NCBI RefSeq assembly: GCF_022024035.1
Contig: NZ_CP091787.1
Span: 3,380,001 to 3,444,000, forward strand
Direction: 5' to 3'
From: Prevotella sp. E13-17
Lineage (GTDB): Bacteria > Bacteroidota > Bacteroidia > Bacteroidales > Bacteroidaceae
Length of the DNA: 64,000 nt
Below, piece by piece: positions 1-64,000 of the stretch; the stretch's first letter is position 1; each line of letters opens with the position of its first letter. The notes under the pieces were generated by a model. That model ran no database searches. It saw only the letters and a list, made by a program, of their open reading frames with translations, and had not been told where the DNA came from. The translations under genes were made by a program, and so were the position numbers.

Positions 1-1673
1 TTCGACACATCGACCTCCGTCTGAGGGATAGGCATCAGCTCATGCACACCTTCACGGAAGTAAGCACCACGACGAGTAGCACGATACTGAGCAAAGTTGT
101 GAAGAGTCTTGGCTGCAATTCCCTGACGAACCAGGTCGAAATAACGGTCCCATTCGAAGGCAAACTCCATGCGACGCTCGCTCCATATCTGATCGCGAAT
201 GTAACCATAGCCACCAGCCACATAAAGTTTCGTAGAACTATTAAGCGTGTTAACTTGTGCCTTACACTTGTTCAGGTTGGCAAGCGCCTCCTCACGATGA
301 CCACTCTCATTCAGTGCCTCGGCATACATCAGCACTACATCGGCATAGCGCAAGATGCGACGGTTTTTGCCATTGTCGCCAGCATACTTTGGCTTATCCT
401 TCTTGGGCGTGTACCATTTCAGTGACACATAGTTACCCTCACCACCTTGCCATATCTCTCCATCGAAGGTCTGTCCTTGGTGATGGATGGTGAAATCCTT
501 TCTGACGTCAGTGTCAAAGATATTACTCAGCAACTGATCGGTGGCATACATCTTCACCTGACCAACATTGAAAAACTCCAATCCCTGTCCTTCGTTGGTG
601 TCACCACTTGTACCATCAGCACTTTCCTTGAAGTTTACCTCCCATATAGAGCCTTTGCTGAACTCGCCGTCGTTATAGAACTGGTAAAGATACGATAGTT
701 TGTCACCATTATGAAGAGCATTACCGTAGTAATCCTTATACTCCAAAGAATAGACATTGTTCATGGTAGGCAAGGTCGTAGTAGGACTCTCATACTCACT
801 CGTGTTCTGTGTTCCGTTCTGTATCAGCGAAACAGGCTTGAACCAGAGACGCTCACGCAGGGTTTCCCAGTCTTCCTTACCATCGTATTTCAACATCTGT
901 GCAAAGGTCATTGTGGCATTATCAACCATGTACTGTCCCAGTTCCACCATTTCATTCCATTTCTCGGAAGGCACGCCTGGCTTCGCCTCATACATCAGCA
1001 CTTTCATCAGCAGGGCGATGGCAGCACCACGAGTCACTTTACCCAGATCAGAAGAACTGGTATAGACATTCGGTAACATGATAGCAGCTTCACGCAAGTC
1101 TTTCTCTACATAAGCATAGCACTCCTCCAAGGTAGAGCGAGGCACAACCAGTGAGTCTACACTTTCCTGCTCAGGACGAATGGGCACACCGCCAAAGGTC
1201 TTAATCAGATTAAAATAATAGTATGCACGCAAGAACTTCGCCTGACCATAGATCCAGCGCACCTGATTATAGGTAGACAACTGGTCGTTGGTGATGCGTA
1301 CTCTGTGGATGTTATAGATTACTTGGTTGGCACGATGAATACCTTTATAGTTCACGCGCCAGCGCTGCAGAATCCATGTGTTCGATGTATTGAAACGGAA
1401 GTTCACCAACTGTCCCATCTGTGATGACAGTCCTTCATCAGTACCAAACACATTGTCGCCCATTGCCTCTCCGAAACGCCATTCCTGGTCGTTGTATTCA
1501 TCCGACTGCAACTCATCATAGACAGCATCAAGAGCACTTTGCATCTTATATTGCGTATTGTAATAGTTCTCATCGGTAGCATTGCCCAGCACATCCTTAT
1601 CCAGGAAGTCATCACAGGCTGTCAGCGAGAAAGCTATCGCAAAAACAGATATTTTATAAAAAAGTTTGTTCAT
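1..1673 (-). CDS. SusD/RagB family outer-membrane glycan-binding lipoprotein (3' end off window)
   Basis: Partial gene: the ATG is at 1673 and the frame stays open to base 1, so at least 557 residues are present and the C-terminus is missing. The N-terminus is a lipoprotein signal with lipobox LTAC (Cys20) followed by DDFLDK, the usual start of SusD proteins. Later parts match the family: YNIHRVRITNDQ, a TPR-like RWIYGQAKFLRAYYYFNLI stretch and, near the window edge, RRMEFAFEWDRYFDLVRQG. SusD proteins sit on the cell surface as a lid over their SusC partner and bind oligosaccharide before uptake. The gene starts 18 bases after the susC stop, so the two are co-transcribed. The substrate cannot be told from sequence alone. 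Confidence 0.96.
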   Translation of the reverse strand, partial: MNKLFYKISVFAIAFSLTACDDFLDKDVLGNATDENYYNTQYKMQSALDAVYDELQSDEYNDQEWRFGEAMGDNVFGTDEGLSSQMGQLVNFRFNTSNTWILQRWRVNYKGIHRANQVIYNIHRVRITNDQLSTYNQVRWIYGQAKFLRAYYYFNLIKTFGGVPIRPEQESVDSLVVPRSTLEECYAYVEKDLREAAIMLPNVYTSSSDLGKVTRGAAIALLMKVLMYEAKPGVPSEKWNEMVELGQYMVDNATMTFAQMLKYDGKEDWETLRERLWFKPVSLIQNGTQNTSEYESPTTTLPTMNNVYSLEYKDYYGNALHNGDKLSYLYQFYNDGEFSKGSIWEVNFKESADGTSGDTNEGQGLEFFNVGQVKMYATDQLLSNIFDTDVRKDFTIHHQGQTFDGEIWQGGEGNYVSLKWYTPKKDKPKYAGDNGKNRRILRYADVVLMYAEALNESGHREEALANLNKCKAQVNTLNSSTKLYVAGGYGYIRDQIWSERRMEFAFEWDRYFDLVRQGIAAKTLHNFAQYRATRRGAYFREGVHELMPIPQTEVDVS

Positions 1674-1691
1674 AGTTGTTCAAATCAATTA

Positions 1692-4600
1692 TTATAAACC
1701 CAGTTTGACTCCAAAAGTGAACGAACGGGCCTGAGGATAGTTACCTTGGTCAACACCCATGCTGAGGTTGTTGGTTTCCGTACCTGATACCTTACCTACT
1801 TCAGGGTCGAAGCCGTCATAGCCGGTAATAGTAAACAGGTTGTAGGCTGTCAATGACAAAGACAGAGAGTTGATCTTCAAGCGTGACAGCACACTCTGAG
1901 GTACGGTATAAGTAAGCTGTACCTGCTTCACACGCAAGTAATCGCCATCCTTAATAAAGAAATCACTGGCACGGAAGTTACGTGGTGTGTCATTGTTCGA
2001 CAGGTCAGGAACGTTTGTATTTGTATTCAAGGGGAAGTATGTACGAGCCTGTCCCTCGAGTTGTCCTGACCAGTGACGTGAACGGATATCGGCATATACA
2101 TTGCCCTCTGCAGCATTATAGAGATAGTAGTCTGTGACATTGAAAATCTTATTGCCAGTCTGACCCTGCATGAAGATACTCAGGTCGAGGTTCTTATAGC
2201 CCACAGACACGGGAATACCAAACACGAAATCAGGTAAAGGAGAACCCAAGAACGTACGGTCCTCGGCCGTGATACGATTGTCACCATTGAGGTCTTTGAA
2301 ACGGAAGTCGCCAGGCATTGTCGTCTGTTCAAAGTCGTTCTTGCCCACCTCATACTGAGCACTCTCTTTCACCTCTTCGAAAGTCTGGAAGATACCATCG
2401 GTTACGTAGCCATAAAAGCTACCGATTGGTTGTCCGACAGCCGTCTTGGTGACATAGTCCACGATGCTACCCTCTGAAAGGTAAGACCCCCAAATAGGCT
2501 CATTTCCTGTTCCAAGACTGGTCACCTTGTTCTTTATCCATGAGAGATTAAAGCCAATCTCATAGTGCCAGTCGCGCGCAATATGGTCACGCCATTTGAC
2601 ATCGAACTCCCATCCATAGTTCTTGACTGCACCGGCATTCGTCATAGGACTGCTGTCCAGTCCGGCAGAACTAACAGTAGGCACTCGCAAGAGCATATCG
2701 GTAGTCTTACGGTTAAAGTATTCCGCAGTCAACATCAGACGATTGCTCCACAACGAGATGTCGATACCAATGTTCCAACTCTCATTCTTCTCCCACTTAA
2801 TGCCGTCATTACCAAGTACTGTAGCTGTGGCACCTTCATAGACAGTGGCATTTCCCAAACCGTAGGGATAGTTATATCCTGAAGTAAGATAGGTATAGCG
2901 AGACAGTTCATCAATACGGTTGTTACCCAAGAGACCCCAACCTACACGGAACTTGGCATTAGACAGCCAGCTCTTGAAAGACTCCATGAACTTCTCATTG
3001 GAGAACTTCCATCCCAAAGAGACCGATGGGAACACGCCCCAACGATTACTCTTTGAGAACATGGAAGAACCGTCGGCACGCACATTGGCTTGGAAAAGAT
3101 ACGTATCATTAAGGCTGTAGTTAACTCGTCCGATATAACCAATAGAGGTCCATTCACGATCCAAGCCATAGGCCTTATCACCAGTATAGGCACCCGACAG
3201 ATAACGGAACGCCTCTTCGTTACTGGGAGTGCCAGAACGATAGCCTTCCTGCCAACTGTACTTATAGCCTTCAGCTGTCTGACCTGCCAGAACTGTGATA
3301 CTATGGTGCTTATCCTGCCACATGAAAGTAAGCAGGTTATTGATTTCCCATTTATTAGTATTGCCTTGTTTCTTGTAAACAGTTGACAGAGAAGTAGGCA
3401 TTACAAAATCCTCATCAAGTCCGAAGACCTCTGAATAATCATCATCAACGCGACGTATGGTATAGTATGACGCTTTAAACTGATAATCGAAATACTTCAG
3501 GAACTTAGCATCCAATGAAAGATTCAAGTCCAGACGGTCATTATGCATCTGGTTGTTATATTGATCCAGCTTAGCAATAGGGTTTGCACTATACCAGTAG
3601 CCCACATTATTATACAGATATTCCATTGGCGACTCGTAAAGCGCTTGCTTCAAAATACCAGAAGAGCCTTCTGGCACTCCATTACGACGCTCATTGGTAT
3701 AAGCCATATTACCCTGCATGGTGAGCCATGAGGCCAACTTAGTAGTGATGTTCAGACGACTATTGAAACGATTGTAGTCTGACGTCTTCACAATACCATT
3801 CTCTTTATAGTAGCTGCTGCTGGCCAGGAACTGTGTCTTCTCAGAACCACCGCTCACACTGACACCATGCTGCATCTTAAAGCCCGTACGCGTCACGGCA
3901 TCCCACCAGTTGCCTGCTGAGTTATGGTGCAGCGTATCGAGGATAGCATATTTCGCAGGATCGTAGCTATAAGAGCCATCCGCGTTCTTCGTCATGAACA
4001 ACTGTCCATCGGCAGAATAGGTTGAAGAGCCATTGACGTAGTCCATCATCAGCGCATAGTTGTCGGCGTCCATCACATCAATTGTCTTCCAGGGGTTCGA
4101 CACACCCATATAACCATCATAGACAATGGATACCTTACCCTCCTTACCGCGTTTCGTGGTAATGGCCACAACGCCGTTAGCGGCACGCGAGCCGTAAACG
4201 GCACTTGAGGCAGCATCCTTAAACACTTCCACGTTTTCGATATCATTGGGGTTCAGATAGTCAATATTATCTACAATGAAGCCATCGACCACATACAGAG
4301 GGTCGGCATCGTTGATAGTTCCTGTTCCACGAATCTTGATGGTGGTACCACCGCCAGGTGCACCAGAGTTCTGTACGATGTTCACACCAGCAGCACGTCC
4401 CTGCAAAGCCTGCAGCGTTGAAGATACTGGCGTGTTATTGATGTCCTTACCAGCAATAGAACTGATAGAACCGGTTATGTCACTTTTCTTCTGCACACCA
4501 TAGCCGATAACCACCAATTCATCGAGTGTATTGGTATCAGAATGCAGTGTGACATTCATTTTCTGCTTTCCATTAACAGCCACTGACTGCGTCTTATAGC

Positions 4601-4835
4601 CTACATAAGAGAAGACCAAAGTACTACCGGCAGATACTGAGATTGAGAAATTTCCGTCAAAATCGGTGACGGTTCCGTTCGTCGTACCCTTTTCCTTGAC
4701 CGTTACACCAATCAAGGGCTCACGGGTGTCGTCGACCACCGTTCCCGTGACGTTCATTTTCTGTGCGAAGCCGAAGCTCGCACAGAAAACAAACAGGGAA
4801 ACAAGTAAGCAACGTGTGAATGCTTGTTTCAACAT
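1692..4835 (-). CDS. SusC/RagA family TonB-linked outer-membrane transporter
   Basis: A 1047-residue TonB-dependent porin of normal SusC length. A signal peptide ends near residue 24 (FGFAQ). A carboxypeptidase-regulatory-like Ig domain follows (about 28-110, VTGTVVDDTREPLIGVTVKE and FSYVGYKTQSV), then the plug domain opening with DELVVIGYGVQKKSDITGSI and containing LQALQGRAAGVNI and LYVVDGFIVDNIDYLNPNDI. The remainder is the beta-barrel, ending in an aromatic-containing strand (SFTFGVKLGL). It imports a ligand, usually a glycan fragment, across the outer membrane using TonB energy. It lies between an ELWxxDGT protein (22 bases upstream) and susD (18 bases downstream), all on the minus strand. 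No glycoside hydrolase is adjacent inside the window, so the ligand may not be a simple polysaccharide, or the enzymes lie beyond the left edge. Confidence 0.97.
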   Translation of the reverse strand: MLKQAFTRCLLVSLFVFCASFGFAQKMNVTGTVVDDTREPLIGVTVKEKGTTNGTVTDFDGNFSISVSAGSTLVFSYVGYKTQSVAVNGKQKMNVTLHSDTNTLDELVVIGYGVQKKSDITGSISSIAGKDINNTPVSSTLQALQGRAAGVNIVQNSGAPGGGTTIKIRGTGTINDADPLYVVDGFIVDNIDYLNPNDIENVEVFKDAASSAVYGSRAANGVVAITTKRGKEGKVSIVYDGYMGVSNPWKTIDVMDADNYALMMDYVNGSSTYSADGQLFMTKNADGSYSYDPAKYAILDTLHHNSAGNWWDAVTRTGFKMQHGVSVSGGSEKTQFLASSSYYKENGIVKTSDYNRFNSRLNITTKLASWLTMQGNMAYTNERRNGVPEGSSGILKQALYESPMEYLYNNVGYWYSANPIAKLDQYNNQMHNDRLDLNLSLDAKFLKYFDYQFKASYYTIRRVDDDYSEVFGLDEDFVMPTSLSTVYKKQGNTNKWEINNLLTFMWQDKHHSITVLAGQTAEGYKYSWQEGYRSGTPSNEEAFRYLSGAYTGDKAYGLDREWTSIGYIGRVNYSLNDTYLFQANVRADGSSMFSKSNRWGVFPSVSLGWKFSNEKFMESFKSWLSNAKFRVGWGLLGNNRIDELSRYTYLTSGYNYPYGLGNATVYEGATATVLGNDGIKWEKNESWNIGIDISLWSNRLMLTAEYFNRKTTDMLLRVPTVSSAGLDSSPMTNAGAVKNYGWEFDVKWRDHIARDWHYEIGFNLSWIKNKVTSLGTGNEPIWGSYLSEGSIVDYVTKTAVGQPIGSFYGYVTDGIFQTFEEVKESAQYEVGKNDFEQTTMPGDFRFKDLNGDNRITAEDRTFLGSPLPDFVFGIPVSVGYKNLDLSIFMQGQTGNKIFNVTDYYLYNAAEGNVYADIRSRHWSGQLEGQARTYFPLNTNTNVPDLSNNDTPRNFRASDFFIKDGDYLRVKQVQLTYTVPQSVLSRLKINSLSLSLTAYNLFTITGYDGFDPEVGKVSGTETNNLSMGVDQGNYPQARSFTFGVKLGL

Positions 4836-4857
4836 ACTAACCTAAACAATATTTATT

Positions 4858-6606
4858 TTATAGAACGATATGCTTTTTGTTACCAATGATATAGATGCCC
4901 TTCTTCAGACCCTTTGCGGCCTCTTTTGCATCAATATCACGACGCAGCTGTGTACCATTGATGTCGTACACATTGACCATCTTGTTCTGAGCCTTGTCAC
5001 TTGCAATGCTCTCAATAGCGTCGATAACGCTACCGAAGTCGGGTTCCATATAGCCTTTGTCGCTCTGACCGTCCCAGTTCAGCTTGGTATATTCGTCAGC
5101 ATAGAGGCGGTTGTTGGCACCACATACATAAAGAATAGTACCATTCAAGTTGCGCAGAGTGTTCACATTGTCACCAGTCGTTGTGATAGTAGGAACAACA
5201 ACAGGCTCGTCAGCAAGGTCATCTAGACGATATAGTCCGCTACCCAAGCCCTGATCCACATTGTTTGCTTCGTTCATCCAGTAGAGAGAACCACCTGCTA
5301 CGATAGGCTCTTTCACCCAGTTGCAGAGAGTACCAGGGAACTTTGTCTCAGTCTGGCGAGTAATGGTCTCACCATCGAATATCAGCATCTCACCACCATG
5401 CTGTGCAGGCTCTGCGTTAGCATCGAAACCATCAGCACCACAGAATACGTACTTATCCTGGAAGATACAACCTGGATCGGGAAAAGAGTTGTGGTCCTGC
5501 GAGGGATTCAACGTGAAGTAGTCGAATACCTGATAGTCACCCTTCTCCAAGTTAGAGCCTACAAGCTCAAAGCCAGTTGAAGAGCTCCATCCACGGAACC
5601 AGATGCGGTCTTTGTAAACCTCCCAGCCTTCGCCAAAGACGCCAGGACCAACTCCCAGACCATTGTTGGGATCAACGGCAGGATTGGCATCATAAACCTG
5701 ATAGGTGCCAGCCTCTGTACCATCAGAAGCCCACAATTCGTTTCCGCTCTCCATGGTCCATGCCTTGAAGAAGAGCTTACCATTCTTATAGTTCTCCATA
5801 CAGTCAATGGCAGAATCACGAGTGTAACCATCGCCCTTATCTGTGTTAGGCTCAGTATTGATGTCCTTCACCAGATAAGTACCTGCCTCAGTACCGTCAG
5901 TCACCCACAGCTCTGTGCCATAGTGACCATCGATATCGTCGGCCTTGAAGAACACACGGCGACCTACGCGTACAAATGCAGAGTGCTGGTTGGTATTCTC
6001 CTTACCAGGGTTGTCCACCTTCACCTGCTTCAGGAACTTAGTTCCTTCTGCCGTTCCGTCGGTGATCCACAACCAGTATTGTGCCCCATTGTCGGGATCA
6101 TATTCTGCACTCTCATCACTGATGGCTGCAAAGACAGCCTGTGTCTCGTTGATCTGATAGATAGCCTGAGGATTGCCGTCGCCCATCTCGTAGGTCTGAG
6201 CAATCAGTTTTGTACCAGCTTCAGTACCATCTGATACCCACAACTGACGTCCCTCATTATCTGTATAGGCCGAGAACAGCACCTTCTCACCTAAGCGGCA
6301 TAGCCATGCAGGCGAAGAAGAACCGCTACCAGGCAGAATGTCTGCCACCATCTTCGTGCCAGCCTTTGTGCCATCGGTCATCCACAGTTCCGTACCGTGT
6401 TCTTCATCGGTAGCAGCGAAATAAGCTTTGTAGCCGTTAGCCTCACTACCTGCAATAATAAGGTTCTTCTCCTTCACGGTTCTACGTTCGGGGTTGATGT
6501 CGGTGGTCACTCCATTAGGAAGCAGGTCAATCACATTGTCCGACTGAGCCATTGCACTACCCATGGTCAGTGCCAAGACTGTTGAGAGTAAAAGTTTCTT
6601 TTTCAT
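4858..6606 (-). CDS. Secreted ELWxxDGT-repeat protein with C-terminal sorting-type tail
   Basis: A 582-residue protein with a signal peptide (cleavage near AMA-Q, residue 20) and at least five ELWxxDGT-type units: ELWMTDGTKAGTK at about 73, then QLWVSDGTEAGTK, WLWITDGTAEGTK, ELWVTDGTEAGTY and ELWASDGTEAGTY. This repeat is thought to form a beta-propeller-like exported domain; no enzymatic motif is seen. The C-terminus (VYDINGTQLRRDI...KKGIYIIGNKKHIVL) resembles the tails that send Bacteroidetes proteins through type IX secretion or anchor them on the surface. It is the first gene of the run that continues into susC and susD (22-base gap), which suggests a surface partner of that transporter. 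The biochemical role is unknown. No clean TAnnTTTG box was found directly upstream. Confidence 0.85.
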   Translation of the reverse strand: MKKKLLLSTVLALTMGSAMAQSDNVIDLLPNGVTTDINPERRTVKEKNLIIAGSEANGYKAYFAATDEEHGTELWMTDGTKAGTKMVADILPGSGSSSPAWLCRLGEKVLFSAYTDNEGRQLWVSDGTEAGTKLIAQTYEMGDGNPQAIYQINETQAVFAAISDESAEYDPDNGAQYWLWITDGTAEGTKFLKQVKVDNPGKENTNQHSAFVRVGRRVFFKADDIDGHYGTELWVTDGTEAGTYLVKDINTEPNTDKGDGYTRDSAIDCMENYKNGKLFFKAWTMESGNELWASDGTEAGTYQVYDANPAVDPNNGLGVGPGVFGEGWEVYKDRIWFRGWSSSTGFELVGSNLEKGDYQVFDYFTLNPSQDHNSFPDPGCIFQDKYVFCGADGFDANAEPAQHGGEMLIFDGETITRQTETKFPGTLCNWVKEPIVAGGSLYWMNEANNVDQGLGSGLYRLDDLADEPVVVPTITTTGDNVNTLRNLNGTILYVCGANNRLYADEYTKLNWDGQSDKGYMEPDFGSVIDAIESIASDKAQNKMVNVYDINGTQLRRDIDAKEAAKGLKKGIYIIGNKKHIVL

Positions 6607-6750
6607 AAAAGTAATAAATTGATTAAAGTAAGTAAAGTATAAATGATTGGTAAAATTTTCGATGGCAAAGGTCTACAAAAACACAAACAGATAAGGGTAA
6701 GAATGTGCTTTTTACAAGGTACAGATGTTCAGAAGTGCCGTTTTTAGACA

Positions 6751-6785
6751 AAAATACCTGTTCCCAGCACAAGAACAGGTATTTT
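6751..6785. terminator. Bidirectional intrinsic terminator
   Basis: A perfect 13-bp stem (arms at 6751-6763 and 6773-6785, AAAATACCTGTTC against its complement) with a 9-base loop is followed by T runs on both strands. It lies 24 bases past the stop of the leftward M6 protease gene and before the ELWxxDGT gene, so it should separate the protease from the Sus run. The rest of 6607-6808 holds no gene. Confidence 0.8.
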
Positions 6786-6808
6786 TTTATATGATTTATG
6801 TAGAAGGA

Positions 6809-8326
6809 TTATCGCATAATCTTTCTTACTGCTCCATTGGCATAGCGCACAATGGCGATATTGCCAAGGGTGTAGAGAATGGTGTAGGTGCCTTTTGGCG
6901 CAGACGAGACTGGCGTGGTGATGGCGCTGGGCGCATCACGCTTCATAAAGCTGAAACTGGCCAGCCCGTCGGTCACCGCCATGTTGTAGATGGGCTTCGA
7001 CATCAGTTTCTGGCCACCAATACAAGGATTGATGGTCACCGAGGCCGGTGCGCTGCTGTTGGTCAGCGAGTCGTTCTCGTTGTAAGGATAGCCCCAATTT
7101 TCAATAGACCAGAGCGACATGTATTGTGGTGGTGCAGGCACCGTGTTATTGGCAGCGATGATATAAAGGTTCTTCTTGTAGTAAGGCTTATTAGGCTCGG
7201 TGAAACGTTTCCAGTTCTCATCGTAGTTCACATGGAAGATGATGATGCCACTGCCCGGCAAAGGTTCGTCCCATGCCACTGGCTGACGGTTCTCCACCAC
7301 GTAGAACTCATCACGATGGGCATCGTTGCGAATGATGTAGGCCTCAGGATTGGTGGCCAGAGGTTTCATTCCCGTAATGCTCACGGGTCCCGTTAGTTCT
7401 GTAGGTGTGATCCACCCCACCATCATACGCTCGAACGCTGAGTAGCCACAAGGTCGGAATCCACCCTCGTTGTAGTTGCCCGAATCCATCAGGTCCCACT
7501 GTCCCACAAAAGATGCCGATGCCGTACTAGAATAGATGTCAGGCAGTCCCAGACAGTGGCTGAATTCATGGCAGATAGTACCAAAGACGCCATAGGTCTT
7601 CGAGCTGCTCAGTTCCTGCACGCAGCAGTAGCTGTCCACCTTTCGTTGCCCATTGCCCGTTCCCACGACGATGGGCTGGCAGTTTTCACGATCGCTGAGC
7701 CAACCCTGGTGTGGCCATATCGTGTTTGCGTCACCCCCCGCGTTCATGCCTTTGCCAGCATAGACGATGAGCAGTTGGTTCACCTCGCCATCATGATTCC
7801 AGTCGTATGGCGTCCAGTCTATCTGTCGTTGTTCTAGAATATTCACCACATCCTGCACCAAGTATTTCGAGTTTTCATCATCTTTCTCCGTACTACGGTA
7901 TTTGATACGCGATTCACTGAGCGTGATATACTGCAGGTCAAACTGCAAGTTCAGCTGTCCATAGCTCTGGTCGCGGAAATAGTCGTGTACCGATCCGTAG
8001 AAAGGAGCCTCGTTGAAGTTCTCTTCATTGAATATGCGGTTCCACATCCTGACGGTTCTCGTCTCGGTCGTCTGTGCAGTCTCTGCATCGTCTTCCTTAC
8101 TGAAAGACTGATCTGCGAAGGCCACCAGCACCACTAACTGCCGACGATTACCCAGGTATTGTTCTGCCGTGGCAGCATCTGTAGCTGCACGATGGAGCAC
8201 CTTTTCATTCTTCACATGTTGTCCAGAGCGACACATACGGCGCTGCATGGGCTGGTAGTCTTCGGCCATCAGCGTGACCGAAGCGAGTGCTATCAACAGG
8301 AATAGTAGTCTTTTTCGTTGTTTCAT
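6809..8326 (-). CDS. Secreted M6 family zinc metalloprotease (immune inhibitor A-like)
   Basis: A 505-residue protein with a hydrophobic signal (LLFLLIALASVTLMA, residues 7-21). The zinc site is ICHEFSHCLGLPDIYS: His253, Glu254 and His257, with the GLPD turn typical of M6/metzincin-like enzymes. Upstream sequence is also M6-like (RRQLVVLVAFADQSF, FYGSVHDYFRDQSYGQL, DWNHDGEVNQLLIVYAGKG, IWPHQGWL). The C-terminus (KGTYTILYTLGNIAIVRYANGAVRKIMR) is a sorting-type tail, so it is probably a secreted or surface-bound endopeptidase. The start follows the EamA stop by 21 bases, so it may be transcribed from the EamA promoter; a terminator lies beyond its stop. The physiological substrate is not evident. 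Confidence 0.93.
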   Translation of the reverse strand: MKQRKRLLFLLIALASVTLMAEDYQPMQRRMCRSGQHVKNEKVLHRAATDAATAEQYLGNRRQLVVLVAFADQSFSKEDDAETAQTTETRTVRMWNRIFNEENFNEAPFYGSVHDYFRDQSYGQLNLQFDLQYITLSESRIKYRSTEKDDENSKYLVQDVVNILEQRQIDWTPYDWNHDGEVNQLLIVYAGKGMNAGGDANTIWPHQGWLSDRENCQPIVVGTGNGQRKVDSYCCVQELSSSKTYGVFGTICHEFSHCLGLPDIYSSTASASFVGQWDLMDSGNYNEGGFRPCGYSAFERMMVGWITPTELTGPVSITGMKPLATNPEAYIIRNDAHRDEFYVVENRQPVAWDEPLPGSGIIIFHVNYDENWKRFTEPNKPYYKKNLYIIAANNTVPAPPQYMSLWSIENWGYPYNENDSLTNSSAPASVTINPCIGGQKLMSKPIYNMAVTDGLASFSFMKRDAPSAITTPVSSAPKGTYTILYTLGNIAIVRYANGAVRKIMR

Positions 8327-8347
8327 AATGAGCGGTTTGTCTCTTTT

Positions 8348-9220
8348 CTATTTTGAGGCCAGCGCGCGTCGGCTTTGCAGCAGCACGCTGAGCAGTATCA
8401 ATACGATACCGATGTAGAACGAGAAGTTAATCTCGCGACCTTCGCCAAAGATAAAGAAGGCCAATGCGATTGTATAACAAGGTTCCAGATTGTAGGTCAG
8501 GTTCACCGTGAAGGCCGACAGGCGCTTCAGTGCCTGAATCTGCAACAGATACATACCCACCGTGCAGAACAGCGCATGACAGAGCATGAACCACAGGTTA
8601 TGACCTTCGGGCAGCACCACCACCGGCTGCTGACTGGGGAAAAACAGCAGATAGACCGGTATGATGGCCGATACCAGCACCAGCCCGCCCGACATCTGAT
8701 ACATCAGCACCGTACGGCTACGCACACCCACGCTCACCTTCTTATTGCAGATGGCATAGAGCGCACATACTGCCGACGAGACCACGCCAATGCTGATGCC
8801 ATAGCGATAGCGGGCATCGAGCGAGAAGATGCACAGCACGCCAGCCACGGTGATGAGCGAGAACAGCAGCTCGGTCCACGACAGTCGGCGACGATAGATC
8901 ATTGGTTCAAAAAGCGCGGTAAAGAAACCTATCAGCGAGAAACAGATTACACCGATAGACACGTTCGAGGCCTTGATGCTGCCATAGAACAACATCCAGT
9001 GCAGTCCCAACAAGGCACCACAACCACACAGTTGCAGAAACTTGCGCCAGCCCACACGAGGCAGACCAGTGAAGACGAGCAATATCAGACTGGTGAAAAG
9101 CATGCGATACCAGACGATGTCCACCTCGTTCAGCGTGATCAGTCGCCCAAACAGCCCCGTAAAACCGGCCAGCAGCACGCTCAGGTGCAACTGCACAAAT
9201 CCTTGTCGCGTCTCATTCAT
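8348..9220 (-). CDS. EamA/DMT family permease
   Basis: A 290-residue inner-membrane protein with about ten predicted helices in two homologous halves, the EamA (RhaT/YdcZ-like) arrangement. Examples are LILLVFTGLPRVGWRKFLQL, FSLIGFFTALFEPMIYRR and ALAFFIFGEGREINFSFYIG. Family members export amino acids, metabolites or nucleotide sugars; the substrate is not predictable here. The -7 box (TAACTTTG, 9232 to 9225) ends only four bases before the ATG, so the mRNA is probably leaderless. The M6 protease gene follows after 21 bases on the same strand. Confidence 0.93.
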   Translation of the reverse strand: MNETRQGFVQLHLSVLLAGFTGLFGRLITLNEVDIVWYRMLFTSLILLVFTGLPRVGWRKFLQLCGCGALLGLHWMLFYGSIKASNVSIGVICFSLIGFFTALFEPMIYRRRLSWTELLFSLITVAGVLCIFSLDARYRYGISIGVVSSAVCALYAICNKKVSVGVRSRTVLMYQMSGGLVLVSAIIPVYLLFFPSQQPVVVLPEGHNLWFMLCHALFCTVGMYLLQIQALKRLSAFTVNLTYNLEPCYTIALAFFIFGEGREINFSFYIGIVLILLSVLLQSRRALASK

Positions 9221-9224
9221 AGTG

Positions 9225-9232
9225 CAAAGTTA
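9225..9232 (-). promoter_or_regulatory. -7 promoter element TAACTTTG of the EamA gene
   Basis: Reading leftward, TAACTTTG matches the Bacteroidetes -7 consensus and is followed by CACT and then the ATG at 9220. In this promoter class transcription starts about four bases after the box, which places +1 at or next to the start codon. Confidence 0.65.
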
Positions 9233-9301
9233 CGCTTTTTTATCAGAAAAAGAATGCTTTGTTCACAGAAAAGCTACACTTTGCGCCAGGAAAAGTGCCT
9301 A
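9226..9301. repeat. Phased ~22-bp AAAG array between preA and the EamA gene
   Basis: The whole gap between the two genes consists of four degenerate units starting AAAGTTACGC (9226), AAAGAATGC (9249), AAAGCTACAC (9270) and AAAGTGCC (9292), with spacings of 23, 21 and 22. On the minus strand these read as spaced -7-like boxes (TAACTTTG, TAGCTTTT and so on). It matches the array upstream of mutS at 62184. Confidence 0.5.
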
Positions 9302-10744
9302 TCAGTCTTTCTTTGGGATGCGCTTTGAGAGTCCGATGGCACCTGTAGGACACACCAGTCGGCAGAGGTGACAGCCCACGCACTTTGTACCTACGATATG
9401 CGGCTGGCGCGTGGACCTGTCGAACGTGATTGCCTGATGGCCGCCATCGCTGCACGACAGCTGACAGCGACCGCAACCGATGCAGCGCTCGCGGTCTATC
9501 TTGGGAAACACCACCGTGTCGCGGTCCATGTCGGAAGGCTTCACCACACTGCCCAGCAACTCGCCCACACAGTCGGCCAGTCGTGTCACGCCGCGGCGCA
9601 CCATCTCGTGCTGCATGCCCAGCACCAGGTCGTCGATGATGCGGTAGCCATATTCCATCACTGCTGTACATACCTGCACGTTGGTGCATCCCAGCTGTAT
9701 ATATTCCAACGCGTCGCGCCAGGTCTCGATGCCACCAATGCCACTATACTCCACACCCTTGATGATGGGGTTCGAAGCCATGTCGGCAATAAATCGCAGG
9801 GCAATGGGCTTCACGGCCCGTCCTGAATAGCCCGAGATGGCATACTTATCGCTGACCTTCACCTCCCGACTGAGCGTGATGCTCTTGATGGTGTTGATGG
9901 CCGAGATAGCATTAGCCCCGGCAAAGTAGGCGCCCATGGCGGGCTCGTTGATATTAGTGATGTTGGGTGTCATCTTCGGGATGACGGGAATCTTCACTGT
10001 TCGCTTCACATAAGCCGTATAGAAAGTCACCAGCTCGGTATTCTGCCCCACGTCGCTGCCCATGCCCGCCAGTCGCATCTGCGGACACGAGAAGTTCAGT
10101 TCCACGGCATCTACGCCAGCCTCCTCGGCCATGTGTGCCAGTTCTATCCATTCCTCTTCGGTCTGTCCCATAATCGAGGCCACAATCATCTTCGTGGGGA
10201 ATTGCTGCTTCAGGCGGTGCAGGATGTCGAAGTCCATGTCCACGGGGTTCTCGCTGAGCTGCTCCATGTTACGGAAGCCCGCAAAAGGTTTGCCCACGGC
10301 ATCGAAGCGAGGCGACACCTCCCTAATCTCCTGCATACAGATGGTCTTATAGAACACGCCCGCCCACCCTGCTTCCAGGGCGCGCGCAACCATCTCGTAG
10401 TTGGTACACACGGCCGACGAGGCCAGGAAGAAGGGGTTCTCGCAGTGGAAACCGCAGAAGTCTATCTCGAGCGACGGCAGTGCTGCTTTTGCCGGCTGTG
10501 GCACGGCAGCCAACAGCTCTCGGATGCGTATCGGACGGTCGTAGTGGATACAGGCCTGTTCGGCGCGCTCCAGGTCGGCCTCGCTGCATGCTGCCACCCA
10601 TTGGCCGGCAATATCGGCATTGTCAAAACGTATGGCACGGATGGCCCTGGCGGGGTCGCCCGTACCGCAAGCCTGCGTACACGGTGCGTCCTGACAGAAC
10701 AGACAGCGTGCGGCTTCTTCCCGGATGTTCATTTGTCGTTTCAT
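9302..10744 (-). CDS. preA: PreA-like dihydropyrimidine dehydrogenase (ferredoxin-type) with N-terminal Fe-S segment
   Basis: A 480-residue protein. Residues 14-26 (CLFCQDAPCTQAC) resemble the first half of the Fe-S domain found in PreT and eukaryotic DPD, but the following cysteines are mostly lost. Residues ~85-390 are the FMN TIM barrel, with the active-site loop NFSCPQM (Ser-Cys of the DPD family) and the FMN-site segments PKMTPNIT, ISGYSGRAVKPIALRF and GIGGIETW. Near the C-terminus are two 4Fe-4S motifs, CIGCGRCQLSC and CVGCHLCRLVC. The family reduces uracil or thymine in pyrimidine breakdown. No PreT (FAD/NADPH subunit) and no hydantoinase or amidohydrolase gene is nearby, so the electron donor is unclear. 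A TATCTTTG box lies at 10780-10773. Confidence 0.88.
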   Translation of the reverse strand: MKRQMNIREEAARCLFCQDAPCTQACGTGDPARAIRAIRFDNADIAGQWVAACSEADLERAEQACIHYDRPIRIRELLAAVPQPAKAALPSLEIDFCGFHCENPFFLASSAVCTNYEMVARALEAGWAGVFYKTICMQEIREVSPRFDAVGKPFAGFRNMEQLSENPVDMDFDILHRLKQQFPTKMIVASIMGQTEEEWIELAHMAEEAGVDAVELNFSCPQMRLAGMGSDVGQNTELVTFYTAYVKRTVKIPVIPKMTPNITNINEPAMGAYFAGANAISAINTIKSITLSREVKVSDKYAISGYSGRAVKPIALRFIADMASNPIIKGVEYSGIGGIETWRDALEYIQLGCTNVQVCTAVMEYGYRIIDDLVLGMQHEMVRRGVTRLADCVGELLGSVVKPSDMDRDTVVFPKIDRERCIGCGRCQLSCSDGGHQAITFDRSTRQPHIVGTKCVGCHLCRLVCPTGAIGLSKRIPKKD

Positions 10745-10772
10745 GATTCACTTAGGTTTTTAGTTAATGTTG

Positions 10773-10780
10773 CAAAGATA
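10773..10780 (-). promoter_or_regulatory. -7 element TATCTTTG for preA
   Basis: The box reads leftward and lies 29 bases before the preA ATG (10744). It is divergent from the pgeF promoter 43 bases away. Confidence 0.6.
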
Positions 10781-10822
10781 ATGTTTTTCTCTGTATCGCC
10801 AACGTTTTTCGTAAAAAAAAGT

Positions 10823-10830
10823 TATCTTTG
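10823..10830 (+). promoter_or_regulatory. -7 element TATCTTTG for pgeF
   Basis: TATCTTTG reads rightward, 21 bases before the ATG at 10851, and is preceded by an A/T-rich tract. Confidence 0.65.
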
Positions 10831-10850
10831 CATCACAATTTACTTAAGGA

Positions 10851-11663
10851 ATGAAGCAACCTGTACTGCACAATTATCATATGGGCGAAGGTGTCACTGC
10901 CTTCAGCACCACACGCCAAGGGGGCTATAGCGAGGGGCGCTATGGCGAGTTCAACATCAATCGCTACTGCGGCGACAGCGAGGAGGCCATCAGGCAGAAC
11001 CGCGAGGCACTGTGCCAACTGCTGAACATCGACGATGCCCACCTGCTGATGCCTCATCAGGTGCACCTCACAGAGATTGCCGTGGTGGGTGATGATCTAA
11101 GTATTGATTTAGAGGGCTACGATGCTTTGATGACCAACGTGGCGGGGGTGTGCATCGGTGTGAGCACGGCCGACTGTATTCCCGTGCTGCTCTACGACCC
11201 TCGTCAGCGGGCTGTCTGCGCCATTCATGCTGGTTGGCGTGGCACGGTGAAGCGAATCACCGAGAAGGCTGTGGCACGTATGACGGCCGTCTATGGCACA
11301 CGTCCCGAAGATATCGTGGCACAGATAGGTCCGGGCATCCATCAAGACAGCTTTGAGGTGGGCGACGAAGTTTATGATGCCTTTGCTCACGAGGGATTCA
11401 ACATGCCCGCCATCAGCAGAAAATACCCAGTAAAAGATTCTTCATCTAAAAAAGATTCTTCATTCTTCACTCCTCATTCTTCATTTTATAAGTGGCACAT
11501 CGACCTGCCGCAGTGCAACCGTCTGCAACTCGTAGCTGCCGGCGTACTGCCACAGCAAATAGCCGTTTCGCCTATCTGTACCTTCGAACAGAGCGACACC
11601 TTTTTCTCTGCCCGCAGGCTGGGCATTCATTCTGGCCGCATCTTCACGGCCATCATGCTGTAG
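10851..11663 (+). CDS. pgeF: Peptidoglycan editing factor / YfiH-family (DUF152) purine nucleoside phosphorylase-like protein
   Basis: A 270-residue protein with the three zinc-ligand regions of the YfiH family: MPHQVHLTE (His69/His72), STADCIPVLLYD (Cys109) and AIHAGWRGT (His126). Family members have purine nucleoside phosphorylase/adenosine deaminase activity, and in E. coli YfiH removes misincorporated residues from muropeptide precursors. An odd feature is a Ser/Lys/Phe-rich stretch at residues ~194-213, between ISRKYP and KWHIDLPQCNRLQL. It corresponds to 11431-11490 and looks like an in-frame insertion of an intergenic repeat. The rest is intact. The downstream EamA gene is convergent, 3 bases away. 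Confidence 0.9.
   Translation: MKQPVLHNYHMGEGVTAFSTTRQGGYSEGRYGEFNINRYCGDSEEAIRQNREALCQLLNIDDAHLLMPHQVHLTEIAVVGDDLSIDLEGYDALMTNVAGVCIGVSTADCIPVLLYDPRQRAVCAIHAGWRGTVKRITEKAVARMTAVYGTRPEDIVAQIGPGIHQDSFEVGDEVYDAFAHEGFNMPAISRKYPVKDSSSKKDSSFFTPHSSFYKWHIDLPQCNRLQLVAAGVLPQQIAVSPICTFEQSDTFFSARRLGIHSGRIFTAIML
11431..11490. repeat. Intergenic-type repeat inserted in frame within pgeF
   Basis: AAAAGATTCTTCAT occurs twice (once with extra A bases), followed by a T/C-rich 'cactcctcattcttc' segment ending TTTTATAAG. The second half resembles the 'cacctctcacttttcacttataag' part of the repeat at 52290-52320. It adds about 20 residues between conserved PgeF blocks without breaking the frame. Confidence 0.5.
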
Positions 11664-11666
11664 GTC

Positions 11667-12587
11667 TCAGCCCAAGAAGAACAGGCTGACGCCGATCACC
11701 GAGATGAAGGCACCCAGCACGGCACGCCACGTGATGCGCTCGTGGAACAACCAGCGCGAGGGCAACAGAATGATGATGGGGGTGGTGGCCATCAGCGTAG
11801 AGGCAATGCCGGCAGCGGTATATTGCACCGCCATCAGCGAAAAGCCGACACCGATAAAGGGACCAAAAAGCGTGGTGGCCATCGCAATGGCAATGCCCTT
11901 GCGGTCGCGCACCGACTCACGGAAATGCTTGGTTTCACCGCGCAAGAACAGCAGCACGCTGAAACCTATGATGCCCGCAATGCAACGATAGAAGTTGGCA
12001 CTGAAAGGCACCAACCACTCGGGCATGCCGGGATCCATCTGATAATGATCCATACCTATCTTGCTCAACACCAGTCCGATGCCCTGACACATGGCGGCGC
12101 CAATGGCAAAGAGCACGCCGTTCAGGGGCAGCTTCAGCGAGAAGCGGTGATGCTCGCCGCGACCCAGCACCGAAGTGCCGATACCCACCAGCGTAATCAG
12201 CATGGCAACGATGCTCATCATCGTCATCTTCTGACCCAGCGTGATCCACGCCATCAGGGCTGCCGACACGGGCGCCAGCGTCATAAACAGCTGACCAAAG
12301 CGCGAACCGATGATGATGTAGCACTGAAACAGACAGAAGTCGCCTATCACATAGCCCACCAGACCAGACAACAGCATCCAGCCGGCAGCCTCGGCACTGG
12401 CACCCGCAGGCACGATACTGCCCGTCGTGGCATAGAACAGCACTAACGAAAACAGCAGCGCCAATGCCATGCGCATCACGTTCAGTGTCAGGTTGCCCAG
12501 TCGTTTCGAACCAAACTCACTCAGTAGTGCTGTAGCCGTCCACGAGAATGCTACACCAATAGAAATCAATTCGCCTATATAAGCCAT
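11667..12587 (-). CDS. EamA/DMT family permease
   Basis: A 306-residue inner-membrane protein with ten predicted helices in two EamA halves (for example LLSGLVGYVIGDFCLFQCYI and ATTLFGPFIGVGFSLMAVQY), ending in a VLGAFISVIGVSLFFLG helix. It is a distant paralogue of the permease at 8348-9220, not a recent duplicate. The substrate is unknown. It converges on pgeF (3-base gap) and is divergent from the DUF389 gene. A leftward TACTTTTG box at 12673-12666 is the likely promoter. Confidence 0.92.
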   Translation of the reverse strand: MAYIGELISIGVAFSWTATALLSEFGSKRLGNLTLNVMRMALALLFSLVLFYATTGSIVPAGASAEAAGWMLLSGLVGYVIGDFCLFQCYIIIGSRFGQLFMTLAPVSAALMAWITLGQKMTMMSIVAMLITLVGIGTSVLGRGEHHRFSLKLPLNGVLFAIGAAMCQGIGLVLSKIGMDHYQMDPGMPEWLVPFSANFYRCIAGIIGFSVLLFLRGETKHFRESVRDRKGIAIAMATTLFGPFIGVGFSLMAVQYTAAGIASTLMATTPIIILLPSRWLFHERITWRAVLGAFISVIGVSLFFLG

Positions 12588-12665
12588 TGTTATCCCTTGA
12601 TTGTTTTTGTTTATGGGTTACAAAGAAATGCTGCACTTCCTGTGCGGCACCTTTTTTTTCGTGCG

Positions 12666-12673
12666 CAAAAGTA
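12666..12673 (-). promoter_or_regulatory. -7 element TACTTTTG for the EamA gene
   Basis: It reads leftward, 79 bases before the ATG at 12587, in the divergent intergenic region. Confidence 0.5.
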
Positions 12674-12716
12674 CGAATAATTTCTGAATAAATACTATAT
12701 AAACAGGAAAAAGTTG

Positions 12717-12724
12717 TATCTTTG
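12717..12724 (+). promoter_or_regulatory. -7 element TATCTTTG for the DUF389 gene
   Basis: It reads rightward, 26 bases before the ATG at 12751. Confidence 0.65.
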
Positions 12725-12750
12725 CAACTAAACTAAAAACTTCTATCACC

Positions 12751-14097
12751 ATGGATATCAACTACATGATTAGCAAGGCCAAGGTTTACTTCAACCTGAT
12801 GCCCGACAAAGACGACGAACAAGGTATCATCGATCAGATCAGCAGCGGCGTGTCGTTTCGCGGCGCCAACCTGTGGGTGCTCATCTTTGCCATCTTCATA
12901 GCTTCACTGGGACTCAACGTCAACTCCACGGCTGTCATCATCGGCGCCATGCTCATATCGCCACTCATGGGACCTATCATCGGCATGGGACTGGCCGTGG
13001 GCATCAACGATCTGGAATTGCTCAAGCGGGCTGCCAAGAACTTCAGCGTGGCAACGGGCATCAGCGTGCTCACCGCCACCATCTATTTCATCATCACACC
13101 GCTGGGCGATGCCCAGTCTGAGCTGTTGGCACGCACCTCACCCACGCTCTACGATGTGCTCATCGCCTTCTGCGGCGGTGCGGCTGGCATCATCGCGCTC
13201 TGCACGCGCGGCAAGGGCAACGTCATCCCGGGCGTTGCCATCGCCACGGCACTGATGCCGCCATTGTGTACGGCGGGCTACGGACTGGCCACAGGCCACT
13301 TCCTCTATTTCCTGGGCGCCTTCTACCTGTTCTTCATCAACACCGTGTTCATTGCGCTGGCCACCTATTGCGGCGTACGCCTGATGCACTTCCAGCGCCA
13401 CGAGTTTGCCTCGGCCGACCTGGCCATCAAGGCGCGGCGCCTCATCATGGGCATCGTCGTGGTGACGATGCTGCCTGCCACGGTAGTCACCGTGTTCATC
13501 GTGCGTCGCAGCATCTTCGAGAACAACGTGCGTAAGTTTGTCAAGACCGAGCTGACGCAGCCAGGCACACAGATCATCTCGTCTGATGTTGAGAAAGACA
13601 GCATGCAACTGCGCATCGTGGCGGTGGGTCGCGAGATTACAGATGTCATGCAGGCCAGTGCTGAGCGCCACATGGAGCTCTACGGCATGAAGGGCTATCA
13701 GCTGCGCATCATTCAGGGCGTACAGACCGACAGCATCCTGACGCTGAACAACCGGCTGTCAAGTATCAACACCACGCGTGAGGCCGACCGTCAGCAACTG
13801 CTGGAGCTATCGGCCAAGAACACCACGCTGACCAACCGGTTAGAGGGTTACACGCGCTATGAGAGCATGTCGGCGGCACTGCGCCCCGAACTGAAAGTGC
13901 TGTTCCCACAGGTGTCCGCCATCGGCTTGGCGCCCATGGCTGAGTCGGTAGCCGACAGCGCCCGTCAGGCGCACTTCGTCATGGCGCTGGTCACCACACC
14001 CGCCAGCCATCGCCTGTCTGTCAGCGAGCGCCAGATGCTGCACGACTGGCTGCAGGCGCGCATCATTGCCGACAGTATCCTGGTGGTAGAGAAGTGA
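12751..14097 (+). CDS. DUF389 (TIGR00341-like) integral membrane protein
   Basis: A 448-residue protein. Residues ~35-260 hold about six helices with the DUF389 signatures NSTAVIIGAMLISPLMGPII, PGVAIATALMPPLCTAGYGLA and FINTVFIALATYCGVR. The remaining ~190 residues are soluble, with a coiled-coil-like stretch (NRLSSINTTREADRQQLLEL) and a C-terminal alpha/beta segment (AHFVMALVTT...LHDWLQARIIADSILVVEK), an extension seen in Bacteroidetes members. The function of the family is not established. GC content is clearly higher than in the accessory block that follows. Confidence 0.9.
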   Translation: MDINYMISKAKVYFNLMPDKDDEQGIIDQISSGVSFRGANLWVLIFAIFIASLGLNVNSTAVIIGAMLISPLMGPIIGMGLAVGINDLELLKRAAKNFSVATGISVLTATIYFIITPLGDAQSELLARTSPTLYDVLIAFCGGAAGIIALCTRGKGNVIPGVAIATALMPPLCTAGYGLATGHFLYFLGAFYLFFINTVFIALATYCGVRLMHFQRHEFASADLAIKARRLIMGIVVVTMLPATVVTVFIVRRSIFENNVRKFVKTELTQPGTQIISSDVEKDSMQLRIVAVGREITDVMQASAERHMELYGMKGYQLRIIQGVQTDSILTLNNRLSSINTTREADRQQLLELSAKNTTLTNRLEGYTRYESMSAALRPELKVLFPQVSAIGLAPMAESVADSARQAHFVMALVTTPASHRLSVSERQMLHDWLQARIIADSILVVEK

Positions 14098-14169
14098 ATG
14101 TTCGCCATTCAGACTCCGCGCATCAAAAAAGAGTAGATGCTGTACCAAGGAACAAGTGCCTGCCCCACC

Positions 14170-14320
14170 TTAGTTTATTTGCTTTAATACAACTGCTTTA
14201 CCATAGGTATTGCTGACGGTGCGCAAGAATTCAACAAATTGAGGATAGAGCGACTTGTCGTAAGTCCCTGACCTCATCCAACCTTTTCCACATTTCGTTT
14301 TGACCCTCTTAAAAAATAGT
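14170..14320 (-). pseudogene. Degenerate 3' fragment of an unidentified gene
   Basis: Leftward, about 47 codons are open and end at a TAA at 14172-14170 (ending FVEFLRTVSNTYGKAVVLK then QIN), with no plausible start or upstream continuation. The family is not recognised. The rest of 14098-14410 holds no other feature I can support. Confidence 0.3.
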
Positions 14321-14410
14321 TTTTGACTGACATTACAGCATTTAGAGCCTGGTAAAACCGCCTATCATTATTCCGTGCTACATTCTTTTTCTCTGTCACC
14401 GCGATTCTGG

Positions 14411-15154
14411 CTAATCATCCGCTAGAAACTTTAAAGGAATATTTACAACTTCAAATGGGAATCTTTCTTTGTCGGGAATCCACTTAATATCATTCACTAA
14501 GATTTCTTTTAATTTCGTCACTAACTTCTTTACATTATCACAATTATTATGGTCATTGTTTCTTACGACGACCTTTATTGTATTACCATGACTATCTATT
14601 TGGCAGTTTACTGTCAACGAAACCGTTTTCTCTATCATCCTGGTTATTCCGTTTAATTCCGATGATAAATAAGAGAATAAGCTATCACGCCCATTTGGAA
14701 AAGGAAAACCTCTTTCGCTAGATAAATCTTTCTTCATAGATATCTTTGGCGTACTATTTTTATGCATTCGATCAATCTTGTTTTTCAATGACGGAGGCAA
14801 ATTATATAAAACCCCATCATATAAAATATGATAAGGATCCATGCAAGCAGACATTAAGACAAATCCTTGCGAATACAAGTATAATTTGCATCTCACATCT
14901 AACGTCTTCGCATGGGACTCTTTTAGACTATAGAATTCTTTAACGATGTCTGAAATTACAGCACTATCAGAAATATGGTATTCCTCATAAGAAATTTCAT
15001 TTTCAAAATCTCTACATGTCACGTTCGCTGGAGTTTCTAAATGCCAAGGAGCATGTTTAACCACTATACTATCTATTTTAAAAGTATTTACACTGTAGAT
15101 ATGAAGTATAATTACGTTCATCAATAAAAAAAAAGTAAAATATCTTTTATTCAT
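14411..15154 (-). CDS. Secreted hypothetical protein with weak TonB-C-like end
   Basis: A 247-residue protein with an N-terminal signal (YFTFFLLMNVIILHIYSV). The body is unrecognised. The C-terminal ~75 residues (VNCQIDSHGNTIKVVVRNN... LKEILVNDIKWIPDKERFPF) have the beta-strand then 'W-x-P' layout seen in TonB C-terminal-like domains of Bacteroidetes; that is a weak inference. It is AT-rich and is the last gene of the minus-strand accessory run downstream of the Rhs toxin locus, so it may be unrelated cargo. Confidence 0.7.
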   Translation of the reverse strand: MNKRYFTFFLLMNVIILHIYSVNTFKIDSIVVKHAPWHLETPANVTCRDFENEISYEEYHISDSAVISDIVKEFYSLKESHAKTLDVRCKLYLYSQGFVLMSACMDPYHILYDGVLYNLPPSLKNKIDRMHKNSTPKISMKKDLSSERGFPFPNGRDSLFSYLSSELNGITRMIEKTVSLTVNCQIDSHGNTIKVVVRNNDHNNCDNVKKLVTKLKEILVNDIKWIPDKERFPFEVVNIPLKFLADD

Positions 15155-15214
15155 TTTGTTCTCATAGGATAAATTATAATTTCAAGTTCTTTCTCAACAG
15201 GAGTGTTAGATGTA

Positions 15215-15808
15215 CTATTTTTCATTAAGTCTCACCAAGGCTACTTTTCTCATCTTTAACCGATTCATATCTAAGCCTATTTCGTTTCCAAAAGATTTAT
15301 TATCAAAAGAATATTTATAATCTGAAGGTATTCCATAGATTTTTATTAATGCATCAGAAGCTAATTCCATACTATCAAGACAATTGTAATAACCAGACCT
15401 GCATCGCAATAAATACAAAACCTCTGGCAAGTTTTCCAAATTGTAATCTTCCATGTCACAAAGACAATTCAAATCACCGATACATAATCCTTCATCCTTC
15501 CACTCTACATACATACGAGCTTCACAAGTCTGATTCTTAGGCATCTGTCTTGTAATGGAACATAAAAACGAGCTAATGCTATCAAATTCCTCGGCAGAAC
15601 ACTCCAACGTTTCATACACGCCAAGGTTTTCCGCAATTTTTGCCATAGATTTACATGTTGTCTTTACATTCGTTTCGTAAACGTAAGGATAGTACGATAC
15701 AAATATAGTATCATTGTCCTTCGTTTCCTTCTCGCATATAGCTGAGCAAGAGGTAAGACATATAATAGTATATACAAACAAAAAACTCTCTTTATATTTC
15801 ATCGTCAT
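15215..15808 (-). CDS. Small hypothetical lipoprotein
   Basis: A 197-residue protein with a lipoprotein signal (FVYTIICLTSC, lipobox LTSC, Cys21) and then a soluble, Cys-containing domain (GLCIGDLNCLCDMEDYN). No family is recognised. It is AT-rich like its neighbours. It starts 40 bases after the stop of the four-helix protein at 15848, so it may be part of the Rhs-associated transcript, possibly a second immunity factor. Confidence 0.72.
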   Translation of the reverse strand: MTMKYKESFLFVYTIICLTSCSAICEKETKDNDTIFVSYYPYVYETNVKTTCKSMAKIAENLGVYETLECSAEEFDSISSFLCSITRQMPKNQTCEARMYVEWKDEGLCIGDLNCLCDMEDYNLENLPEVLYLLRCRSGYYNCLDSMELASDALIKIYGIPSDYKYSFDNKSFGNEIGLDMNRLKMRKVALVRLNEK

Positions 15809-15847
15809 TACTGTTATAATGGTTTTATTGATATGGAATTACGGGTA

Positions 15848-16279
15848 TCAAGTACCTTTTGTTCTTAATGACACTTTATGTATAACTGCAATAAAAACGA
15901 CAGCAATATAATACGATAAATATACAAGAACTAGCCCAAATACAGAGTCAACATTGAAAAGACCAATCCATGTATTATCACACAAAGAATCTGCAATCAT
16001 CAATAGTGATGGAATAATCGTATACGTCAAACATAACCATAGATTATCTATTATACTCGACAATATCTTCATCTTATAAATAATTAGAACCATGCATATA
16101 CTTAAAGGTCCCCATATGAACACCTGACAAAAGGCAAAAAGATATAGGCCAAACACTAATCCATCAGAGTCAAAATTATTGAGACTCGTACCTAAAACAA
16201 AAACTGCTGCAAGCAGACAATCAACTACATATGATATTAGAAGATTTCTACATTGACGTCTTTTTACACATTTCTTCAT
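15848..16279 (-). CDS. Small four-helix membrane protein, probable immunity protein
   Basis: A 143-residue protein with four predicted helices (LLISYVVDCLLAAVFVLG, LYLFAFCQVFIWGPLSICMV, LCLTYTIIPSLLMIA, GLVLVYLSYYIAVVFIAVI). Its ATG lies 32 bases inside the end of the Rhs-toxin gene (16248-17306), a long overlap that ties its translation to the toxin. Toxin and immunity genes in polymorphic systems are ordered this way, and membrane immunity proteins are common. The role is inferred from context only. Confidence 0.72.
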   Translation of the reverse strand: MKKCVKRRQCRNLLISYVVDCLLAAVFVLGTSLNNFDSDGLVFGLYLFAFCQVFIWGPLSICMVLIIYKMKILSSIIDNLWLCLTYTIIPSLLMIADSLCDNTWIGLFNVDSVFGLVLVYLSYYIAVVFIAVIHKVSLRTKGT

Positions 16280-17306
16280 AATAATCTTTTATTGCTTTTT
16301 TCTGTTCATCTGATGTCCATGGTTTTGCCTTTGAATCAAAACCAGTTTTTACACCTGGGATTTTTTCTCGTATTTCTTCTATAATCTCTTCTGAAACACC
16401 AGATTTTAAAAGAATCGTTGAGCTACTCGAATTACAATTTCCTTGAATATCATTTGTTGGCAATATATCATACCTAATTCCATTCTCATTACCATAGGAA
16501 TTAATGGTATTAACCACAGAATTATCGAATTCTTCACTTGTCATACCTTCTGGAATAGGAACTTCGATCTTTGCCTTGCAATTAACCTTGTCTTTACCTT
16601 TATAAATATCTATATCTTGTTGATAGTGACATTCCGATAAACGATTAAAACTTAAAAAAGGATTGCTTTTCTCTGGTCCATAAGCAGCATACCTAACTAT
16701 TTTCCCAGAAGAATTTTCAACTGTAATGAACGTGTGTGTCGGGAGTCCTCCAAGTTTCATAAGTTTATTACTTGTAGGTAATGTCGTAGCATAGAGGTAA
16801 ACTTTCTTCCCATCTGGATCGATGTATATAACCGGATTATTCGCACAATACGCATACGGACTGATGTGATAGTACTTCTCGCAGAGGGGATCCATCGTTG
16901 TGAAACGACCGAGAAGAGGGTCGTACCAACGGGCGCCATAGTCATACCAGTTCAGCCCGTGCATCATATCAAACTCCTTGCCTATAAACAGGCGGTGGTG
17001 AGTGCCTGTCTTGCCTTTGCGTATCACACCACCATAAGGATAGTAATCTGTCACGAATGGTGAGGAAGTATCCGACCTCACAGCCATGCGCACATTTCCT
17101 TGATAGTCCTTCAGGTCGAAATAGTAGGACGAAGCACTCGTGCTGCCCGACAAAGACACCTCACCACAGTCCAACGTCAGATACCACTGACTGCTGTCCG
17201 AAGAAAGGTACTTCCGAATATGGACATAGTTCTCAGACGATGTCTGTGCTGTCAACACTGACACCATCAACAGATGCAACAACAGAAGGAAAAGTCGTTT
17301 ATTCAT
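16248..17306 (-). CDS. Short Rhs-core protein with C-terminal toxin-like domain
   Basis: A 352-residue protein with its own signal peptide (LFLLLLHLLMVSVLTAQ, residues 5-21). Residues ~60-166 are the Rhs-associated core, including DYYPYGGVI, GKEFDMMHGLNWYDYGARWYDPLLGRF and the closing SPYAYCANNPVIYIDPDGK. The variable tip (167-352) has THTFITVENSSGKIVRYAAY (His191) and, 100 residues later, QGNCNSSSSTILLKSG (Cys291). A His followed by a later Asn-Cys is the order in circularly permuted papain-like (LRAT/NlpC-type) domains; that assignment is an inference. Full Rhs proteins exceed 1000 residues, so this is a minimal cassette. A TATCTTTG box is at 17419-17412. Confidence 0.88.
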   Translation of the reverse strand: MNKRLFLLLLHLLMVSVLTAQTSSENYVHIRKYLSSDSSQWYLTLDCGEVSLSGSTSASSYYFDLKDYQGNVRMAVRSDTSSPFVTDYYPYGGVIRKGKTGTHHRLFIGKEFDMMHGLNWYDYGARWYDPLLGRFTTMDPLCEKYYHISPYAYCANNPVIYIDPDGKKVYLYATTLPTSNKLMKLGGLPTHTFITVENSSGKIVRYAAYGPEKSNPFLSFNRLSECHYQQDIDIYKGKDKVNCKAKIEVPIPEGMTSEEFDNSVVNTINSYGNENGIRYDILPTNDIQGNCNSSSSTILLKSGVSEEIIEEIREKIPGVKTGFDSKAKPWTSDEQKKAIKDYYEEMCKKTSM

Positions 17307-17411
17307 GCGATTCTAGTCTATAATGGTAAGGCGTAAAAAAGTCGAAAATAGTCATTGGGCAGGGTTTCGCATCTTGTTTCTGGTTAAGATTAATAATAAT
17401 TTGTCTGACTG

Positions 17412-17419
17412 CAAAGATA
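17412..17419 (-). promoter_or_regulatory. -7 element TATCTTTG for the Rhs gene
   Basis: It reads leftward, 106 bases before the ATG at 17306. The remaining gap to 17575 holds no gene I can support. Confidence 0.5.
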
Positions 17420-17575
17420 CATCATTTTCCTAAACCATGATACTTTTCTCTATATTTTTTTACAGAAAAGAGCCAATGTGCCAAGAGACTCCAGACACGA
17501 CACTACAACCACAATAGCCGCACGTCGATATTATTCACAGGTTCAAATAGAAAACATAGTAACTGTGATTTACCT

Positions 17576-18352
17576 TTACCATTTTAGTCTTTCAAACTTT
17601 TCTCTATTTTCATCATTGGGCATATATTTCCGAGTATTAGCATCAACGCAGACAGAATTAATTATTCCTTTACTTAAATCACTCAACTCACAGACAAACT
17701 GAGGATGATCAAGAAAGTCGGTAATAATCAGTTTTCCGTCTTCAATGACCAAATGCCGGACGTTCTTATTAAAGAAGACATCGTCAGGATAAGTTTGATA
17801 AATATAGCCTTCGTTAATAAAATGATTCTTTCCATCAAACAAAGACATCCTTAACCTATAGTCGTACGACGTGAGTACATGTTCTAATACGACTTTTACG
17901 CCATATCCTTTCAAAGTCTTTTTTTTGAATAACCGCTCATTTTTATAATTATTATTTCTTAATTCTTGATGAAGATTAAGGAAGGATTCAATAGGTATAT
18001 CATGGCTAATAGAGGCTAGTTTGTAACCTCTTTCTAATAAAGAAAGATAATATTCAAAACGTTCCACTTCTGTTGACATATTTAAATACTTTTCGATTTC
18101 CTCATTACTGACATGAATATTTACTGATAACGATGAAACGGACTTCTCCTTCACAAGACTCTCATCTTTTGTAATATTACAAAAAAGCATATTATATGGG
18201 CCATCTGTTGGAAGATGCAACTTTCTAATACGTAAAGAAAGATAATTCGAAACAAACCACGTGTTATAGTTGAATTTATTATCAAATTCATCACCAAATC
18301 CTGAACCAAATCCAGAATTTCCTGCCCATAATATTATATATCTGTAATTCAT
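17576..18352 (-). CDS. Hypothetical cytoplasmic protein, probable immunity protein for the adjacent toxin tip
   Basis: A 258-residue protein without signal peptide or membrane helix. It has no recognised family and is rich in Asp, Asn and Tyr (YDYRLRMSLFDGKNHFINEG, LVIEDGKLIITDFLDHPQF). It starts 5 bases after the stop of the toxin-tip frame at 18358-18783, the order expected for a polymorphic toxin and its immunity gene. AT-rich, like the rest of the accessory block. Function inferred from position. Confidence 0.72.
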   Translation of the reverse strand: MNYRYIILWAGNSGFGSGFGDEFDNKFNYNTWFVSNYLSLRIRKLHLPTDGPYNMLFCNITKDESLVKEKSVSSLSVNIHVSNEEIEKYLNMSTEVERFEYYLSLLERGYKLASISHDIPIESFLNLHQELRNNNYKNERLFKKKTLKGYGVKVVLEHVLTSYDYRLRMSLFDGKNHFINEGYIYQTYPDDVFFNKNVRHLVIEDGKLIITDFLDHPQFVCELSDLSKGIINSVCVDANTRKYMPNDENREKFERLKW

Positions 18353-18357
18353 TATTG

Positions 18358-18783
18358 CTATGGTCTTTTATGTTTCTCTGGATCTAATTGATCCCTATAC
18401 TTATTAGCACGTTCTTTTTCGTAATCCAGAATACGGGTTCGTGACCCTTCACCAGCAGGCTCATGATGGGTTATTTCTGATTTATAAGTGCCATCACCTG
18501 ATTCCTTATTCCATTTCTTAACTTGAGTTTCAGCTCGAACTGACTTCCCATTTTTTATCTGTCCACCACTAATTCCTGTTTTAATTACCTTATTAGTTTT
18601 TGTATTTATAATGTCATATGCATGCTGGGCCTTTGTACTTGCTTTTGAATTTCCATGTACTGCAAAGGTACTATTTATTCTGATAAATCGTATCATTTTG
18701 GGGCATAATGTGCATGAAGACCCCACTCCGACCCTCCTCCGAAAGGGAAATTCCACCCCGACCCTCCCAAGGGAGGGAGACAT
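18358..18783 (-). CDS. Orphan Rhs/polymorphic-toxin C-terminal tip (URI/GIY-YIG-like)
   Basis: A 141-codon frame whose last ~97 residues form a toxin-tip domain: AYDIINTKTNKVIKTGISGG, RAETQVKKWNKESGDG, ILDYEKERANKYRDQL and the ending PEKHKRP. The Y-x-I...KTGISG start and the later D-Y-E-K glutamate resemble URI/GIY-YIG nuclease tips on Rhs proteins. The first ~30 codons are not conserved protein: they are translated from a GC-rich intergenic repeat (18715-18780). An in-frame ATG at 18696 is the only other start. No Rhs core precedes it, so this is probably a displaced silent cassette or a pseudogene. Confidence 0.6.
   Translation of the reverse strand: MSPSLGRVGVEFPFRRRVGVGSSCTLCPKMIRFIRINSTFAVHGNSKASTKAQHAYDIINTKTNKVIKTGISGGQIKNGKSVRAETQVKKWNKESGDGTYKSEITHHEPAGEGSRTRILDYEKERANKYRDQLDPEKHKRP
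18663..18670 (-). promoter_or_regulatory. TACCTTTG -7-like box inside the toxin-tip frame
   Basis: Leftward TACCTTTG followed by GCAG, a perfect match to the consensus. It lies at the junction of repeat-derived and toxin sequence. It could transcribe the following gene (17576-18352) separately. Confidence 0.35.
18715..18780. repeat. GC-rich CCCTCC/GGGAGG intergenic repeat
   Basis: Two diverged units (CCGACCCTCC...GGGAAA and CCGACCCTCCCAAGGGAGGG) able to form hairpins. The same family is at 23433, 48049 and 50876. Confidence 0.65.
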
Positions 18784-19030
18784 TCTGCTCTTTCATATTT
18801 GGCTTCTGAAGCCTTACTCCACAGTATATATTTACATGGCCGTAGGCGGTTTTCTTGTTTTTTTCGATGATGTTGTTGTAGCCGACAGGCTGTTTGATGG
18901 TTGTGCTACAGAAAAGGGAAGCTTGCTTGCCTTTGATGGAGTACAAACAACGAACAGATGAGCTTGCAGCTCATCGACAACAATATCAGCGGGTTTCTTA
19001 CGGTTTTTGTTCTCCCAACAAGGAATTCTT

Positions 19031-19255
19031 TAAAAAGCCACAGAGCCTTAGAAAAAGTGGCGGTTTGACGCATGAAAAGTGGCGGTTTGACGACGCAATA
19101 CTTTTGGTTTGGCATTGCAATAGTTAAGGTTTTACTCCGCATCTAGCCCCTGGAAAGGTCAATTCTATGGGCTGGACGCGGTCTGTATAGCCCCTGGACG
19201 CGGTCTGTTCAGGGGCTGAAAACAGGCGTTCCAGGGGCTGGAACAGAAACAAGTG
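19031..19255. repeat. Phased 22-bp degenerate array downstream of the HTH regulator
   Basis: AAAAGTGGCGGTTTGACG starts at 19053 and again at 19075. A GG-core series then starts at 19145 (AGCCCCTGGA), 19167 (ATGGGCTGGA), 19189 (AGCCCCTGGA), 19211 (AGGGGCTGAA) and 19233 (AGGGGCTGGA), each exactly 22 bases apart. The GCCCC/GGGGC core changes orientation in place while the flanking A and TGGA stay. The same cores recur at 49999-50175. No gene is seen in 18784-19357 apart from this array. Confidence 0.65.
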
Positions 19256-19357
19256 TTTTGGTTTTAGACTTTAGAACCGACCGTTCTATACCTTAGAACT
19301 GCCACTCTTGGCCTCCAAAAGGGAGACTATCGGCTGGCCATTCGGCCGAAGTAACAG

Positions 19358-20872
19358 TCAGTATCTCAGCAGCTGTCGGTCGAACTCCTTGGCGCCACCA
19401 GTTTCGCCAAAGAGGCGCTTCAGCAACTTGACACGCATGTTGGTGATGGACTGTGGCGACGCCATGAGCAGACACGCCATCTCGGAAGGCTGGAAATGAT
19501 GGTATATCAGCAGGCAAAGCGCCTGTTCGCGCACGCCAAGCGGCTTCAGCAGCGAGAGCAGGTCGGGGTTCAACGAGAAGCAGACTTGCTGCAGGGTGCT
19601 GATGTCCTCGTCGGCAGCCGGCTGTCCCAGCATGGCCGACTTATGCAGGCGCGCCGTGACCTCCTTCAGCTGGCGCGAGTTGTCGCGCAGTTGGCGCTTC
19701 TTCTGCCGCTGCATCTGCACCAGTTCGCGGTGCGTCAGCAGGTAGTACCACGCCATGAGTGCCAATGCCAGGACCACGACGACGAGGGCCGAAAGCAACC
19801 AGATGACGGTGCGATACTGATGGCGCTCGCGTTGCTGCTCGTCGTATTGCTTCTGCATGTCGAGGATGGCAGCAGCCTCGTTGTGTTCATAGCGGTCGCG
19901 GTAGAGCCGGTTCAGCCGCTGACTGAGGTGCGAGGCCATGCGATGGGCGGCAGGATCCTGCTCTGCCAGCGTGTTGTAGTAGTCTATCAGTTTGGCATAG
20001 GCATCCATGCTGATGGCATAGTCGGGCGATTGGAGAACCTGCGACCAGTAGTCGCTGGCCTGCACAGAGTGGCCCTCACGCGCGGCAACATCGCCCAGCA
20101 ACTTGATGGTCTTGTCGAGATAGGTGATCTGACTTGAGGCATAGAGGCACTCTTTAGCCCGCGTGAGGTTGTTCTGGTGCAGATAGTAGCTGCCCATGTT
20201 GGTAAGCATGGTGGCGCGGATGGGTCCATCGACGCTGTCGAGCAGTGGCCGGCAGCGCTCTATGTAGGCCTGCAGCGAGTCGGGCTGGTTCATGGCATCG
20301 TAGGTGGTGGCGATGTTGTTCAGCTGTCGGGCCATCCACGACTTGTTGCCCGACTGCCGGGCAGCCTGCAGCGAGCGGTGGTAGTAGTCGAGGGTCAGGG
20401 GGTGGTTGTTGGCATTGTCGTTGATGTCGCCCAAGACGGCAAAGAGCTCGTAGTTGAGCGACGGGTCTTCCAGTCGGTCAGCCAGCTCCTCGACCTGCTT
20501 CAGCAGTCGGAAGGCCTCGCCATAGCGCTGCTGACCATAGAGCACGATGGCATGCTGCAGACAGGCTCGGGCGCTGCGCTTCTGGTCGCCCTGCTGCTCG
20601 TAGTAGTGCTGACTGAGGGCGATGACCGAGTCGGACGAGAACGTCAGTCCGATGCGATGGATGGCCTCGGTGAACACCAAGGCATAGAGTGCCTTGTCGG
20701 GCTCAGTGCCGAAGCTGTCGATGTCGAGCCCGTTGAGCAGGCGGATGGCCGAGTCGGGCTGTTGCAGGCAGACGGCTTCGGCCTGCAACAACCGCGGGTT
20801 GCGGCTCTGCTCCGGAGAGCAGGCCGCAACGGCTATTGTAATGATAAAAAAGAATAAACTAACTACCCTCAT
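19358..20872 (-). CDS. Membrane-anchored TPR protein with C-terminal LuxR-like HTH
   Basis: A 504-residue protein. The N-terminus is a lipoprotein-type signal (FFFIITIAVAACSPEQS, Cys18). TPR-like repeats follow (about 40-330; RSARACLQHAIVLYGQQRYG, LTLDYYHRSLQAARQSGNKS), then one membrane helix (VIWLLSALVVVVLALALMAW), a charged coiled coil (MQRQKKRQLRDNSRQLKEV) and a C-terminal HTH segment (LGVREQALCLLIYHHFQPSEM, ASPQSITNMRVKLLKRLFGE). Such proteins are thought to sense a periplasmic signal and act on DNA from the membrane. It overlaps the upstream TonB-like gene by four bases (ATGA), so the two are translationally coupled. Confidence 0.86.
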   Translation of the reverse strand: MRVVSLFFFIITIAVAACSPEQSRNPRLLQAEAVCLQQPDSAIRLLNGLDIDSFGTEPDKALYALVFTEAIHRIGLTFSSDSVIALSQHYYEQQGDQKRSARACLQHAIVLYGQQRYGEAFRLLKQVEELADRLEDPSLNYELFAVLGDINDNANNHPLTLDYYHRSLQAARQSGNKSWMARQLNNIATTYDAMNQPDSLQAYIERCRPLLDSVDGPIRATMLTNMGSYYLHQNNLTRAKECLYASSQITYLDKTIKLLGDVAAREGHSVQASDYWSQVLQSPDYAISMDAYAKLIDYYNTLAEQDPAAHRMASHLSQRLNRLYRDRYEHNEAAAILDMQKQYDEQQRERHQYRTVIWLLSALVVVVLALALMAWYYLLTHRELVQMQRQKKRQLRDNSRQLKEVTARLHKSAMLGQPAADEDISTLQQVCFSLNPDLLSLLKPLGVREQALCLLIYHHFQPSEMACLLMASPQSITNMRVKLLKRLFGETGGAKEFDRQLLRY

Positions 20873-21279
20873 TTCAACTTAAACATGATAGGTATGGTGA
20901 ACTTGACGCGCACGGGTTCGCCTTTCTGGCGACCAGCCTTCCACTTTGGCATGGCTTTGACCACACGAACAGCCTCCTCGTCGAGCGAGGGGAACACCGA
21001 GCGGAACACGGTGACGTTGCTCAGACTACCATCTTTCTCGATGATGAACTTCACCAGCACGCGACCCTCTACCTTCTGCTTCTCGGCATCCTTGGGATAC
21101 TTCATGTTGTCTCTCATAAAGGTCATCATGCCCTCCATGCCGCCAGGGAACTCTGGCATCTGCTCTACCACGGTAAAGGGATCCTCTTGTTGCGCCTTCT
21201 GCGAAACGACGGTTTTCTGTGCCAACAGCGTTGTGACACCGCACAGGGTCATCAGCGCTACAATCATTAATTTTTTCAT
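20869..21279 (-). CDS. TonB C-terminal-domain protein (energy-transducer-like)
   Basis: From the ATG at 21279 the product is 136 residues: signal peptide MKKLMIVALMTLCGVTTLLAQ, then a TonB-C domain (FPGGMEGMMTFMRDNMKYP, GRVLVKFIIEKDGSLSNV, FPSLDEEAVRVVKAMPKW, FTIPIMFKL). An in-frame upstream start at 21366 would add 29 residues before a clear signal peptide and would lie upstream of the likely promoter (TACTTTTG, 21343-21336), so it was rejected. There is no N-terminal membrane anchor, so it is a periplasmic TonB-C protein rather than a classical TonB. Its stop overlaps the start of the HTH regulator. Confidence 0.9.
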   Translation of the reverse strand: MKKLMIVALMTLCGVTTLLAQKTVVSQKAQQEDPFTVVEQMPEFPGGMEGMMTFMRDNMKYPKDAEKQKVEGRVLVKFIIEKDGSLSNVTVFRSVFPSLDEEAVRVVKAMPKWKAGRQKGEPVRVKFTIPIMFKLK

Positions 21280-21335
21280 AATAAATTGTTTTTTTAAATG
21301 GTTAAACGATGATAAGTTGTCCGGACTTTCGATTG

Positions 21336-21343
21336 CAAAAGTA
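21336..21343 (-). promoter_or_regulatory. -7 element TACTTTTG for the TonB-C/HTH pair
   Basis: It reads leftward, 57 bases before the chosen ATG at 21279. Confidence 0.55.
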
Positions 21344-21384
21344 GTAAAAGCCCGCGTTGGCTCCAAAAAATCGATTACATCATT

Positions 21385-22806
21385 TTACACCACCTGCTTT
21401 TTTCTGATTTTCCAACCGATGACAGCGATGAGAATGCTCATCAGCGGACTTATCAGATTGAAGAAACAATAGGGCAGATAGGTGAGCGTGGGCACACCGA
21501 GGACGGTGGACTGCGTCATGCCGCAGGTGTTCCAGGGTATCAGAACGGAGGTGACGGTGGCCGAGTCTTCGCAAGAGCGACTCAGCAGACACGACTCGTA
21601 GCCCTGCTCGCGGTAGGCCTGCTTGAAGATGTCGGCATTGAGCACGATAGAGATGAACTGGTCGCCAGTGGTGATGTTGAGAAAGATGCCCGTTCCAACG
21701 GTAGAGCCGACCAGCGCGGCCCTGCTGCGCACCCAGCGCACAATGACGCGCGTGAGACTGGCAATCATGCCGCTGGCCACCATCGCTGCACCAAAACACA
21801 TGGCACAGAGGATGAGCCAGATGGTGTTGAGCATGCCGGCCATGCCACCGGTAGAGACGAGCTCATTGAGCGAGGCATTGCCCGTATCGACAGCTGTGGC
21901 GCCATAGTAGGTGATGGCCAGACCACGCACCAGTCCGCCGCCTATCTCAGTGAGGATGTGGGGCTGGAGCAGGAGTGCCACCACGCCAGCCATCACCGAC
22001 GACAGGAAGAGCACGATGAGCGACGGCACACGGCGGGCGATGAGCACACCGGTGAACAAGGGCACCAGCAGCGTCCACAGCGAGATGGAGAACGTGCGTT
22101 CAAGGCCTTCGGTGTAGGCGCCTACCTCCAACTGGGCACCCTCGCCAAAGCCGAGACCAGCCACCAAGAAGATGACGATGGTGATGAGAAAGGTGGGCAC
22201 GGTGGTGAGCATCATGTAGCGGATGTGCGTAAAGAGGTCGGTGCCGGTGCTGGAAGAGGCCAGGATGGTGGTGTCGCTGAGGGGCGACATCTTGTCGCCA
22301 AAGTAGGCGCCAGAGATGATGGCACCCGCCGTCCACGGCTCGGAGACGCCCAGGGCATGGCCAATGCCAAGCAGTGCCACACCGATGGTGGCAATGGTGG
22401 TCCACGAACTGCCCGACAGGAGCGACACCAAGGCACAGATGACACAGGTGGAGACGAGGAAGAACTGGGGCGACATGACCTGCACACCGTAGTAGATGAG
22501 CGTGGGAACGATGCCGCTGATCATCCACGAGCCCGACAGCATGCCGACGCACAGCAGGATGAGTAACGTGATAGACACCTCGCCCAGGGTCTGCTTGATC
22601 TGCTGCTCGAAGCGATGCCAGGGCACACGATAGATGCCCATGGAGATGCACACACAGACGGCCATGCCCATCAACAGGGCCACCTGACTGCCCCCACTGA
22701 GCGAGTCGCTGCCAAACAGGGTGATGACTACCGATAGAAACGCGATGAGAACAGCCACGGGAATGATGGCTACCAAGGGATGGGGTATCTTTATATGTTC
22801 TTCCAC
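21385..22806 (-). CDS. nhaC: NhaC-family Na+/H+ antiporter
   Basis: About 473 residues with eleven or more helices and NhaC-family segments: LLSGSSWTTIATIGVALLGI, GAIISGAYFGDKMSPLSDTT, TYYGATAVDTGNASLNELVS and LIPWNTCGMTQSTVLGVPTL. It exchanges sodium for protons at the inner membrane. Start choice: a longer frame begins with TTG at 22839, but that codon lies inside a leftward -7 box (TATATTTG, 22844-22837), so it cannot be translated from that promoter. The first start after it is GTG at 22806, giving MEEHIKIPHPLVAIIPV; this is an inference. Confidence 0.9.
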   Translation of the reverse strand: MEEHIKIPHPLVAIIPVAVLIAFLSVVITLFGSDSLSGGSQVALLMGMAVCVCISMGIYRVPWHRFEQQIKQTLGEVSITLLILLCVGMLSGSWMISGIVPTLIYYGVQVMSPQFFLVSTCVICALVSLLSGSSWTTIATIGVALLGIGHALGVSEPWTAGAIISGAYFGDKMSPLSDTTILASSSTGTDLFTHIRYMMLTTVPTFLITIVIFLVAGLGFGEGAQLEVGAYTEGLERTFSISLWTLLVPLFTGVLIARRVPSLIVLFLSSVMAGVVALLLQPHILTEIGGGLVRGLAITYYGATAVDTGNASLNELVSTGGMAGMLNTIWLILCAMCFGAAMVASGMIASLTRVIVRWVRSRAALVGSTVGTGIFLNITTGDQFISIVLNADIFKQAYREQGYESCLLSRSCEDSATVTSVLIPWNTCGMTQSTVLGVPTLTYLPYCFFNLISPLMSILIAVIGWKIRKKQVV

Positions 22807-22836
22807 CTGACGATGATGATTGATGATTTCAGGGCA

Positions 22837-22844
22837 CAAATATA
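22837..22844 (-). promoter_or_regulatory. -7 element TATATTTG for nhaC
   Basis: Leftward box that overlaps the upstream TTG frame start and so decides for the GTG start at 22806. Confidence 0.55.
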
Positions 22845-22887
22845 CAAATAATTGCTGGTTTTATTTCTCGTTGCAAGGCATTTTTAT

Positions 22888-22895
22888 TACTTTTG
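22888..22895 (+). promoter_or_regulatory. -7 element TACTTTTG for msrA
   Basis: Rightward, 39 bases before the ATG at 22935. It overlaps an in-frame upstream TTG (22893), so that start was rejected. Confidence 0.6.
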
Positions 22896-22934
22896 CACCG
22901 AAATTACAAGTTAATCATCATAAAAGCGAAACAG

Positions 22935-23459
22935 ATGAAAGAGATTTATTTAGCCGGTGGCTGCTTCTGGGGCACCGAGCATTACTTCAAACAGATAGAA
23001 GGTGTGACGAATACGGAGGTGGGCTTTGCCAACGGACAGACAGAGAACCCTACCTATAAGGAGGTATATACGGACCAGACGGGCTATGCCGAAACGGTGC
23101 ATGTGGTCTATGACGAACAGGTGGTGGGACTGGAGTTCCTGCTGAACATGTTCTTCAAGGCTATCGACCCCACGAGCCTCAACAAACAGGGACACGACGA
23201 GGGTACTCGCTATCGCACGGGGGTGTACTACACCTCGGAAGACCAGCTGCCCGTCATCGAGAAGGTGTTTGCCGAACAGCAGGTGCTGCTCTCTGAGCCT
23301 ATCGCCGTGGAGAAGGTGCCTCTGAAGAACTTCTACACTGCCGAGGAGTATCATCAGGACTATCTGGACAAGAACCCCGATGGCTACTGCCATCTGCCAA
23401 CCGCGCTGTTTGAGTTTGCGAGGAAGGCAAAGCCTCTCCCCCAACCCCTCTCCAAGTAG
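22935..23459 (+). CDS. msrA: Peptide-methionine (S)-S-oxide reductase
   Basis: A 174-residue MsrA with the catalytic GGCFWGTEHYF motif (Cys10), NTEVGFANGQTENPTYKEV, HVVYDEQVV and KNFYTAEEYHQDYLDKNPDGY. It reduces methionine-S-sulfoxide in proteins and so repairs oxidative damage. The start at 22935 puts the motif at its usual place right after MKEIYLAG. The last eight or nine residues (KPLPQPLSK) and the stop are supplied by a GC-rich intergenic repeat that begins inside the coding end, so the native C-terminus was probably replaced. There is no MsrB domain or neighbour. Confidence 0.95.
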   Translation: MKEIYLAGGCFWGTEHYFKQIEGVTNTEVGFANGQTENPTYKEVYTDQTGYAETVHVVYDEQVVGLEFLLNMFFKAIDPTSLNKQGHDEGTRYRTGVYYTSEDQLPVIEKVFAEQQVLLSEPIAVEKVPLKNFYTAEEYHQDYLDKNPDGYCHLPTALFEFARKAKPLPQPLSK

Positions 23460-23512
23460 AGAGGGGAGTAAATAGACAATAACCCCCTCCCGACCTCCCC
23501 AAGGGGGAGGAG
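23433..23512. repeat. GC-rich CCCTCTCC/GGAGAGGG repeat overlapping the msrA 3' end
   Basis: Two hairpin-forming units (CCCCTCTCC...AGAGAGGGG and CCCCCTCCC...AAGGGGGAGG). The first contributes the last msrA codons; together they may act as its terminator. Confidence 0.65.
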
Positions 23513-23520
23513 AGTAAAAA

Positions 23521-23567
23521 GAAAAGGAGTGCATAGCGACCTATCTCGTTATGCACTCCTTTTCTTT
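23521..23567. repeat. Hairpin repeat, copy 1 (GGAGTGCATA stem)
   Basis: AAAAGGAGTGCATA and its complement flank a short loop, followed by TTTTCTTT. It is nearly identical to 26416-26458; both copies abut ends of the same insertion element. Confidence 0.65.
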
Positions 23568-23680
23568 CCTGACTTTGGGAATTGCCAGCTTTTTTCTGAT
23601 ACCTTGGCATTTGTATATTGATTTTCAGTCATTTGCAAATTTTAGTTGGGTGATTTGGGTGACGCATTCCCGAAGTCAGG
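23568..23680. mobile_element. 113-bp MITE-like element with 14-bp terminal inverted repeats
   Basis: The left end CCTGACTTTGGGAA (23568-23581) and right end TTCCCGAAGTCAGG (23667-23680) are inverted repeats with one mismatch. The interior is AT-rich without a gene. The last 27 bases (from TTTGGGTGACGC) equal the end of the pseudogene at 26392-26418, so this looks like an internally deleted copy of the same insertion element. From 23681 to 23974 I see no gene. Confidence 0.55.
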
Positions 23681-23974
23681 AAGAAAAGTCGAGCGCAAAA
23701 CATATGATTAATGACGTTCTCATCAATGCCGTCATGCCGCAAGACGAACGAATAGTAAAGCTCAACCACATTGCCATTCAGCAAATGCAGGTACTTGAAG
23801 GAAATTGTGACAGGAAACCGTTGAAGTAATGAGATATTAAAAACTGCTTCCATACCGCAAAGGTACAGAAGCAGTATTCTAAAGAAAAAAAAGACGAATT
23901 TAATTTGCTCTATTATATTCGATGGTAGCACCCATATCTAAAGATTGTGTTGTAAGACGCCTCAAATGCGGTTA

Positions 23975-25783
23975 TTATTTTTTGACGGGCTTTAGGTTGT
24001 TGAAGATAAGATGTTTAGGCGCCATCTTTGTTTCATAGGTTCCCCACATACTCTCGTCGGTACCTATTTTCCATTGAATGTCGCGTTCGTATCTGCCGTC
24101 CAGGTCGTAGAGCTTAGAGGTGTAGCCTCTGAGGGTGGGATGCGACTCCTTGGACTTTCTCAAGATGTTTTTGCCATTGTTTCCCGATGCATATTGATAG
24201 GCACTTCGTAGTTTGCCGTCAGAGAAAAAATTGCAAGAGAGATAGAGCTTCTTAGTCTTGTAGTAATAAGAATTGATGGTGTTCACTACGCCATTGGAAT
24301 ACCAGGTAAATCTATTGATAAAGGTGGGTTTGCCCGACGCATAGACAATTTCCCAAGAGCGTTGGCCTTTCTCATCGACCGCGAATTCCAATTCCGTTTG
24401 TTTATTATCCCCAAAGACGCAACGATAAGTATTGTTCTTCTTGTCGTGAATAATACGTGGTTTATAGATGCGAGAATCGCGCTCCTCTTCCGGATTGAAA
24501 TACAATATCTCGGGATAGTCTGGATACTCACACGGATAGGTGTATTCCTGATAGAAGTTGCTATAGGAGAAATCCTGGGCAAGTGTAAGCGCATCGGAGG
24601 GGTTATTGCAGGCATAGACCTTTTCGCGCTGACTATTGGTGAGTTCGAGGCCTTCAAGCCAGTTGCCTTCCCGCGTTGACCCATTGGCAAAAAAAGTCGT
24701 ACCATCGGTGAAGAATGGACCTGCGAGTTTTGTGGTGAGATTTCCCTCAAACCGGTCTCCATTGGGATATTTATACAGTCCTCGCACAGGAGTCGTCTTT
24801 ACACTGGTCGTCCCCTTGGCTTCATCTGTTGCTATATCGTGTTTAGCTGTTCCTTCAAAATATCGCCCATCCTCATAGGTCAATTGAACGAAAAAACAAT
24901 GTTCGTAGTATTTGATAGCGTTCCAATAATTCTCTTCCGAGAGCGTGCCGTTGTCTTTGACAAAGAGCACGGTCTTAGAGCCTCCTTCGTTCTCCTGAGT
25001 ATACACAATATTTCCGTTAGTCTTTCGGACAGAAATTATATTTGGTCCTGATTTCATTCCCGTCTTCTGCCCCTCTAAAGGAAGAAACTGAACTTTATTT
25101 TCGTCAAACATCGACGGTCGAGCGATTCCTCTGAACACAACGCCATCGGGTTGATTTACCGTGATCTTTTTAACATCGCCCATTAGCACCTTAACCATGT
25201 CTATGGGGGTGTCACTAACCTTTATGCCAGGAACCTCGACAGACATGACACCAGATTTGCCATCGATATAGGCCATCGGTATAGCACCTGACAACTTCAA
25301 TATTGCAGGACTATCGCCATGGAAGCATTCAGCATACTTGGCATCTATACAGCTAATCCTCAGTTCGCCCGCCTTTTTATTCTTGTAGTTCATAGAAAAG
25401 TCGTCCATATTATGCACATAGAATGTACCATAGACCTTATTGGTGCGGTCTGTGAGATAGCTGAATTTTACGCCATTGACCACCAGGCGACCAGCCTGAT
25501 AGGATACCTTACCCTCCAACAGAGGTTTAGGTACTAACGAAGAAATGTCGTAAAATTTTGCAACAGTACCTTCTTCCAAGACCCCTTTGGTTATAATGCC
25601 CTCAAGGGTGTAGTGATAGTCGTGAAATTCGATGAACTTTGGTTTCTTTGAATTGTTCACTGCAACCTGCTCTTGGTCCTTGAGCCATCTCTCCACCTCG
25701 AGTTTGAGGTCGGCAAATCTAACTTGAGACAGTACTGGCAGAGAGAGTCCAAACATCAAGATTGTCAGAAATAAATTTTTCAT
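23975..25783 (-). CDS. Secreted hypothetical protein with MORN-like repeats
   Basis: From the ATG at 25783 the product is 602 residues, with a signal peptide (MKNLFLTILMFGLSLPVLSQ). A longer frame from 25840 adds 19 residues before this signal and is less likely. Middle and C-terminal parts contain MORN-like units (GLYKYPNGDRFEGNL, EGTAKHDI, TREGNWLEGLEL). The rest is unrecognised and carries many Tyr and Lys residues. MORN proteins often act as scaffolds; the role here is unknown. A TACCTTTG box at 25905-25898 lies 115 bases upstream. Both flanks carry remnants of the same insertion element, so the gene may have been carried by it. Confidence 0.75.
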   Translation of the reverse strand: MKNLFLTILMFGLSLPVLSQVRFADLKLEVERWLKDQEQVAVNNSKKPKFIEFHDYHYTLEGIITKGVLEEGTVAKFYDISSLVPKPLLEGKVSYQAGRLVVNGVKFSYLTDRTNKVYGTFYVHNMDDFSMNYKNKKAGELRISCIDAKYAECFHGDSPAILKLSGAIPMAYIDGKSGVMSVEVPGIKVSDTPIDMVKVLMGDVKKITVNQPDGVVFRGIARPSMFDENKVQFLPLEGQKTGMKSGPNIISVRKTNGNIVYTQENEGGSKTVLFVKDNGTLSEENYWNAIKYYEHCFFVQLTYEDGRYFEGTAKHDIATDEAKGTTSVKTTPVRGLYKYPNGDRFEGNLTTKLAGPFFTDGTTFFANGSTREGNWLEGLELTNSQREKVYACNNPSDALTLAQDFSYSNFYQEYTYPCEYPDYPEILYFNPEEERDSRIYKPRIIHDKKNNTYRCVFGDNKQTELEFAVDEKGQRSWEIVYASGKPTFINRFTWYSNGVVNTINSYYYKTKKLYLSCNFFSDGKLRSAYQYASGNNGKNILRKSKESHPTLRGYTSKLYDLDGRYERDIQWKIGTDESMWGTYETKMAPKHLIFNNLKPVKK

Positions 25784-25897
25784 ATTTTTGAAAGCGATTT
25801 TATTAATATAATTGACAATGTGGCAGTATAAGTTTGACATTACCTCTCAAACAGGTTTTGTATCCCTACCTGAAGGGACGTAGTAGCTTTTATTTTG

Positions 25898-25905
25898 CAA
25901 AGGTA
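25898..25905 (-). promoter_or_regulatory. -7 element TACCTTTG for the MORN-like gene
   Basis: Perfect consensus reading leftward with a ~110-base leader. Confidence 0.6.
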
Positions 25906-26089
25906 CATATTTTTTTCAAAACCAGTACCCCCAGACTTCATTTTGTTCCTGAAGACGGCGGGAGAATACTGTTTTGTAGTTTCTGACGAGTGCTAGGCTA
26001 GAAAAAATGAAGGACAGGCACTTGCTTCACGAAGATGTCTGATAGATGATATTTGATGGAAGGATTTTCTCCTGCTATTATTATAAAAC

Positions 26090-26418
26090 TGTAAAGAACT
26101 TAGGTGGTTCAGAAATAATGTGTAAAATTGCAGAAGATATGGCAAACAAAGGAATAAAGTCATTGAACATACTGCACAAGAATTCCTCCGATGGATTAAC
26201 GAACTGAGTACACGTTTCCGCAGAAGTTAGGTAAAGGCTTCTGTAAAGGTGAATCAGGTGATGCTAAGGTTCTATTGGGAACTGGACAGTTTACAATGGA
26301 GCTGCCTTATAATCAACAAAAACTGACCAAAGCCCTCTTCCTTACGGACGAGCAGCGTGCCATGAAGCCTTTACTCGACCTGAAGAAGTATTTTGGGTGA
26401 CGCATTCCCGAAGTCAGG
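26090..26418 (+). pseudogene. 3' remnant of an insertion-element gene with its terminal repeat
   Basis: An open stretch of about 70 codons (from ~26192) reads KLGKGFCKGESGDAKVLL, then TGQFTMELPYNQQKLTKALF, and ends LLDLKKYFG with a TGA at 26398-26400. Upstream, the frame is broken by stops. The stop lies inside the terminal sequence that ends TTCCCGAAGTCAGG (26405-26418), shared with the element at 23568-23680, as in insertion elements whose transposase runs into the end repeat. The transposase family is not recognised. Between 25906 and 26090 I see only degenerate sequence. Confidence 0.45.
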
Positions 26419-26458
26419 AGTGCATAGCGACTTATCTCGTTATGCACTCCTTTTCTTT
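26416..26458. repeat. Hairpin repeat, copy 2 (GGAGTGCATA stem)
   Basis: The same stem and T-rich tail as 23521-23567 with one loop difference, directly after the terminal repeat. Confidence 0.65.
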
Positions 26459-26486
26459 TTAGTATGTTCGTAAAAAAAGTTTGTTC

Positions 26487-26600
26487 GTTTGTTATTATGT
26501 CTTTAAAAAAAAGTTTGTTCGTCTGTTATTATGTCTTTAAAAAAAGTTATTATGTCTTTACCCCCGTTATTATGTCTTTCTCCTCTGTTAGTGTGTCTTG
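26487..26600 (-). repeat. ~21-bp tandem repeats continuing from the xylanase stop codon
   Basis: On the coding strand the gene ends AAGACACACTAA and is followed by four units containing AAGACATAATAAC. The plus-strand GTTATTATGT motifs start at 26491, 26525, 26546 and 26566, with the related GTTAGTGTGT of the gene end at 26587 (spacings 34, 21, 20, 21). Each unit repeats the stop-codon region with a variable spacer. Confidence 0.65.
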
Positions 26601-27895
26601 ACCTCGATGAATGAGTAGCGCTCGTAGCGAGTGCCATCGGTGGCGGTGAGCACGGCACGCAGGTCGTGGCAACCGATGCCCGAGGGGACTACCTGATAGA
26701 CATAAGGGGCACGACGGCGCGTTGGCAGTTGGATGCCATCGATATAGAGATCGACATGGTCGATGGTCTTGGTGCGCAGATGGGCACGGACAACAACTTT
26801 CAGAGTTTCGCCAGCCGACAGACGGAGCGCCGATGGCTTGATGTATAGCGAGGCCTCTTTCCTCATGGCAGGGAAGGGGCTTCGGGCATTTTCTGCCTCA
26901 GGGGTCTGCATGTACTGTCGGAGCCAGGTGAGGGCGGGACGCTCCTGACCATCACGTATCAGACCTGAGTTGCCGTTGTGGGTCCAGGTGCGACCGTAGA
27001 TATAGCCCCAGAGGGTGATGCCGGCACAGTAGTCTTGCTGCCACATGTAGGGAATCTGCTGCTGGTACTGGGCCAACTGCAGGGAGTCGCTCTCGGTGGC
27101 AATGTCATACTCGGTGCAGTACATCGGCATGCGGAGGGCATCGTGGATGTCGGTCATGGCCTGACGAAAGGCATCGAAGGGCATGTCGGTGAGCTCGTGC
27201 GACTGACAGCCATAGGCATCGACTGGCGCCCCGGCATCGCGCAGGGTGCGCACCAACTGGATGAACTCGTCTTTCTGCCAGCGGAAGGTGTTGTAGTCGT
27301 TATAGATAAGGATGGCGTTGGGCCAACGCTCATGGGCCATCTCGAAGGCACGGATGATCCAATCGACGCCCGTCTGGCCCTCGCCACCCAGGGCGGCACG
27401 ATAAGGGGCGGGCTGATGGCCAGCCACTGCCTCGTTGACCACATCGATCATGGGCAGGTCGGGATAGCGCTCGTGGATGGCGTCCATCCAGGCTTCGATG
27501 GCGTGGCGCTGCTCATCGACAGAGAGCGAGTCCATCCACCGAGGATACTGGGCGCCCCAGAGCAGACAGTGGAACTTGAAGGGAATGCCGTGGGCCCGGC
27601 AATACTGATAGGCGCGATCGGTGCCCTGCCAGTCGAACAGGCCGAGGGCTGCCCCCTGCACAGAGCCCCACTTGGATTCGTTCTCGGCGGTGAGCTGATT
27701 CCACAAGGAGGCATATTCAAGGCCGTCGGGGTTCACGCGTCCGCTGGTGGTAATGTTGCCCAGGAACTTGTCGGGATTGGCGCTGAGCGGGCCAGAAACA
27801 GCCTTTTCGTTGGTTTCACTGGCCGTTTGTGCCATGATGGTTTGAGCACAGACGGCGAAAAGAGTTGTAAAGAGTAGCTTTTTAAGTAGTTTCAT
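26588..27895 (-). CDS. GH10 endo-1,4-beta-xylanase
   Basis: A 435-residue secreted enzyme (signal peptide to about residue 22, TIMAQ). The GH10 barrel spans ~30-330: WNQLTAENESKWGSVQ (substrate-site Asn/Glu/Lys), the acid/base in DVVNEAVAG (Glu155) and the nucleophile in MYCTEYDIAT (Glu262), with ITLWGYIYGRTW near the end. It cuts internal bonds of xylan. Residues ~340-435 form an Ig/beta-sandwich-like extension (LKVVVRAHLRTKTIDHVDLY). HCLLWGAQYPRW replaces the commoner H-x-LVWHSQ at the -1 subsite. It follows murQ by 26 bases on the same strand and is probably co-transcribed with it. Confidence 0.95.
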   Translation of the reverse strand: MKLLKKLLFTTLFAVCAQTIMAQTASETNEKAVSGPLSANPDKFLGNITTSGRVNPDGLEYASLWNQLTAENESKWGSVQGAALGLFDWQGTDRAYQYCRAHGIPFKFHCLLWGAQYPRWMDSLSVDEQRHAIEAWMDAIHERYPDLPMIDVVNEAVAGHQPAPYRAALGGEGQTGVDWIIRAFEMAHERWPNAILIYNDYNTFRWQKDEFIQLVRTLRDAGAPVDAYGCQSHELTDMPFDAFRQAMTDIHDALRMPMYCTEYDIATESDSLQLAQYQQQIPYMWQQDYCAGITLWGYIYGRTWTHNGNSGLIRDGQERPALTWLRQYMQTPEAENARSPFPAMRKEASLYIKPSALRLSAGETLKVVVRAHLRTKTIDHVDLYIDGIQLPTRRRAPYVYQVVPSGIGCHDLRAVLTATDGTRYERYSFIEVKTH

Positions 27896-27921
27896 AGTGG
27901 TTTACGATTTGAATAGTGGCT

Positions 27922-28728
27922 CTATAGATTTAGTACCTTATCGACACTGCCGGCGGAGAGCAACCGACGGCGGGCCTCATCGTAGGACAGGTGCAGGGAG
28001 TCTTGAATCATGCGAGTGCCGCGGTCAATGAGTTTTTCGTTGGTGAGCTGCATCTTCACCATGCGGTTGCCCTCGACGCGCCCAAGGCGCACCATGAGCG
28101 AGGTGGAGATCATGTTGAGCACCATCTTCTGGGCGGTGCCGCTCTTCATGCGGCTGGAGCCGGTGACGAACTCGGGCCCCACGATGGTCTCGACGGGATA
28201 GGCGGAGACGGCAGCCAGCGGACTGCCGGGATTGCTGGTGATGCAGCCCGTGAGCAGACCGCAAGCACGAGCTTGACGGATGGCACCGATGACATAGGGC
28301 GTGGTGCCTGAGGCGGCAATGCCGATCACGGTATCATCGGGCGTGGGCTGATAGGACAAGAGGTCGCTCCATCCTTGTTCGGCCACATCCTCGGCACCCT
28401 CGACGGCATGACGCAGGGCGTGGTCGCCACCGGCAATAAGACCGATGACCATAGTGTCGGGCACGCCAAACGTAGGGGGCAGTTCGCTGGCATCGAGCAC
28501 GCCAAGGCGTCCACTGGTGCCTGCACCGACATAGAAGAGTCTGCCACCACGACGCATGCGCTCCTCGATGGCCACCACGAGGGCCTCAACCTGTGGCAAT
28601 GCTTTTCTGACCGCCTCGGCCACCGTCAGGTCTTCTTCGTTGATATGCGCCAAGAGCTCGCCCACGGACATCTGTTCCAGGTGGTCGAAGTGTGAAGGCT
28701 GTTCGGTAATCTTTTCCTGCTGCTTCAT
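27922..28728 (-). CDS. murQ: N-acetylmuramic acid 6-phosphate etherase
   Basis: A 268-residue SIS-domain enzyme with MurQ signatures: GGRLFYVGAGTSGRLGVLDA, SELPPTFG, GIAASGTTPYVIGAI, GCITSNPGSPLA, VTGSSRMKSGTAQKMVLNM and DRGTRMIQDSLHLSYDEA. It removes lactate from MurNAc-6-phosphate to give GlcNAc-6-phosphate in cell-wall recycling. It is about 30 residues shorter than E. coli MurQ, mainly at the C-terminus. No MurNAc kinase or anhydro-MurNAc gene is adjacent; its partner here is a GH10 xylanase. A TAGTTTTG box lies at 28785-28778. Confidence 0.95.
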   Translation of the reverse strand: MKQQEKITEQPSHFDHLEQMSVGELLAHINEEDLTVAEAVRKALPQVEALVVAIEERMRRGGRLFYVGAGTSGRLGVLDASELPPTFGVPDTMVIGLIAGGDHALRHAVEGAEDVAEQGWSDLLSYQPTPDDTVIGIAASGTTPYVIGAIRQARACGLLTGCITSNPGSPLAAVSAYPVETIVGPEFVTGSSRMKSGTAQKMVLNMISTSLMVRLGRVEGNRMVKMQLTNEKLIDRGTRMIQDSLHLSYDEARRRLLSAGSVDKVLNL

Positions 28729-28777
28729 GGATATGACATTTTTCGGCTTGTCTGCTGCCTATATTGTTTTAGTCTTG

Positions 28778-28785
28778 CAAAACTA
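28778..28785 (-). promoter_or_regulatory. -7 element TAGTTTTG for murQ-xylanase
   Basis: It reads leftward, 50 bases before the murQ ATG. Confidence 0.5.
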
Positions 28786-28855
28786 AATAAAAATCCCGGA
28801 TACTTCATCATTATCACTTCTTCTTTCTAATAATTTAACACAGAAGGAGGATCAG

Positions 28856-28891
28856 ACAAAAAGAGCGTAGCACGACTGGTGCTACGCTCTT
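28856..28891 (-). terminator. Intrinsic terminator of the M3 peptidase gene
   Basis: A 13-bp perfect stem (28861-28873 with 28879-28891, AAGAGCGTAGCAC) and 5-base loop, followed leftward by TTTTT. It begins 22 bases after the peptidase stop. Confidence 0.85.
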
Positions 28892-28912
28892 GGTATAATG
28901 AAGGGGGTCGTC

Positions 28913-31045
28913 TTACAAACCTAATCTTGCGCGAACCAGACTGGAGGCGTCGGGCTGCTGCATACCGGTGAAGTCGGTGAACATCTGCATCAGGTCGCCA
29001 GTGTTGCCACGGCTCAGCACCTTACTGCAAAAGTCGAGCCCTGTCTCACGCTTCAACGCGCCACGCTGGGCAAAGACATCGGCAATGTTGACGGCCAGCA
29101 CCTCGGTCCACAGATAACTGTAGTAGCCGGCGGCATAGCCCCCACCCCACACATGATTGAAGTAGCTGGTAGAATAGCGAGGAGGAATCTGTGTGTCGAG
29201 CAAGCCTACCTGACGAAGGGCTTCGGTCTCGAAGGCCATGGCTTTGTCGGCCGTGGGTACATCCTTTGAGGCGAGCATATGCCAGGCAAGATCCACACAG
29301 GTGGCGGCCAGGTTCTCGCCCAGTGCGTAGGCGGGCTGGAAGTTGATGCTCTTCAGCATGCGTTCCTTCAGTTCGGCAGGCATGGCTTCGTGGGTCTGGT
29401 AGTGGCGGGCATAGTGGTCGAAGACCTCGGGGATAGAGGCAAACGACTCGTTGAACTGCGAGGGCATCTCGACAAAGTCGCGAGCCACGCTGGTGCCGCT
29501 CAACATGTGATACTGACAGTCAGAGAGGATGCCATGGAGGGCGTGGCCGAACTCATGGAACATAGTGGTCACCTCGTCCCAGGTCAGCAGTGAGGGCTGA
29601 CCCTCGGGAGCCTTGGCACTGTTGCAGACGTTGAAGATGATGGGCAGCTGGTTGCGCTGACGGCTCTGCTTCTGGAAGCCATCCATCCAGGCGCCGCCAC
29701 GCTTGGTGGGACGACGGAAATAGTCGCAATAGAAGAGTGCCTTAGGATTGCCGTCCTTGTCGATAACCTCGAAGACGCGCATGTCGGAATGATAGGTGGG
29801 GATGTCGGTGAGCTCCTTGAGGGTGAGACCATAAACAAGGTTGGCAGCATAGAAGACGCCATTGATGAGCACGCTGTCAACATTGAAATAGGGCTTCACC
29901 TCGTCTTCGGAGATATTGAGCATCTCTTTCTTCATCTTGGCAGAATAGTAGAAACGGTCGTAGGGCTGCAACTGGAAGTCGGCACCCTGTGTCTTGCGGG
30001 CATACGCCTCGATAGCCTTGGTCTCGGCCTGAGCTACCGGTGTGTATTGGGCAATGAGATTCTTGAGGAAAGCATAGACATTGTCGGGGGTCTTTGCCAT
30101 CGTGCGCTCCAAAGAGTAAGAGGCATAGTTGGGATAGCCCATAATCTCGGCCTGCTCGGCACGCAACTTGGCAATCTCTACGGCAATGGGGAAGGTGTTG
30201 TACTGGCCCGTGCCATTGCTGCGATTGACAGATGCCTCATAGACCTTCTTGCGCAACTCGCGGTTGTCGAGGCTGGCCAGAGGAGCCTGCTGGGTGGTGT
30301 TGACGATGACGATGGCATAGGGTGCCTTGCCGCCACGGCTCTCGGCATCCTTGGCACACTGAGCGATGTCGGCTTCGCTGAGACCGGCCAGGTCTTCTTT
30401 CTTATCGACCCACACCACAGCGTTGTTGGTAGCCTCCTGCAGGAGGTCGCCCCACTGCTGCTGCAGCTCGGAGATGCGCAGGTTGATCTCTTTCATACGG
30501 GCCATCTTCTCGTCAGACAACAGGGCTCCACTCAGCACAAAGCCTTTGTATATCTCCTCCAACAGCTTCTGGTCTTCGCCTTGCAGACTGTCGTGCTCGC
30601 GGTCATAGACGGCCTTGATGCGCTCGAAAAGTGGCTTGTTGAACGTAATCTCGTTGTCCAGGTCGGTCAGCATGGGCTGTACTTTCTTTTCAGTCTCGCT
30701 GATTTCGGGGGTCTTGTCGGCCTCTGTCAGAGCAAAGAACACACGGCTTACGCGGTCGAGCGTGCGTCCGCTTTCCTCAAGAGCGAGGATGGTGTTTTCG
30801 AAAGTGGCAGAGTCCTGGTTGTCGATAATCTGCTTGATCTCCTCACGCTTTTGAGCAATAGCCGTCTCAAAAGCAGGCAGATAGTCGGAAGGTTGAATCT
30901 TGCTGAAGTCGGGCGCACCATAAGGGAGCGTGCTTTCCTGCAACAGCGGGTTCTCGTGTTTGGCGTTAGAGCAGCTGCTCAGCTGCACCATCGCACTTGA
31001 CAGCATAGCTGCCGAAATACCGAAGGTCATCAGTTTCTTATTCAT
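28913..31045 (-). CDS. dcp: M3 family peptidyl-dipeptidase (Dcp-like) lipoprotein
   Basis: From the ATG at 31045 the product is 710 residues. A longer frame to 31099 overlaps the -7 box (31104-31097) and was rejected. The N-terminus is a lipoprotein signal (ISAAMLSSAMVQLSSCSNAK, lipobox LSSC). The zinc site MFHEFGHALHG lies near residue 495, with RGGAWMDGFQKQSRQRNQLP and SQFNESFA before and after it, as in Dcp and oligopeptidase A. It removes C-terminal dipeptides from peptides in the cell envelope. Length is normal for Dcp. It has its own promoter and terminator, so it is monocistronic. Confidence 0.95.
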   Translation of the reverse strand: MNKKLMTFGISAAMLSSAMVQLSSCSNAKHENPLLQESTLPYGAPDFSKIQPSDYLPAFETAIAQKREEIKQIIDNQDSATFENTILALEESGRTLDRVSRVFFALTEADKTPEISETEKKVQPMLTDLDNEITFNKPLFERIKAVYDREHDSLQGEDQKLLEEIYKGFVLSGALLSDEKMARMKEINLRISELQQQWGDLLQEATNNAVVWVDKKEDLAGLSEADIAQCAKDAESRGGKAPYAIVIVNTTQQAPLASLDNRELRKKVYEASVNRSNGTGQYNTFPIAVEIAKLRAEQAEIMGYPNYASYSLERTMAKTPDNVYAFLKNLIAQYTPVAQAETKAIEAYARKTQGADFQLQPYDRFYYSAKMKKEMLNISEDEVKPYFNVDSVLINGVFYAANLVYGLTLKELTDIPTYHSDMRVFEVIDKDGNPKALFYCDYFRRPTKRGGAWMDGFQKQSRQRNQLPIIFNVCNSAKAPEGQPSLLTWDEVTTMFHEFGHALHGILSDCQYHMLSGTSVARDFVEMPSQFNESFASIPEVFDHYARHYQTHEAMPAELKERMLKSINFQPAYALGENLAATCVDLAWHMLASKDVPTADKAMAFETEALRQVGLLDTQIPPRYSTSYFNHVWGGGYAAGYYSYLWTEVLAVNIADVFAQRGALKRETGLDFCSKVLSRGNTGDLMQMFTDFTGMQQPDASSLVRARLGL

Positions 31046-31096
31046 GTTTGTTTGTGATAATGGTAGTCTTTGATAGTCTTTGTCACTATTTCGCTG

Positions 31097-31104
31097 CAAA
31101 GGTA
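31097..31104 (-). promoter_or_regulatory. -7 element TACCTTTG for the M3 peptidase
   Basis: Perfect leftward box with a ~50-base leader; it overlaps the rejected upstream start. Confidence 0.6.
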
Positions 31105-31194
31105 CGACGATTTACTGAAAAAAAGGAAAAAAGATACCATTTTTATTCACAAATTGAAAACTTCTCAAATTGAAGTTACCATAATAATAATGAG

Positions 31195-31237
31195 TAGAGG
31201 CTACCCTTCGTGCGCTTTACACGACGGGTAGCCTCTA
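31195..31237 (-). terminator. Hairpin downstream of the sigma-factor operon
   Basis: A 12-bp stem TAGAGGCTACCC with its complement, extended by TCGTG/CACGA after a one-base bulge on each side. It lies 34 bases after the last gene. The leftward tail is AT-rich, not a pure T run, so it may be a weak terminator or an mRNA-stabilising hairpin. Confidence 0.6.
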
Positions 31238-31270
31238 TGCTGCGCTGTTGGAAATAACATCCCAACGGAT

Positions 31271-31861
31271 TTACTCCTCGCTCTGCGTGACATCCTCTAT
31301 CTGCTGGAGAACCTCCTGATAGTGCTTTGTCATTCTCCTGTCGTAAGCAAAACCAAAACCGAAACCTAAGACAACAGAGAAAATAAAGCAGAATACAGTA
31401 TAGGCTACTGAGGGGTAATGGGCTATGAGATATTCGTTGTAGAAAAACAGGACGAACCACAGGAACAGAAGGGGATAGGAGATGATGTTAAAGATGCGCT
31501 CGTACTTTTTCACCTTCAGCACCTTCTTGCGTACCTCCAGCAACGACTGCTCGTACAGATGACTATCGCCTATCAGTCGGAATATCCTGCGGCGATGCCA
31601 GGCGTCGTAAAGCAGGCCGACGGTGATGTAGAGCCACATCCACACTGGCTGGTGCATATAATTACAGAATATAAGATAGAACAATGGGATAAAGATGATG
31701 TCCAGAATGAAAAGCAAACGATAGTTTCTGACGACAGTAGAAACATTCTTCTTCACCGACTGACGAATCAAAGCGTCGTTCACAATCTCCTGCTGGGCCA
31801 GTTTCTGCTTCAGCAGACCCATCTGCTGTCGCATATTCTCAAGTTCAAAATTGTCATTCAT
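31271..31861 (-). CDS. Four-helix membrane protein co-transcribed with ECF sigma factor
   Basis: A 196-residue protein: an N-terminal coiled coil (ENMRQQMGLLKQKLAQQEIV), two helices (LLFILDIIFIPLFYLIFCNY, VWMWLYITVGLLYDAW), a cytosolic linker (LYEQSLLEVRKKVLKVKKYE) and two more helices. No anti-sigma zinc motif is seen. It starts 16 bases after the sigma-factor stop, the position normally held by an anti-sigma factor in ECF operons. That role is plausible but not shown by the sequence. Confidence 0.8.
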   Translation of the reverse strand: MNDNFELENMRQQMGLLKQKLAQQEIVNDALIRQSVKKNVSTVVRNYRLLFILDIIFIPLFYLIFCNYMHQPVWMWLYITVGLLYDAWHRRRIFRLIGDSHLYEQSLLEVRKKVLKVKKYERIFNIISYPLLFLWFVLFFYNEYLIAHYPSVAYTVFCFIFSVVLGFGFGFAYDRRMTKHYQEVLQQIEDVTQSEE

Positions 31862-31877
31862 AGCGGGTAAGCGTTTT

Positions 31878-32360
31878 TTAATCGTTAGACATTTGCTTCA
31901 GTTGTTCGCGAATGCGATGCAGGCGCACGCTGACGTTCTTGGCCGTGATGCCTACAATCTGACCTATCTCCTCGTAGGGCAGGTTCTCGAGCCACAGCAG
32001 TACGATGGCACGATCGAAGGGCTGCAGGCGCGAGATGCGCTTGTGGAGCATATCTACCTGGCGGGTATCCTCGTCGCTGTCCTTGAAAAGATTGATGTCC
32101 ATCGTAATGTGTACCTCCATCTGCCTGCGTTTCTTCTTTCTGTTTTGCGAGATACAGGTATTCAAGGCGACGCGATAGATCCACGTATTGATGTCGGATC
32201 GCTGCTCGAACCCCTTGAAACCTTTCCATAGGTTTACCAGCACCTCTTGAAAGAGGTCTTCCACTTCGTCGGCATCCTGCGAGAACATGTAGCACACGGT
32301 ATATATCGTGCTGCGATGTTTCTTTACGGTTTGCGCAAACTGTTTTTCTAGATCATTCAT
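31878..32360 (-). CDS. ECF-type RNA polymerase sigma factor
   Basis: A 160-residue sigma-70 family protein. Region 2 is about residues 12-75 (YTVCYMFSQDADEVEDLFQE, VLVNLWKGFKGFEQ, INTWIYRVALNTCI). Region 4 is ~100-155 (LQPFDRAIVLLWLENLPYEE, IGQIVGITAKNVSVRLHRIR). It lacks the DNA-binding extensions of housekeeping sigma factors. The -7 box TAACTTTG lies at 32408-32401. The 83 bases ending at its start codon are duplicated upstream of the MGMT-family gene, so the two genes probably share regulation. Its target promoters are unknown. Confidence 0.93.
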   Translation of the reverse strand: MNDLEKQFAQTVKKHRSTIYTVCYMFSQDADEVEDLFQEVLVNLWKGFKGFEQRSDINTWIYRVALNTCISQNRKKKRRQMEVHITMDINLFKDSDEDTRQVDMLHKRISRLQPFDRAIVLLWLENLPYEEIGQIVGITAKNVSVRLHRIREQLKQMSND

Positions 32361-32440
32361 TTCTTTGTTTTTTCTGTATTGCTTTACCCTTTAGACGCAG
32401 CAAAGTTACAAAAACTACGTGATATCCCTTTTATTTTGCA
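32358..32440 (-). repeat. Duplicated promoter-leader, copy 1 (ECF sigma factor)
   Basis: From the ATG back through the leader, the -7 box TAACTTTG and the upstream region, this is a near-copy of 33156-33238, with four or five differences in about 83 bases, one of them inside the -7 box (TAACTTTG against TATCTTTG). Confidence 0.8.
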
Positions 32441-32516
32441 CAAATTTCTCAATAAACCAAATAAGTTGTACTTTGGCACAAATATGTTGTTCTTTTGCAC
32501 CACGGATGATGGATAG

Positions 32517-32573
32517 CGCAACCAGTGTCTGCAGCTCAACAAGGTGGCACGCGCCATCTGCGAGGGCAAATAA
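32517..32573 (+). pseudogene. Relic of the 3' end of a RAYT gene
   Basis: The 18 codons before the TAA (32571-32573) read RNQCLQLNKVARAICEGK. The RAYT at 33291-34307 ends RSQCLQLNEMARAICAGQ. Thirteen of 18 residues match and both end at the stop, so a second copy once lay here. Confidence 0.7.
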
Positions 32574-32622
32574 AAAGCGCTGCAGTTTTTACGCTGCGAC
32601 GCTATTTTATAATAAATAATGT

Positions 32623-32697
32623 CTATGACTTAGTCTGCTCAAAAGCCTTGACTAAAAACAGTCCCAGCACAATAGAGATAGTAATATTCTTGTTCAT
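32623..32697 (-). CDS. Candidate 24-residue single-helix membrane peptide
   Basis: A short leftward frame (ATG at 32697, TAG at 32625-32623) encodes MNKNITISIVLGLFLVKAFE plus QTKS: a positive N-terminus and one hydrophobic helix. A hairpin with a T run follows (around 32574-32606), which would end its transcript. It lies 131 bases downstream of the MGMT-family gene. The ~25 bases around its stop resemble those at the frdB stop (35375-35400). It may be a real small protein or a relic; the sequence cannot decide. Confidence 0.3.
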   Translation of the reverse strand: MNKNITISIVLGLFLVKAFEQTKS

Positions 32698-32828
32698 TGA
32701 TATAGGTTTTTGCTATTGAAATAATATCGCTGAGTGCAGAGATAAGGTTGGGTACAAAGATATGAAACTTCTTCTGATTATCAATGCTGTTAGCCAGAAA
32801 AACATAGATGATGAAAGCTGAAGTAGTA

Positions 32829-33158
32829 TTATGGTTCCCATAAATGACGGTCCATATCGACATGACCGTTGGGTTTGAAGTGCACACCTTCTTGTTCCAA
32901 GAGCAGGCGCTGACGACTCCAACCAGGAGCGGTACGCCCTTCTCTGTTGACCACGCGATGGCAGGGTAATTGTTCGGCGCCAGGGGTATAGCGAAGTGTG
33001 CGCCCCACCATGCGCGAGTGACTGGGCCACCCAGCCCAAGCGGCAATAATGCCATAGGTGGTCACCTGCCCCGAAGGAATCTGACTGACGATATTCAGCA
33101 CGTCATCACGAAACTGGCGTGCCTCTTCAGGCGTCATTTTGTCTGGATAGTCTTTCAT
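32829..33158 (-). CDS. MGMT-family methylated-DNA cysteine methyltransferase domain protein
   Basis: A 109-residue protein consisting only of the Ada/MGMT C-terminal DNA-binding fold: IVSQIPSGQVTTYGIIAAWA, MVGRTLRYTP and the active-site motif LPCHRVVNREGR. The cysteine of PCHRV is present, unlike in alkyltransferase-like (ATL) proteins, which carry Trp there, so it may accept alkyl groups from O6-alkylguanine. It lacks the N-terminal domain of full Ogt/MGMT. Its promoter and leader (83 bp) are a copy of those of the ECF sigma factor; the -7 box is TATCTTTG (33206-33199). Confidence 0.88.
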   Translation of the reverse strand: MKDYPDKMTPEEARQFRDDVLNIVSQIPSGQVTTYGIIAAWAGWPSHSRMVGRTLRYTPGAEQLPCHRVVNREGRTAPGWSRQRLLLEQEGVHFKPNGHVDMDRHLWEP

Positions 33159-33238
33159 TTCTTTGTTTTTACTGTATTGCTTTACTCTTTAGACGCAGCA
33201 AAGATACAAAAACTACGTGATATCCCTTTTATTTTTCA
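33156..33238 (-). repeat. Duplicated promoter-leader, copy 2 (MGMT-family gene)
   Basis: Counterpart of 32358-32440. Homology starts exactly at the start codon and runs upstream past the -7 element. Confidence 0.8.
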
Positions 33239-33271
33239 ATAAAAAGAGAGCAATCGTAAAAGAAAAAAAAG

Positions 33272-33279
33272 TACTTTTG
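33272..33279 (+). promoter_or_regulatory. -7 element TACTTTTG for the RAYT gene
   Basis: Rightward, 11 bases before the ATG at 33291, which gives a leader of only about eight bases. Confidence 0.55.
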
Positions 33280-33290
33280 TACCTAAAATT

Positions 33291-34307
33291 ATGGATAGGA
33301 AGACATTTGAAAGCCGGAAACCTTTCGCGGGAGAGAAGAAAGCCTCAATGCAACGCCGCTGTGTGGACAACGACTACACCGAACGGCGCATGTATATGAT
33401 TACGATGGTGACGGAAGAACGCAAGCCGCTGTTTGGCAAAGTGGTGGGGCAAAGCGAGGCCGCAGCGCCCGCGCCAGAGGCTCCACACATCGAACTGTCG
33501 GCACTTGGTGCTGAGATAGAGAAGATATGGCTCACCATCGGCCACTTTCATCCCGAGGTAAGTGTGAATGCCCTGCAGATGATGCCCGACCATCTGCATG
33601 CCGTGCTCTTTGTGAAAGAAAAAATGGAGAAGCCTTTAGGCAAGGTGCTACTGGGCGTGAAGCAGGCCTGCAACCGCGCGTTCCGCGAGATGATGCCGGA
33701 GGAATTTGTCGCTGTGGCACAGCGACACGCAGAACAGAGCAGAGACAATGGTCTACTCTTTGCAAAGGGCTTCAACGACCAGATACTGCTGCGCGAGGGC
33801 CAGCTGGAGCGCTGGCTTCACTACCTAAAGGACAACCCTCGCCGCCTGCTGATGAAGCACGAGCACCCCGATCTGTTCCGCGTACAGCGAGGACTTACCT
33901 TTGCCGGTCTTCAGTTTTCAGCCATTGGCAACCGCTTTCTTCTGGAGCGCCCTCTGAAACTGCAGGTACAATGCTCCAGAAGCATCACAGACGGCGACCT
34001 GCTGGCCAAAACAGCCGCCTGTCTGCAAGCAGCCCGTCAAGGAGCCGTGCTTGTATCGCCTGCCATTTCCAAGGGCGAGAAAGCCATCATGCGAGCAGCC
34101 TTCGATGAAGGCTTGCCCCTCATCTATCTGCAAGAGAACGGCTTCACAGACCTGGCAAAGCCGGGCGGCAAGCGCATGGAGGCGTGCGCCGGCGGTCAGC
34201 TACTCATCCTCGCCCCTTGGGAGCACCACAACGAAAAGCTCACCATCAAGCGCTCCCAATGCCTGCAGCTCAACGAAATGGCCCGCGCCATCTGCGCGGG
34301 CCAATAA
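33291..34307 (+). CDS. RAYT (REP-associated Y1 transposase) with extra C-terminal Rossmann-like domain
   Basis: A 338-residue protein. Residues ~25-190 are a Y1/HUH transposase domain: the HUH-type motif MMPDHLHAVLFVKE (His101, His103) and the candidate nucleophile in RWLHYLKDNPRR (Tyr178). Such single-copy IS200-like enzymes (RAYTs) move or maintain short palindromes. Residues ~215-338 are not part of that fold: LQAARQGAVLVSPAISKGEK, FDEGLPLIYLQENGFTDLAK, GGQLLILAPW. This resembles a DprA/LOG-like nucleotide-binding Rossmann fold (inference). The coding sequence contains a perfect 9-bp-stem palindrome (33708-33726) repeated downstream at 34338-34356. Confidence 0.85.
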   Translation: MDRKTFESRKPFAGEKKASMQRRCVDNDYTERRMYMITMVTEERKPLFGKVVGQSEAAAPAPEAPHIELSALGAEIEKIWLTIGHFHPEVSVNALQMMPDHLHAVLFVKEKMEKPLGKVLLGVKQACNRAFREMMPEEFVAVAQRHAEQSRDNGLLFAKGFNDQILLREGQLERWLHYLKDNPRRLLMKHEHPDLFRVQRGLTFAGLQFSAIGNRFLLERPLKLQVQCSRSITDGDLLAKTAACLQAARQGAVLVSPAISKGEKAIMRAAFDEGLPLIYLQENGFTDLAKPGGKRMEACAGGQLLILAPWEHHNEKLTIKRSQCLQLNEMARAICAGQ

Positions 34308-34329
34308 AGCATAGAGCCTGCCCCCTAAG

Positions 34330-34395
34330 TAGAGTCTGTCGCTGTGCCACAGCGACAAGCAGAAGAGAGCCGCAAAAGAGATCAAGGGCAGGTAA
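34330..34395 (+). repeat. RAYT-derived palindromic fragment downstream of the RAYT gene
   Basis: GTCGCTGTG, one base, CACAGCGAC (34338-34356) forms a perfect hairpin. In one frame it reads SVAVPQRQAEESR, matching FVAVAQRHAEQSR inside the RAYT. So it is a fragment of a second, decayed RAYT copy, or a palindrome taken from the gene. Confidence 0.55.
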
Positions 34396-34400
34396 GCGCC

Positions 34401-35309
34401 CTATTGATTAATCACCCATACCAGCGGTATATTTAACACTATTTCGCTTTCAACGACCAGCCAGTCTGACTGAAAACCGGGGACGTTTGCTGCGCTGTAC
34501 TTATATTCGTATTCGAAACCTTCCGGCAATGAGCTTGCCCCATAATGATAATCAATCTGCAGTTCGTACTTTTCGTTATTACTAGCCATGGTAAGTCCCG
34601 TCATCTCGTGTTTGGGCAAAGTGCCAAAGTAACCCATATTCGCCAAAACAGAGATGTAGGTTCTATCATGATCCATCAGATAGTCAAACGACATGAAAGG
34701 CAACAAGGCTGTCAGCAAATGGTCATTATAATGAAAAACGGTCTCGAAGTATTTCTCACCATCCTGCGTGGCAAGCATGTCTTTCAGGTCGTCACCCTGC
34801 CAGTTCAGTCGCTGTACGTACTTCGTTCTCATCACGTTGCCGTCTAATGTACCATAGACCTCATAGCCTGTCAATTTATTGTCAGTATAAGAGTATGCAA
34901 TACTGTCCCTTAGCCTGTCGTTACGGATATCGAGAGGCATGCTGCCAGAGACTATCTTACCGTCTTTGGTATAGAAAATACAATAGGGCGTAAATCTGGC
35001 CACTGGCCCCATTCTCATGAGTCGTCGGTAAAGATTCATGTGGAGGACGATTCTTCCTCGATCATAATGAAACGAAATAGTATCGGATTTTCCAGAGACT
35101 GTTGTTCCCCATGTTTTTCTGTACTCTTTCACCCGATGTTGGGCATCATAGTCAAAATGGAAAAGGCTTTCACCGTCTGGAATATCGGGGATGCTATCAA
35201 TACGCATCGCTACCTTTCCAGGCACGTCGGGCCGAGCTGTTGTATCATCACTATTGCAGCCCGTCAGGACAATGATTATCAAGGATAAATACAAAAATAT
35301 CTTTTTCAT
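34401..35309 (-). CDS. Hypothetical lipoprotein, DUF4595-like
   Basis: From the ATG at 35309 (five codons inside the longest frame), 302 residues with lipoprotein signal KKIFLYLSLIIIVLTGC (lipobox LTGC). The body is a series of beta strands of the form 'FHFDYDAQHRVKEYRKTW', 'IAYSYTDNKLTGYEVYGTLD' and 'FHYNDHLLTALLPF', typical of DUF4595-type Bacteroidales lipoproteins that have an Rhs- or porin-like strand pattern. Function unknown; expected on the outer membrane or cell surface. It is convergent with the RAYT gene. Confidence 0.8.
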   Translation of the reverse strand: MKKIFLYLSLIIIVLTGCNSDDTTARPDVPGKVAMRIDSIPDIPDGESLFHFDYDAQHRVKEYRKTWGTTVSGKSDTISFHYDRGRIVLHMNLYRRLMRMGPVARFTPYCIFYTKDGKIVSGSMPLDIRNDRLRDSIAYSYTDNKLTGYEVYGTLDGNVMRTKYVQRLNWQGDDLKDMLATQDGEKYFETVFHYNDHLLTALLPFMSFDYLMDHDRTYISVLANMGYFGTLPKHEMTGLTMASNNEKYELQIDYHYGASSLPEGFEYEYKYSAANVPGFQSDWLVVESEIVLNIPLVWVINQ

Positions 35310-35335
35310 GAATACAAGTATCATTTGTAGTATAC

Positions 35336-35367
35336 AAAAGCACCGCAGAAAATTCCGCGGCGCTTTT
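35336..35367 (-). terminator. Intrinsic terminator of the frdCAB operon
   Basis: Leftward AAAAGCGCCGCGG...CTGCGGTGCTTTT hairpin with a short U tail, 27 bases after the frdB stop. Confidence 0.7.
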
Positions 35368-35393
35368 ATATAATATAAATAATGTCTATTGAC

Positions 35394-36152
35394 TTAGTCA
35401 GCCATCTTGGCCTTGATCATCTCGCGGTTCAGGCGAGCGATGTTGGCGATGGTCTCGTTCTTCGGACAAACGGCCTCGCAGGCACGAGTGTTCGTACAGT
35501 TACCAAAGCCGAGCTCATCCATCTTGGCAATCATGTTCTTCACACGACGGGCAGCCTCAACGCGACCCTGGGGAAGCAGAGCCAGCTGGCTGACCTTAGA
35601 TGAAACGAACAACATGGCAGAGCCGTTCTTACAAGCTGCTACGCAAGCACCACAACCGATGCAAGATGCGCAGTCCATAGCCTCGTCGGCATCTTCCTTA
35701 GGAATCAGGATGGCGTTGGCGTCCTGAGCCTGACCGGTGCGGATGGTGGTGTAGCCACCTGCCTGGATGATCTTGTCGAAGGCATTACGGTCAACCATAC
35801 AGTCCTTAATGACAGGGAAGGCAGCTGAGCGCCAAGGCTCAACGGTGATTACGTCACCATCGTTGAAGCGACGCATGTAGAGCTGACAAGTGGTAGCACC
35901 GCGTTCGGTCAAACCGTGAGGTGTACCGTTGATGTAGAGCGAGCACATACCGCAGATACCCTCGCGGCAGTCGTGATCGAATACGAAAGGCTCCTTGCCT
36001 TCGTTGATGAGTTCTTCGTTCAGAATGTCGAGCATCTCGAGAAACGAGGTGTCATCGGGAATATCATGCATCTCGTGAGTATCGAAGTGACCCGCATCTT
36101 TGGGACCATTCTGACGCCAAAATTTAATGGTGAAACTTATATTCTTAGCCAT
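35394..36152 (-). CDS. frdB: Fumarate reductase / succinate dehydrogenase iron-sulfur subunit
   Basis: A 252-residue protein with three Fe-S cluster sites: [2Fe-2S] at CREGICGMC (Cys62, 67, 70), then [17 protein letters not shown] and, further on, [15 protein letters not shown]. It passes electrons between the quinone-side cytochrome b and the flavoprotein on the cytoplasmic face of the inner membrane. In anaerobic Bacteroidales the complex runs as a menaquinol:fumarate reductase that makes succinate. It is the last gene of frdCAB, 5 bases after frdA, with a terminator downstream. Confidence 0.97.
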
Positions 36153-36157
36153 AGTCT

Positions 36158-38137
36158 TTAATTCTTATAATTACGGGTTTGTACTTTAATTGCCTCATAC
36201 TTCAGAGGCTCCTTAGAGAGCTCGGGCTCAACACCCTTGCCTTTATACTCCCAGCAGCCCACGTAGAAGTAGTTCTCATCGTCGCGCTTTGCCTCACCTT
36301 CCTCGGTCTGGTACTCCTCACGGAAGTGACCACCACAAGACTCGTTACGAGAGAGCGCGTCGAAAGCCACGAGCTGACCCATGGTGAAGAAGTCACGCAG
36401 ATGGATAGCCTTGTCGAGCTCTACGTTGAGACCTTCCTTGGTGCCAGGTACGAAGAGGTTGGTGTCGAACTCCTTCTCGAGCTCGTGCATCTTCTTCAAG
36501 CCTTCCTTCAGACCCTCAGCGGTGCGACCCATACCTACATACTCCCACATGATGTGACCCAGCTCCTTGTGCAGAGAGTCAACAGAGCGCTTACCCTTGA
36601 TGTTGAGCAGACGAGTCAGCTCAGCGTCAACAGCCTTCTCTGCCTCATCGAATTCAGGACGATCGGTAGAGATCTTGCCCCAGATAGACTGGTCGGCCAG
36701 GTAGTTCTGGATGGTGTAAGGCAGTACGAAGTAACCATCGGCCAGACCCTGCATCAGTGCAGAAGCACCCAGACGGTTAGCACCGTGGTCAGAGAAGTTA
36801 CACTCACCGATAGCGAACAGGCCAGGGATAGTGGTCTGCAGCTCGTAGTCAACCCAGATGCCGCCCATGGTGTAGTGGATAGCAGGATAGATCATCATTG
36901 GCTTGTAGTACTTCACGCCATTGATCTCGTTGGCCAGGTCGCCAGGGAATACGTCTGTAATCTCCTCGTACATCTCGAACAGGTTACCATAGCGCTGCAT
37001 GATGACGTCGAGACCCAGACGGTTGATAGACTCAGAGAAGTCGAGGTAAACAGCCAGACCTGTGTTGTTAACACCGAAGCCCTTGTCGCAACGCTCCTTA
37101 GCGGCACGTGAAGCCACATCACGAGGAACGAGGTTACCGAAGGCGGGATAGCGGCGCTCCAGATAGTAGTCGCGGTCTTCCTCGGCAATATCCCAAGGAT
37201 TGATCTCGCCCTTCTGCAACTTCTTAGCATCCTCAATCTTCTTTGGCACCCAGATACGACCATCGTTACGCAGTGACTCAGACATCAGCGTCAGCTTAGA
37301 CTGCTTGTCACCATGAACGGGGATACAGGTGGGGTGAATCTGAACGTATGAGGGGTTAGCAAACATTGCGCCCTTACGATAGCACTGGACGGCAGCGGTA
37401 CAGTTACAACCCATAGCGTTGGTAGAGAGGAAGTAGGTGTTTCCGTAACCACCAGTGGCGATAACTACTGCATTAGCAGAGAAGCGCTCCAGCTTACCGG
37501 TTACGAGGTTCTTGGCGATGATACCACGAGCACGGCCGTCAACGATGACCACGTCTTCCATCTCATAACGAGTGTAGAGCTTTACCTTACCAGCATTTAT
37601 CTGACAGCTCAGTGAAGAGTAAGCACCCAGCAGCAACTGCTGGCCGGTCTGACCCTTGGCGTAGAATGTACGGCTTACCTGAGCACCACCGAACGAACGG
37701 TTGGCCAGCATGCCACCATACTCACGAGCGAAGGGAACACCCTGAGCAACGCACTGGTCGATGATGTTGTTTGAAACCTCAGCCAGACGATAAACGTTGG
37801 CCTCGCGAGCGCGATAGTCACCGCCCTTCACGGTATCGTAGAACAGACGATAGACAGAGTCACCATCATTCTGATAGCACTTTGCAGCATTGATACCACC
37901 CTGTGCGGCGATAGAGTGAGCACGACGTGGAGAGTCCTGGATACACAGGTTGATCACGTTGAAGCCCATCTCACCGAGAGAAGCAGCTGCAGAAGCACCA
38001 GCCAAACCGGTACCTACTACGATCACATCGAGCTTCAGCTTGTTCTTGGGGTTAACCAGGCGCTGATGAGCTTTATATTCTTTCCATTTCTCAGGCACTG
38101 GACCTGCAGGAATCTTTGAATCTAATACTTTTGCCAT
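36158..38137 (-). CDS. frdA: Fumarate reductase / succinate dehydrogenase flavoprotein subunit
   Basis: A 659-residue protein. The FAD-binding motif is [19 protein letters not shown] (residues 41-58). The segment [16 protein letters not shown] contains the usual FAD-contact region. [14 protein letters not shown] and the catalytic-site region [20 protein letters not shown] follow, then the C-terminal helical domain. It reduces fumarate to succinate in the cytoplasm. The length fits the Bacteroidetes type (about 640-660 residues). It lies between frdC (36-base gap) and frdB (5-base gap) in one operon. Confidence 0.97.
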
Positions 38138-38173
38138 AACTATATTGCGTTTTCAAAAAACCATTAAACTAAT

Positions 38174-38905
38174 TTACTGACAGCATGCAGCTACCGTATC
38201 ACAGCATGCAGCATCGGGACAGCAGTTGAGCGAAGGAGCGCAACCGAAGGCGAAGCCCAGCACCACAACAGTGAAGCCCAGCATCAGCAGAGTGACATAG
38301 ATGAGACCGATGCACTGCATGCGCTTCTGCCAGATCTTACCACTGAGGCCCAGTGTCTGCATGGCTGACCAGAAGCCGTGAGCCAGGTGGAACCAGATAG
38401 CAGCAAACCAAACCAGATAGAGCACTACCAATGGCCAGTGTGAGAAAGTGTCGATGATGAAAGCGAAGCCATCAGCGGGGCTGTGACCGTTGGTGAAACC
38501 AGCAATCTCGGCAAACATCATGTTGTACCAGAAGTTCTGCAGGTGAACCAGCAGACCAATCAAGATGATCAGTCCCAGAACGAGCATGTTCTTAGAGGCC
38601 CACTCTACCTTACCCGATTTAACGGTAGTAGAAACCTCATAACGGCTGTTACCGCGAGCCTTACGGTTCTGAGCCGTGAGGATAAACGCGAAAACAATGT
38701 GAATGACAGCGAGGGCAGCCAGACCCATAGTAGCTACAAGAGCATACCAGTTGGCACCCAGCAATTCGCAAATAGTGTCGTAAGCCTCACCAGAGAAGAG
38801 CGCTACGATGTTCATTGCACAGTGGAATGTCAAGAACAGGATGAGCGCAATGCCAGTAATAGACATTACAACCTTTCTACCAATTGATGAATTTAATAAC
38901 CACAT
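38174..38905 (-). CDS. frdC: Fumarate reductase / succinate dehydrogenase cytochrome b subunit with Cys-rich tail
   Basis: A 243-residue membrane anchor with five helices and the conserved histidines of the di-heme family (FLTFHCAMNIVALFSG, VIHIVFAFILTAQNRKARGN, GLLVHLQNFWYNMMF, IWFHLAHGFWSAMQTLG). It oxidises menaquinol and binds FrdAB. The last 22 residues (CAPSLNCCPDAACCDTVAAC then CQ) hold seven cysteines, a tail not typical of the family. It is the first gene of the operon; a TATCTTTG box lies at 38987-38980. Confidence 0.95.
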   Translation of the reverse strand: MWLLNSSIGRKVVMSITGIALILFLTFHCAMNIVALFSGEAYDTICELLGANWYALVATMGLAALAVIHIVFAFILTAQNRKARGNSRYEVSTTVKSGKVEWASKNMLVLGLIILIGLLVHLQNFWYNMMFAEIAGFTNGHSPADGFAFIIDTFSHWPLVVLYLVWFAAIWFHLAHGFWSAMQTLGLSGKIWQKRMQCIGLIYVTLLMLGFTVVVLGFAFGCAPSLNCCPDAACCDTVAACCQ

Positions 38906-38979
38906 AAAAGATTGAAAATTAATTAATTAATATTGATTTTAGATTTATTGTCAGCAAGACACAGACCTTCACAGGCTAA

Positions 38980-38987
38980 CAAAGATA
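38980..38987 (-). promoter_or_regulatory. -7 element TATCTTTG for frdCAB
   Basis: It reads leftward, 75 bases before the frdC ATG. Confidence 0.6.
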
Positions 38988-39090
38988 CTCATAATAGAGT
39001 ACGTATATACGCAATGTGGGTACAAAATTAACTAAAAATAATGAATCTGCAAATCTTTGCTGCAGAAAATTGGGTTATTTATACAAAATA

Positions 39091-39136
39091 AAAGAATCGG
39101 AATTGCAAGGCAAAAGTGCCACAATTCCGATTCTTT
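39091..39136. terminator. Bidirectional terminator after the repeat lipoprotein gene
   Basis: A perfect 15-bp stem (39091-39105 with 39122-39136, AAAGAATCGGAATTG) and 16-base loop, with T-rich tails on both sides, 24 bases beyond the gene's stop. Confidence 0.85.
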
Positions 39137-39159
39137 TTCTTCGTTTTTTTCCGTCGATA

Positions 39160-42100
39160 TTAATATTCCACGGTCTTGGTATAGGTCTTGCCACCAACAG
39201 AGAACGTCAGCTTGACAGACGGCTTATATACGCCGTTCAACCTACTAGTAAGGCTTACCGACACTTGCTGGTTTTTATACAGGTAGCCATTACCGCCACT
39301 AAGAGCTACCGGAAGCTCGTTTCCATCTTTATCCACCAGTACAACCGACGTGATATTGATGGTAGAATGATAGTTGTTGGTGATGACGATTGGACACTGA
39401 GACGTGACATAACCATCCGTCTTCTCGTATTCGCCCGAACCGCGCTTGACGTTTACCTTATCGGTGGCATCATAGACCTTTACTTCACAATAATCAAAGT
39501 AATTAGTGTAGGTGATGCCATCCTTCGTAAAGTCGGGTATGCCTGCATTAATATGAACACTGCCCCTCGCAAGTGCAGTTACAAGCCCCTGCTCACTGAC
39601 AGAAGCCACCTTCGCATTACTACTGCTCCACTGAATATTTGCGTCATTAAAGGCTTTTGCCTCCAGTGAGACAGAACCGCCGAGCTCCAGTTCCAGGCTC
39701 TCTTGCTCCACATAGACATACTTATGCTGTTTGACAGGGAAGGCTATACGCACCTCGTCGTTATAGAGTATAATAGAGTCTATACGTTCGAAGTCGGCAC
39801 CTCTGAAGACTGGAATCCTCACAAGGTTATAATACAGGTCGTAGCCATCCTTTATCGTCTGATCTACCGAGAACCATGAGCCATTTTTCGTTGTTTTGCT
39901 CACGTGATAGCCTGGTGTCAGCGTTTTCACCGGCAGATTAAACTCGCCACCATTCTTTCCGCAGGAGATCACCTTGCGATGGTCACTGAAGTTGATGGTG
40001 ATATGAGGATTGGTGCGCTGCTTTACAGCCACCTTAGCCATCTCTTCGCCAGCAACGAGGAAACGCAGCGTATCAGCATTCGCTTCATTATTAAAGTTCT
40101 CTTTGAACGAGAGGGTTATCTTCTCGGTGGTCTCGTCTATAGGAGTCATGACGCAGTCCACCCACGACGGGCTCTTGATCTGGTACTTCACGTTGCTGAC
40201 AATGTTGAATTCTTTCGTCTGTTGCTTATAGCTCACCTCCACCTTCTTTACGCTAGGCACCAGCTTCACCTGGAAGTTCTGTTCCACCTTGAAAGAAGTC
40301 TTCACCGAGTTCTCATCAATGGTGTTGCCATTGGGCAGATACAGCGTAACGGTGGCCGAGCGCTTAGCCAACGCCGTATTGGTCTGAGCCGTGAAGAATA
40401 CCTGATTATCCTTCACCACAGCGCTCAGCCAGCGGGCCGTCATCTGGGTCTCGTTATCGATAATCTGACAATGTATGTCCTCCAATTCGCGCGTCAGCGT
40501 CAACACGTCGCTGGTCTGGTCATAGTCCAGTTCGCGGTCTTTGATGGTCAGGTTGTCGAAGATATTATCGTGATGCTGCGTCACCCTGAACGACTTCTGG
40601 GGTGTGCTCTCGGTGATGGTCGAGCTGCTGACATAGAGCGTCACCATGGCCGAGCGGTCGTGCTTGGTCGTGAGCTTCGACGGTTTCAGCTCTATCTTAT
40701 TGCCACTGAGAATGACATTCAGCCAGGTAGGCGTCTGCTGAGTGTCTTCGTCCACCAGTTTATACCTCACGCTGGTCAGGTCAACCTTCGTTGTTATCGC
40801 ATGACTTGACGTATTCCATTCAAGCCCCAGGTTGGCCACTTTCAGACTGTCCAACAGGTTGTTGCCTTTTTGCGTAAACGTGAATCCCGTATGAACGGTC
40901 TTGGCATCGATGGTATTGCCATTGGGCAGATAGAGCGTCACACTGGCCGAGCGCTGATACTTAGAGTAGTTGGTCTGCGCCACAAACTCCACATGCTTGC
41001 CGTTCACCGTGGCCTGTAGCCAACCAGGTGTCTGGTGGGTGTCGTTGTCCACCAGTTGACAGCGGATGCCTGTCAGTTCGCGAGACAGTTTCAGCGTGTC
41101 GTACTTCTCGTCCCAGTTCACGGCTCGATTATTGAACTGCACATCGTCAAAGATGTTGTAATGTTCCTGATTCACCACAAACGACACCTGTTCGGTGTTC
41201 TCGTCGATGGTATTACCATTATTGGGCACAAACAGGGTCACCGTGGCCGAGCGGTTATCGACCGAGGTCAACTGCTGTGGTTTAAGAATCAGTTCCTGAT
41301 GTTCGGCATCGAGTGTCACCTGCAACCATGTTGGTGCACGCTTGGTGTCGTTGTCCACCAGTTTGGTGTGCAACAGCGAGAGGTCCACCGTCTGTTTCAG
41401 AGCCCGAACGGTCTCGTTCCAGCTCATGGTCTGGTTCTCGAACCGATGACCATTGAAGATATTGTTGCCCGACTGCTTGAAGGCAAAGCTCGTCTTCACC
41501 GTCTTTTCGTCGATGGTGTTGCCATTAGGCAGATAGAGTGTCACCGTAGCGGTGCGGTCGGCCTTCGACATATTCTCTTTTACCGTAAAGAAGACCTGTT
41601 TCCCTTTCACCGTGGCCTGCAACCAGGTGGGCGTCTGCTTCGTGTCAACATCTGTCAACTGACAACTGATTCCCGTCAACTCTCGCGTCAGTTTCAGCGT
41701 GTCGGCCTTTTCATCCCAACTGACCACACGATCTTTATACATCACACCATCAAAGATGTTATCGTGATTCTGCGTCAGGTAGAAGCTCGTCTGTACGGTC
41801 TGCTCCGTCAACGTATTGTCTTTACCCTTCATATACAATGTCACTTTCACCGTGCGATTAGTGTTGGAGGTCAGCGCCACCGACTTGAACAGCACCTTGT
41901 TGCCCTCAACCGTAGCCTGTAGCCAGGTGGGTGCTTTCTTGGTCAGCGTGTCCACCACCTGACACAGGATGTTCTGCAACTCATGCGATAGTTTCAGTGT
42001 ATCGGCAGTTTGGTTCCAGACGATGGTGCGGTCATCATATCGCACCCCGTCAAAAATCCTGTTATGTCCCTGTTCTACGACAAAAGGCAGCGTAATGGTG

Positions 42101-43026
42101 GTCGTGTCGATAGTTTCACCATGATTAGGATAGAAGAGCATCACCGTAGCCGTACGGTCTTTTTTCAGGTTATAAATCGTCGTCGTCACGGCCACCGAGT
42201 CGCCGGCAACGGTTGCCGTACACCATGAGGCTCGCTCCTTGGTGGCGTCGTCTATCACCTGAGCACGCACTCCCGTCAGTTGTCGGTCGGTATGAATCAC
42301 ATAGCGTCCGCCGGCTGCCAGCGACTTCACGGGTTTGATAGTCAGGCTGTCGAGCACAGGGTTATGAGTCTGTCTGACCAGTATCGAAGCCTTCGACAAC
42401 AACGAGTCGCTGACATACTGGTCGCTGTTGGGCACCAGTCTCACCAGTGCCGCACGGTCATCCTTTGAAGCATACTGTGAAACTGCTATTGTAAGATTCT
42501 TGCCGTCGATCATGGCTTTCACCCAGTCCACCTTCTGACCGTCCAAATCATAGATTTCTGTTTTTGTGTTCTTCAGCGTGTTCTTGAATGTCAACGTGGT
42601 GTCGCCCTGCTCAAAGCCCATGACCACCTCGTCAACATCCAGTCCGTCGAACATAGAGTTTTTCTTTTGGGTGACATAGAACACCACCGGTTGCTCCTCG
42701 TCATTAATCTCCTCGCTCTTCACGTGCAGCGTCACGCAAGCCGTACGATCGCTAACCGTGATATTCTCCATCAGGGTCAGCGCTATTGCCTTCTGATTGA
42801 TTTTCACATCGAGCCAGTTGGCTGGATATTTGGTCTTGGTGTCAATGACGGTTGCCATCACATCGGTCAGTACGTTGTCAACATTGATAGTCTTCTGCAC
42901 GCCCGCAGAAGAGAATGTCTGGTTCTCTATATGGAGGCCCTCAAGCGGTGATGGAAAGTCCTCGTGTTCCACACACGACAAAAAGAGTCCCAAAACAACC
43001 AACAACGGGAACAATATTTTTTTCAT
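39160..43026 (-). CDS. Giant lipoprotein with nine BACON-like repeats and a bacterial Ig domain
   Basis: A 1288-residue protein with lipoprotein signal MKKILFPLLVVLGLFLSC (lipobox LFLSC) and CVEHEDFPSPLEGL. About nine ~95-residue units follow (roughly 30-880), each with a variable first strand, 'TPTWLQATVKGKQVFF', 'SATVTLYLPNGNTIDE' and an end such as NHDNIFDG. The units resemble BACON-type Ig-like domains; the middle ones are most alike. Then come two diverged BACON-like units (SYKQQTKEFNIVSNVKYQIK; GGEFNLPVKTL) and a Big_2 domain (LGGSVSLEAKAFNDANIQWS, KVASVSEQGLVTALARG). There is no catalytic motif; it is likely a surface stalk or adhesin. A TAATTTTG box lies at 43088-43081, with a terminator downstream. 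Confidence 0.88.
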   Translation of the reverse strand: MKKILFPLLVVLGLFLSCVEHEDFPSPLEGLHIENQTFSSAGVQKTINVDNVLTDVMATVIDTKTKYPANWLDVKINQKAIALTLMENITVSDRTACVTLHVKSEEINDEEQPVVFYVTQKKNSMFDGLDVDEVVMGFEQGDTTLTFKNTLKNTKTEIYDLDGQKVDWVKAMIDGKNLTIAVSQYASKDDRAALVRLVPNSDQYVSDSLLSKASILVRQTHNPVLDSLTIKPVKSLAAGGRYVIHTDRQLTGVRAQVIDDATKERASWCTATVAGDSVAVTTTIYNLKKDRTATVMLFYPNHGETIDTTTITLPFVVEQGHNRIFDGVRYDDRTIVWNQTADTLKLSHELQNILCQVVDTLTKKAPTWLQATVEGNKVLFKSVALTSNTNRTVKVTLYMKGKDNTLTEQTVQTSFYLTQNHDNIFDGVMYKDRVVSWDEKADTLKLTRELTGISCQLTDVDTKQTPTWLQATVKGKQVFFTVKENMSKADRTATVTLYLPNGNTIDEKTVKTSFAFKQSGNNIFNGHRFENQTMSWNETVRALKQTVDLSLLHTKLVDNDTKRAPTWLQVTLDAEHQELILKPQQLTSVDNRSATVTLFVPNNGNTIDENTEQVSFVVNQEHYNIFDDVQFNNRAVNWDEKYDTLKLSRELTGIRCQLVDNDTHQTPGWLQATVNGKHVEFVAQTNYSKYQRSASVTLYLPNGNTIDAKTVHTGFTFTQKGNNLLDSLKVANLGLEWNTSSHAITTKVDLTSVRYKLVDEDTQQTPTWLNVILSGNKIELKPSKLTTKHDRSAMVTLYVSSSTITESTPQKSFRVTQHHDNIFDNLTIKDRELDYDQTSDVLTLTRELEDIHCQIIDNETQMTARWLSAVVKDNQVFFTAQTNTALAKRSATVTLYLPNGNTIDENSVKTSFKVEQNFQVKLVPSVKKVEVSYKQQTKEFNIVSNVKYQIKSPSWVDCVMTPIDETTEKITLSFKENFNNEANADTLRFLVAGEEMAKVAVKQRTNPHITINFSDHRKVISCGKNGGEFNLPVKTLTPGYHVSKTTKNGSWFSVDQTIKDGYDLYYNLVRIPVFRGADFERIDSIILYNDEVRIAFPVKQHKYVYVEQESLELELGGSVSLEAKAFNDANIQWSSSNAKVASVSEQGLVTALARGSVHINAGIPDFTKDGITYTNYFDYCEVKVYDATDKVNVKRGSGEYEKTDGYVTSQCPIVITNNYHSTINITSVVLVDKDGNELPVALSGGNGYLYKNQQVSVSLTSRLNGVYKPSVKLTFSVGGKTYTKTVEY

Positions 43027-43080
43027 TTCCTCAAAAAGAATTTTAATGTTTTAAAGTGTCAAAAATGATTATTCAATGGG

Positions 43081-43088
43081 CAAAATTA
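43081..43088 (-). promoter_or_regulatory. -7 element TAATTTTG for the repeat lipoprotein gene
   Basis: It reads leftward, 55 bases before the ATG at 43026; divergent from the next promoter. Confidence 0.55.
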
Positions 43089-43183
43089 CGGAAAAAGAAC
43101 GAATTACACAATATTTAAATGACTTTTTATTGAAAAAAAAGCGGATTTGATTGATTTTTTTATCTCATTCATTTTAAACGCAT

Positions 43184-43191
43184 TATCTTTG
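43184..43191 (+). promoter_or_regulatory. -7 element TATCTTTG for the carbohydrate-binding protein gene
   Basis: Rightward, about 37 bases before the chosen ATG at 43229. Confidence 0.6.
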
Positions 43192-43228
43192 CACAATGTA
43201 CTACTAAGTTATAAAAATAATGGTTCTA

Positions 43229-45430
43229 ATGAGAAAAATTCTACTTTATATGGCCGCCATATTGTTGTGGACAACAACGGAGGCACAGACACTGAACGTA
43301 CAACTGGGCGAGGTTGTCTATCAGATTCCTGCCAGTCAGGCTGGCGATATGGTCTATGAAAACGGACAGACTGTGACCATCATGGGCAAGACCCTTGCAC
43401 TCAGTGACATCAGCCAGATGTACATAGACAACAGTGTGGTGACCGATAATAGCGTCAGCATCGACTATCAGGGCGAGACCGCCCGTGTGACAGTGGCAGG
43501 AAATATTGCTAAACACCTGACTATCAGCACAAACAAGGCGCACGTATCCCTCATACAAAGCGCCACGTTGACCGACGAGATTACCTATACATTGAGTGGC
43601 ACTTCGACCAACGGCTCATTCTATATGGATGGCGAACTGAAGGCCAGCGTCGTGCTGAACGGTGTCACACTGACCAACCCCGACAGCGCTGCCATCAACA
43701 TCCGCAACGGCAAGCGCATCAGCATCGAACTGGCCGAGGGCACCACTTCGACACTGGTCGATGGCGTGGGTGGCAGCCAGAAGGCCTGTTTTGCTGTGAA
43801 GGGTCACACGGAATTCAAAGGTGCTGGCACCCTGAATATTACTGGTCGCACGGCACACGCCTTTTGGGGCAAGGAGTATGTGCAACTGAAGAAGAGCACT
43901 GGCACCATCAACATCCTGGGGGCTGTGGGCGACGGCTTCAATGTGAACCAGTACTTCCAGATGAATGGGGGCACGGTGAACATCAATAACGTGAGCGATG
44001 ACGGTCTGCAACTGAGCTATAAGACCGACGACGATGATCAGATCATTCCGCTGACAGACGATGAAGACAACACTGGCGAGGTGATCATCAATGCCGGCAC
44101 ACTGAAAATCAGTACCACAGCAGCTGGCGCCAAGTGCATCAAGAGTGAAAACAAGGTGACCGTGCACGATGGCACACTGACACTGAAAGGCAGTGGCGGC
44201 ATAGACACCAGCGACAGCAGCGACCCGTCTTACACGGCTGGCGTCAAGGCTGAGGACTTCACACAGAACGGTGGTACTGTCGAGATGACCATCAGCGGCG
44301 CTGCCGGACGTGGCGTCTCTGCCGACCATATCACCACCAATGGTGGCCTACTGACCATCAACAACAGCGGTGCACCGCAGACGGTGTCCAGCGATGTGAA
44401 GTCGGCCAAGGGCCTTAAAGGCGAATACATCGCCCTGAACGCAGGCATCATCACCATCGCCATGACGGGCAATGCCGGTAAAGGCATCGCAGCAGGCAAC
44501 GGCACCAAGAGCACCAGTGGCGGAGGAGGCTGGTTTGCACCTGCAAGAGCACCGATGATGGCACCTGCAAGAGCACCGATGATGGCACCTGGTGGCAGAC
44601 CTGGCGGTGGCGGTATGGGCGGTGGCACCACCTACACCAACGTGACTGGAGCCTACACACAAGGAACTGCCGACGGCAACGGCCCCACCCTGACCGTCAG
44701 CACCACGGGCAGCGCCTACAGCAGTTCTTCTGCCAAGGCCATTAAGGCTATCTGTGCGGCTGTGATCTACGGCGGCGAGACCACCGTCACCACCAAGACG
44801 AATGGTGCCGAAGGACTGGAATCGAAGACCGGCATCACCATCAACGGCGGCAAGCACTATCTGCAATGCTACGACGACTGCATCAACACGTCGGGAAAGA
44901 TTGTCTTCAATGGTGGCATCACCGTATGCTACTCTAACGGCAACGATGCCGTCGATTCGAATGCGGGCACCACGGGCGCCATCACCATCGGCAATGGCAC
45001 CTGCTTTGCCTATACGTCGGCAGGCGGCCCAGAGGAAGGCTTTGACTGCGACAACAACTCGTACATCCAGATCACGGGTAACGGCACCTGCATCGGCGCC
45101 GGCGGTGCACAGGGTGGCGGCTCCAGCAGCTCGACCATCTCTAACGCAGCCCAGGGCTACACATTCCTCACCAACACCATCAGTTACACCAGCGGTCGCT
45201 ACTATACCTTGGCAGACAGCAACGACCAGAACCTGGCAACCTTTAGCTTTGCTGCCAACGTCTCCAGTTCGCTGTCGCTGATTACAGCCAAGGGCATGAC
45301 CTCCAAGGGCAGCTACAACATCAAATACAGCACCACTGCGCCTACCGATGCTGCAACCGTCTTCCACGGACTGTATCTGGGTAGCAGTGCTAAGGGCACA
45401 AACAGCGTGACCAGCTTCACGGCCAAGTAA
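43229..45430 (+). CDS. Secreted beta-helix carbohydrate-binding protein (Cthe_2159/DUF4353-like)
   Basis: A 733-residue protein from the ATG at 43229 (an in-frame ATG at 43220 adds three residues), with signal peptide MRKILLYMAAILLWTTTEAQ. The body is a long series of short strand repeats (INIRNGKRISIELAEGTTST, FKGAGTLNITGRTAHAFWGK, GTVNINNVSDDGLQLSY, GITINGGKHYLQCYDDCINT, VYCYSNGNDAVDS-like turns), the pattern of the Cthe_2159 parallel beta-helix, which binds acidic polysaccharide. An inserted low-complexity stretch (APARAPMMAPARAPMMAPGG then RPGGGG) sits in the middle, encoded by a perfect DNA direct repeat (44538-44585). A terminator follows. Confidence 0.85.
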   Translation: MRKILLYMAAILLWTTTEAQTLNVQLGEVVYQIPASQAGDMVYENGQTVTIMGKTLALSDISQMYIDNSVVTDNSVSIDYQGETARVTVAGNIAKHLTISTNKAHVSLIQSATLTDEITYTLSGTSTNGSFYMDGELKASVVLNGVTLTNPDSAAINIRNGKRISIELAEGTTSTLVDGVGGSQKACFAVKGHTEFKGAGTLNITGRTAHAFWGKEYVQLKKSTGTINILGAVGDGFNVNQYFQMNGGTVNINNVSDDGLQLSYKTDDDDQIIPLTDDEDNTGEVIINAGTLKISTTAAGAKCIKSENKVTVHDGTLTLKGSGGIDTSDSSDPSYTAGVKAEDFTQNGGTVEMTISGAAGRGVSADHITTNGGLLTINNSGAPQTVSSDVKSAKGLKGEYIALNAGIITIAMTGNAGKGIAAGNGTKSTSGGGGWFAPARAPMMAPARAPMMAPGGRPGGGGMGGGTTYTNVTGAYTQGTADGNGPTLTVSTTGSAYSSSSAKAIKAICAAVIYGGETTVTTKTNGAEGLESKTGITINGGKHYLQCYDDCINTSGKIVFNGGITVCYSNGNDAVDSNAGTTGAITIGNGTCFAYTSAGGPEEGFDCDNNSYIQITGNGTCIGAGGAQGGGSSSSTISNAAQGYTFLTNTISYTSGRYYTLADSNDQNLATFSFAANVSSSLSLITAKGMTSKGSYNIKYSTTAPTDAATVFHGLYLGSSAKGTNSVTSFTAK

Positions 45431-45461
45431 AACAGGATAACATCGTACGAATTGACAAGAT

Positions 45462-45507
45462 GAGGGGTAATACTGCATCAAAGCAGTGTTGCCCCTCTAC
45501 ATTTTTT
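45462..45507 (+). terminator. Intrinsic terminator after the beta-helix protein gene
   Basis: GAGGGGTAA/TTGCCCCTC and ACTGC/GCAGT form a near-perfect stem (45462-45497), followed by TTTTTT at 45502-45507. Confidence 0.85.
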
Positions 45508-45543
45508 AAGCATTATTATACATACTAATTGCAGAAGATTTTG

Positions 45544-45551
45544 TAATTTTG
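45544..45551 (+). promoter_or_regulatory. -7 element TAATTTTG for mnmG
   Basis: Rightward, 23 bases before the ATG at 45575. Confidence 0.6.
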
Positions 45552-45574
45552 CAAACGAAATATTTCAAGTTACA

Positions 45575-47446
45575 ATGATATTAAATTACGACGTAGTGGT
45601 TATCGGCGGCGGACATGCTGGCTGTGAAGCTGCCTGTGCCTCGGCCAATATGGGCGCCAAGACGCTGCTGGTAACGATGGACATGAACAAGATTGCACAG
45701 ATGTCGTGCAATCCCGCGGTTGGTGGCATCGCTAAGGGACAGATAGTACGAGAGATTGACGCCCTTGGCGGACAGATGGGAATAGTGACCGACCGCTCTA
45801 CCATTCAATTTCGCATGCTAAACATAGGCAAAGGCCCCGCCGTATGGAGCCCTCGCGCACAATGTGACCGTGGCAAGTTTATCTGGAACTGGCGCACGGT
45901 CATCGACCATACGCCCAATCTGGACGTATGGCAGGACCAGGTCTGCGAGCTGATGGCAGAAAAGGGACAGGTCACAGGTGTGAGAACCATCTGGGGAACG
46001 GAGATACATGCACGCGCCGTCGTGGTGACTGCAGGCACGTTTCTCAACGGTCTGATGCACATAGGACGTAAGATGGTGGCTGGCGGACGCATCGCCGAAC
46101 CTGCTGTCAGCGATTTCACCGAGAGCATCACCAAGCACGGCATCCGCTCTGCACGCATGAAAACAGGAACACCTGTCAGGATTGACAAGCGCAGCGTGCA
46201 TTTCGACGAGCTGGAAGCACAGCCTGGCGACACCAGCTACTACCAGTTCTCGTATATGGGCGAGGCACGCACACTGCAACAGCTGCCTTGCTGGACGGTG
46301 AACACGAATGCCAAGGTGCACGAGATTCTGCGCTCTGGACTGAACGACTCCCCTCTCTACAACGGACAAATACAGTCTATCGGACCTCGCTACTGTCCTT
46401 CGATAGAAACAAAACTGGTCACCTTCCCTGACCGCGAACAGCACCCGCTGTTTCTGGAACCAGAAGGCGAAGACACCAACGAGATGTATTTGAATGGCTT
46501 TTCGTCATCGCTCCCAATGGACGTTCAAATCGAGGCTTTAAGACAGATTCCTGCCTTCCGCGATGTGAAAGTGTATCGCCCAGGCTATGCCATAGAATAC
46601 GATTTCTTCGACCCTACACAACTAAAACACACGTTGGAATCGAAAAAACTGGATGGACTGTTCTTTGCCGGACAGGTGAACGGAACCACAGGCTATGAGG
46701 AAGCTGCCGGACAGGGACTCGTGGCTGGTGTCAATGCAGCGATGAAATGCGATGGACACAACGAATTTGTGATGCACCGCGACGAATCATACATCGGCGT
46801 GCTCGTCGATGACCTCGTGACAAAGGGTGTCGATGAACCCTATCGCATGTTTACTTCGCGTGCCGAATATCGCATCTTGCTGCGCCAAGACGATGCCGAC
46901 GCCCGACTCACCGAACGCTCGTATGCCATGGGACTGGCCAAAAAAGACCGCCTCGACCGATGGGTGGAAAAGAAACTGTTCATCGAAAGAATCGAAGCTT
47001 TCTGCAAATCATTCCCCATAAAGGCAAAAGAAATCAACCCCGCATTGGAGAAACTGGGAACCACCCCACTGCAGTTTGGCGTCAAGCTGGAAGATTTGGT
47101 GGCTCGCCCACAACTGAACTTCCACAATCTGGCAGAAATCATCCCAGAACTTCACGAATTGATCGAAAGCGCACCCAACCGAAAAGAAGAGATTGCCGAG
47201 GCTGCCGAAATACGTATCAAATACAAAGGGTACATCGAACGCGAGAAACTCGTGGCCGACAAAATGCACCGCTTGGAAAATATAAAAATCAAGGGGCACT
47301 TCGACTACAACTCCATCCAATCGCTCTCCACCGAATGCCGACAGAAGTTGACCGCCATAGACCCCGACACACTGGCTCAGGCGAGCCGCATTCCAGGCGT
47401 CTCACCGAGCGACATCAACGTACTGTTGGTGTTGATGGGACGATAA
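45575..47446 (+). CDS. mnmG: tRNA U34 carboxymethylaminomethyl-modifying flavoenzyme
   Basis: A 623-residue GidA/MnmG of normal length. The FAD-binding motif is VVIGGGHAGCEAACASANMG (residues 7-26), followed by MSCNPAVGGIAKGQIVREID, VTAGTFLNGLMHIG, the family segment KTGTPVRIDKRSVHF, GLFFAGQVNGTTGYEEAAGQ, and a helical C-terminus that binds MnmE and tRNA (IPGVSPSDINVLLVLMGR). With MnmE it installs the cmnm5 group at the wobble uridine. The gene is near the replication origin in many bacteria. A parS-like palindrome starts at the first base after its stop codon. Confidence 0.98.
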   Translation: MILNYDVVVIGGGHAGCEAACASANMGAKTLLVTMDMNKIAQMSCNPAVGGIAKGQIVREIDALGGQMGIVTDRSTIQFRMLNIGKGPAVWSPRAQCDRGKFIWNWRTVIDHTPNLDVWQDQVCELMAEKGQVTGVRTIWGTEIHARAVVVTAGTFLNGLMHIGRKMVAGGRIAEPAVSDFTESITKHGIRSARMKTGTPVRIDKRSVHFDELEAQPGDTSYYQFSYMGEARTLQQLPCWTVNTNAKVHEILRSGLNDSPLYNGQIQSIGPRYCPSIETKLVTFPDREQHPLFLEPEGEDTNEMYLNGFSSSLPMDVQIEALRQIPAFRDVKVYRPGYAIEYDFFDPTQLKHTLESKKLDGLFFAGQVNGTTGYEEAAGQGLVAGVNAAMKCDGHNEFVMHRDESYIGVLVDDLVTKGVDEPYRMFTSRAEYRILLRQDDADARLTERSYAMGLAKKDRLDRWVEKKLFIERIEAFCKSFPIKAKEINPALEKLGTTPLQFGVKLEDLVARPQLNFHNLAEIIPELHELIESAPNRKEEIAEAAEIRIKYKGYIEREKLVADKMHRLENIKIKGHFDYNSIQSLSTECRQKLTAIDPDTLAQASRIPGVSPSDINVLLVLMGR

Positions 47447-47460
47447 GTTTCACGTGAAAC
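47447..47460. promoter_or_regulatory. parS site 1 (ParB-binding palindrome)
   Basis: GTTTCACGTGAAAC, a perfect 14-bp palindrome followed by A, equals the core of the parS consensus TGTTTCACGTGAAACA. It is directly after the mnmG stop. ParB nucleates here for chromosome segregation (established for this sequence in many bacteria). Confidence 0.85.
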
Positions 47461-47494
47461 AAAAGCGTTAAAACATTAATATAACTAACTGAGT

Positions 47495-48025
47495 ATGAAC
47501 ACCAAATTACTGTTGGACAATCTGCGTTGCATACCGGATTTTCCGAAGAAAGGAATTAATTTCCGCGATGTCACCACGCTCTACAAGAACGGCGAGTGCA
47601 TGAAAGAGATGGTAGAGGACCTCTACGAAATCTACAAAGACAAAGGTATCACGAAGATAGTTGGTATCGAAAGCCGTGGATTCATTCTGGCATCTGCCCT
47701 GGCCTATAAGTTGGGGGCTGGCGTTGTACTGGCGAGAAAACCGGGCAAATTGCCCTCTACCACCATCAAGGAATCGTTCTCAAAAGAGTATGGCGTTGAT
47801 ACCGTCGAGATGCACATCGACTCTATCGATGAAAACGACGTTGTTTTAATCCACGACGACCTTTTGGCAACGGGTGGAACAGCGAAAGCAACCTACAAGC
47901 TGGTGAAACATTTCAATCCGAAAAAGATTTTCATGAACTTCATTATTGAAATCAAAGATGAAGGTCTTCACGGACGCGATGAATTCGACGGACTTTGTGA
48001 TGTGACCACTTTGCTGACCATTTAA
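47495..48025 (+). CDS. apt: Adenine phosphoribosyltransferase
   Basis: A 176-residue type I phosphoribosyltransferase. It has IPDFPKKGINFRDVTTLYKN at the N-terminus, IVGIESRGFILASALAYKLG, the flexible loop KLPSTTIKESFSKEYG and the PRPP motif VVLIHDDLLATGGTAKA. It makes AMP from adenine and PRPP in purine salvage. The two parS palindromes flank it, 34 bases before the start and 88 bases after the stop. A GC-rich hairpin with a T run ends the transcript. Confidence 0.97.
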   Translation: MNTKLLLDNLRCIPDFPKKGINFRDVTTLYKNGECMKEMVEDLYEIYKDKGITKIVGIESRGFILASALAYKLGAGVVLARKPGKLPSTTIKESFSKEYGVDTVEMHIDSIDENDVVLIHDDLLATGGTAKATYKLVKHFNPKKIFMNFIIEIKDEGLHGRDEFDGLCDVTTLLTI

Positions 48026-48048
48026 GCACACATCAATCCCCCAAAGCG

Positions 48049-48082
48049 CCCTCCCCGACCCTTCAAACGGGAGGGACTTTTT
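48049..48082 (+). terminator. GC-rich repeat acting as terminator after apt
   Basis: CCCTCCC (48049-48055) pairs with GGGAGGG (48069-48075), followed by TTTTT at 48078-48082. The stem is of the same CCCTCC/GGGAGG repeat family as at 18715, 23433 and 50876. Confidence 0.7.
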
Positions 48083-48113
48083 ATAAATAAAGAAAGGACA
48101 GAAGGGAAATATC

Positions 48114-48127
48114 GTTTCACGTGAAAC
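48114..48127. promoter_or_regulatory. parS site 2 (ParB-binding palindrome)
   Basis: A second perfect GTTTCACGTGAAAC, followed by A, 667 bp from the first. It ends 8 bases before the uvrC ATG, so bound ParB would sit on the uvrC leader. Confidence 0.85.
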
Positions 48128-48135
48128 AATAGAGC

Positions 48136-49962
48136 ATGACAAAGGAAGAGAACGAGGCACGTTTAGCCTATCTGAAAGGAATCGTATCAAGACTGCCCGA
48201 GAAGCCTGGCAGCTATCAATACTACGACAGTGAGGGGACGATTATATACGTTGGCAAGGCAAAGAACCTGAAGTCGCGCGTCTCTTCCTATTTCCATACG
48301 GAAGTGGATCGCTTCAAAACAAAAGTGCTGGTGTCTAAGATCCACGACATAAGCTACACGGTGGTCAACACCGAAGAGGACGCATTGCTGCTTGAAAATT
48401 CGCTCATCAAGAAGTATAACCCGCGCTATAACGTGTTGTTGAAGGATGGCAAGACCTACCCCAGCATCTGTGTAACGAACGAACCCTTTCCGCGCATCTT
48501 TAAGACGCGTACCATCAACAAGAAGTGGGGCACCTATTTCGGTCCTTATTCGCACATAGGTTCGATGAATGCCGTGTTGGAACTGATCAACAAGCTATAC
48601 CATCCGCGCACCTGTCGTCAGCCGATGACGAAAGAAGGAATTGCCGCCGGTAAATACCAGGTTTGTCTGGAGTATCACATCAAGAACTGCGGAGGGCCAT
48701 GTATAGCCAAACAAACCTATGAAAACTACCAGCAAAACATCATGCAGGCACGTGAAATACTGAAGGGTAACACCCGCGAAGTGCTGCGTCAGATGCGTGA
48801 AAAGATGCAGTTATTGGCAGAAGAACTGCGCTTTGAAGAAGCAGAAGAAATCAAGAAAAAGTACCTGTTGATAGACTCGTTTGTAAGCAAGAGCGAGGTG
48901 GTGAGCCACACCATCGACAATGTGGATGTCTTTTCGATCACCAACGACGAGAAGATTGCATACATCAACTATATCCACGTGTCTAACGGCGCTATCAATC
49001 AGTCGTTCACATTCGAATTCAAGAAGCGCCTGAACGAGACCAACGAGGAGTTGTTGCAACTTGGAATCATCGAGATGCGCGAGCGATTTAATAGTTCTTC
49101 ACGTGAGATTGTGGTGCCTTTCGACCCCGAAATGGAGCTAGACGGCGTCACCTTCACCATTCCACAGCGCGGTGATAAAAAGACGTTGCTGGACCTCTCG
49201 GAAATGAATGGCAAACAGTATAAGTTTGACCGCCTGAAACAGGCAGAGAAACTGAATCCAGAACAGAAACAGGTGCGCCTAATGAAGGAACTGCAAGAGA
49301 AGTTGGCACTGCCCAAGATGCCCTATCAGATAGAGTGTTTCGACAACTCCAACATCTCGGGAACGGACGCCGTGGCTGCGTGCGTGGTGTTCAAATCCAT
49401 GAAACCCAGCAAGCGAGACTACAAGAAATACAACATTAAAACGGTGGTGGGCCCCGACGATTATGCGTCGATGAAAGAGGTGGTCTATCGCCGTTATAAA
49501 CGGCTTGTAGAGGAAGAAGAGCCCCTACCCGACCTTATTGTGGCTGACGGCGGAAAAGGTCAGATGGAAGTGATACGTGAAGTGATTCAGGACGAACTGA
49601 AACTGGACATCCCTATCGCTGGTTTGGCAAAAGACAATCGCCACCGCACCAATGAGCTACTTTACGGTTTTCCGCCACGCGTGATTGGCTTGAAGACCAA
49701 CTCAGAACTCTTCCATGTGCTGACTCAACTGCAAGACGAAGTGCACAGATTTGCCATCACGTTCCACCGCGACAAGCGCAGCAAACATGCGCTGCACTCG
49801 GAATTGGATGATATCCAGGGCATTGGACCCAAGACGCGTGATGCACTGATTGATCGACTAAAGAGTGTAAAGCGTATTAAAGAGGCTGATATTCAACAAC
49901 TTACAGATGTCATTGGCGCTTCAAAAGCACAAATCATCTACCATCACTTCCATCAAGAGTAG
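48136..49962 (+). CDS. uvrC: Excinuclease ABC subunit C
   Basis: A 608-residue UvrC. The N-terminal GIY-YIG nuclease is residues ~15-95 (PEKPGSYQYYDSEGTIIYVG, KAKNLKSRVSSYFH). A Cys-containing segment (CLEYHIKNCGGPCIAKQTYE) and the UVR domain near 205-240 (LAEELRFEEAEEIKKKYLLI) follow. The RNase H-like second nuclease contains ECFDNSNISGTDAVAACVVF and DLIVADGGKGQMEV, and the end is a helix-hairpin-helix pair (IQGIGPKTRDALIDRLKS). It makes both incisions in nucleotide excision repair with UvrA/B. The bases of its last codons and stop are tandemly repeated just downstream. Confidence 0.98.
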   Translation: MTKEENEARLAYLKGIVSRLPEKPGSYQYYDSEGTIIYVGKAKNLKSRVSSYFHTEVDRFKTKVLVSKIHDISYTVVNTEEDALLLENSLIKKYNPRYNVLLKDGKTYPSICVTNEPFPRIFKTRTINKKWGTYFGPYSHIGSMNAVLELINKLYHPRTCRQPMTKEGIAAGKYQVCLEYHIKNCGGPCIAKQTYENYQQNIMQAREILKGNTREVLRQMREKMQLLAEELRFEEAEEIKKKYLLIDSFVSKSEVVSHTIDNVDVFSITNDEKIAYINYIHVSNGAINQSFTFEFKKRLNETNEELLQLGIIEMRERFNSSSREIVVPFDPEMELDGVTFTIPQRGDKKTLLDLSEMNGKQYKFDRLKQAEKLNPEQKQVRLMKELQEKLALPKMPYQIECFDNSNISGTDAVAACVVFKSMKPSKRDYKKYNIKTVVGPDDYASMKEVVYRRYKRLVEEEEPLPDLIVADGGKGQMEVIREVIQDELKLDIPIAGLAKDNRHRTNELLYGFPPRVIGLKTNSELFHVLTQLQDEVHRFAITFHRDKRSKHALHSELDDIQGIGPKTRDALIDRLKSVKRIKEADIQQLTDVIGASKAQIIYHHFHQE

Positions 49963-50175
49963 TTTTACTTCCATCAAGAGTAGTTTTACTTCCGTCAAAG
50001 TACGGCTTTGACGCTCAACAAGTGGCACTTTTAGCTCGTCAGAGTGCCACTATGACCAACCAAAAGTGCCACTCTTGGTCTGAATCCAGGGGCTGGATTG
50101 AATCATTCCAGGGGCTGAATTACACCGCTCCAGGGGCTAGACTGAACCATTCCAGGGGCTGGATTGAAAGTAAAA
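49945..50175. repeat. Phased 22-bp array downstream of uvrC
   Basis: ACTTCCATCAAGAGTAGTTT, containing the uvrC stop, is repeated about 21 bases later. Units then start with AGTACGGC (49999), AGTGGCAC (50021), AGTGCCAC (50043) and AGTGCCAC (50065), and a CCAGGGGCT series starts at 50086, 50108, 50130 and 50152. All steps from 49999 are 21-22 bp. No gene is seen in 49963-50421. Confidence 0.7.
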
Positions 50176-50280
50176 GGGTAAGTATTGCTACAAGAAAGCG
50201 GAAGTATGATGGTTCAAAACACCCGATATTGCAGCACGATTCGGACACTTTTGCAAAAGAACAGGATTGTAAGGGGAAGG

Positions 50281-50417
50281 TACTACCGCTCGACAAAAAA
50301 AAGAATAAATTCTTTGCTTTTGTTCTCGCTTATTCGTACCTTTGGCTGCGCCGAAGGTACTCACGTTCGGAAAATTGCAAATAAATTTGCATTTTCGCTC
50401 ACTTAATCGTACCTTTG
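50281..50417 (+). promoter_or_regulatory. 137-bp dispersed promoter module, copy 1 (dtd)
   Basis: In order: the palindrome AAAGAAT-AA-ATTCTTT; promoter 1, TTTG-N20-TACCTTTG (box at 50337-50344), whose -7 box lies in a hairpin TACCTTTGGC/GCCGAAGGTA; the palindrome GCAAAT-AA-ATTTGC; and promoter 2, TTTG (50386-50389)-N20-TACCTTTG (50410-50417). Nearly identical to 57206-57342. Confidence 0.75.
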
Positions 50418-50421
50418 CAGC

Positions 50422-50874
50422 ATGAGAATTGTAATTCAACGTGTTAGCCACGCCTCAGTGACAATCAACGGGACTGTGAAATCAAGTATCGGTAAGGGAT
50501 ATTTGATTCTGTTGGGCGTCTGCGAAGAAGACACCGAAGAGGATGTTGACTGGCTGGTGCACAAGGTGGTGGGCCTACGCGTTTTCGACGATGAGAACGG
50601 GGTGATGAACCGTTCTGTCATGGAGGTAGGCGGCGAAGCACTCGTGGTGAGCCAATTTACGCTGTTTGCAAGCTACAAGAAGGGCAATCGCCCCTCGTGG
50701 TTGAGAGCAGCAAGGCACGAGGTCAGCGTGCCGCTCTACGAGCTTTTCTGCAAGAAACTGAGCAACGAGATGGGCAAAGCCTGCGGCACGGGTGAATTTG
50801 GCGCCGACATGAAGGTGGAACTGCTGAACGATGGCCCTGTCACTATCTGTATGGATACGAAGAACAAGGAGTGA
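50422..50874 (+). CDS. dtd: D-aminoacyl-tRNA deacylase
   Basis: A 150-residue DTD with both active-site motifs: SQFTLFASYKKGNRPSW (SQ-x-T) and NDGPVTICMDT (GPVT). It frees tRNAs mischarged with D-amino acids or glycine. The start codon lies four bases after a perfect -7 box (TACCTTTG ending at 50417), so the mRNA should have no leader or almost none. The promoter belongs to a dispersed 137-bp module shared with ychF. Downstream, a GC-rich repeat separates it from the mazG-like gene. Confidence 0.96.
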   Translation: MRIVIQRVSHASVTINGTVKSSIGKGYLILLGVCEEDTEEDVDWLVHKVVGLRVFDDENGVMNRSVMEVGGEALVVSQFTLFASYKKGNRPSWLRAARHEVSVPLYELFCKKLSNEMGKACGTGEFGADMKVELLNDGPVTICMDTKNKE

Positions 50875-50875
50875 A

Positions 50876-50910
50876 GACCTCACCCCGGCCCTCTCCCAAG
50901 GAGAGGGAGA
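50876..50910. repeat. GC-rich CCCTCTCC/GGAGAGGG repeat between dtd and the mazG-like gene
   Basis: CCCTCTCC-CAA-GGAGAGGG forms a hairpin. It begins at the dtd stop and extends the downstream frame by 19 non-native codons. Confidence 0.65.
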
Positions 50911-50927
50911 TAAATATTTATTTATAT

Positions 50928-51302
50928 ATGACGATAGAAGAGGCACAGGAGACTGTGGACAAATGGATTAAAACGTATGGCGTGAGGTATTTTGGCGAAC
51001 TCACCAACATGACGGTGCTGACCGAAGAGGTGGGCGAACTGGCACGCATCATGAGTCGTCGCTATGGCGAACAGTCGTGGAAGGCGTCTGATCCGCGAGC
51101 TACCGACAATGGCCGAGAGGCACTGGGCGAAGAGATGGCCGACGTGCTGTGGGTACTGCTGTGCCTGGCCAACCAGACGGGCGTTGACCTGACTGAGGAA
51201 CTACAGAAGTCTATCGATAAAAAGACAAAAAGAGACGCATCAAGACATATAAATAACCCTAAATTAAAGCATAACGACTATGGAAGAAATGAACAAGATT
51301 GA
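50928..51302 (+). CDS. MazG-like nucleotide pyrophosphohydrolase
   Basis: A 124-residue all-helical protein of the MazG/dUTPase-like superfamily: TEEVGELARIMSRRYGEQ (E-x-x-E) and EALGEEMADVLWVLLCLANQ (E-x-x-D) supply the metal ligands, with the common ending SIDKKTKRDASRHINNPKLK. It probably hydrolyses (d)NTPs to monophosphates, for example non-canonical nucleotides. The frame is open from 50871, but those 19 codons come from the GC-rich repeat, so the ATG at 50928 is preferred. Its 3' end overlaps the deoC start by 23 bases. Confidence 0.9.
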   Translation: MTIEEAQETVDKWIKTYGVRYFGELTNMTVLTEEVGELARIMSRRYGEQSWKASDPRATDNGREALGEEMADVLWVLLCLANQTGVDLTEELQKSIDKKTKRDASRHINNPKLKHNDYGRNEQD

Positions 51303-52170
51303 GCAAGTGCTGAACCAGTATAACCTCGACATCACCGACGAGGAAGTACGCGAGGCCGTGAAGACAATCATCGCCGAAAAGGTGCCTCAGAACGATACGC
51401 CTGAAGTGAAGAAATTCCTGATGGGAAGCGTGGAACTGACCACACTGAAGACCACCGACAGCGAGACTTCTGTGATGGCTTTCACCGAAAAGGTGAACCA
51501 GTTTGACGAGCAGTACCCCGACCTGCCCCACGTGGCTACCATCTGTGTTTATCCTAAGTTTGCCAAGACCGTCAGCGAGACACTCGAGGTAGAGGGCGTC
51601 GAGGTGGCATGCGTTTCGGGCAGCTTCCCCAGCAGTCAGTCACTCATCGAGGTGAAGACAGTTGAGACTTCGCTGGCCATCAAGGATGGAGCCACCGAGA
51701 TAGACATCGTGATGAACGTGGGTGCCTTCCTTGAGGGCGACTACGACACGGTTGTCGATGAGATTCAGCAACAAAAGGAGGCCTGCGGCGAACAAGCCAT
51801 GAAGGTGATTCTGGAGACAGGTTGTCTGAAGACTGCCAAGAACATCAAGATAGCCTCACTACTGTCGATGTATGGCGGTGGCGACTATATCAAGACTTCT
51901 ACCGGCAAGCTGGAGCCTGCTGCCACGCCCGAGGCTGCCTATGTGATGTGTCAGGCCATCAAGGAGTACTACGATAAGACTGGCGTACAGATTGGTTTTA
52001 AGCCTGCTGGCGGCCTTAACAGCGTGATGGATGCACTGATCTACTACACCATCGTGAAAGAGGTTCTCGGCGAGAAATGGCTCACCAACAAGTGGTTCCG
52101 CATGGGCACCAGTCGTCTGGCAAACTTGCTGCTCAGCGAGGTTGTTGGCGAAGATGTGAAATTCTTCTAA
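51280..52170 (+). CDS. deoC: Deoxyribose-phosphate aldolase
   Basis: A 296-residue DeoC with TIM-barrel motifs: VATICVYPKFAKTV, ATEIDIVMNVGAFLEGDYDT, MKVILETGCLKTAKNIKIAS, the Schiff-base lysine in GGDYIKTSTGK and GFKPAGGLNSVMDALIYY. It splits deoxyribose-5-phosphate into glyceraldehyde-3-phosphate and acetaldehyde in deoxynucleoside breakdown. An in-frame ATG at 51289 is an alternative start. It overlaps the mazG-like gene, so the two are probably translated together; both act on nucleotide turnover. Confidence 0.97.
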   Translation: MEEMNKIEQVLNQYNLDITDEEVREAVKTIIAEKVPQNDTPEVKKFLMGSVELTTLKTTDSETSVMAFTEKVNQFDEQYPDLPHVATICVYPKFAKTVSETLEVEGVEVACVSGSFPSSQSLIEVKTVETSLAIKDGATEIDIVMNVGAFLEGDYDTVVDEIQQQKEACGEQAMKVILETGCLKTAKNIKIASLLSMYGGGDYIKTSTGKLEPAATPEAAYVMCQAIKEYYDKTGVQIGFKPAGGLNSVMDALIYYTIVKEVLGEKWLTNKWFRMGTSRLANLLLSEVVGEDVKFF

Positions 52171-52194
52171 GCGCTTTTCAAGCGCTTAAACTGA

Positions 52195-52375
52195 GAGTTG
52201 CGCTTAAACTGAGAACTGAGAGTTGAGAACTGAGAGGTATGATTAGACCTGCTGGTTCTAATTATAATGAGAGGTGAGTAGTACTAATAATACTTCTCAC
52301 CTCTCACTTTTCACTTATAAGAACCTCTCAGTTCTCAACTCTCAGTTCTCAGTTAAAAGCACCTCTCAGTTAAAG
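52195..52375. repeat. ~180-bp inverted repeat, left copy
   Basis: Palindrome-rich sequence: 'aactgagaactgagagttga' at one side and its complement at the other, with a unique centre containing 'gacctgctggttct'. The complete sequence is present as a reverse complement at 59345-59530 with few differences. It lies between the convergent stops of deoC and the polyprenyl synthase gene. Confidence 0.85.
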
Positions 52376-52376
52376 C

Positions 52377-53354
52377 TCATTTTCTTCTTTGAATGACGTA
52401 GTCGAGATAGGCGGTGAGTGCAGTAGCTATCATAGGGTCTTTGACGCACGTGTCAACATACTGCTGCGCCTTGCGATGATAGTCTTCCATGCATCTCTCG
52501 GCATATTCTATGCCACCCTGCTGCTTGGTGAACTCCACCAAAACAGCGATTTCATCGCGATTGATAGTGCCCGCCTTCACCTTCTTGGCAAGCGTCATCA
52601 TCGAGTCGAAAGGCGAATGCTGCAAAGCATAGATAACAGGTAGTGTCAGCTTGCCCTCAGCCATATCGTTGCCGGTGGGCTTTCCTATCTCTTTTGAATC
52701 GTAATAATCGAAGATGTCATCGCGAATCTGGAACATGATGCCCAGGTCATGACCAAACTGGCGGGCCTTCTCTACCTCAGCATCGGTGGCTCCGGCAGAC
52801 AGCGCACCTATCGACGAGCAGGCAGCAAAGAGCACAGCGGTCTTCTGTTCAATCACACGATAATAGACCTCCTCTGAGATTTCCTCGTTCTTGATGTTCT
52901 GCAACTGCAAAATCTCACCAGATGCCAGCACCCTACCCAACTCTGCCAGCGTCTCGATGATGCGCTGGTTGTTGGTGTAAGACACCTTCAGCAGTGCGGT
53001 GGAAAGGATGAAATCGCCCACCAAGACAGCCGCCTTATTATTATAGGTGGCATTCACAGAGGCCTGTCCTCGACGCTCCTCACTCTCATCCACAACATCA
53101 TCGTGAACCAACGAAGCAGTGTGCAGCAGCTCTAATCCGATGGCTGAGTTCAGCGTCACACTCGACACACTGCCATAGTTCTTAGCCAACAGCATGAGCA
53201 ACATGGGGCGCATGCGCTTACCACCACGCTGTTTGATGTGAGAAAGCACCTCGGAAAGTAACGAGTCCTCGTGGCTCAGAGATTGTTCGAAGAGCGTGAT
53301 AAACTCGTTCAGTTCTGATTCGATTGGTCGTTTGATGAGTGATAGATAGTCCAT
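52377..53354 (-). CDS. Long-chain polyprenyl diphosphate synthase
   Basis: A 325-residue trans-isoprenyl synthase with FARM SLVHDDVVDESEERRG, KRGGKRMRPMLLML-type substrate loop (GGKRMRP) and SARM FQIRDDIFDYYDSKEIGKPT. It makes the octaprenyl-like chain of menaquinone, as in IspB. The exact chain length is not determined by the sequence alone. The longest frame begins with a TTG at 53360; the ATG at 53354 (MDYLSLIKRP) is preferred. A TAATTTTG box lies at 53379-53372, only 17 bases upstream. The gene is divergent from polA. Confidence 0.94.
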   Translation of the reverse strand: MDYLSLIKRPIESELNEFITLFEQSLSHEDSLLSEVLSHIKQRGGKRMRPMLLMLLAKNYGSVSSVTLNSAIGLELLHTASLVHDDVVDESEERRGQASVNATYNNKAAVLVGDFILSTALLKVSYTNNQRIIETLAELGRVLASGEILQLQNIKNEEISEEVYYRVIEQKTAVLFAACSSIGALSAGATDAEVEKARQFGHDLGIMFQIRDDIFDYYDSKEIGKPTGNDMAEGKLTLPVIYALQHSPFDSMMTLAKKVKAGTINRDEIAVLVEFTKQQGGIEYAERCMEDYHRKAQQYVDTCVKDPMIATALTAYLDYVIQRRK

Positions 53355-53371
53355 TATCAATAATTTTGAGA

Positions 53372-53379
53372 CAAAATTA
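53372..53379 (-). promoter_or_regulatory. -7 element TAATTTTG for the polyprenyl synthase gene
   Basis: Leftward box giving a leader of about 13 bases. Confidence 0.5.
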
Positions 53380-53440
53380 GTGAAAATATCGGAGTAATAC
53401 CAATTTTTTTAGTAATTTTACCGAAAATTCTAAAATATAC

Positions 53441-56209
53441 ATGGAGAAACTGTTTCTTTTAGACGCCTACGCCCTTATCTACAGGTCGTACTACGCATTC
53501 ATCAAGAATCCACGAATCAACTCGAAGGGGCTGAACACATCGGCTATCATAGGCTTTGTGAACACGCTCCAGGAAGTTATAGAGAAAGAGCAACCCAAAT
53601 ACCTGGGTGTGGCTTTCGACCCCCATGGACTGACCTTCCGCAGCGAGGCTTTCCCCGCCTATAAGGCACAACGCGAGGCCACACCCGAAGACATACGCAA
53701 GGCGGTGCCTATCATCAAAGACCTGCTAAAGGCCTACCGCATACCGGTGCTGCAGGTTGATGGTTTCGAGGCAGACGACGTGATCGGCACCTTGGCAAAA
53801 AAGGCCGATTCTATCGAAAACATCGAAACCTACATGCTGACACCTGATAAGGACTACGGACAGCTGGTGAGCGAGCGCACCAAGATATTCCGTCCGCGTC
53901 ATGGTGGAGGCTACGAGGTGATGGGGCCAAAGGAGGTCTGCGAGAAATATGCCATCGAAAAGACCACACAGGTCATCGACCTGCTGGCACTGATGGGCGA
54001 CTCTGCCGACAACTTCCCTGGTTGTCCGGGCGTGGGCGAGAAGACAGCAGCAAAGATCATTGCCGACTTTGGCAGTGTGGAACAGTTGCTGGCCAGAACC
54101 GACGAACTGAAAGGGGCATTGAAGAAAAAAGTGGAAGAACACGTGGACGACATCAAGATGAGCTACTTCCTGGCCACCATCCGCACCGACGTCCCCATCG
54201 AACTGAATCTCGACGAACTGCAACTGCAGCAACCCGACGAGGAAAAACTCAGCGAACTGTTCACCGAACTGGAGTTTAAAGCACTGACACAACGAGTTCT
54301 TAAAAAAGTTGAAAAGAAGCCAAAATCTAATAATTCGCAGCTTTCTCTCTTTGAAGAATTTGCCACCGACGATGCGGAAACGCCAAAATTTTCGAGTTTT
54401 GAGACCATTAAAACGGTGACTCATAATTACGAACTCGTTGAAAATGAGGAAGATTTAAAAAATCTATGTGATTTATTTAGGACAAAACAAATTCTTTGTC
54501 TAGACACAGAGACCACTTCGACCTCGGCCATCGACGCCGAATTAGTGGGTTTGAGCTTCGCCGTGACCGAACATGAGGCGTTTTATGTGCCCATTCCACC
54601 AAAACGTGAAGAAGCGTTGCGAATTGTTAATATATTCAAACCGCTCTATGAAGACACCTCCATTTTGAAAATAGGACAGAACCTGAAGTACGATTTAGAG
54701 GTGTTGCGCAACTATGACATTCATCTCGACGGACCGATGTGGGACACGATGATTGCTCACTACCTCATCCAACCGGAGTTGCATCATAACATGGACTACA
54801 TGGCAGAGACACTGTTGAACTATCAAACTGTGCACATCGAAGAGCTGATAGGGCCAAAAGGGAAAAACCAACGCTCCATGCGCGAGCTGACTCCTCAGCA
54901 AATCTATGAGTATGCCTGCGAGGATGCCGACATCACACTGCAACTGAAAAACAAACTGGAGGTGGAACTGAAACAGCACCACTGCGAGGAACTGTTCTAC
55001 GAGATAGAGATGCCACTGATGCCGGTACTGGCAGAGATGGAGATGAATGGCGTGTGTCTGGACACAAAATCCCTGCAAGAGACTGCCAAAGCACTGAACG
55101 AACGCATGAACACCATAGAGGCACGCATCTACGAACTGGCAGGACAACAGTTTAATATCGCTTCACCTAAACAGGTGGGCGAGATTCTGTTCGATAAACT
55201 AAAGATTGTAGAGAAGGCAAAGAAGACCAAGACGGGGCAATACGTGACCAGCGAAGAGGTGCTGCAACAGCTAAAGAATAAACACGAGATTGTGGCTGAC
55301 ATCTTGGAACACAGAGGGTTGAAAAAACTGATAGGCACCTATATCGAGGCTCTGCCAAAACTGATAAACCCACGTACAGGCCACATCCACACATCGTTCA
55401 ACCAGACGGTGACCGCCACCGGACGCCTCTCTTCGTCGGATCCCAACCTGCAAAACATACCTATCAGAGGCGAAGATGGTAAGGAGATCAGAAAAGCCTT
55501 CATACCCGAACCCGGCTGCTTGTTCTTCTCTGCAGACTATAGCCAGATTGAGCTGCGCGTGATGGCACACCTGTCAAAAGACAAACACATGATTGAGGTG
55601 TTCCGGAAAGGAAAAGACCTCCATGCGGCCACAGCTGCCAACATTTATAAAAAGCCTATCGAAGAAGTAAGCCGCGACGAGCGAACAAAATCTAAACGTG
55701 CTAACTTCGGCATCATCTACGGCATCACCGTGTTTGGACTGGCAGAGCGACTGGACATCCCCCGTGAGGAAGCTAAGATGCTGATTGACGGCTACTTCGA
55801 CACCTTCCCACAGGTGCATGATTATATGGAGAAATCAAAAGAGGTAGCCCGCGAGAAAGGGTACGTCACTACCCTCTTTGGCAGAAGACGTTATCTGCCC
55901 GACATCAACTCACAGAATGCCGTCGTGCGAGGCTTTGCCGAGCGCAATGCCATCAATGCCCCTATCCAGGGAACAGCCGCCGACATCATCAAAGTGGCAA
56001 TGATTCACATTTTCCAGCGCTTCAAGACAGAAGGCATCAAGAGTAAGATGATACTGCAAGTACACGATGAACTGAACTTCAGCGTGTTTCCTGAAGAGAA
56101 AGAGCAAGTGGAACGCATCGTGTTGGAAGAGATGCAGAATGCCATGAGTCTCGATGTGCCACTGGTGGCCGACTCCGGCTTTGGAAAGAACTGGCTGGAA
56201 GCACACTAA
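53441..56209 (+). CDS. polA: DNA polymerase I
   Basis: A 922-residue three-domain Pol I. Residues 1-~290 are the 5'-3' exonuclease (FLLDAYALIYRSYYAF, LQVDGFEADDVIGTLAKKAD, LLALMGDSADNFPGCPGVGE). Residues ~340-530 are the 3'-5' exonuclease with intact acidic residues (CLDTETTSTSAIDAE, LKIGQNLKYDLEVL, YACEDADITLQL). The polymerase follows, with motif A FFSADYSQIELRVMAHLS, motif B RDERTKSKRANFGIIYGI and motif C LQVHDELNFSV. It removes RNA primers and fills repair gaps. A weak TAATTTTA box precedes it. It is monocistronic and convergent with the hypothetical gene at 56278. Confidence 0.98.
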   Translation: MEKLFLLDAYALIYRSYYAFIKNPRINSKGLNTSAIIGFVNTLQEVIEKEQPKYLGVAFDPHGLTFRSEAFPAYKAQREATPEDIRKAVPIIKDLLKAYRIPVLQVDGFEADDVIGTLAKKADSIENIETYMLTPDKDYGQLVSERTKIFRPRHGGGYEVMGPKEVCEKYAIEKTTQVIDLLALMGDSADNFPGCPGVGEKTAAKIIADFGSVEQLLARTDELKGALKKKVEEHVDDIKMSYFLATIRTDVPIELNLDELQLQQPDEEKLSELFTELEFKALTQRVLKKVEKKPKSNNSQLSLFEEFATDDAETPKFSSFETIKTVTHNYELVENEEDLKNLCDLFRTKQILCLDTETTSTSAIDAELVGLSFAVTEHEAFYVPIPPKREEALRIVNIFKPLYEDTSILKIGQNLKYDLEVLRNYDIHLDGPMWDTMIAHYLIQPELHHNMDYMAETLLNYQTVHIEELIGPKGKNQRSMRELTPQQIYEYACEDADITLQLKNKLEVELKQHHCEELFYEIEMPLMPVLAEMEMNGVCLDTKSLQETAKALNERMNTIEARIYELAGQQFNIASPKQVGEILFDKLKIVEKAKKTKTGQYVTSEEVLQQLKNKHEIVADILEHRGLKKLIGTYIEALPKLINPRTGHIHTSFNQTVTATGRLSSSDPNLQNIPIRGEDGKEIRKAFIPEPGCLFFSADYSQIELRVMAHLSKDKHMIEVFRKGKDLHAATAANIYKKPIEEVSRDERTKSKRANFGIIYGITVFGLAERLDIPREEAKMLIDGYFDTFPQVHDYMEKSKEVAREKGYVTTLFGRRRYLPDINSQNAVVRGFAERNAINAPIQGTAADIIKVAMIHIFQRFKTEGIKSKMILQVHDELNFSVFPEEKEQVERIVLEEMQNAMSLDVPLVADSGFGKNWLEAH

Positions 56210-56213
56210 GAGC

Positions 56214-56248
56214 ATAAAAAAAGGCGCGATCATCAACTGAGGGCGCCT
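56214..56248 (-). terminator. Terminator of the MORN-like gene at 56278
   Basis: AGGCGCC...GCGCCT stem with an interior loop, followed leftward by a T7 run (56222-56216). It also lies just past the polA stop and may work for both genes. Confidence 0.7.
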
Positions 56249-56277
56249 ACTAATGAAAAAATAGTAATAATAAAGTA

Positions 56278-57000
56278 TTAAACAGCTGGGATGTTAGCTA
56301 AACCTCCCAGAGAACCATGTTGTACGATAGACAACATGTTATTGTTTATGTTATCAATCAGCTCGTTGAGCTGTTGGCACAAAGACGGATTGATACGTTC
56401 GGTACGACCATAAATGGTCATTTGACGTTCGGCCTTCTCCAGATGACCATGGTTCCATTCCTCTACAATGCGCCACTCGCCATTCTCGCGGTCGTAGCAT
56501 TTTCTGCTCCACGTCTTGTGTGGACGTCCATTGTCATCGAGCATCGCGCAAAACTTAAAATTACGCAACAGACCACATACTTCGCCAACAATATGACGTT
56601 GGTTGGCAACGAAAGAGAGCTTCGTTGATGACGGTTCATCCTTATCGCTGTTATCCTCAACCTGTTCGAAGTTGACTTTTCCATCGATAAGACCATTGAG
56701 GAAATTGACTGTGAGCTTCAGTTTCTTATCGTCGCTCCGATAGAAAAAGGTCCATAAGCCGTTCTTCAAACCATCAACAAAACTACCGCGAACCACACTT
56801 CGATGAATGTCGCCTGGACAACGATCAGAGTTCAAGCGAAATTCGAAAGGACCATCTAAGATTCGGGTCTCGTCAGAATCTAAATAATAAGAGTACGATG
56901 ACTTCCCACCATAATAGGGGCCATCGTATAAGTAGTGCGTTCTTTTATTGGGGCTAAAAAACCGTTTTAGCCTCAATCTCAAATGATTGAACTGATTCAT
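56278..57000 (-). CDS. Hypothetical cytoplasmic protein with MORN-like strands
   Basis: A 240-residue protein without signal peptide. The N-terminus is basic and aromatic (RLRLKRFFSPNKRTHYLYDG). The middle has MORN-like 'RGSFVDGLKNGLWTFFYRSD' and 'NFLNGLIDGKVNFEQ' units, then 'EWRIVEEWNHGHLEKAERQM'-like segments. The protein ends with QHGSLGGLANIPAV. No enzyme motif is seen; function unknown. A TAACTTTG box at 57059-57052 is the likely promoter. Confidence 0.75.
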   Translation of the reverse strand: MNQFNHLRLRLKRFFSPNKRTHYLYDGPYYGGKSSYSYYLDSDETRILDGPFEFRLNSDRCPGDIHRSVVRGSFVDGLKNGLWTFFYRSDDKKLKLTVNFLNGLIDGKVNFEQVEDNSDKDEPSSTKLSFVANQRHIVGEVCGLLRNFKFCAMLDDNGRPHKTWSRKCYDRENGEWRIVEEWNHGHLEKAERQMTIYGRTERINPSLCQQLNELIDNINNNMLSIVQHGSLGGLANIPAV

Positions 57001-57051
57001 ATCCTGTACTAAACTTTGGGTTATGGTTGCTTATACAATCTTTTCAGGGTG

Positions 57052-57059
57052 CAAAGTTA
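57052..57059 (-). promoter_or_regulatory. -7 element TAACTTTG for the MORN-like gene at 56278
   Basis: It reads leftward, 52 bases before the ATG at 57000. Confidence 0.5.
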
Positions 57060-57138
57060 ATACATTTATGCAACTTCTATGCAATAATTCCGTTAGCTTT
57101 AATTCTTATTGTAGCACTTTAACAATTATTCGTACCAT

Positions 57139-57342
57139 GACAAAAAAGAATGAATTCTTTGTTTTTGTTCTCGCTTATTCGGCCACCTTTGACTTTCGTC
57201 TTAGGTACTGGCGCTCGACAAAAAAAGAATAAAATTCTTTGTTTTTGTTCTCGCTTATTCGTACCTTTGGCTGCGCCGAAGGTACTCTCGTTCGGAAAAT
57301 TGCAAATAAATTTGCATTTTCGCTCACTTAATCGTACCTTTG
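57139..57342 (+). promoter_or_regulatory. Dispersed promoter module, copy 2 (ychF), with an extra partial unit
   Basis: 57206-57342 matches 50281-50417 over 137 bases with about six differences, including both TTTG-N20-TACCTTTG promoters (last box 57335-57342). A degenerate extra first half precedes it (57139-57205), with the same AAAGAAT/ATTCTTT palindrome and a decayed box. Confidence 0.75.
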
Positions 57343-57371
57343 CATCCAGAAATAAACGTTTATAGAAAAAA

Positions 57372-58472
57372 ATGGCTTTAAAATGTGGTATTGTGGGACT
57401 GCCTAACGTGGGCAAGTCCACACTTTTTAACTGTCTGTCGAGCGCCAAGGCTCAGGCAGCAAATTTCCCTTTCTGTACGATAGAACCCAACGTAGGCGTT
57501 ATTACCGTACCCGATGAACGACTGAACAAACTGGCAGAACTGGTACACCCAGGACGCATTGTGCCTGCCACCTGCGAGATTGTGGATATCGCCGGACTGG
57601 TGAAAGGTGCCTCCAAGGGTGAAGGTCTGGGCAACAAGTTCCTGGGCAACATCCGCGAGACCGATGCCATCATCCACGTGCTGCGCTGTTTTGAAGATGA
57701 GAACATCACACACGTTGACGGCTCCATTGATCCGATCCGCGACAAAGAGATTATTGACACCGAACTGCAACTGAAAGATCTGGAGACCATCGACTCGCGA
57801 CTGGCTAAGACCGAGAAGGCTGCCGCTGCCGGGAATAAGGATGCCAAGGTCGAGGTGACGGTGCTGAGAGCTTATAAAGAGGTGCTGGAGCAGGGAAAGA
57901 ATGCCCGCATTGTGGAGTTCGACAGCAAAGAGGAACAAGAGTGCGCCCGCAACCTGTTCCTGCTCACGTCAAAGCCCGTGCTCTATGTGTGCAACGTGGG
58001 CGAGGCTGATGCCAAGAGCGGCAACGACTACACCAAGAAGATAGAAGCTTTGGCCAAAGAAGAAGGTGCCGAGGCCATGGTGATTGCTGCCAAAACCGAA
58101 GAAGACATTGCCGAACTGGAGAGCTACGAGGACAAGCAGATGTTCCTGGAGGAGCTGGGCTTGGAGGAGAGCGGCGTGAACCGACTGATCAAGAAGGCTT
58201 ATGCCCTGCTGAACCTGGAGACCTTTATCACCGCCGGCGAGATGGAGGTGAAGGCCTGGACCTACAAGAAGGGCTGGAAGGCACCACAGTGTGCCGGTGT
58301 CATCCACACCGATTTTGAGAAGGGCTTTATCCGCGCCGAGGTTATCAAGTATGAAGACTACCTGAAATATGGCTCAGAGGCTGCTGTACGCGAGGCTGGC
58401 AAGATGGGCGTTGAAGGCAAGGAATACGTGGTACAGGACGGCGATATCATGCACTTCAGATTTAACGTGTAA
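57372..58472 (+). CDS. ychF: Obg-family GTPase/ATPase YchF (OLA1)
   Basis: A 366-residue P-loop protein. G1 is GIVGLPNVGKSTLFNC (residues 6-21), G3 is VDIAGLVKGASKGEGLGNKF, and the altered G4 is LYVCNVGEAD (N-x-x-E in place of NKxD), which explains the ATP preference of this family. A coiled coil lies in the middle, and the C-terminal TGS domain ends with GKEYVVQDGDIMHFRFNV. It associates with ribosomes and affects redox responses. Its promoter is the dispersed module shared with dtd. lgt follows 36 bases later on the same strand. Confidence 0.98.
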   Translation: MALKCGIVGLPNVGKSTLFNCLSSAKAQAANFPFCTIEPNVGVITVPDERLNKLAELVHPGRIVPATCEIVDIAGLVKGASKGEGLGNKFLGNIRETDAIIHVLRCFEDENITHVDGSIDPIRDKEIIDTELQLKDLETIDSRLAKTEKAAAAGNKDAKVEVTVLRAYKEVLEQGKNARIVEFDSKEEQECARNLFLLTSKPVLYVCNVGEADAKSGNDYTKKIEALAKEEGAEAMVIAAKTEEDIAELESYEDKQMFLEELGLEESGVNRLIKKAYALLNLETFITAGEMEVKAWTYKKGWKAPQCAGVIHTDFEKGFIRAEVIKYEDYLKYGSEAAVREAGKMGVEGKEYVVQDGDIMHFRFNV

Positions 58473-58508
58473 CCACGATTAAGTAGTTTTTTATTTGAAG
58501 GAAGAAGT

Positions 58509-59339
58509 ATGATGCGTGATCTTTTATACATTCTCTGGAACCCATCACTCGAAGCTTTCCACTTTGGACCTTTAGCCATTCGCTGGTACTCACTCTGCTG
58601 GCTGATTGGTCTGTTGCTGGCCTACTTCATGGTGAGATGGCTATACAAGAACCAGAAGATTGCCGAGGAGAAGTTCGAACCACTGTTCGTCTATTGCTTC
58701 CTGGGCATCCTGATCGGTGCCCGACTGGGGCACTGCATCTTCTACCAGCCCGACTACTATCTGACGTCGGTCAAGGGTTTTGTTGAGATGCTTCTGCCCA
58801 TCCACTTCATGTATGATGGCAGTTGGAAGCTGACAGGCTACGAAGGACTGGCATCACATGGCGGCACGCTGGGATTGATGATTGCCCTTTGGTTGTATGT
58901 GAAGCACCACAAGGTGCCCCTGTGGCAGGTGCTCGACAACATCGCCATTGCTACAGGCATCACCGCCTGCTTCATTCGCTTGGGCAACCTGATGAACAGC
59001 GAGATTATTGGTAAGGTGACCGATATGCCATGGGCTTTCGTTTTCGAGCGTGTAGATGCCCTACCCCGCCACCCCGGACAGCTCTATGAGGCCATTGCCT
59101 ATGCCCTACTCTTCCTGTTGATGGTCGTTTTGTATAAGAAGATGCCGCAACGTGTAGGCACAGGTTTCTATTTCGGCCTCTGTCTGACCTACATCTTCAC
59201 CTTCCGCTTCTTCATAGAATACACCAAAGAGGTGCAGGAAGCCTTTGAGAACTCACTCCCCATCGACATGGGACAGATTCTCTCTATCCCCTTCATCATC
59301 ATTGGCACGTATTGCATGGTGAAAAGCATTACTAAGTGA
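58509..59339 (+). CDS. lgt: Prolipoprotein diacylglyceryl transferase
   Basis: A 276-residue inner-membrane enzyme with seven predicted helices. The Lgt signature regions are present: [55 protein letters not shown] (HGG motif), [20 protein letters not shown] and [16 protein letters not shown]. It moves diacylglycerol from phosphatidylglycerol to the lipobox cysteine, the first step in maturing lipoproteins such as SusD here. The in-frame ATG pair at 58509/58512 makes the start uncertain by one residue. The downstream gap is filled by the inverted repeat. Confidence 0.97.
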
Positions 59340-59344
59340 GAAGT

Positions 59345-59530
59345 GAGAGGTGCTTTTAACTGAGAACTGAGAGTTGAGAACTGAGAGGTATTACTAAGTG
59401 AGAAGTGAAAAGTGAGAGGTGAGAAGTATTATTAGTACTACTCACCTCTCATTATAATCAGAACCAGCAGGTCTAATCATACCTCTCAGTTCTCAACTCT
59501 CAGTTCTCAGTTAAAAGCAGTTCTCAGTTA
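59345..59530. repeat. ~180-bp inverted repeat, right copy
   Basis: Reverse complement of 52195-52375, located between the convergent stops of lgt and mutS. The two copies bracket about 7.0 kb. Each copy is also internally palindromic and could end transcripts from either side. Confidence 0.85.
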
Positions 59531-59541
59531 AAAACTTAATC

Positions 59542-62163
59542 TCATTTTCCTGAGACTATCTTTTTGATTTCATTGAGCTTGTTGAGCGCCTCGAGCGGCG
59601 TCAGGTTGTTGACGTCGAGCCCCAGAATTTCGTCGCGCACCTGACAAAGCACGGGGTCGTCGAGCTGGAAGAAAGACAGTTGCATGCCCTCCCTGCTCTG
59701 AGCAATCTCGGCCGTAGGCTTGCCAGCGGCGCCCACCTGTGCGTTCTCGCTCTCCAGCTGTTTCAGTATGACGTTGGCGCGCTTCACGATGCTGCGTGGC
59801 ATACCGGCAATCTCGGCCACATGAATACCGAAAGAGTGTTCACTGCCGCCACGTTCCAGCTTGCGCAGGAAGATGACCTTGCCATCCACCTCTTTCACAC
59901 TGACATTATAGTTCTTGATGCGCGAAAAAGTCTTCTCCATCTCGTTCAGCTCGTGATAGTGGGTGGCAAAGAGCGTGCGTGCCTGTGACTTGGGATGTTC
60001 GTGCAGATACTCCACAATGGCCCAAGCAATAGAGATGCCGTCGTAGGTTGAGGTGCCACGACCCAACTCGTCGAACAAGACCAGCGAACGCGGCGTGGCA
60101 TTGTTCAGGATGTTAGAGGCCTCTGTCATCTCGACCATAAAGGTTGATTCGCCCAGTGATATATTGTCGCTAGCACCCACACGGGTGAATATTTTGTCCA
60201 CCAGACCGATTTTCGCGGCCTCTGCGGGCACAAAACAACCCACTTGGGCCAACAATACTATCAACGCCGTTTGACGCAACAGCGCCGATTTACCGGCCAT
60301 ATTTGGGCCCGTGATGATGACAATCTGCTGTCGTTCCTGGTCCAGGAGTATGTCGTTGGGCACATACTGTTCCTCTACAGGCAGCTGTGTTTCAATCACG
60401 GGATGGCGCCCCTGACGGATGTCTATCACGTCGCCATCGTCCACCACCGGACGGATGTAGCGATGCTCTTGCGCCGTCTTGGCAAAGCTGAGCAGACAGT
60501 CGATACGTGCCAAGATGGTGGCATTGGTCTGCACCTCTTGGATATAAGCCTGTACGGCCACAATCAGTTCGTTGAAGATGCGAGCCTCGAGCGAGAGAAT
60601 CTTTTCTTCGGCACCCAGAATCTTCTCTTCGTATTCTTTCAGTTCCTGGGTGATATAGCGCTCGGCCTGAGCCAGCGTCTGCTTGCGCACCCACTCTTGT
60701 GGCACACGGTCTTTATACGTATTCCTGACCTCGAGATAATAGCCGAACACATTGTTATAACCTATCTTCAGCGACTGGATGCCTGTCTGTTCAGCCTCGC
60801 GGTTCTGTATCTGCAGCAAGTAGTCCTTGCCACTATAGGCAATGTGGCGCAGCTCGTCGAGCTCCTGGTTGACGCCATTGCGCACCACCCCACCCTTCTG
60901 CACCAGCTGTGGCGGGTCGCTGACAATCTCGCGCTCTATGCGGTCGCGAATATCGCGGCACTCGTTCATACGTTCACCCAACTGACGAATCACTTGGTTG
61001 TCGGCCTGCAGACAAGCCTGCTTGATAGGCTCCACAGCCTGTAGCGCACGCTTCAGCTGCACCATCTCACGAGGAGTCACTCGTCCTACGGCCACCTTCG
61101 AGATGATACGCTCCAGGTCGCCCACCTGTTGCAACTGTTCGTCGATCAGCTCGCGGAAGTACGGCTCGCGGAAGAAGTAATCCACGATGTCCAGTCGGCC
61201 CTCGATGGCTGCCTTCTCTTTCAGAGGGAACACCAGCCAACGGCGCAACATGCGTCCACCCATCGGCGACACAGTGCGGTCTATCACGTCGAGCAGCGAG
61301 CGTCCGCCCTCCTGCATGGTCTGTATGAGCTCCAGCGAACGGATGGTGAACTTGTCCAGTCGTACGTATTTATCCTCTTCGATGCGCGATATCTGCGTGA
61401 TATGACCTATCTGCGTGTGCTGTGTCTGCTCCAGGTATTGCAGAATGGCACCAGCAGCCACCACGCCGCTGTGCAGATGATCCACGCCAAAACCCTTGAG
61501 CGACTTCACCTTGAAATGCTTCAAGAGCTTCTGCATGGCAAACTGCTCGGTAAAGACCCACTCGTCCATCTCGAACGTCACATAGCGCACACCAAAGTAG
61601 CGCTCGAAGTCCTGACGTCGGTCGCGGTTGTAGAGCACCTCCTTAGGTTGTATGCTGGCCATCAGCTTCTCTACATAGTCGTAGGTGCCCTCTCCCGTCA
61701 GGTATTCGCCCGTAGAGATATCGAGGAAAGCCACGCCACAGGCCGACTTGCCGAAATGCACCGCACACAGGAAGTTGTTCTCCTTGTAGTTCAGCACATT
61801 GTCGCTCATAGCCACACCAGGAGTCACCAGCTCGGTGATGCCACGCTTTACCAGTTTCTTGGTGAGCTTAGGATCTTCCAGCTGGTCGCAGATAGCCACG
61901 CGCTTGCCGGCACGAATCAGCTTAGGAAGATACGTATCGAGTGCATGATGAGGAAAGCCAGCCATCTCGTCGCCCTTGCCACTATTGCCATTATTGCGCC
62001 TGGTCAGTGTGATGCCCAATATCTGTGAGGCCTCCACAGCATCGTCGCAATAAGTCTCGTAGAAGTCGCCACACCTAAAGAGCAGCAGCGCCTCGGGGTG
62101 CTGTGCTTTCAGGTCGAAGAACTGTTTCATCATCGGGGTCAGTTCCCCGTCTTTCTTTGCCAT
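59542..62163 (-). CDS. mutS: DNA mismatch repair protein MutS
   Basis: An 873-residue MutS. The mismatch-reading N-terminus has [16 protein letters not shown] (the F-x-E motif, here FYE near residue 31), then connector and lever domains, and the C-terminal ATPase: Walker [34 protein letters not shown], Walker [18 protein letters not shown] and the [13 protein letters not shown] switch. It recognises mispairs and recruits MutL. A TAGCTTTG box (62190-62183) lies 20 bases before the ATG, and further -7-like boxes occur every 22 bases behind it. Confidence 0.98.
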
Positions 62164-62183
62164 TCTTTTACTTTTATTATCGC

Positions 62184-62271
62184 AAAGCTATGCTTTTAGA
62201 ATAGTAAAGTGCCACTATTCCACCTGTAAAGCTATGCTTTTCTCGTTGCAAAGTTACGTTTTTTTTCTGTA
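62184..62271. repeat. Phased 22-bp AAAG array in the mutS promoter region
   Basis: Units begin AAAGCTATGC (62184), AAAGTGCCAC (62206), AAAGCTATGC (62228) and AAAGTTACGT (62250), exactly 22 bases apart. On the mutS strand these are TAGCTTTG, GCACTTTA, TAGCTTTA and TAACTTTG, a ladder of perfect and near -7 boxes. Confidence 0.65.
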
Positions 62272-62275
62272 ATAA

Positions 62276-62314
62276 CAAAAAAAGCGAGGCAAAACCCATA
62301 GGTTCTTGCCTCGC
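62276..62314 (-). terminator. Intrinsic terminator of the secreted-protein gene at 62337
   Basis: GCGAGGCAA stem (62284-62292 with 62306-62314), followed leftward by a run of T bases, 22 bases after the gene's stop. Confidence 0.85.
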
Positions 62315-62336
62315 CGATATAGGTATTATCAACGAA

Positions 62337-63656
62337 TTACTTCACGAAGCACTTCTTGCCGTTGATGATGTACAGACCCTTCTGTACGCTCTTCACGCGC
62401 TGACCAGCGAGGTTGTAGATTACCTTCTTAGCACCTTCGTTCTTAATGTTGTTGATACCAGAGGTAGCACCATTGATGCTAACGATGTAGGAGTCTTTCA
62501 ACTCAGGAGTAGTAACATTATTCTTTACATACTTCTGGAGTGAACCCTGAATAACTACCTCATCACCATCCTTGAGGGCTGTAATGTCGTCTTCACCGAA
62601 GTTCTTATTGTTAAAGAACTTACAACGGTAAACTGTCAGAGTGTTAGAACCATTCTTCTCAGCAGCAATAGTGAAAGTGGTATTTCCATAGAGAGAATTA
62701 TCTTCAGTTTTACGATCGAAGGTAGGATCACCACCCACGACGAAGCCCTTCACCTGATAAGCTGCAGTCGTTGCATTATCATCAAGAGCATTGATGAGCT
62801 CCAATGCCTGTGCAACACCAATGAGCTCTACTTTTTGCTCTGTATCACCATTGACAGATACAACATATCCACTTGTAATCTCAGGGATAATCTCAACAGG
62901 ATTAACGTCGGTCTTCTCATACTTCATCAGATTACCGAACAACACAACAGTATCTCCCTTCTTAAACAGACCTGTAGCAGCGTCCTTATTGCCAAGACCT
63001 TTCAAGTTGTAAGCCTTCAGAACATCTGTACCTTCAGCTGTATCAGCAATGGTAAAGGTTGCACTGCTATAGTTGATCTCAACTTCAGAAGTAGCAATAC
63101 CCTTCACATAGTAAGTGAAATCAGTTGACTTACCCGTTTCAAGACCATTGATAATCTCCAAAGCACGAGCTACGGTGATAGCTGTCTCAGCTGTCTGACC
63201 CTCTGTGGGAACTTCAGGAATTATAGCATCGTCGTTGACAGCAATTGACTTAATACGCCAGTGACCAGCACCTTCAGGACGTGTGAACACAACCTCTGAA
63301 GCATCACCAGTCCAGTAACCGCCAGCTACATTATAAGTACCTACGTTTACAACATCTTCACTTTCAGGCTTGTTGATACCATCATAAACAATGACAATCT
63401 TCTTGATAGTGCCTTCCTTAGCGGCAATCGTCATAGTTCCATTAGCATACAAGCGAATACCAGTACCAACATTATAGTATTTACCGTTATTACCAGCACC
63501 ACCAAAGGTCACGGTAAAGTCGCTACCATCGAATGGATCAGTATAGGCTACACCATTCTCAAGTCCTAATTCAGAAAACACGATTTTTCCCGCATTAGCA
63601 TTCATGCCAACCATAGCCAACATGGCTACCAAAAACAAGCGTAATGTTTTAATCAT
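62337..63656 (-). CDS. Secreted protein with repeated OB-like domains and C-terminal sorting tail
   Basis: A 439-residue protein with signal peptide LRLFLVAMLAMVGMNANAG. Residues ~23-145 form a beta-sandwich-like region (GKIVFSELGLENGVAYTDPF). Two related OB-like units follow: TVARALEIINGLETGKSTDF ... VLFGNLMKYEKTD (about 160-260) and GVAQALELINALDDNATTAA ... VVIQGSLQKYVKNNVT (about 275-385), each with a 'YVKGIA/YQVKGFV' strand. The C-terminus, GAKKVIYNLAGQRVKSVQKG plus LYIINGKK, is the Prevotella-type sorting tail. Function unknown; probably surface-exposed. A TACTTTTG box lies at 63708-63701. Confidence 0.85.
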   Translation of the reverse strand: MIKTLRLFLVAMLAMVGMNANAGKIVFSELGLENGVAYTDPFDGSDFTVTFGGAGNNGKYYNVGTGIRLYANGTMTIAAKEGTIKKIVIVYDGINKPESEDVVNVGTYNVAGGYWTGDASEVVFTRPEGAGHWRIKSIAVNDDAIIPEVPTEGQTAETAITVARALEIINGLETGKSTDFTYYVKGIATSEVEINYSSATFTIADTAEGTDVLKAYNLKGLGNKDAATGLFKKGDTVVLFGNLMKYEKTDVNPVEIIPEITSGYVVSVNGDTEQKVELIGVAQALELINALDDNATTAAYQVKGFVVGGDPTFDRKTEDNSLYGNTTFTIAAEKNGSNTLTVYRCKFFNNKNFGEDDITALKDGDEVVIQGSLQKYVKNNVTTPELKDSYIVSINGATSGINNIKNEGAKKVIYNLAGQRVKSVQKGLYIINGKKCFVK

Positions 63657-63700
63657 AATTTTTCGTATCGTTTAAAGTTAATATTAAATGAATTTGTATG

Positions 63701-63708
63701 CAAAAGTA
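63701..63708 (-). promoter_or_regulatory. -7 element TACTTTTG for the gene at 62337
   Basis: It reads leftward, 45 bases before the ATG at 63656. Confidence 0.5.
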
Positions 63709-63780
63709 ACTTTTTTATTTTAAAACAGCAAGGAATTCAAGCATTTATTTTTATTAAATAATGTGATTTGAAGTCATTTA

Positions 63781-63812
63781 TTTGGAGAAAAGAATTATTC
63801 TCAGTAACTTTG
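63781..63812 (+). promoter_or_regulatory. Promoter of leuS (TTTG-N20-TAACTTTG)
   Basis: TTTG at 63781-63784 and TAACTTTG at 63805-63812, with the 20-base spacing typical of Bacteroidetes -33/-7 promoters, 40 bases before the ATG. Confidence 0.75.
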
Positions 63813-63852
63813 CACACTTGAAAACATTAGGAAATAAAAGCAAAACAAAGAT

Positions 63853-64000
63853 ATGGAGTACAATTTCAGAGACATTGAGAAAAAATGGCAAAAGCGCTGG
63901 GTGGACAATGGCACCTATCGCGTAGTGGAAGATGAGAAAAAGAAGAAATTCTACGTTCTGAACATGTTCCCCTACCCCAGCGGCGCCGGTCTGCACGTCG
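63853..64000 (+). CDS. leuS: Leucyl-tRNA synthetase (5' end only)
   Basis: Partial gene: 49 codons from the ATG at 63853 to the window end. The N-terminus, [16 protein letters not shown] and then [20 protein letters not shown], is the LeuRS signature. [12 protein letters not shown] carries the class I HIGH-type ATP site region, which continues beyond the edge. It charges tRNA-Leu. The rest of the gene is not visible. Confidence 0.93.

Follow-up and report, generated by a model that had tools for sequence, protein, structure and literature searches.

Downstream of uvrC in this genome stands a ladder of short palindromic sites on a 22-bp step, one of at least about 90 composite arrays dispersed over the 3.45-Mb chromosome. 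We consider it somewhat better than an even chance that these are phased operator ladders for homodimeric DNA-binding proteins, forming a genus-wide intergenic class with a 22-bp step in which many sites are dyad-symmetric.

The array downstream of uvrC

Features of the window, that is, of the whole 64,000-nt stretch of DNA analysed, are listed in Table 1. The gene preceding the array, which we take to be uvrC as the original prediction did, has relatives including one with 96% identity in Xylanibacter brevis ATCC 19188 (tblastn).

Table 1. Arrays, sites and neighbouring genes in the window
Feature	Position	Strand	Remarks
Another composite A/B array, same class	about 19050..19260	none	R1 match 19116-19267, 91.5 bits
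uvrC (presumed name), 608 aa	48136..49962	+	ORF; gene upstream of array
Two identical 21-bp copies	49946-49966 and 49967-49987	+	carry last uvrC codons and stop; period 21, not 22
A-type dyad 1, AAAGTACGGCTTT	49997..50009	none	sequence
A-type dyad 2, CAAGTGGCACTTT	50019..50031	none	sequence
A-type dyad 3, AGAGTGCCACTAT	50041..50053	none	sequence
A-type dyad 4, AAAGTGCCACTCT	50063..50075	none	sequence
B-type dyad 1, TCCAGGGGCTGGA	50085..50097	none	sequence
B-type dyad 2, TCCAGGGGCTGAA	50107..50119	none	sequence
B-type dyad 3, TCCAGGGGCTAGA	50129..50141	none	sequence
B-type dyad 4, TCCAGGGGCTGGA	50151..50163	none	sequence
Ladder end, degenerate A-like final unit	50164..50185	none	R1 match reaches 50171 (+) and 50188 (-); sequence
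TACCTTTG box, promoter-like by a consensus we presume	50410-50417		before the 150-aa gene; sequence
Next gene downstream, 150 aa, presumably D-aminoacyl-tRNA deacylase-like (dtd)	50422..50874	+	ORF
Short A-type ladder	about 62170..62260	none	directly upstream of minus-strand gene 59542-62163, taken to be mutS

Between 49988 and 50180, sequence identity is 0.509 at lag 22 and 0.477 at lag 44. In 1000 dinucleotide shuffles of the same segment the lag-22 identity was 0.246 +/- 0.034, and none of them equalled the observed identity at any lag from 15 to 30. Taken alone, the CCAGGGGCT half has a lag-22 identity of 0.658 (reached by 0/1000 shuffles) and the GTGCCAC half 0.434 (reached by 4/1000). 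The 22-base recurrence that had been proposed for this locus is thus borne out, and the core positions agree.

The original prediction further held that the first repeats copy the end of uvrC and that the ladder was seeded at its stop codon. Two 21-bp copies do include the stop, but the 22-bp ladder begins only at the third unit, and the pair at 49946..49987 is a separate local duplication outside it. In this genome seeding from the stop can apply to these two copies only, and some 90 further places carry the same A/B arrays. Elsewhere, in several species (e.g. loci L091, L116 and L118), the array extends into the uvrC stop codon, which looks like encroachment, though copying may have taken part there. 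The change of core type part-way along is real but not peculiar to this locus, since the A-then-B architecture is common to the other arrays.

A dispersed class of composite arrays

In the usual plan some four A sites (AAAGTGSCACTTT) are followed by about five B sites (TCYAGSSSCTRGA) and then by further A sites, all on one 22-bp lattice and up to about 13 sites long. Array positions (90) are the union of three genome searches. One of these, R1, scored the best 150 of 537 candidates, and the figure of about 90 composite arrays is a lower bound; within a 464-kb part of this genome R1 finds ten arrays, and the joint list includes every one of them.

Spacing was counted in 31 arrays. Four B cores were present in 7, five in 21 and six in 3 of them. 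Distances between B cores of up to 60 bp were exactly 22 in 114 of 117 cases and 44 in the remaining three, while neighbouring A-A and A-B cores were 22 bp apart in 118 of 179 cases, 44 in 19 and 11 in 13. For these counts, as for those of strand symmetry and unit profiles below, cores were chosen by pattern, so that their own conservation is inflated. The spacers are near random and differ between neighbouring units; where arrays with unlike spacers were compared, identity was 0.72 in cores against 0.31 in spacers.

Part of the class forms a near-identical family, whose copies measure about 330 bp and occur in either orientation. In 12 aligned copies the left end is common to most and the right end is ragged; neither terminal inverted repeats nor target-site duplications were obvious by eye. 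Such copies show that mobility or copying of arrays takes place as well. Gain of units in 22-bp steps, which had been anticipated, was seen in one case: L025, one of the 12 near-identical copies, has one additional unit.

Genomic placement and spacing

Composite arrays are intergenic. Gene context was established for 41 of the roughly 90, including 12 near-identical copies, with a simple ORF rule for genes; 2 of the 41 lie in divergent gaps, compared with 33 divergent among 133 gaps of at least 100 bp. A cruder gene call placed 4/43 arrays in divergent gaps. Beyond composite arrays the deficit is slight (ladders 10/55 against gaps 102/399 at 80 uvrC loci; 2/9 against 26/99 in genome G024). The context of A-only ladders was determined at 13 loci, two of which fall inside ORF calls and give no distances; at the other 11, the 13 flanking gene 3' ends lie a median of 15 bp from the ladder. 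In co-directional gaps, ladders nearer the 3' end relate to those nearer the 5' end as 5:8 in this genome, 4:1 in G024 and 23:12 at the 80 loci. A general preference for 3' ends was dropped on the 5:8 ratio; it is true of the A-only loci.

Arrays rarely stand close together. Among those listed in this genome, an incomplete set, 1 of 90 intervals is shorter than 10 kb against 20.5 expected for random points placed anywhere, genes included (0/5000 simulations as low). In X. brevis the count is 3 of 38 against 9.6 expected (P = 0.003; 10 contigs of known length, with matches within about 200 bp merged and a 6.7-kb pair on contig C4 omitted). Near the terminus, located by a rough GC-skew guess and with limits set after the list had been seen, 17 of 90 listed arrays are found against 26 expected (P = 0.02), a weak depletion of composite arrays. 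A-only ladders are present in the largest gap between composite arrays.

This separation in two species, together with the near-identical copies in both orientations and their common left end, would suit a non-autonomous transposable element, with transposase-binding sites arranged as a ladder to form its body and with copies kept apart by target immunity, a phenomenon known from Mu and Tn7. We nevertheless regard it as unlikely. The ends are ragged, inspection by eye shows no clean terminal inverted repeats and no target duplications, and the short ladders of 3-7 A sites (seven examined) have no such element ends. Moreover, the compared arrays mostly share cores and not spacers, which suggests that most arrays are old.

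The 22-bp step across the genus

Periodicity was examined by a motif-free lag scan, with a cut-off score of 24 for the main counts and cut-offs from 12 to 24 across tests. At lag 22 and score 24, matches numbered 15 for this genome (464 kb scanned), 4 for G024 (400 kb), 8 for G016 and 5 for G070 (200 kb each), and 45 around uvrC (80 loci spanning 1.43 Mb, among them a few pairs from one assembly). Lag 22 leads in this genome, in the three other genomes of the genus and at the 80 loci. Lag 44 aside, other lags gave at most one match in this genome, G024 or G070, at most 3 in G016 and at most 14 (lag 21) at the 80 loci. One low-complexity match, L084 at 18110, is counted here and omitted from the dyad test. 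In 718 kb from eight other families there was no match at lags 22 and 44, though other lags occur, and block-shuffled sequence of this genome gave none at any lag. An excess at 21-22 bp, whose absence would by its own terms have refuted the original prediction, is present, with lag 22 in the lead. Selection on spacing, also proposed at the outset, agrees with the scan, in which 22 alone was strongly enriched wherever this genome and its genus were sampled.

Replication slippage producing ordinary, functionless minisatellites could explain the unit gained by L025, the 21-bp duplication at the uvrC stop and some almost homogeneous arrays (such as L061). It predicts no favoured unit length, however, and the B units hold their step despite nearly random spacers. 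Because the genus shows lag 22 (together with 44) so prominently, slippage is rejected as the main cause, and of all the explanations weighed here we give it the least credence.

In other species the cores differ and the step stays 22, often in arrays located after uvrC. Since cores differ between species, the A/B model, when run against 60 relatives, gave matches at E <= 0.001 in 6 genomes only, this one included. The centre after uvrC in X. brevis is TCTAGASTCTAGA, and genome G006 carries a AAATCAATTTGATTT-type dyad. A shift of the whole B core in X. brevis was considered and dropped: it is the uvrC array that has the TCTAGASTCTAGA centre, while other arrays of that species have ordinary B sites.

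Dyad symmetry, strand symmetry and conservation

Dyads were called significant when at most 1 of 60 column shuffles did as well, the dyad phase being taken as the best one. By this measure they are present in 10 of 15 ladders of this genome, in 18 of 44 at named loci and in 1 of 4 in G024. No dyad was detected in the clear 22-bp ladders L113, L116 and L118, so that sites for a dimer are perhaps not universal.

Neither strand is preferred. On the coding strand, B centres read GGG in 49 cases and CCC in 47. Dyad mismatches of G-T and A-C type number 153:133 in A and 52:58 in B, substitutions tolerated and not tolerated in RNA 128:123 and 51:57, and transitions are near equal without strand bias. 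Such symmetry of substitutions and centre orientation points to recognition of duplex DNA and not of RNA. The complementarity of 125 units from dyadic ladders of other species is 0.64 at the first pair beside the centre.

These figures bear directly on the notion that the ladders act in 3' untranslated regions as RNA hairpins, ending transcripts or protecting them. The short distance of A-only ladders from gene 3' ends would fit it, as would the strong folding of arrays as RNA (10 of 11 folds have z between -1.6 and -9.9, the remaining one +0.06), which the dyads alone explain. Pairing, however, reaches the centre, where a hairpin would need its loop, and two short ladders sit directly upstream of genes. 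At the uvrC-array locus, the one scanned, 49800-50500 holds no terminator-like site (shuffle mean 0.6), and the window contains no Rfam match. On these two results and the strand symmetry an RNA element or terminator was rejected; we hold it to be very improbable. The protein-binding ladder near one DNA face that the original prediction offered would agree with the 22-bp steps as well as with the dyads and their lack of strand preference.

Conservation was examined in 7 orthologue pairs selected for alignable flanks, 2 of which align without gaps across the array. Four diverged orthologous arrays have identities of 0.71, 0.76, 0.69 and 0.75 in cores and 0.55, 0.66, 0.56 and 0.58 in spacers; their flanks, at 0.76-0.91, exceed the cores (0.69-0.76) in conservation. 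In the L055/L212 pair, spacers (0.93) and cores (0.92) are equally conserved.

REPs and RAYT transposases

Dispersed, intergenic and palindromic arrays in about 90 composite copies, near-identical recent ones among them, bring to mind selfish palindromes of REP/BIME type moved by a RAYT (Y1) transposase via single-stranded DNA hairpins, the ladder being a by-product of clustering. A Y1_Tnp gene indeed adjoins an array in one of three cases in this genome and in one of four in X. brevis, where it is about 530 bp away. Yet a Y1_Tnp match is missing in 25 of 60 genomes of the genus, including ladder-bearing G024, G026 and G035, and G024 is a single contig, 99% complete. Ladders are not enriched at Y1 genes either (at score 18, 4 in 111 kb at 36 loci, against 16 in 400 kb here and 13 in 200 kb of G016). 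REP dimers, in the available parts of the two accounts compared, are variably spaced and without a 22-bp step (PMC3733652, PMC6006769). The array dyads lack a G-T bias, and among 303 A and 156 B units there is no conserved tetranucleotide outside the core that could correspond to a GTAG or CGTC tag (maximum 0.42 bits, beside the core). On the ladder genomes free of Y1_Tnp and the lack of enrichment around Y1 genes, and despite the two array-adjacent ones, this origin was rejected, and we think it quite unlikely. The repeat-generating enzyme once suggested for the locus was not found in the one class tested, RAYT-type (Y1) transposases, which are missing from a ladder-bearing complete genome.

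Discussion

Read as operator ladders, the arrays would work as follows. With a step of about two helical turns, the sites would lie near one DNA face. Homodimeric proteins would bind one site each and touch their neighbours, giving cooperative cover of up to about 13 sites and a nucleoprotein rod. That A sites flank about five central B sites suggests either a pair of related binders or a binder with two modes. Arrays would spread as copies and by swapped patches in a manner resembling gene conversion, spacers being replaced and the step and site types retained. The protein binder, its cooperativity, the exchange of patches and the function are all things we infer. Our best guess at function is that the arrays may organise or insulate the chromosome or the ends of transcription units, as dispersed SlmA, Noc and parS-like sites do.

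Nucleoid-occlusion sites (NBS of Noc, SBS of SlmA) are tens of palindromes placed round the chromosome, sparse near the terminus and mostly single. The ladders are likewise palindromic and dispersed, but phased in up to 13 sites, and their depletion near the terminus is weak where that of Noc and SlmA sites is a recognised trait. The 22-bp iterons of R6K and the centromeres sopC and parC are phased tandem protein-binding sites, one array of one motif per plasmid, beside rep or par genes. Tandem phasing is shared, in iterons even the 22 bp, and protein binding would be; here, by contrast, about a hundred chromosomal arrays have differing motifs. Some 90 arrays all round one chromosome make identity with iterons unlikely.

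BrickBuilt of Porphyromonas gingivalis, a MITE with a 23-nt minisatellite and 19 dispersed copies in one strain, resembles the ladders in being intergenic in Bacteroidales, with tandem units of about two DNA turns, gain and loss of whole units, dispersed copies and predicted folding (PMC4596501). It differs in its 23-nt unit, leader, tail and inverted ends and in near-homogeneous units (0-11% mismatches and 0-6% indels within an element; PMC4596501), whereas the ladders have a step of 22 and units differing in their spacers. The text of that paper nowhere uses the word stem 'palindrom', and in the part consulted neither an A-B-A plan nor a step shared across a genus by differing cores is described, both of which are ladder features (PMC4596501). 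REP/BIME elements with their RAYT (TnpA-REP) are dispersed intergenic palindromes of high copy number as well, but they bear a GTAG or CGTC end tag, have variable dimer spacing and stems often with G-T pairs, and in the excerpts consulted no 22-bp lattice is described (PMC3733652, PMC6006769). In the open-licence papers searched, we found no account of such ladders in Prevotella, and the sequences suggest that they may be an undescribed set of protein-binding arrays.

A more far-reaching version is possible, though we find it doubtful. Phased-dyad arrays at regular distances might constitute a chromosome-wide lattice, and dimeric proteins of one family, polymerising at a 22-bp step, would read it. 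Gene conversion would carry the rung sequence, rewritten from species to species, to all arrays. Common end caps, the A sites, would then enclose a variable centre (B here, TCTAGASTCTAGA after uvrC in X. brevis, the AAATCAATTTGATTT type in G006). The step would be set by protein-protein contacts and would thus be invariant within the genus while binder specificity changes.

The dispersed bacterial repeats compared here are defined by their sequence. In the ladders it is the step that is conserved and not the sequence, which argues that the constraint lies on geometry. If a protein reads them, each genome of a rumen genus would devote on the order of a hundred loci to a system, regulatory or chromosome-organising, that is so far undescribed, and the change of rungs between species would be a natural experiment in which DNA-binding specificity evolves together with some 90 targets.

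The ladder downstream of uvrC

At 49988-50180, sequence identity at lag 22 is 0.509; for 1000 shuffles it is 0.246 +/- 0.034, and at no lag from 15 to 30 does any shuffle (0/1000) come up to 0.509. In the ladder, four sites of type A (consensus AAAGTGSCACTTT) come first, then four of type B (TCCAGGGGCTGGA), and the end is degenerate. Sites of both types are 13-bp dyads with centres on one common lattice, and the 9 bp between neighbouring dyads are free in sequence. Most of the array is also spanned by an ORF of 120 aa that begins with GTG and looks mechanical. The promoter-like module between the ladder and the next gene, which we take to be dtd, is probably another dispersed repeat, because a related module adjoins the array in L055 (a locus of this genome, at about 207.5 kb) and in its orthologue L212 of Xylanibacter brevis.

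Features of the window (window positions)
Feature	Position	Strand	Remark
Short A-type ladder	9221-9300		directly upstream of gene 8348-9220
Array L042	19034-19277		
34-bp unit	26472-26545		2.2 copies, 97% identity
uvrC	48136-49962	+	ORF; array lies downstream
Two identical 21-bp copies of uvrC end	between uvrC and ladder		stop codon included
22-bp ladder	from 49988		downstream of both 21-bp copies
120-aa ORF	50022-50384	+	
Promoter-like module	50276-50420		two diverged copies, each ending TCGTACCTTTG
7-bp units (AACTGAG / CTCAGTT)	52207-52371		both orientations
Related array of the same 7-bp units	59334-59533		both orientations; about 7 kb from the former
Short A-type ladder	62170-62260		directly upstream of minus-strand gene 59542-62163, presumably mutS

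A dispersed family in the genome

A blastn comparison of the uvrC array with the whole genome, a single contig of 3,454,626 bp, gave 80 matches in many places, and the fetched loci, printed in register, share a common plan of about four A, five B and then A sites. A sequence model of these composite arrays (R1), built from 15 of them, found at least 158 matches (best 150 of 537 candidates scored); most arrays are matched on either strand, as each nearly equals its reverse complement. The joint list holds at least 90 arrays. Exact TCCAGSSSCTGGA occurs 91 times and its reversed-letter control 0 times; for WAAGTGSCACTTW the numbers are 24 and 2.

Among 31 fetched arrays, 7 contain four B cores, 21 five and 3 six. 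Distances between B cores are 22 bp in 114/117 cases and 44 bp in the other 3, while those involving an A core are 22 in 118/179, 44 in 19 and 11 in 13. Shorter ladders made of A sites alone are also present, an additional core type (CGACTTAAGTCG) occurs at two loci (L156, L157), and TCTAGA-like dyads occupy half-step positions among the A sites of L155 and of one repeated copy family. The flanks of several arrays (e.g. L012, L021, L024, L155) carry a recurring G+C-rich inverted repeat, CCCTCCCGAGGGAGGG-like, with CCCCACCCC.

The step is kept across the genus and the cores change

In a motif-free scan, runs of self-match were scored at each lag, with cut-offs of 24 and 18. With the cut-off at 24, the runs at lag 22 numbered 15 in the own genome (464 kb scanned), 45 around uvrC at 80 loci (1.43 Mb) and, in three further genomes of the genus, 4 (G024, 400 kb), 8 (G016, 200 kb) and 5 (G070, 200 kb). 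The second lag was 44; remaining lags reached at most 1 in the own genome, G024 and G070, at most 3 in G016 and up to 14 (lag 21) at the 80 loci. Eight other families of the order, sampled with one genome each (718 kb in all), gave no run at lag 22 or 44 even with the cut-off lowered to 18, at which other lags reach up to 5. Downstream of uvrC, the best lag between 15 and 30 was 22 in 25/78 loci, the runner-up, 24, in 10/78; of the loci whose best lag fell at 21-23, 22 were displayed. The 22-bp step is a genus property, and score-18 runs extrapolate to roughly 80-200 ladders per genome.

Cores vary by species: TTCCANNNNNTGGAA in G035, TTACCANNNNNTGGTAA in G028, TCAGGCTCTGA in G026, CAAAGTTATTAACTTTG at locus L131 and GTAAAATAATCTATTTTAC at L141. 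Of 60 same-genus genomes, 13, the own genome counted, have matches to the A-type model (R2). In G006 (L326), A sites stand on either side of a block of quite different dyads, the A-X-A plan again with another centre. In G026, locus L061 has a ladder whose roughly 13 units of 22 bp (TCAGGCTCTGAAACACACAGTC) are almost uniform, apparently a recent expansion.

Arrays with unlike spacers have a core identity of 0.72 and a spacer identity of 0.31. The nearest named relative found, X. brevis ATCC 19188 (UvrC 96%), yields 156 rows of R1 matches, a number similar to that of the own genome. Seven orthologous pairs were examined: two (L036/L195, L055/L212) are little altered, four have diverged strongly, to 0.69-0.76 in cores, 0.55-0.66 in spacers and 0.76-0.91 in flanks, and in L057/L200, with flanks at 0.96, two or three units have been replaced in phase as one patch. 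Pooled over all seven, the contrast is small (cores 0.82 vs spacers 0.77), and only 2/7 align without gaps. The central block of the uvrC array is of type B in the own genome and TCTAGASTCTAGA in X. brevis, with A sites alongside in both. Judged from these alignments, the replaced patches and changed centres look like patch exchange between arrays.

Array-adjoining segments of L203/L043 and L207/L170 are 97-99% identical between the own genome and X. brevis, other compared loci being mostly near 85-93%; one such match stops at a distance of about 230 bp from the array. It may be that arrays lie at the edges of recently exchanged DNA.

Mobility and placement

Twelve fetched copies, in both orientations, are alike in spacers and cores and have a mostly common left end, which shows that arrays do spread; one carries an extra 22-bp unit. 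Beside this 12-copy family there is a second copied lineage, in which arrays at separate positions have spacers in common: L042 matches the X. brevis arrays L212 at 85% and L208 at 81%, and L212 is orthologous to L055. RAYT-type (Y1) transposases do not account for the class: 25/60 same-genus genomes, ladder-bearing G024 among them, lack any Y1 match, and ladders occur around Y1 genes at background frequency (4 in 111 kb). One Y1 gene in the own genome and one in X. brevis adjoin an array.

The 41 composite arrays placed, 12 of them near-identical copies, occupy 28 co-directional, 11 convergent and 2 divergent gaps, divergent gaps making up 33/133 in the sampled genome; with genes called more crudely, 4 of 43 loci were divergent. 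For ladders overall the deficit is slight (1/17, 2/9 and 10/55 divergent vs 33/133, 26/99 and 102/399 gaps). A-only ladders lie at a median of 15 bp from the flanking gene's 3' end (13 gene ends, 11 loci), a preference that is not general among ladders. Two short ladders lie directly upstream of genes (table); the gene-proximal unit of each coincides with a TANNTTTG-like sequence, presumably a -7 box.

Intervals between the 90 arrays listed in the own genome are too regular: 1 is below 10 kb vs 20.5 expected (CV 0.76 vs 0.99, P = 0.003). In X. brevis the numbers are 3/38 vs 9.6 (P = 0.003). The region opposite the GC-skew origin is somewhat poorer in listed arrays (17 vs 26 expected, P = 0.02).

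DNA or RNA

Taken on the coding strand, B centres read GGG 49 times and CCC 47 times. Dyad mismatches of G-T and A-C type are nearly equal (153:133 in A, 52:58 in B), as are transitions tolerated and not tolerated by RNA pairing (128:123 and 51:57), and in 125 units of other species' dyadic ladders complementarity extends to the pair beside the central base (0.64). Such strand symmetry, mismatch balance and pairing to the centre are what one would expect if a symmetric dimer recognised duplex DNA. A point against this reading is that dyads are significant in only 10/15, 1/4 and 18/44 ladders of three sets. On balance the counts point to DNA rather than RNA.

Discussion

The constant step, the dyad sites, the unconstrained spacers, the symmetry of the strands and the regular placement along the whole chromosome suggest that the arrays are best read as putative cooperative binding arrays for dimeric proteins, in which the 22-bp step would place successive dimers on nearly the same DNA face. 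Of the published elements found, BrickBuilt, from Porphyromonas gingivalis, comes nearest; it is a MITE with a 23-nt minisatellite in it. In contrast to our arrays, the retrieved portion of that article reports for it neither dyad classes, nor an A-B-A plan, nor a genus-wide step with changing letters (PMC4596501). What sets the present class apart is that relatives share its step and not its sequence; phased binding sites themselves are an old idea.
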